Of a stretch of 14,716 nucleotides of DNA, positions 1-14,716 are shown piece after piece (position 1 is the first letter of the stretch; each line of letters starts with the position of its first letter). Source of the DNA: Actinomycetota bacterium. GTDB lineage: Bacteria; Actinomycetota; Acidimicrobiia; Acidimicrobiales; Ilumatobacteraceae. The stretch covers positions 1 through 14,716 of the forward strand of contig WLEX01000008.1 in assembly GCA_009704065.1 (NCBI GenBank). The letters are read 5' to 3'. A program made the position numbers and the translations under genes. Under the pieces are notes generated by a model. The model had not been told where the DNA came from and did not search any database. It worked only from the letters and a program-made list of their open reading frames with translations.

Positions 1-2
1 CG

Positions 3-386
3 TGGTTTTGGGTACCAAAACTGATGTGGAAACCAATCAGTGTTACTGCCTACATCGTTGCCGGAGAAGCAGTCATCCGAATCACAACGACCGCGACACC
101 CACCAACGTTGTGTACTCGCCTGGTGATGGAAATGAGCCCGTGATATGTCGTGGTCCAGGTACACCGTGGACCTCCTCGAATGGAGACAACGACACCAGT
201 TCGTGCATGTACACCTATCGGTCCGCGTCTCATACTCAGCCTTCTGGCGTATACAAAAGCAAGACCTCCATTGAATGGAAAATCACGTGGACCTCAAATT
301 TGGGCGCTCGAGGCAATCTGGGAACCATTCGATTGGGTCTGAACTCCAATGTCCGTGTGCTCGAGATGCAAGCATTGTCTCGTTGA
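3..386 (+). CDS. C-terminal fragment of a secreted protein family of unknown function (5' end outside window)
   Basis: The reading frame is open to the left edge, so only the last 127 residues are seen; the Met codon at 24 is internal. The pattern is a tryptophan-rich start (W-F-W-V-P-K-L), then W-x-P-I-S-V-T-A, a GDG turn, a cysteine before G-P-G-T-P, a second cysteine before a Tyr-rich strand, a Q-P-x-G-x-Y turn, and W-x-I-T-W followed by V-R-V-L-E-M-Q near the end. From memory this resembles the C-terminus of Streptomyces secreted or membrane-associated proteins often annotated as 'ATP/GTP-binding protein', although nothing here binds nucleotide. The fold looks like a PKD-type beta sandwich with one possible disulfide. 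The function is unknown. The next gene starts 46 bases downstream on the same strand. Confidence 0.6.
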   Translation, partial: WFWVPKLMWKPISVTAYIVAGEAVIRITTTATPTNVVYSPGDGNEPVICRGPGTPWTSSNGDNDTSSCMYTYRSASHTQPSGVYKSKTSIEWKITWTSNLGARGNLGTIRLGLNSNVRVLEMQALSR

Positions 387-432
387 CCGCAATTGGCAAT
401 ATCCTCGTGCGGTACCCCTGAAAGGCCACATC

Positions 433-996
433 ATGAATGACGACAAAGATCGCTTCCTCCTCGACCGCCGCTACACAGCAGCTTTCGAGAATCTTGAAGA
501 CAGCACAATCGCCACCCTTGCTCTTCAACTCGAAGGCGACCTTCGTGATGGTTTCGCTCGCATCGTCGGACTTTCTGCTGCAGCGTTTGATGATCAGGCA
601 TCACTCGGAGGACTTATCCGTGAAGGCATCGCAAAACGTCGCGTGGCCCACGATTCCGGAGTTGTATTGGCCGAGCCATGCACACAATGGACTATTGAAA
701 AATTGGGCGATTCATCGGAAGACCCCACTCTCGAAGAACTTCACGCTGTCTTGCCAGAGGCAACAGAGAAATTTGGTATGGATGCAGTGCGCCTGATGGT
801 CATTCAGTACTCACGTTCTCTTAAGGGTTTCCGTCAATTAGTAGCAACCGATGAGCGGTTCGCTCCATCGGGAAGCGCACCTGGTATTACCGTTCTCGAA
901 AAAGACGAAGCCGAACAAGCAGCAAAGCGTGAAGCACGCAAGGCGCGTAAAGCGGAAGAAAAAGCAGCCAAGGCTAAGCAGCAAGGAAAGCGCTAG
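433..996 (+). CDS. Hypothetical protein, 187 aa, with a Lys/Ala/Glu-rich C-terminal tail
   Basis: I do not recognise this protein. It starts with M-N-D-D-K-D-R-F at 433, preceded by GAAAGG at 420-425 with a 7-base gap. An upstream in-frame ATG at 349 would overlap the previous gene and is less likely. There is no signal peptide or membrane segment, so it is probably cytoplasmic. The first roughly 150 residues look like a mixed helical domain with two cysteines at most. The last roughly 35 residues are an alternating Lys/Arg, Ala and Glu segment (E-A-E-Q-A-A-K-R-E-A-R-K-A-R-K), probably one long helix of the kind that contacts nucleic acid or ribosomes. Its stop codon overlaps the stop codon of the convergent phosphofructokinase gene. 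Confidence 0.7.
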   Translation: MNDDKDRFLLDRRYTAAFENLEDSTIATLALQLEGDLRDGFARIVGLSAAAFDDQASLGGLIREGIAKRRVAHDSGVVLAEPCTQWTIEKLGDSSEDPTLEELHAVLPEATEKFGMDAVRLMVIQYSRSLKGFRQLVATDERFAPSGSAPGITVLEKDEAEQAAKREARKARKAEEKAAKAKQQGKR

Positions 997-2027
997 CCGA
1001 AAAATACGGTTGCCACATTGTCGTATAGCGACAAGTCGACATACCGAGTTTTCCCCACCATGTCATGAAGTGGAACGGTGACTATGTCGTCGCCTTTCAC
1101 AGCAACCATCGATGCTTCAACCCCTTCGTGCAGAGCAGTCACTGCTGCCACTCCGAGGCGGGTGCATAACACTCGATCGAATGCTGCGGGTGTGCCACCA
1201 CGTTGCACATGCCCAATTTGCACCACACGTGTTTCAAATCCAGTGCGTTGAAAAAGTTCGCGTGCAACTTCGACACTGATGCCACCCAACCGATGACGAC
1301 CATATGGGTCGAGATCGTATTGCGGCATTGGCATTGTTCCTTCCGCAGGCATAGCTCCTTCAGCAACCACAACAATGGAAGCAAATTTTCCACGCGCGTG
1401 TTTGCGCTTGACTGCTTCAGCGATGTATTCAATATTGAACGGCCGTTCAGGAATAAGAACTGCCGTCGCTCCACCAGCAATACCGGCATATGTGGCAATC
1501 CATCCGGTATCGCGACCCATTACTTCAACAACCATGATTCGGTCATGACTTTCGGCTGTGGTGTGTAACCGATCAATTGCATCGGTAGCAGTCTGTACGG
1601 CAGTGTGAAAACCAAAACACACATCGGTTCCTTCAACGTCATTATCGATAGTCTTGGGAACTCCGAGAACGTTGATACCCACCTCATCGTGCAGTCGTGA
1701 TGCGACGGTGAGAGACCCATTGCCACCAATCACGATGAGAGCATCAATCGACATGATGTTCATCACTTCACGAACTCGTTGCGGCCCACCGTCTGTGTCG
1801 TAGGGGCTACCTCGGCGGGTGCCCAGAATTGTTCCCCCATGCGGCAAGGTGCCGCGCATTGTTTCCACAGTGAGTTCCATGCTGCGCATTTCCAGCACAC
1901 CATCCCACGCATCCAGAAAACCCACCACCGTGTCGCCATGATCGTTGATTGCTTTACGCACCACTGCACGAATGACTGCGTTTAGACCGGGGCAATCTCC
2001 CCCACCAGTTAAAACTCCAATGCGCAT
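993..2027 (-). CDS. pfkA: 6-phosphofructokinase, actinobacterial type
   Basis: It phosphorylates fructose 6-phosphate to fructose 1,6-bisphosphate in glycolysis, in the cytoplasm. The 344-residue protein opens with M-R-I-G-V-L-T-G-G-G-D-C-P-G-L-N-A, the nucleotide/phosphate-binding loop. It has GGNGS at 101-105, P-K-T-I-D-N-D at 124-130 with the catalytic Asp, M-G-R-D-T-G-W at 170-176, and Q-R-G-G-T-P near the C-terminus. Gly104 with a Lys just before T-I-D-N-D is, from memory, the mixed 'X' pattern seen in actinobacterial ATP-dependent enzymes; PPi-dependent ones carry Asp at position 104. Asn at 103 in place of the usual Asp or Glu is odd. The ATG at 2027 is preferred because it gives the family's usual start; a GTG two codons upstream (2033) is possible. 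It lies 40 bases downstream of the MOSC gene and is probably the last gene of that transcript. Confidence 0.93.
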   Translation of the reverse strand: MRIGVLTGGGDCPGLNAVIRAVVRKAINDHGDTVVGFLDAWDGVLEMRSMELTVETMRGTLPHGGTILGTRRGSPYDTDGGPQRVREVMNIMSIDALIVIGGNGSLTVASRLHDEVGINVLGVPKTIDNDVEGTDVCFGFHTAVQTATDAIDRLHTTAESHDRIMVVEVMGRDTGWIATYAGIAGGATAVLIPERPFNIEYIAEAVKRKHARGKFASIVVVAEGAMPAEGTMPMPQYDLDPYGRHRLGGISVEVARELFQRTGFETRVVQIGHVQRGGTPAAFDRVLCTRLGVAAVTALHEGVEASMVAVKGDDIVTVPLHDMVGKTRYVDLSLYDNVATVFFG

Positions 2028-2067
2028 GGGCACACGCTAACCACGGAAAAGTACAGGAGTTCTCTAT

Positions 2068-2907
2068 TTACAGAAAAGTAAGTTCATCATCTAACGAAAT
2101 GGAACCAGGTGTTGTTATTCGTGCGTACACCCCGACCGCTTGATTCAGATCTCGCACCACGTGGCGCAATATGTTGCGGTCTTCGGGAATGTTGTCGTTG
2201 ATACGCCGAGTAATCATGATGCATCGCGGACACGGATCGAGAAACTCAATGACTGTAGTGCCAATGCGTGCAGTGCGACCTTTCCACGAGAACTCAATAT
2301 GTCCTTCGTGATGTTGGGTTTCAACCACAATGCTCGGCCTGAATCGCAATACATCAACAACAGAATCAGGCAATGCTTCCTGCAGTGCTGTTAACGCAGA
2401 TGTAGTCATCACCATGAGTGGCCAGCAATCGTGGTGTGTTCCGGGTGGTGATTCAAATTCACCCACTTCAGGTGGGAATACGGAGAAGTCAGGAAGCGGT
2501 TCATCTTCGGCACGACCAAAAATTCCGCGCAACTCCGTCATAACATCTGCTGAGTCAGCTGCGCCACGACGAAAGTGTTCAATGTTGCCCGAGGCAGGCA
2601 AAGATTCAAGTGTCACCGAATGGTGCAATGCTTCAGAGAGTGCGGTGTGCACGTTTTCATCGCTGCTAAGAATCTCGGAACCGTTTGGCAAGGTGATCAC
2701 AACATGATTGCTCTGATCTCCGATGGGACGTGCAGTGAATTGCATGAGATCACCAATTTTTTTAGCACCCCGAATACCACCGCGTTCGTTGTCGCGAATG
2801 GCCCAGTGACGATCGCCCACAATTCCGAGTTCCGATACACCTATTGATGGGACCTGAACCCCCACCATTGATTTCACGGGGTAGGTCCATAGTTGTGACA
2901 CCCTCAT
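2068..2907 (-). CDS. MOSC domain-containing protein (mARC/YcbX-like)
   Basis: This 279-residue protein has the two-part layout of the family. The N-terminal MOSC beta-barrel domain covers about residues 1-115, with Y-P-V-K-S at 9-13 and G-D-R-H-W at 31-35. The MOSC domain follows to the end, with R-F-R-P at 188-191 and D-P-C-P-R-C at 224-229. In this family the second cysteine of that motif (Cys229 here) is the proposed ligand of the molybdenum cofactor; the proteins reduce N-hydroxylated compounds or deliver sulfur. The substrate here is unknown. It is probably cytoplasmic. It starts 9 bases after the NfuA-like stop codon, which suggests co-transcription and fits a shared theme of sulfur and metal-cofactor chemistry. 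I see no strong Shine-Dalgarno sequence. Confidence 0.88.
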   Translation of the reverse strand: MRVSQLWTYPVKSMVGVQVPSIGVSELGIVGDRHWAIRDNERGGIRGAKKIGDLMQFTARPIGDQSNHVVITLPNGSEILSSDENVHTALSEALHHSVTLESLPASGNIEHFRRGAADSADVMTELRGIFGRAEDEPLPDFSVFPPEVGEFESPPGTHHDCWPLMVMTTSALTALQEALPDSVVDVLRFRPSIVVETQHHEGHIEFSWKGRTARIGTTVIEFLDPCPRCIMITRRINDNIPEDRNILRHVVRDLNQAVGVYARITTPGSISLDDELTFL

Positions 2908-2916
2908 GACGAATGC

Positions 2917-3567
2917 TCAGCTGTAATAAGGGTTTGAACCCGTTGCATGATCGGTGATGTCACGCACTTTGACAACGCCAGGAACTTGTTCAATCAAGGT
3001 GGTCTGCACACCATCGAGCATGGTCATCTTGCTCATGGAGCAGCCATGGCAACCGCCACCCATGGTGAGGTAGGCAACGCCTTCAGTGTCGTGACCGACG
3101 AAAGTAACAAAGCCACCATGTGCAGCAAGTGATGGATTGACATCAACAGAAATAACAGCCTCGATAGATGCCGACAATTCGTCATCGTTAACAAGACCCT
3201 CGATCATTGCAACCGGCGGTTTGTTGGGGTTACGAATGATGAGACCTTGACGCTCGGAATAATCGAGAGTGGCACCATTGATGTGTTCGAAACTTGCAAG
3301 CGGGATGATGACTTTCAGTCCTTCAATCGTGCGCACTTCATCAGAGAACGCGGCCTGCGTCACAATCTCGAAAGATAAGTCGTACTTGAATTCTTCGCCA
3401 GGAGCCGCCATCACTTCGAGACGAAGTCCAAGGCGCTCTTTTTCTGGTTCTTCATCACGAAGAATCTTGAGTTGCACAAGTGCTTCCTCAGTGATTTCGA
3501 TAATGGTGTCGGTGCTGTCGGGGGCAAGTGGGCTCACGATGTGAAGGCTATCTACTGACGGGGGCAC
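2917..3567 (-). CDS. nfuA: NfuA-like Fe-S cluster carrier (degenerate IscA-like domain plus NifU C-terminal domain)
   Basis: The protein is about 216 residues. Residues 22-115 resemble the A-type (HesB/IscA) domain but lack all its cluster-binding cysteines, as in E. coli NfuA. Residues 125-205 are a NifU C-terminal domain with G-G-G-C-H-G-C-S-M-S; Cys173 and Cys176 (CxxC) are the only cysteines in the protein and would hold a [4Fe-4S] cluster bridging a dimer. The role is transfer of Fe-S clusters to client enzymes in the cytoplasm. No ATG is available near the 5' end. The choices are TTG at 3570, GTG at 3567 or GTG at 3537, and 3567 is a compromise. It follows the SDR gene by about 20 bases and precedes the MOSC gene by 9, so it probably sits in one operon. 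It looks slightly longer than the E. coli protein because of an N-terminal extension. Confidence 0.9.
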   Translation of the reverse strand: MPPSVDSLHIVSPLAPDSTDTIIEITEEALVQLKILRDEEPEKERLGLRLEVMAAPGEEFKYDLSFEIVTQAAFSDEVRTIEGLKVIIPLASFEHINGATLDYSERQGLIIRNPNKPPVAMIEGLVNDDELSASIEAVISVDVNPSLAAHGGFVTFVGHDTEGVAYLTMGGGCHGCSMSKMTMLDGVQTTLIEQVPGVVKVRDITDHATGSNPYYS

Positions 3568-3586
3568 CAAACACGGTGGTGCGCAA

Positions 3587-4375
3587 CTACTGCCCTACCC
3601 GGAGGTTCGAGCCTCCACCATCGACCTGGATTCGTTGTCCGGTGATGTACGAGGCAGCTGGAGAACAGAACCACAACACAGCATTAGCAATGTCTTCAGG
3701 CTGGCAGACCCTGCCGAAGGGGGCATCACTATCCATTGAACGTAGGTCGTCCATTTCGCGTCGGCCCGTGATGGCTCGAGCTAAGCGCACACCCATATCG
3801 GTCTCCACCAACCCCGGCGCCACGATGTTGACGCGGATATTGTTCGGTCGTTCTTCCTTTGCCAAAGTAAGTGCCAGTGCTTCCATTGCTGCTTTGCCCA
3901 TGTTGTAGGGAGCACCATTTGCCGACATGCCTGAAGTAGCAACAGATGAAATGAATACGATGTCACCGCGATCTCGTGCGCGCATGGACGGCAACAGTGC
4001 CCGACACAATTGATGAGGCCCAAGCGCGTGGGTGGCCACTAACTGCCACAACTCTTCAGCTGTTGTATCGGCAACGCTTCGACCTTTAGATGCGATGCCC
4101 CCATTGAGCACTGCAATATCAATGCCGCTGTGCACTGACAAAATATCTTGCACCATCGCAACATTTTCTTCAGGAATATCATTTGCTCCCTGATGAATGG
4201 TGGCCAGTCCACCCGCATCGATAATGGTGCGCATTGTTTCTTCAGCAGCTTCTTTATTGCGGTGGTAGTTGATTGCAACTGTCGCACCTTCTGCTGCAAG
4301 CGCGAGTGAAATCGCTTTACCGATTCCGCGTCCTCCGCCAGTGACCAATGCAATTCGTCCGTCTAAAACGCCCAT
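3587..4375 (-). CDS. Short-chain dehydrogenase/reductase (SDR family, FabG-like)
   Basis: An NAD(P)-dependent oxidoreductase of the classical SDR type, 262 residues with a Rossmann fold. T-G-G-G-R-G-I-G at 12-19 binds the cofactor. The active site shows Ser in F-I-S-S-V (about 143-144), Tyr157 and Lys161 in Y-N-M-G-K. P-G-L-V-E-T-D and the C-terminal I-Q-V-D-G-G-G are also typical. The usual N-N-A-G structural motif reads L-N-G-G. The substrate cannot be told from sequence. The start at 4375 is chosen because GGGGGA stands just ahead of it; an upstream ATG at 4387 in the same frame has no ribosome binding site. It is the first gene of a four-gene minus-strand cluster and diverges from the CDF transporter gene. 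Confidence 0.92.
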   Translation of the reverse strand: MGVLDGRIALVTGGGRGIGKAISLALAAEGATVAINYHRNKEAAEETMRTIIDAGGLATIHQGANDIPEENVAMVQDILSVHSGIDIAVLNGGIASKGRSVADTTAEELWQLVATHALGPHQLCRALLPSMRARDRGDIVFISSVATSGMSANGAPYNMGKAAMEALALTLAKEERPNNIRVNIVAPGLVETDMGVRLARAITGRREMDDLRSMDSDAPFGRVCQPEDIANAVLWFCSPAASYITGQRIQVDGGGSNLRVGQ

Positions 4376-4441
4376 AGTTTCCCCCATATGTTTCTGACCG
4401 TGAATGCCACATTTGCGGCCTCACTATGACAACCTAGACCC
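4376..4441. promoter_or_regulatory. Divergent intergenic region, presumed promoters for the SDR cluster and the CDF gene
   Basis: These 66 bases separate two divergent start codons, so both promoters should lie here or run into the coding ends. On the minus strand TTGTCA (4427-4432) is followed after 17 bases by TGGCAT, a fair -35 with a poor -10. On the plus strand TATGAC at 4425-4430 sits very close to the CDF ATG, which would leave almost no leader. Neither is convincing alone. Confidence 0.3.
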
Positions 4442-5359
4442 ATGAATGAAGGCAGTCGTAAGGCAATCATCGCGGCGTTTTTCGCCAACCTCGGAATCGC
4501 TATCTCTAAATTTGTCGGCTTTCTCATTACAGGGTCAGCCGGATTAGCAGCAGAGGCCGTCCATTCCTTTGCTGACACGGGAAATCAAGGGCTTCTCATG
4601 CTGGGAGCCAAGCGCTCAGTGAAGGCGCGAGACGAAGAACATCCATTCGGCCACGAACGTGAGCGCTACTTCTGGGCATTCATTGTGGCACTCGTATTGT
4701 TCAGCATGGGTGGCCTCTTTGCTCTGTACGAAGGCATACATAAATTTCGTAATCCTCATGAGACGGACAACATTGGAATTGCCGTTGGAATTCTGATTGT
4801 GGCAATTCTTCTCGAGTCCTATTCCCTACGAACAGCCATCAAAGAAACTGCTCATGTGAAATCGCCTGATCAGAGTTACTGGCAATTTATTCGCTCGGCA
4901 AAGCAACCAGAACTCCCCACCGTTTTGCTCGAAGATGTTGCAGCAGAAACCGGCCTCTTGTTTGCTCTCGCTGGCGTCCTTCTTGCCCACTACACACATG
5001 AACCACGATGGGATGCAGTGGGTTCCATTGCCATTGGACTTCTTCTTGTGGTTGTTGCCTTCATTCTCGGTGCAGAGATGAAAGGTCTCCTTATGGGTGA
5101 GACGGCCTCACCCGAGACTCGACTCGCACTGGCCAAAGCACTTCGTGATCACCCTCATGTGCAAGAAGTTATTTACTTGCACACAGAGCACTTAGGCCCC
5201 GACGCCCTTCTCGTTGCAGCGAAAGCCATTTTTAGTCCCACATTGTCGGCAGCAGACGTAAGCCGCAGCATCGATGAAGCAGAAGTAGAGATGCGACGGG
5301 CAGTGCCGAGCGCGCGATTCATCTTTATTGAACCCGACATTGCCCGCACTGGCATATAA
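4442..5359 (+). CDS. Cation diffusion facilitator family transporter
   Basis: A 305-residue inner-membrane metal-ion/proton antiporter of the CDF family (Zn2+ or another divalent metal). About six membrane helices are visible in two blocks, residues 8-30 to 118 and 160-215. The metal site of helix 2 is H-S-F-A-D (His41, Asp45). The helix 5 counterpart is L-L-E-D-V-A-A-E-T-G at 162-171. The loop motif E-H-P-F-G-H-E-R-E-R-Y-F-W-A-F (66-80) is typical of the subgroup related to human SLC30A9. A cytoplasmic C-terminal domain of about 80 residues follows, ending in the F-I-F-I-E-P-D strand. I see no good Shine-Dalgarno sequence ahead of the ATG. It is followed after 21 bases by the TPP riboswitch, but nothing ties its function to thiamine. 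Confidence 0.9.
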   Translation: MNEGSRKAIIAAFFANLGIAISKFVGFLITGSAGLAAEAVHSFADTGNQGLLMLGAKRSVKARDEEHPFGHERERYFWAFIVALVLFSMGGLFALYEGIHKFRNPHETDNIGIAVGILIVAILLESYSLRTAIKETAHVKSPDQSYWQFIRSAKQPELPTVLLEDVAAETGLLFALAGVLLAHYTHEPRWDAVGSIAIGLLLVVVAFILGAEMKGLLMGETASPETRLALAKALRDHPHVQEVIYLHTEHLGPDALLVAAKAIFSPTLSAADVSRSIDEAEVEMRRAVPSARFIFIEPDIARTGI

Positions 5360-5360
5360 C
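5355..5360 (+). promoter_or_regulatory. Possible -10 box for the thiamine operon
   Basis: TATAAC overlaps the stop codon of the CDF gene and lies about 25 bases upstream of the riboswitch aptamer, the right place for a dedicated promoter. No -35 box at normal spacing is evident (TTGAAC at 5328-5333 is 21 bases away). Read-through from the CDF gene is the alternative. Confidence 0.3.
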
Positions 5361-5380
5361 CTCAGACGTACAACCAAACA

Positions 5381-5466
5381 ATGGGGAGCTCGCGCGATCG
5401 GCGGGCTGAGAGGGTCACTGCGGTGACCGACCCACAACCTGATCTGGATAATGCCAGCGGAGGGAA
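5381..5466 (+). ncRNA. TPP riboswitch (THI element)
   Basis: All the conserved blocks of the thiamine pyrophosphate aptamer are present. GGGG is at 5383-5386 and CTGAGA at 5406-5411. A perfect variable hairpin has arms at 5413-5418 and 5423-5428. ACCTGATCTGG is followed by ATAATGCCAGCG, and the element closes with GAGGGAA. CUCGC near 5389-5393 can pair with GCGGG just before CTGAGA to form the P3 stem, and CUGG with CCAG forms P4. The 3' end contains GGAGGG (5459-5464), which is also the ribosome binding site of the kinase gene 7 bases downstream, and no U-tract hairpin follows. Control is therefore inferred to be at translation initiation: TPP bound, operon off. The outer P1 pairing looks weak by eye. 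Confidence 0.96.
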
Positions 5467-5471
5467 ACAAC

Positions 5472-6116
5472 ATGGCTTTCACGCACGCAATCATTTTCAC
5501 TGGCGGCGACCCACCACATCCCAATGTTGTGAAACATCTTGATAGAGATGCGCTCGTTATCGCAGCCGATTCTGGTTATACCCATGCGCAATCACTCGGC
5601 ATGCAACCACATCTTCTGGTGGGTGACATGGACTCCATTTCACCGGCAGATATTGCAGACGCACAAGCGCGCAGTGTGGAGATTCACGCGTACAACACAG
5701 CCAAAGATGAAACCGACACAGAAATTGCCGTCTCTGGTTCAATCGAGCGTGGCATTACTGACATCACAGTCGTATCGGGTGGAGGCGACCGCTTCGACCA
5801 TCTCTTGGGCATGGTGCATTCGCTAGCCACCTCACATTGCACTCTTTACTTAGGAAAAGCACATGTGCAATTTGCTCAACAAGACTTACCGCGCACACTT
5901 TCGGTCTCTATTGGTGACGTGGTTTCACTCATACCATTGGGTGGATCGGCTCGCATTTCCACTACCGGCCTGCAATGGAATTTGTGCGACGAGGACCTAC
6001 ATGCATTCGCATCTCGTGGTGTGAGCAATATCGCCACCCACCCATCCGTTGATGTCGTCGTTACTCGCGGCTCAGTAGCAATTATCCAGCCAAATTTCAT
6101 TGAAGGAACACAATGA
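5472..6116 (+). CDS. thiN: Thiamine diphosphokinase (thiamine pyrophosphokinase)
   Basis: It transfers pyrophosphate from ATP to thiamine, giving TPP and AMP, in the cytoplasm. The 214-residue protein has the family motifs in order: A-D-S-G at 32-35, V-G-D-M-D-S at 50-55 (metal/ATP binding), K-D-E-T-D-T-E at 78-84, G-G-G-D-R-F-D-H at 103-110, then the C-terminal thiamine-binding beta domain with G-L-Q-W-N-L. The start at 5472 is fixed by GGAGGG seven bases upstream; an in-frame ATG at 5451 lies inside the riboswitch and is not credible. It is the first gene of the operon and overlaps the next gene by ATGA. Its pairing with an uptake system indicates salvage of external thiamine. Confidence 0.95.
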   Translation: MAFTHAIIFTGGDPPHPNVVKHLDRDALVIAADSGYTHAQSLGMQPHLLVGDMDSISPADIADAQARSVEIHAYNTAKDETDTEIAVSGSIERGITDITVVSGGGDRFDHLLGMVHSLATSHCTLYLGKAHVQFAQQDLPRTLSVSIGDVVSLIPLGGSARISTTGLQWNLCDEDLHAFASRGVSNIATHPSVDVVVTRGSVAIIQPNFIEGTQ

Positions 6117-7105
6117 AACGATTCATCTTTCTCATCACTGCAGTGGTCGCATTGTCATCATGCACTTCCGCTGCAACTGAAACTGCCCAAGAAAAAACTA
6201 CAACTCTCACGCTTCTGGCCTACGACGCATTTACGCCAGAGCCAGGCATTTTTGATTCGTTTACTAACGACACAGGTATTGCCGTAAAAATTGTGACGGG
6301 TGGAGATTCAGGCGTACTGATTTCTAAAGCGATTCTTACTGCGGGGAAGCCTGAAGGAGACGTGCTGTGGGGTGTTGACAACACAATGCTGTCGCGAGCG
6401 CAGCAAGCGTCACTCCTCACAAGTTATGAACCAGTCGATATCGGAGACATTTGTTTAAATGCCGATACAGACTGGTTTGCAAGTAGGAATCTTGCCATAC
6501 CTACTCGGCTAGAAGATTTAGTGCTCCCCCAATATCGGGGTCTAGTTGTCACTCAAGATCCTGTTGCTTCATCACCTGGTCTTGGTTTTCTACTCGGAAC
6601 CATTGCTCACTTCGGAGAAGGAAAATGGCAGAAGTATTGGTCAGCGTTACAAAGTAACGGTGTTCATATTGCCCCCGATTGGACTACTGCATACACCATT
6701 GATTTTTCCGGAGGTTCTGGCAACGGTAAATACCCCCTTGTTGTGAGCTACGGCTCTAGTCCACCTGCCGAAGTTCTCTATGCAGACCCATCAGCGCCGA
6801 TAACTGAACCAACAACCTCTGTCATTGAGTCATCTTGTTTCCGTCAAACTGAATACGTTGGTGTTCTGCGAGGAAGCAAACACATCACGGCTTCTCAGCA
6901 ATTGATTTCCTTTCTGTTAGGAAAGAAATTTCAAGAGTCCATGCCCCTTTCACTATTCGTTTTCCCCGTGAACCCAGATGCAACATTGCCGGACCTATTC
7001 ACCAAATTTGCCGTGCGTGCAAAAACACCACTCACTATTAGTCCTCAAGACATAGAAAAGAACCGAGAAAAATGGCTGAACGAGTGGAGAGCACTACTGC
7101 TATGA
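6113..7105 (+). CDS. thiB: Thiamine ABC transporter, substrate-binding lipoprotein (ThiB-like)
   Basis: A 330-residue extracytoplasmic solute-binding protein, about the length of E. coli ThiB. The N-terminus is a signal peptide with the lipobox A-L-S-S-C, so Cys17 should be lipidated and the protein tethered to the outer face of the membrane. Family landmarks are T-L-L-A-Y-D-A-F at the start of the mature domain, the D-N-T-M-L-S region, Q-D-P-V-A-S-S-P-G-L-G-F, D-W-T-T-A-Y-T-I-D-F-S-G-G-S-G, and L-V-V-S-Y-G-S-S-P-P-A-E-V. Together these are specific for the thiamine branch rather than the iron or spermidine branches. It starts inside the stop of the kinase gene (ATGA), implying translational coupling, and ends with the same overlap into the permease. 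Confidence 0.94.
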   Translation: MKRFIFLITAVVALSSCTSAATETAQEKTTTLTLLAYDAFTPEPGIFDSFTNDTGIAVKIVTGGDSGVLISKAILTAGKPEGDVLWGVDNTMLSRAQQASLLTSYEPVDIGDICLNADTDWFASRNLAIPTRLEDLVLPQYRGLVVTQDPVASSPGLGFLLGTIAHFGEGKWQKYWSALQSNGVHIAPDWTTAYTIDFSGGSGNGKYPLVVSYGSSPPAEVLYADPSAPITEPTTSVIESSCFRQTEYVGVLRGSKHITASQQLISFLLGKKFQESMPLSLFVFPVNPDATLPDLFTKFAVRAKTPLTISPQDIEKNREKWLNEWRALLL

Positions 7106-8640
7106 CCATGCGACGACTGCTATCTGTTTTCCCAATCGGATTCGTAGTCGTCTTTCTCGTTCTGCCTTTTTTCAATTCGGTTGCATCATTCTTCAGTCTG
7201 AGCACTACTCGAGAAGTCTTATCAAACTCCTCCATGCTTGGCATTGTGTGGTTTTCACTATGGCAAGCCATGTTGTCTGTGGTCGCCACAATGATTGTTG
7301 CCTTCCCCGCTACATGGGCATTGTCACGTTTCCAATTTCGAGGAGCACAGCTGTGCCGGGGCCTACTGACAACACCTTTTGTTTTGCCTTCAATCGTTGT
7401 AGCTGCAGGGGTGCTTGCCATCACACATCGCACTGGAGTCGTGTCGATTTTGTGGGCTCATGTGGTTTTTAATGTGGCGGTGGTGCTGCGCCTAGTAGGT
7501 CCTCGCTGGTCACTGTTACATCCGAAATACGAAGAATCAGCTGCCACTTTGGGATCTTCGCCTCTGCGGACTTTTGTTTACGTTGTGTGGCCCACTATCC
7601 GCACAACAGTCCGATCAGCGGCAGCACTTGTATTTGCATATTGCTTCACATCATTTGGTGTGATCTCTATTGTGGGCGGATTTTCTCGGCGCACCTTAGA
7701 AACAGAAATATTCACTCAATCTGTGCGACTAGGCAACATGGATGTCGCTATTTCTCTAGCAATTATCCAAATGATTGTTGTGTTGTTGGTATTCCAAATA
7801 TCTCGTCCATCTGTGCAACAAACATCGTCTATAAATGTGGTGGCTACCCCGACTGCACTGAATGTGAAGACACGAGGAAGATGGATTGTGTTGGTATCGG
7901 TTGTTGCACCCACGCTCATAGTGACTCTTCCCCTTCTTGCCACCTTGATGCGATCTATCTCGTATCGAGGGCAGCTCTCTCTTCATGCGTGGAGCACCGT
8001 ACTTAGCGGGACATTGCCTCGACTCAACGTCTCTACCTGGAAAGTGATGGGCACTTCACTTGTGTTTTCGCTTGCCACTGCATTTCTCGCAGTTTCGCTC
8101 GCTCTCATCGCTTCACAACAAATGAGTGGTAATCATTTTCAATATTCATCGCAACATCGCGTACTACGCCTTATCACTTCTCTGCCAATCGTTGTATCGG
8201 CCGCAACGCTCGGTCTCGGACTTGTCACTACATTCAATAAAGACCCATTTGCATGGCGTAGCCATACCTGGCTTATCCCGGTTATTCATGCAGTCATAGC
8301 TCTACCAATTGCGATTCGCATCCTAGAACCAGCAATACAAGCAATACCCCTGACCTTGCGCGACAATGCGGCAACTTTGGGTGCCACACCATGGCAAACA
8401 TGGTTGCACGTAGACGTTGCACTACTCCGTCCTGCTTTGCTACGTAGCTTCGGCTTTGCAGCAACCATCTCTTTAGGTGAATTTGGTGCAACTTCTTTTC
8501 TCACTCGATCGGATTCCACCACGATGACTATGGCTATTTCTCAACTTCTTGGCCGCCCCGGCGCCATTACCCAACAATCGGGATACGTATTGGCTTCGGT
8601 GCTTATTGTTCTTACCGTGGGAATATCTAGCCGTGCTTAA
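7102..8640 (+). CDS. thiP: Thiamine ABC transporter, fused permease (ThiP-like)
   Basis: A 512-residue membrane protein with roughly twelve hydrophobic helices, made of two fused permease halves as in E. coli ThiP. Each half has its EAA coupling loop, where the ATPase docks: Y-E-E-S-A-A-T-L-G-S-S-P in the first half and R-D-N-A-A-T-L-G-A-T-P in the second. The second half also shows S-L-G-E-F-G-A-T-S, typical of this group. The start at 7102 is preferred because its ATG overlaps the thiB stop (ATGA) and GGAGAG lies about 10 bases upstream; an in-frame ATG at 7072 would overlap thiB by 34 bases. The 3' end overlaps the ATPase start. Confidence 0.93.
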   Translation: MTMRRLLSVFPIGFVVVFLVLPFFNSVASFFSLSTTREVLSNSSMLGIVWFSLWQAMLSVVATMIVAFPATWALSRFQFRGAQLCRGLLTTPFVLPSIVVAAGVLAITHRTGVVSILWAHVVFNVAVVLRLVGPRWSLLHPKYEESAATLGSSPLRTFVYVVWPTIRTTVRSAAALVFAYCFTSFGVISIVGGFSRRTLETEIFTQSVRLGNMDVAISLAIIQMIVVLLVFQISRPSVQQTSSINVVATPTALNVKTRGRWIVLVSVVAPTLIVTLPLLATLMRSISYRGQLSLHAWSTVLSGTLPRLNVSTWKVMGTSLVFSLATAFLAVSLALIASQQMSGNHFQYSSQHRVLRLITSLPIVVSAATLGLGLVTTFNKDPFAWRSHTWLIPVIHAVIALPIAIRILEPAIQAIPLTLRDNAATLGATPWQTWLHVDVALLRPALLRSFGFAATISLGEFGATSFLTRSDSTTMTMAISQLLGRPGAITQQSGYVLASVLIVLTVGISSRA

Positions 8641-9274
8641 AGTGAACAATCTCTGTGTGTCTTACACCGACCAGCAAATAGTTTCTGGACTTTCATTTGA
8701 AGTACCTACTGCAACCACTTTGACAATCACTGGGCCATCGGGTGCAGGCAAGAGCACAGTATTGAAAGCAATATGTGGCCTAGTGAGAACTTCAAGTGGA
8801 TCAGTCTTTATTGACAATCGCGACATCACACAACTTCCCACCCATCGTCGAGGCATTGGACTTGTGACGCAAACCAATGACTTATTTCCTCACCTCACTG
8901 TTGCGCAAAATATTGCATTCGGATTACGGATGAACGGTGCATCGAATCGAGAAATGTCAGATCGTGTTCGAGAAATGTTGAACGTAGTTGGTCTCGCGAA
9001 CTTTGCTGATCGCGATATCAACTCGCTCTCTGGCGGCGAGGCCCGACGCATTGCGCTGGCAAGGTCTCTTGCTCCGTCACCAAAAATTCTGCTACTTGAC
9101 GAACCTTTTACTGGCCTCGACGATGAGATACGCATCTCCCTCATGTACCAGACAAAGGCCATTCTTGCTTCATCATCCATGACGTCGATCTTGGTGACGC
9201 ATGATCATTCGGAAGCAGAATTTTTCTCCACGTCGGCACTCTCATTACCACCCCCAGTCGAACCCTCCCTGTAA
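8633..9274 (+). CDS. thiQ: Thiamine ABC transporter, ATP-binding protein (ThiQ-like)
   Basis: A 213-residue ABC ATPase that powers the ThiP-like permease from the cytoplasmic side. Visible motifs are Walker A G-P-S-G-A-G-K-S-T at 34-42, Q-loop Gln80, signature L-S-G-G-E-A at 132-137, Walker B I-L-L-L-D-E-P at 152-158, D-loop G-L-D-D and the switch His190 in V-T-H-D-H. The start is taken as GTG 8633, which overlaps the permease stop by 8 bases and puts the domain at its normal distance from the N-terminus; GTG 8642 is an alternative. The C-terminus is odd: after S-E-A-E-F-F the expected strand is replaced by a Ser/Pro-rich end, and another frame stays open beyond it (see findings). It is the last gene of the operon. 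Confidence 0.92.
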   Translation: MLKVNNLCVSYTDQQIVSGLSFEVPTATTLTITGPSGAGKSTVLKAICGLVRTSSGSVFIDNRDITQLPTHRRGIGLVTQTNDLFPHLTVAQNIAFGLRMNGASNREMSDRVREMLNVVGLANFADRDINSLSGGEARRIALARSLAPSPKILLLDEPFTGLDDEIRISLMYQTKAILASSSMTSILVTHDHSEAEFFSTSALSLPPPVEPSL

Positions 9275-9319
9275 GGGCCATCCACGCTTTGCAAACAATT
9301 CCGTTTGCATTCAGAAACG

Positions 9320-9364
9320 AAAAAACCGTGGCCGACATAACTTTCGCCATGCCAGCCACGGTTT
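9320..9364 (-). terminator. Intrinsic terminator between convergent genes
   Basis: A perfect 10-base inverted repeat, AAACCGTGGC at 9323-9332 and GCCACGGTTT at 9355-9364, encloses a 22-base loop. Read on the minus strand the hairpin is followed by six T (complement of 9320-9325), a good terminator for the FBA-like lipoprotein gene that ends at 9390. On the plus strand only three T follow, so it would serve thiQ poorly, though it may act in both directions. Confidence 0.75.
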
Positions 9365-9389
9365 CCCGGACTATTCAGTCGTAAGGGTT

Positions 9390-10634
9390 TTAGTCCTTAG
9401 ACGCCTGACTGCGTCGAACGAGGTACGCAATAACTGCAACCGCGATTAACGCAATGATGATCCAGAGGATCGGTGAAGATCCACTGCTGTCATTGCTAGG
9501 AGCATCTGTGCCTGAAGCAACCGTGGTTTCAGTTCCTGCAGCAACGGTTGTGTCTGACGCAGCAACGGTGGTGTCTGACGACGCAGCAGGAGCAACCATT
9601 GCGCTACTTGCCTTCGCAGAGGCACGCTTCACAGGCACTGTGATCTCCTTGGTCTTTCCACCGGCTGCAACCGTGAAGACAAGAGTCGAGGCATCAGCAC
9701 CCAATGGCACAGAATTAGCACCTGTCAAGAGAACTGCAGGCCCACCATTAACGCTGACGGAAACTTCACCATTTGGCAATCCTGCAGCTGCTGCCATACC
9801 GGCAACGCACGCTTCCCGACATGTGAAGTCTTTGCCCTTATCATCAACAAGTACTTCAGTTGGCGGCGCGACTGGCAACGGTGTGTTGTCAGCCACTGTG
9901 GTCGTTGTGACTTCTGCAGGCGTTGCTGGTTCTGTCGTAGGAGTTGAAGGATTTGCCTTGACGCGAACTTCAGTGTCGTCCATGTCAGCGCCGTAATACC
10001 CAGCCCACCAGCAGCCATCTTGGCCGCCGTCTGTATATCGCACCGAGCGTGCACCCGTTGAGTACCCAGTAAATGTGACTGAGTGCTGTACCCATGACTG
10101 ATCTACCCAGTCAGACTCGTGCACATACTGGAGATTTCCTTCATCACCAATGTTCTTGGTGTCAAGCACATTGCCTTCAGCGTCGAGAAGCTCAGCGCGC
10201 ATGAAGAAACGGCCACCACAACGGCCGTTGAACCAGGTGCTCACGGAGATATCCGGAGATGTATCGAGATATGAATCTCCTTCTGCACTGAGACTGACAG
10301 TTTGGCTGCGAGTTCCCAGCCAATATGAAGTGGCCGCAATGGCTGTTCCACTACGTGGACGCTGCCACTCGCCACCTTCGTATCCGAAGCCATTCCCAAC
10401 ATAGACGTCACCTGTGTACGACCAGCCTGTAGTTCCTTCTTCGTTACTTGGGTTAACTACAAGGTTTGGACCGAATGTGGCACTCGAGGATGACACTTCG
10501 TTGCTCGTTTCATCCCCTGGCTGAGTAATCGCAGAGTTTCTTTGTCTGTTTTCAGATTCAGATTGAGAGCACGATGCGAAGATCAGTGCACTCGCTACCG
10601 CAAACGCGGCGAGTATTTTTGTGTTTTGTTTCAT
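9390..10634 (-). CDS. Surface lipoprotein with FBA-like (galactose-binding-fold) domain and C-terminal membrane anchor
   Basis: A 414-residue exported protein. Residues 1-22 are a signal peptide ending I-F-A-S-C, a probable lipobox (Cys22; Phe at -3 is unusual). After a Ser/Asn/Glu-rich linker, residues 57-225 (9960-10466) form a domain resembling the eukaryotic F-box-associated domain: N-L-V-V-N-P, E-G-D-S-Y-L-D-T, P-D-I, H-S-V-T-F-T-G-Y and D-G-G-Q-D-G-C-W-W. Cys139 and Cys208 may form a disulfide. A Thr/Pro linker (227-262) leads to a beta-rich segment (263-337) with Cys272 and Cys276. A low-complexity D-T-T-V-A-A stretch follows, then a membrane helix (388-406) and a basic tail. The start has AAAGG five bases upstream. 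It is paralogous to the large protein at 11477 across the FBA-like domain. The function is unknown; glycan or surface binding is inferred from the fold only. Confidence 0.85.
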   Translation of the reverse strand: MKQNTKILAAFAVASALIFASCSQSESENRQRNSAITQPGDETSNEVSSSSATFGPNLVVNPSNEEGTTGWSYTGDVYVGNGFGYEGGEWQRPRSGTAIAATSYWLGTRSQTVSLSAEGDSYLDTSPDISVSTWFNGRCGGRFFMRAELLDAEGNVLDTKNIGDEGNLQYVHESDWVDQSWVQHSVTFTGYSTGARSVRYTDGGQDGCWWAGYYGADMDDTEVRVKANPSTPTTEPATPAEVTTTTVADNTPLPVAPPTEVLVDDKGKDFTCREACVAGMAAAAGLPNGEVSVSVNGGPAVLLTGANSVPLGADASTLVFTVAAGGKTKEITVPVKRASAKASSAMVAPAASSDTTVAASDTTVAAGTETTVASGTDAPSNDSSGSSPILWIIIALIAVAVIAYLVRRSQASKD

Positions 10635-10662
10635 TTCTGCCTTTCAGAACACGGACAATTGG

Positions 10663-10691
10663 ATACTAATAACAATTAGGGAGAGATTCAA
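10663..10691 (-). promoter_or_regulatory. Candidate promoter of the FBA-like lipoprotein gene
   Basis: On the minus strand TTGAAT (complement of 10686-10691) and TAGTAT (complement of 10663-10668) are 17 bases apart, each matching four of six consensus positions. The start of transcription would fall about 22 bases ahead of the ATG at 10634. The spacing is ideal but both boxes are imperfect. Confidence 0.45.
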
Positions 10692-10726
10692 GACTAAATG
10701 GATATAAAGTTCATGTACATAGTCTT
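10690..10726. promoter_or_regulatory. Interrupted inverted repeat, possible regulator binding site
   Basis: AAGACTA at 10690-10696 and TAGTCTT at 10720-10726 are perfect 7-base arms around a 23-base centre that contains the palindrome ATGTACAT (10713-10720). It lies between the divergent lipoprotein and TetR genes and touches the -35 box of the former, a place where a TetR-family operator could be. The wide spacer is larger than a usual TetR operator. Confidence 0.3.
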
Positions 10727-10778
10727 TCTCAGAGACAGGCGTGCTCCGCTACAAAATGAGCCCGTAATATCCTCCACC

Positions 10779-10792
10779 TATAAACATTAGGA
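10779..10792 (+). promoter_or_regulatory. -10 box and ribosome binding site of the TetR-family gene
   Basis: TATAAA at 10779-10784 matches five of six -10 positions, but no -35 is seen 17 bases upstream. AGGA at 10789-10792 with an 8-base gap is the likely ribosome binding site for the ATG at 10801. If this -10 is used, the transcript would be nearly leaderless and the AGGA only partly included, so the -10 assignment is the weaker of the two. Confidence 0.35.
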
Positions 10793-10800
10793 TTCTCCAC

Positions 10801-11430
10801 ATGCAAGTCCCCAAGAAGAAACGCCAGGATGGCCTAGCGACCATGCAAATTCTTCTCGACGCAGCCGTCATCGAACTGGAGGCCCAGGGAGAAACTGGGT
10901 TTGACATGGATGCAGTTCTTGCCCAAACAGGAGTGGCTCGAAGTTCTCTCTATCACCACTTCACAAACAAAAATGGGTTGATCGCTGCAGCAGAGATTGA
11001 AATTGTTCGACTCACAATGCATAAAGAGAATGTCGCTCAGCGCCAACTGTATGAGCAAACCACATCGTTTGAGCAGCTTTTCGACATCGTGTCACTCTTT
11101 ATGCGTGCTGATAGCACCGATCGCGGAATAGATGTTCGTCGCAGTCGTTCACGCTTAATGACTGCTGCATTACACAATAAAAAAGTTGCTGAGGCAATTA
11201 CTGAAGCACAGCGCAGTGAATCGCGCTACTACGCCGAAAGTATGGAAATCGCCCAGAAAAATGGCGTCATCCGAAAAGACATTGACACATTGGCAGTTTC
11301 CTATTGGATTCAAGGCCAGTTTTTCGGACGCATTTTGCTCGACATAGCGGAAGAAGATGACGAGGTCGCACGACAATGGGTAGAGACTTCATTAGTTGCA
11401 CTAAAAGCAGTGCTGTCGCCAAATAATTAA
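10801..11430 (+). CDS. TetR/AcrR family transcriptional regulator
   Basis: A 209-residue DNA-binding protein. Residues 15-62 form the TetR helix-turn-helix: I-L-L-D-A-A...F-D-M-D-A-V-L-A-Q-T-G-V-A-R-S-S-L-Y-H-H-F-T-N-K, with the recognition helix at S-S-L-Y-H-H-F. The rest is an all-helical ligand and dimerisation domain; the sequence gives no clue to the ligand. A basic N-terminal stretch (K-K-K-R) may add DNA contacts. It diverges from the FBA-like lipoprotein gene and converges on the large FBA-like gene, so control of the lipoprotein and of itself from the shared 166-base upstream region is a reasonable inference. Confidence 0.92.
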   Translation: MQVPKKKRQDGLATMQILLDAAVIELEAQGETGFDMDAVLAQTGVARSSLYHHFTNKNGLIAAAEIEIVRLTMHKENVAQRQLYEQTTSFEQLFDIVSLFMRADSTDRGIDVRRSRSRLMTAALHNKKVAEAITEAQRSESRYYAESMEIAQKNGVIRKDIDTLAVSYWIQGQFFGRILLDIAEEDDEVARQWVETSLVALKAVLSPNN

Positions 11431-11476
11431 TCATCATTGACGTTGCGGAAAAATTTTTACTGAACCGACCAATCGC

Positions 11477-14400
11477 TCACGAATTAACTGTGGAAACTGC
11501 TGGAACATACACACCGTACGATTCGGCTGAAGTGTTCGATGTCCCATCTGAGTTGACGGCACTCACACGGAAGTAATACGTGCGACCACCAAGTAAACCG
11601 CTAATAGATGTCGATGTGTTAGTGCTCACACCATCGTTGTACACGCTGAATGAACCACCACTTGAAGTGGCGTACTCCACAATGTAATCAGTGATTGCAG
11701 TTCCGCCGTTAAGACCGGCCGCTGCCCAGGAGAGTTCAGCTTGGGAAGCACCTGTGTGTGAAGCCTGTCGGACCTTCACACTGGTGTCGTCCATTGCCGC
11801 ACCGTAATAGCCCCACCACCAACAGGTGTCTTGGCCGCCATCGGTATAACGAACCGAACGCACTCCCGACGAGTACCCAGTGAAACGTAATGTGCGTTTG
11901 GTCCACACACCGTCGACGCCTGTAATTAAGGAATTTTCAGATCCATAATTTTGTGTTGCCAGAACATTGCCAGCATTGTCTAACAACTCGGCTCTCATAA
12001 AAAACTGTCCACCGCAACGGCCATTAAACCAAGTACTCGCTTCAATATCAGGCGAAGTGTCGAGATATGTGGTGGTTTCAGATGCAAGGCTTACTGTCTG
12101 AGTTCTTGTGCCCAATGTGTAAGAGGTCGACACCGAGTTAGTATCCGAATGCGGACTGTTCCATTCAGGACCCACATACCAATCACCTGTGTATGTCCAG
12201 CCTGTTGTGCCCGACTCTGCTCCTGGGTTCACGACTAGGTTCGCACCAAGGAATGCGCTTTCAGCGCTAATTGATGTGGGCGCACTTGGCAATAACGCAG
12301 TGGGAATCGCAGAAGCATTTGTGCTCCAAGATGTTGTACCAACTTGAGGAGACAAAGAGTTGTTCCATCCAGCTACTCGAACGTAATACGTTGTGCCGTT
12401 TACTAACCCTGAAATGTTGTAGGTGGTATTGGTGGTACCCGTGTACGTGTAACTCGCATTCCATGTCGAATCTGTTCCCCACCAAATTTGGTAATTGTCG
12501 CCGCCATGTTCTACTGCGCCCCACGAGACATTTATTTGACCATTGCTTCCTGAGATTGATGTGATCACAGGTGCTGGAGCCAACGGCGTGATAGCTGACG
12601 TTTCTGTACTACCAACACCAGATCCAGCAGCATTGACTGCAGACACCGTGAAGTAATACGCCACCCCATTTGTTAATCCGGTGATTGTTGCTGTACGAGA
12701 TGTTGAAGCACCATCGTTAAAGATCGAGTATGGCCCGCCACTGGTTGTTGAGTACTTAATGATGTAATCAGAAATTGCGGCACCGTTCGTTGAGCTTGGT
12801 GCATTCCAAGTGAGTGAGACTTGGCCGTTACCACTACTGGTGCCAACAGATAACGGTTGAGTGGGTGTACTAAATGAACGAACAGGTCGGACATTGAAGC
12901 CGTAATTCTTTCCCCAGTTGTCATTGGAATTTGTGGCGAATGACCAGTTACGTGCTTGAGAAGCAGAGTTCTGAGTCGAACTCCAGTAGGTGGTCGTTGA
13001 TATTCCCGTTGATACTTGAGTACCAGCCTTAAACCCACCAATTTCTAGACGTTGCGCATACATCTGCAGCAGTTCGTCTATGGATGGCAAAAACCAGTCT
13101 GAGAATCCGCCACCGTCATATGCGATGGCCCTGTCAGATGCTCCCGAGACACACGACGAGGCGACCACTGCCGTATTCGCTTTGCCCGAACCGATTGACG
13201 TTCCAGTGGAACCTGCGATAGAGCTAGAGGAGTTGTTACACCACGCGATGTTTGGATCAGCGCCACCATTCCAATTGTTGGGCGCTGCCTCGAAATACTG
13301 CCCGCTTGAATTGCCATTCGTCGAAGGCGTGATGAAGATGATCCCTCCACCTGGACCAATATCACCAACAGCGCATGTTCCAGAACATGGCTGAGCAGGA
13401 GTTACTGCTCCGGTTGAACTGGAGTACACCCCGGTTCCACCAGAATTCTTGGCCGCAACCTTGAAATAGTAAGTCACTCCATTTGTCAGACCAGTCACAG
13501 TGGCGGTGGTGTTCGTAGAGACACCATCATTAAAGACTGTGTACGAACCGTTTGCGGATTGCGAATACGAAACCACATAGTCAGAGATAGCGGCACCACC
13601 AGCTGATGTGGGCACATTCCATGTGAGCGACACAGCGTTAGTGCCTTTGGTTGCCGACACTGACAGCGGCGCACTCGGCGTTGCTGCTTGAGGCGCGAGC
13701 GTGGTGGTGGTCGTAGTCGAAGTTGTTGTCGTTGTTGTCGTTGTCGTTGTCGTTGTTGACGTCGTAGTAGTAGTCGGCGGAATAGTCGATGTTGTTGTTG
13801 TCGTAGTAGTAGTCGGCGGAATAGTCGATGTCGTCGTAGAAGTCGTAGGTGGAACCGTCGTTGTCGTTGTCGTTCTCGGAATAGTCGTAGTTACAGGCGG
13901 AACAGTGGTTGTAGTCGTTGTCGTAGTAGTTGTTTTAGGAATAGTCGACGTAGTAGTTGAGGTCGTTGTCGTTGTTTTTGGAATAGTTGTAGTAGTTGTT
14001 GAAGTTGATGTAGTCACTAATGGTTTTTGGTACCGGAACGGCTGCCTCATCCCCGCCTTTAGTGAAGGTCGATAAATAGCTAAAGAGTGATCACCCTCCT
14101 CAAGATCATCGGGCAAGGTTGCAGTAATTCGCACGGTTCCACCGCCGTCGGCTTTGACCGTCGACAACACCCGCGGCGTAGAGGCAACAACCAGTTGCAC
14201 CCATTCACTTGGTCTAAATCCTGAATATTGCACAGCGATTGGCCCGCCCGGTTGAACATCATTCAGAGTTGCCAATGGTTCTTGCGGGTTCACCATTGCA
14301 AAGCTCATCACGGCCGACTCGGAGGGAGGGTCTGGAGGGGGTGCTTGTTGCTCAACAATAGAAAAATCTCGCTGCGCTGCCGGCGGCAAGTCACCCTTAG

Positions 14401-14716
14401 TTGCAGCTGATGCAAGTTCTGGCACCAGTTCAGCCGTTGCTTTCTTATTATCTAAAACACCCGCTTCAGTTTTCACTACTTTTGTTCCGTCAGTCTTTAC
14501 CACTGTCGTTTCAATGAGATTGTTACCTATTTGCTTTGCTATTTCGTACTTAGCTCCAGACGACCCACCGGGAGCTTCACTTGTACGAATCTCAAAAGAT
14601 GGTGCATCCTTGGTGGTGGTGACTTCAATTTTTGCACCGTCAGCAGCGACCAACTGGACCGTAATACCTTTGCTTGACGAAGTGAGAGCGTTTTCAGAAC
14701 CAGTTGAAGTAGCTGC
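11477..14716 (-). CDS. Large secreted multidomain protein: Thr-rich stalk, fibronectin III repeats, Lcl-C (DUF1566) domain and FBA-like domain (N-terminus outside window)
   Basis: The frame is open to the right edge, so about 1079 residues of the C-terminal part are seen; the TTG at 14653 is probably internal. In reading order: a beta-rich region with a Lys/Thr-rich repeat feel; an Ig-like segment (about 14025-14290) with Y-S-G-F-R-P-S-E; a Thr-rich stalk (13693-14020); fibronectin III (about 13400-13690); an Lcl-C/DUF1566 domain (about 12871-13395) with G-P-G-G-G, D-W-F-L-P-S-I-D-E-L, Y-W-S-S-T and V-R-P-V-R; two more fibronectin III domains (about 12588-12865 and 12290-12585); and an FBA-like domain (about 11768-12243) that appears inserted in a fourth fibronectin III domain. 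It ends without a membrane helix or sorting motif. Secretion is inferred from composition and domains. A role in adhesion or recognition is likely but unproven. Confidence 0.88.
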   Translation of the reverse strand, partial: AATSTGSENALTSSSKGITVQLVAADGAKIEVTTTKDAPSFEIRTSEAPGGSSGAKYEIAKQIGNNLIETTVVKTDGTKVVKTEAGVLDNKKATAELVPELASAATKGDLPPAAQRDFSIVEQQAPPPDPPSESAVMSFAMVNPQEPLATLNDVQPGGPIAVQYSGFRPSEWVQLVVASTPRVLSTVKADGGGTVRITATLPDDLEEGDHSLAIYRPSLKAGMRQPFRYQKPLVTTSTSTTTTTIPKTTTTTSTTTSTIPKTTTTTTTTTTVPPVTTTIPRTTTTTTVPPTTSTTTSTIPPTTTTTTTTSTIPPTTTTTSTTTTTTTTTTTTSTTTTTTLAPQAATPSAPLSVSATKGTNAVSLTWNVPTSAGGAAISDYVVSYSQSANGSYTVFNDGVSTNTTATVTGLTNGVTYYFKVAAKNSGGTGVYSSSTGAVTPAQPCSGTCAVGDIGPGGGIIFITPSTNGNSSGQYFEAAPNNWNGGADPNIAWCNNSSSSIAGSTGTSIGSGKANTAVVASSCVSGASDRAIAYDGGGFSDWFLPSIDELLQMYAQRLEIGGFKAGTQVSTGISTTTYWSSTQNSASQARNWSFATNSNDNWGKNYGFNVRPVRSFSTPTQPLSVGTSSGNGQVSLTWNAPSSTNGAAISDYIIKYSTTSGGPYSIFNDGASTSRTATITGLTNGVAYYFTVSAVNAAGSGVGSTETSAITPLAPAPVITSISGSNGQINVSWGAVEHGGDNYQIWWGTDSTWNASYTYTGTTNTTYNISGLVNGTTYYVRVAGWNNSLSPQVGTTSWSTNASAIPTALLPSAPTSISAESAFLGANLVVNPGAESGTTGWTYTGDWYVGPEWNSPHSDTNSVSTSYTLGTRTQTVSLASETTTYLDTSPDIEASTWFNGRCGGQFFMRAELLDNAGNVLATQNYGSENSLITGVDGVWTKRTLRFTGYSSGVRSVRYTDGGQDTCWWWGYYGAAMDDTSVKVRQASHTGASQAELSWAAAGLNGGTAITDYIVEYATSSGGSFSVYNDGVSTNTSTSISGLLGGRTYYFRVSAVNSDGTSNTSAESYGVYVPAVSTVNS
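11768..12243 (-). other. FBA-like domain region of the large secreted protein
   Basis: About 159 residues beginning G-A-N-L-V-V-N-P and ending D-D-T-S-V-K-V. They align over their whole length with residues 57-225 of the lipoprotein encoded at 9390-10634, sharing for example L-D-T-S-P-D-I, S-T-W-F-N-G-R-C-G-G, F-F-M-R-A-E-L-L-D and R-S-V-R-Y-T-D-G-G-Q-D. The lipoprotein version has an extra roughly 10-residue Gly-rich loop near Y-V-G. DNA identity is clearly lower than protein identity, so the duplication is not recent. Confidence 0.75.
13693..14020 (-). repeat. Low-complexity hexanucleotide repeat coding for the Thr-rich stalk
   Basis: On the plus strand this is imperfect (cgttgt)n with interruptions such as cggaatagt. 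On the coding strand it gives runs of Thr from alternating ACG and ACA/ACT codons, broken by recurring S-T-I-P-P, T-I-P-K and T-V-P-P units. Such repeats change length by slippage; the frame stays open throughout. The product is expected to be an extended stalk and a likely target for O-glycosylation. Confidence 0.85.

Follow-up and report, generated by a model that had tools for sequence, protein, structure and literature searches.

The window, by which we mean the whole stretch of 14,716 nucleotides of actinobacterial DNA analyzed here, encodes two neighboring proteins that carry an F-box-associated (FBA) domain. Its sequence shows it to be a clear relative of the domain by which animal FBXO2, FBXO6, and FBXO44 bind their substrates. 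In animal ubiquitin ligases, FBA domains read the core of N-glycans in the cytosol. In the actinobacterium, the domain is probably exported and would serve as a head, probably pinned by a disulfide, on surface proteins. The features on which this view is based are collected in Table 1.

Table 1. Features of the FBA locus in the window
Feature	Positions	Strand	Basis
Exported FBA protein (small protein), 414 aa, ATG start	9390..10634	-	ORF translation and Pfam
Signal peptide with lipobox-like FASC (Cys22, putatively lipidated)	10569..10634	-	by eye
FBA domain 1 (PF04300)	9960..10478	-	Pfam, PDB sequence search, structure model
Tyr105, aligned with Fbs1 Phe177 (pocket aromatic)	10320..10322	-	alignment
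Cys140, loop equivalent to β5-β6, proposed disulfide partner	10215..10217	-	alignment
Cys209, loop equivalent to β9-β10, proposed disulfide partner	10008..10010	-	alignment
Trp210-Trp211, aligned with Fbs1 Tyr279-Trp280 (pocket aromatics)	10002..10007	-	alignment
Stem region, residues 232-345	9600..9941	-	sequence comparison with paralogs
Hydrophobic segment near the C terminus (residues 388-408), with RR after it	9411..9473	-	by eye; helix in model
Large surface protein, fn3 domains and FBA domain 2; 5' end beyond contig	11477..14716	-	Pfam
FBA domain 2 (PF04300)	11771..12250	-	Pfam, 57.5 bits
Lcl_C-like region	12878..13129	-	Pfam, 29.3 bits, below the cutoff of 34.9
Thr-rich repeat linker	13722..14002	-	translation
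Regulator of the TetR family, encoded between the FBA genes	10801..11430	+	domain call; similar ORF at the corresponding position of L010 and L011 (by eye)
Flanking ABC importer: binding protein, permease, ATPase	6113..9274	+	domain calls

Identification of the FBA domain

An earlier note, made from the sequence alone, had assigned an FBA-like domain to residues 57 to 225 of the small protein (positions 9960 to 10466) on the basis of a series of motifs. All of these can be read in the translation, namely, NLVVNP, NEEGTTGW, SYWLGTRSQTV, LDT, PDISVSTW, NGR, AELLD, HSVTF, YSTGARSVR, and GGQDGCWWAGYYGA. The Pfam search proposed in that note returned PF04300 well above its cutoff (68.3 versus 32.4 bits; E, 9e-19), with residues 53 to 225 covering positions 5 to 175 of the 175-position profile. 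Besides FBA, the scan of the small protein up to an E value of 10 gave one subthreshold EssA match in the C-terminal tail.

Using phmmer, we recovered from the PDB eight FBXO2, FBXO6, and FBXO44 chains (best E, 6.8e-16), while the next row had an E value of 0.48. The same eight chains were found with a profile of six bacterial domains (E, 1.6e-20 to 1.7e-18). Profile-profile comparison of the bacterial alignment with an alignment of 11 FBXO-type rows gave a probability of 99.6 and an E value of 1.2e-23 over 163 columns, and 18 columns held the same residue in every one of 13 bacterial and 35 FBXO-type rows. Furthermore, an HMM built from the 11 FBXO-type rows scored 76.0 to 83.2 bits on the six bacterial domains, versus 9.1 bits at best on shuffled bacterial domains (2,418 reported of 3,000 made). 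The Pfam score, the comparison with shuffled sequences, and the profile-profile match together indicate that the resemblance is not due to chance.

Domain 1 is predicted to adopt the β-sandwich fold of the Fbs1 type, although the input alignment of the model included FBXO-type rows, and the predicted fold is therefore not independent of them. Both Foldseek and VIA-align placed FBA chains closest to this model. A full-length model generated from 24 rows (alignment A2, eight of the rows being PA14 only) had a pLDDT of 50.6 and was set aside for the fold. Since Pfam, the PDB search, the profile-profile comparison, and both structure comparisons ranked FBA first, and no other family matched clearly better, the assignment made in the earlier note holds.

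The likeness to Fbs1/FBXO2, Fbs2/FBXO6, and FBXO44 comprises the whole-domain sequence, the predicted fold, and aromatic residues at the places of Fbs1 Phe177, Tyr279, and Trp280. Unlike Fbs1/FBXO2-type proteins, however, the bacterial protein has no F-box, shows no sign of a link to ubiquitin, and would be exported rather than cytosolic. An SCF adaptor of the lectin-type F-box class would have an F-box next to FBA, but Pfam found no F-box family in the small protein up to an E value of 10, and the bacterial FBA domains are instead attached to a stalk, a stem, and lectin domains. NCCRP1 is an intracellular animal protein. Like the bacterial protein, it has an FBA domain and no sequence fitting the F-box pattern (PMC3210139), but the bacterial protein is multidomain and has a signal peptide.

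Layout of the small protein and surface display

In the small protein, a signal peptide precedes the FBA part, after which come a linker rich in Pro and Thr, a stem that has two cysteines, and, toward the C terminus, a hydrophobic segment; all parts except FBA were delimited by eye. To relate it to other proteins, 7,996 candidates sharing most words with it were scored. The stem is common to eight paralogs that carry PA14 in the place of FBA (P0017 to P0022, P0025, and P0027), and it is also present in P0003 and P0004, which carry both PA14 and FBA. In the paralogs whose sequences were inspected, the signal peptide is likewise similar to that of the small FBA protein. In addition, a SUEL-lectin protein of the same genome matches the stem weakly at its C terminus (27% identity; E, 6e-5). 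Such a protein, encoded on contig 181 (L003, positions 1 to 1971), has two SUEL-lectin stretches, fn3, and a stem-like C-terminal region.

The usual residue at one place of the lipobox is leucine, where FASC of the small protein has phenylalanine. The earlier note had called the protein a lipoprotein, which is plausible given the lipobox-like motif but uncertain given this phenylalanine (both by eye). Its claim of export is supported by the signal peptide, the C-terminal hydrophobic segment, the Thr/Ser-rich linkers, and the adhesin-type partner domains, some of which were recognized by eye. These features suggest that the FBA proteins are displayed on the cell surface.

A second FBA protein and the organization of the locus

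FBA domain 2, located in the large protein, is 66% identical to domain 1. Large FBA proteins of two further genomes (loci L010 and L011) contain two Lcl_C stretches each (58.5 bits in L010 and 49.9 bits in L011), and the one of L010 also contains a SUEL_Lectin domain (33.2 bits; cutoff, 31.4). In this they resemble Legionella Lcl, whose C-terminal domain (PF07603/DUF1566) is a GAG-binding adhesin domain (PMC11162425), but they differ from it by having FBA as an additional head. The presence of PA14, SUEL-lectin, and Lcl_C among neighbors and paralogs suggests surface proteins whose heads can be exchanged and are for the most part of a sugar-binding kind.

The large protein of L011 (positions 1786 to 7029; 1,747 aa) starts with a lipobox-like sequence. 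About 330 aa of its N-terminal region have no Pfam match, and the cysteine and histidine residues there are, by eye, reminiscent of a papain-like or transglutaminase-like domain.

In L011, the large protein, a TetR-like ORF, and the small FBA protein follow each other beside an ABC transporter, and the order is the same in L010, where the contig is short and starts within the large gene. The FBA block of L011 has the ABC ATPase gene on one side and, on the other, an HU-like gene (its translation judged by eye). We compared 11 further loci of the genus, nine picked via the neighboring permease and two via PA14 paralogs. In four of the nine permease loci (L041, L042, L044, and L046), the HU-like gene lies directly beside the ABC ATPase gene, with 190 to 225 bases between them. 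L048 looks similar by eye, an antisense HU-like ORF adjoining the ATPase gene; L043 is cut off too early, and in L047, L049, and L050 the neighbors are different and the permeases more distant. The adjacency of the HU-like and ATPase genes in several of these loci suggests that the FBA block was inserted into a gene order older than itself, at least for this portion of the genus. The site near the HU-like gene is possibly a hotspot for surface-protein genes. In L046 (genome G594, positions 2948 to 8248), a 1,767-aa Laminin_G_3/fn3 protein is encoded just past the HU-like gene and is followed by a TetR-like ORF.

The putative glycan pocket

In Fbs1, Phe177, Tyr279, and Trp280 make essential hydrophobic contacts with GlcNAc-GlcNAc (PMC4603797). 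We examined these places in 20 bacterial rows, two of which are fragments missing the first half of the domain; the rows are not all independent, since P0024 and P0028, as well as P0006 and P0008, are identical in domain sequence. The Phe177 place holds tyrosine in 16 and phenylalanine in 2 of the 18 rows with letters there, the Tyr279 place holds tryptophan in 18 rows and phenylalanine in 2, and the Trp280 place is tryptophan in all 20. The bacterial domains thus have the aromatic residues characteristic of the sugar-binding Fbs1/Fbs2 type.

The polar contacts of this type, Asp216 and Lys281, are in contrast not retained. In all six bacterial domains of alignment A1, the Asp216 position falls within a two-residue deletion that shortens the β5-β6 loop relative to Fbs1, and the Lys281 place is occupied by alanine (8 rows), arginine (8 rows), or tryptophan (4 rows). 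When Asp154, Asp212, and Lys280 at the glycan contacts of human Fbs1 were changed to alanine, two of the three changes reduced binding (PMC5457524); Asp212 corresponds, in our own reading, to mouse Asp216. Replacing the β5-β6 loop of Fbs1, or changing Thr215 to proline, also reduced binding (PMC4603797), and since the same loop is shortened in the bacterial domains, this counts against sugar binding here. On the other hand, Fbs1 carrying the β9-β10 loop of FBG3 still bound RNase B (PMC4603797). The conserved aromatic stack and the altered polar part suggest that the specificity likely differs from that of Fbs1.

A further difference from Fbs1 is a pair of cysteines in the pocket loops. Cysteine occupies positions 89 and 158 of the domain (Cys140 and Cys209 of the small protein) in all 18 bacterial rows that span both (16 of them distinct), and these 18 domains contain no further cysteine. 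The pair occurs in only 1 of the 119 FBXO-type rows with letters at both sites, taken from 122 rows representing the best 120 of 586 proteins matched. Cys140 and Cys209 align with Fbs1 Ala217 and Val278 (by our own residue numbering of the alignment), neighbors of Gly218 and Ser277, which are hydrogen bonded to each other (PMC4603797). It is plausible, from the alignment, that a Cys140-Cys209 disulfide ties the β5-β6 loop to the β9-β10 loop, a bond suited to the cell exterior.

These observations have to be weighed against FBXO44. It keeps the aromatics, but its loops do not allow the pocket to form, so that no sugar is bound (PMC4603797), which shows that the fold exists without sugar binding. 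FBA could accordingly be a protein-binding or purely structural surface module that mediates cell-cell or stalk-stalk contact. The deletion of the Asp216 position would fit such a role, as would the tyrosine and alanine that domain 1 shares with FBXO44 at places 177 and 281, and the fact that the two FBA proteins are neighbors, found together in every genome that has them. FBXO44 also has a tighter tie between the β5-β6 and β9-β10 loops (PMC4603797), and the bond proposed here could thus damage the pocket instead of shaping it. On the other hand, the pocket aromatics are kept, Phe177 and Tyr279 being exchanged only for other aromatics in the bacterial rows compared, and the partner heads are mostly of the lectin type. 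We consequently regard a module of the FBXO44 kind as the less probable reading, although the strongest competitor. It appears likely that one or both of the FBA domains bind sugar, while recognition of GlcNAc-containing cores in particular seems rather doubtful.

Distribution and origin

In a survey of the kind suggested in the earlier note, PF04300 was found in 1 of 395 genomes of the class, 1 of 298 of the order, and 1 of 296 of the phylum, in each case the genome of the window itself, and in 3 of 221 genomes of the family and 3 of 32 of the genus (these draws overlap and all lie within the phylum). The other two genomes are G591 (L010; Actinobacteria bacterium, LacPavin) and G574 (L011; Actinomycetota bacterium F1-20), and both FBA proteins occur together in all three. 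The name of the former suggests that the organism of the window lives in lake water. Pairs of FBA domains gave dN/dS values of 0.04 to 0.20 (6 of 15 pairs with usable dS, dS exceeding 1 in 4 of the 6), and the domains thus show signs of purifying selection.

In a tree of 18 bacterial and 40 FBXO-type rows (drawn at random from 118), the bacterial domains formed a single cluster (support, 100/100; branch, 1.7). This tree is silent on the direction of transfer, since its FBXO-type rows are the best matches, mostly named vertebrates, and its bacterial rows come from one phylum; other bacterial FBA proteins may be present among the 586 proteins matched, beyond the best 120.

It could be argued that a bacterial module of the CBM4/16/22/61 type has drifted toward FBA and has no particular FBXO relative. 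This is very improbable, as VIA-align gave 29 to 32% identity over 158 to 168 residues to Fbs-type chains but 10 to 18% in the other rows shown (14 to 15% for the CBM61 and CBM16 rows), and the small protein matched the FBA profile from position 5 to its end and no CBM family by Pfam up to an E value of 10. Eukaryotic contamination or a chimeric assembly might be suspected from the restriction of FBA to a single genus, no match being found outside it among the 221 family genomes, but can practically be dismissed: the same FBA pair with TetR-like ORF and ABC transporter recurs in three separately assembled genomes, the FBA genes have no internal stops, the GC content is 0.47 to 0.53 across the FBA block versus 0.505 for positions 1 to 9300, and the FBA domains of the three genomes have diverged by a dS of at least 0.8.

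The FBA match itself is not new, because precomputed Pfam annotations already cover these bacterial proteins. Literature searches on bacterial or prokaryotic FBA domains, PF04300, and extracellular Fbs1 gave no paper on a bacterial FBA domain among the matches listed, in agreement with the little description in bacteria presumed in the earlier note, and a search on adhesion of freshwater Acidimicrobiia found none. New here are the neighboring position of the two FBA genes, the pattern of cysteines, and the modular context.

A model for the function of the FBA proteins

We favor, as the probable explanation, that the two neighboring exported proteins present their FBA domains outside the cell as carbohydrate-binding heads on anchored stalks, for attachment. 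The small protein would hold its head close to the membrane on the stem and C-terminal segment, while the large protein would expose it on an fn3/Thr-rich stalk that also bears other lectin-like domains. A pocket at the tip of the β-sandwich would stack the sugar on Tyr105, Trp210, and Trp211, and the Cys140-Cys209 disulfide would probably pin two of its loops. The analysis establishes the homology, the predicted fold, the conserved aromatics and cysteine pair, the lectin-type company, and signs of purifying selection; from these we infer surface display, the disulfide, sugar binding, and attachment. A planktonic actinobacterium would likely use such heads to attach to glycans of eukaryotes or of particles. 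Neither GH18 nor GH20 was found in the three FBA genomes (68 to 82% complete), and we therefore do not favor chitin as a food source.

More tentatively, and as a possibility we would not put first, lake-water actinobacteria may have taken up an FBA glycan-core lectin, duplicated it, added a disulfide to the pocket, and now display it as an exchangeable head reading GlcNAc-containing glycans of algae, protists, or chitin. If this were true, a eukaryotic quality-control sensor domain would be a bacterial adhesin, or the eukaryotic domain would descend from such surface lectins. FBA domains on exported bacterial proteins, encoded by adjacent genes and joined to lectin-type heads, would widen the known uses of the fold, and the bacterial members offer a route to the origin of the domain. 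Attachment through FBA heads would also name a testable device in uncultured actinobacteria. Small, possibly disulfide-stabilized glycan binders could moreover be of interest as tools, Fbs1 having been engineered for N-glycan capture (PMC5457524).

Phage and viral relatives

With tblastn at an E value of 0.01, domain 1 had no match in phages or plasmids. At an E value of 10, it matched 16 phage records (best E, 0.5), two with at least 80% coverage, and domain 2 matched 10 (best E, 0.6), none covering 80%. One weak match of domain 1 is a minor tail protein of Arthrobacter phage Mimi (MN234211.2, positions 127594 to 127965; E, 0.5; 82% coverage; 31.5% identity). On two phage stretches, the highest score obtained with FBA HMMs was 2.1 bits, and neither FBA domain matched PHROGs up to an E value of 1. 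A protein of phage Lacusarx was rejected, as Pfam assigns it F5/8 and not FBA.

No relative of domain 1 was found in viral contigs. The sole viral-contig match to alignment A1 (8.4 bits) was a short N-terminal motif of an fn3 protein without FBA hit and was discarded. Such a protein, on L053 (positions 4992 to 6107), has an FBA/CBM-like NLLVNPSAESG start before fn3 domains and no Pfam FBA hit.

In the stretch 1 to 50000 of the 73,325 nucleotides of phage EE36phi1, which had come up as a BFVD match, no gp53-like gene is listed. BFVD does contain folds similar to the FBA model, with a best TM score of 0.78. Five entries with near accession numbers (A0A346G414, A0A346G422, A0A346G3Y3, A0A346G412, and A0A346G4A3) have TM scores of 0.68 to 0.78 and 16 to 22% identity to it.
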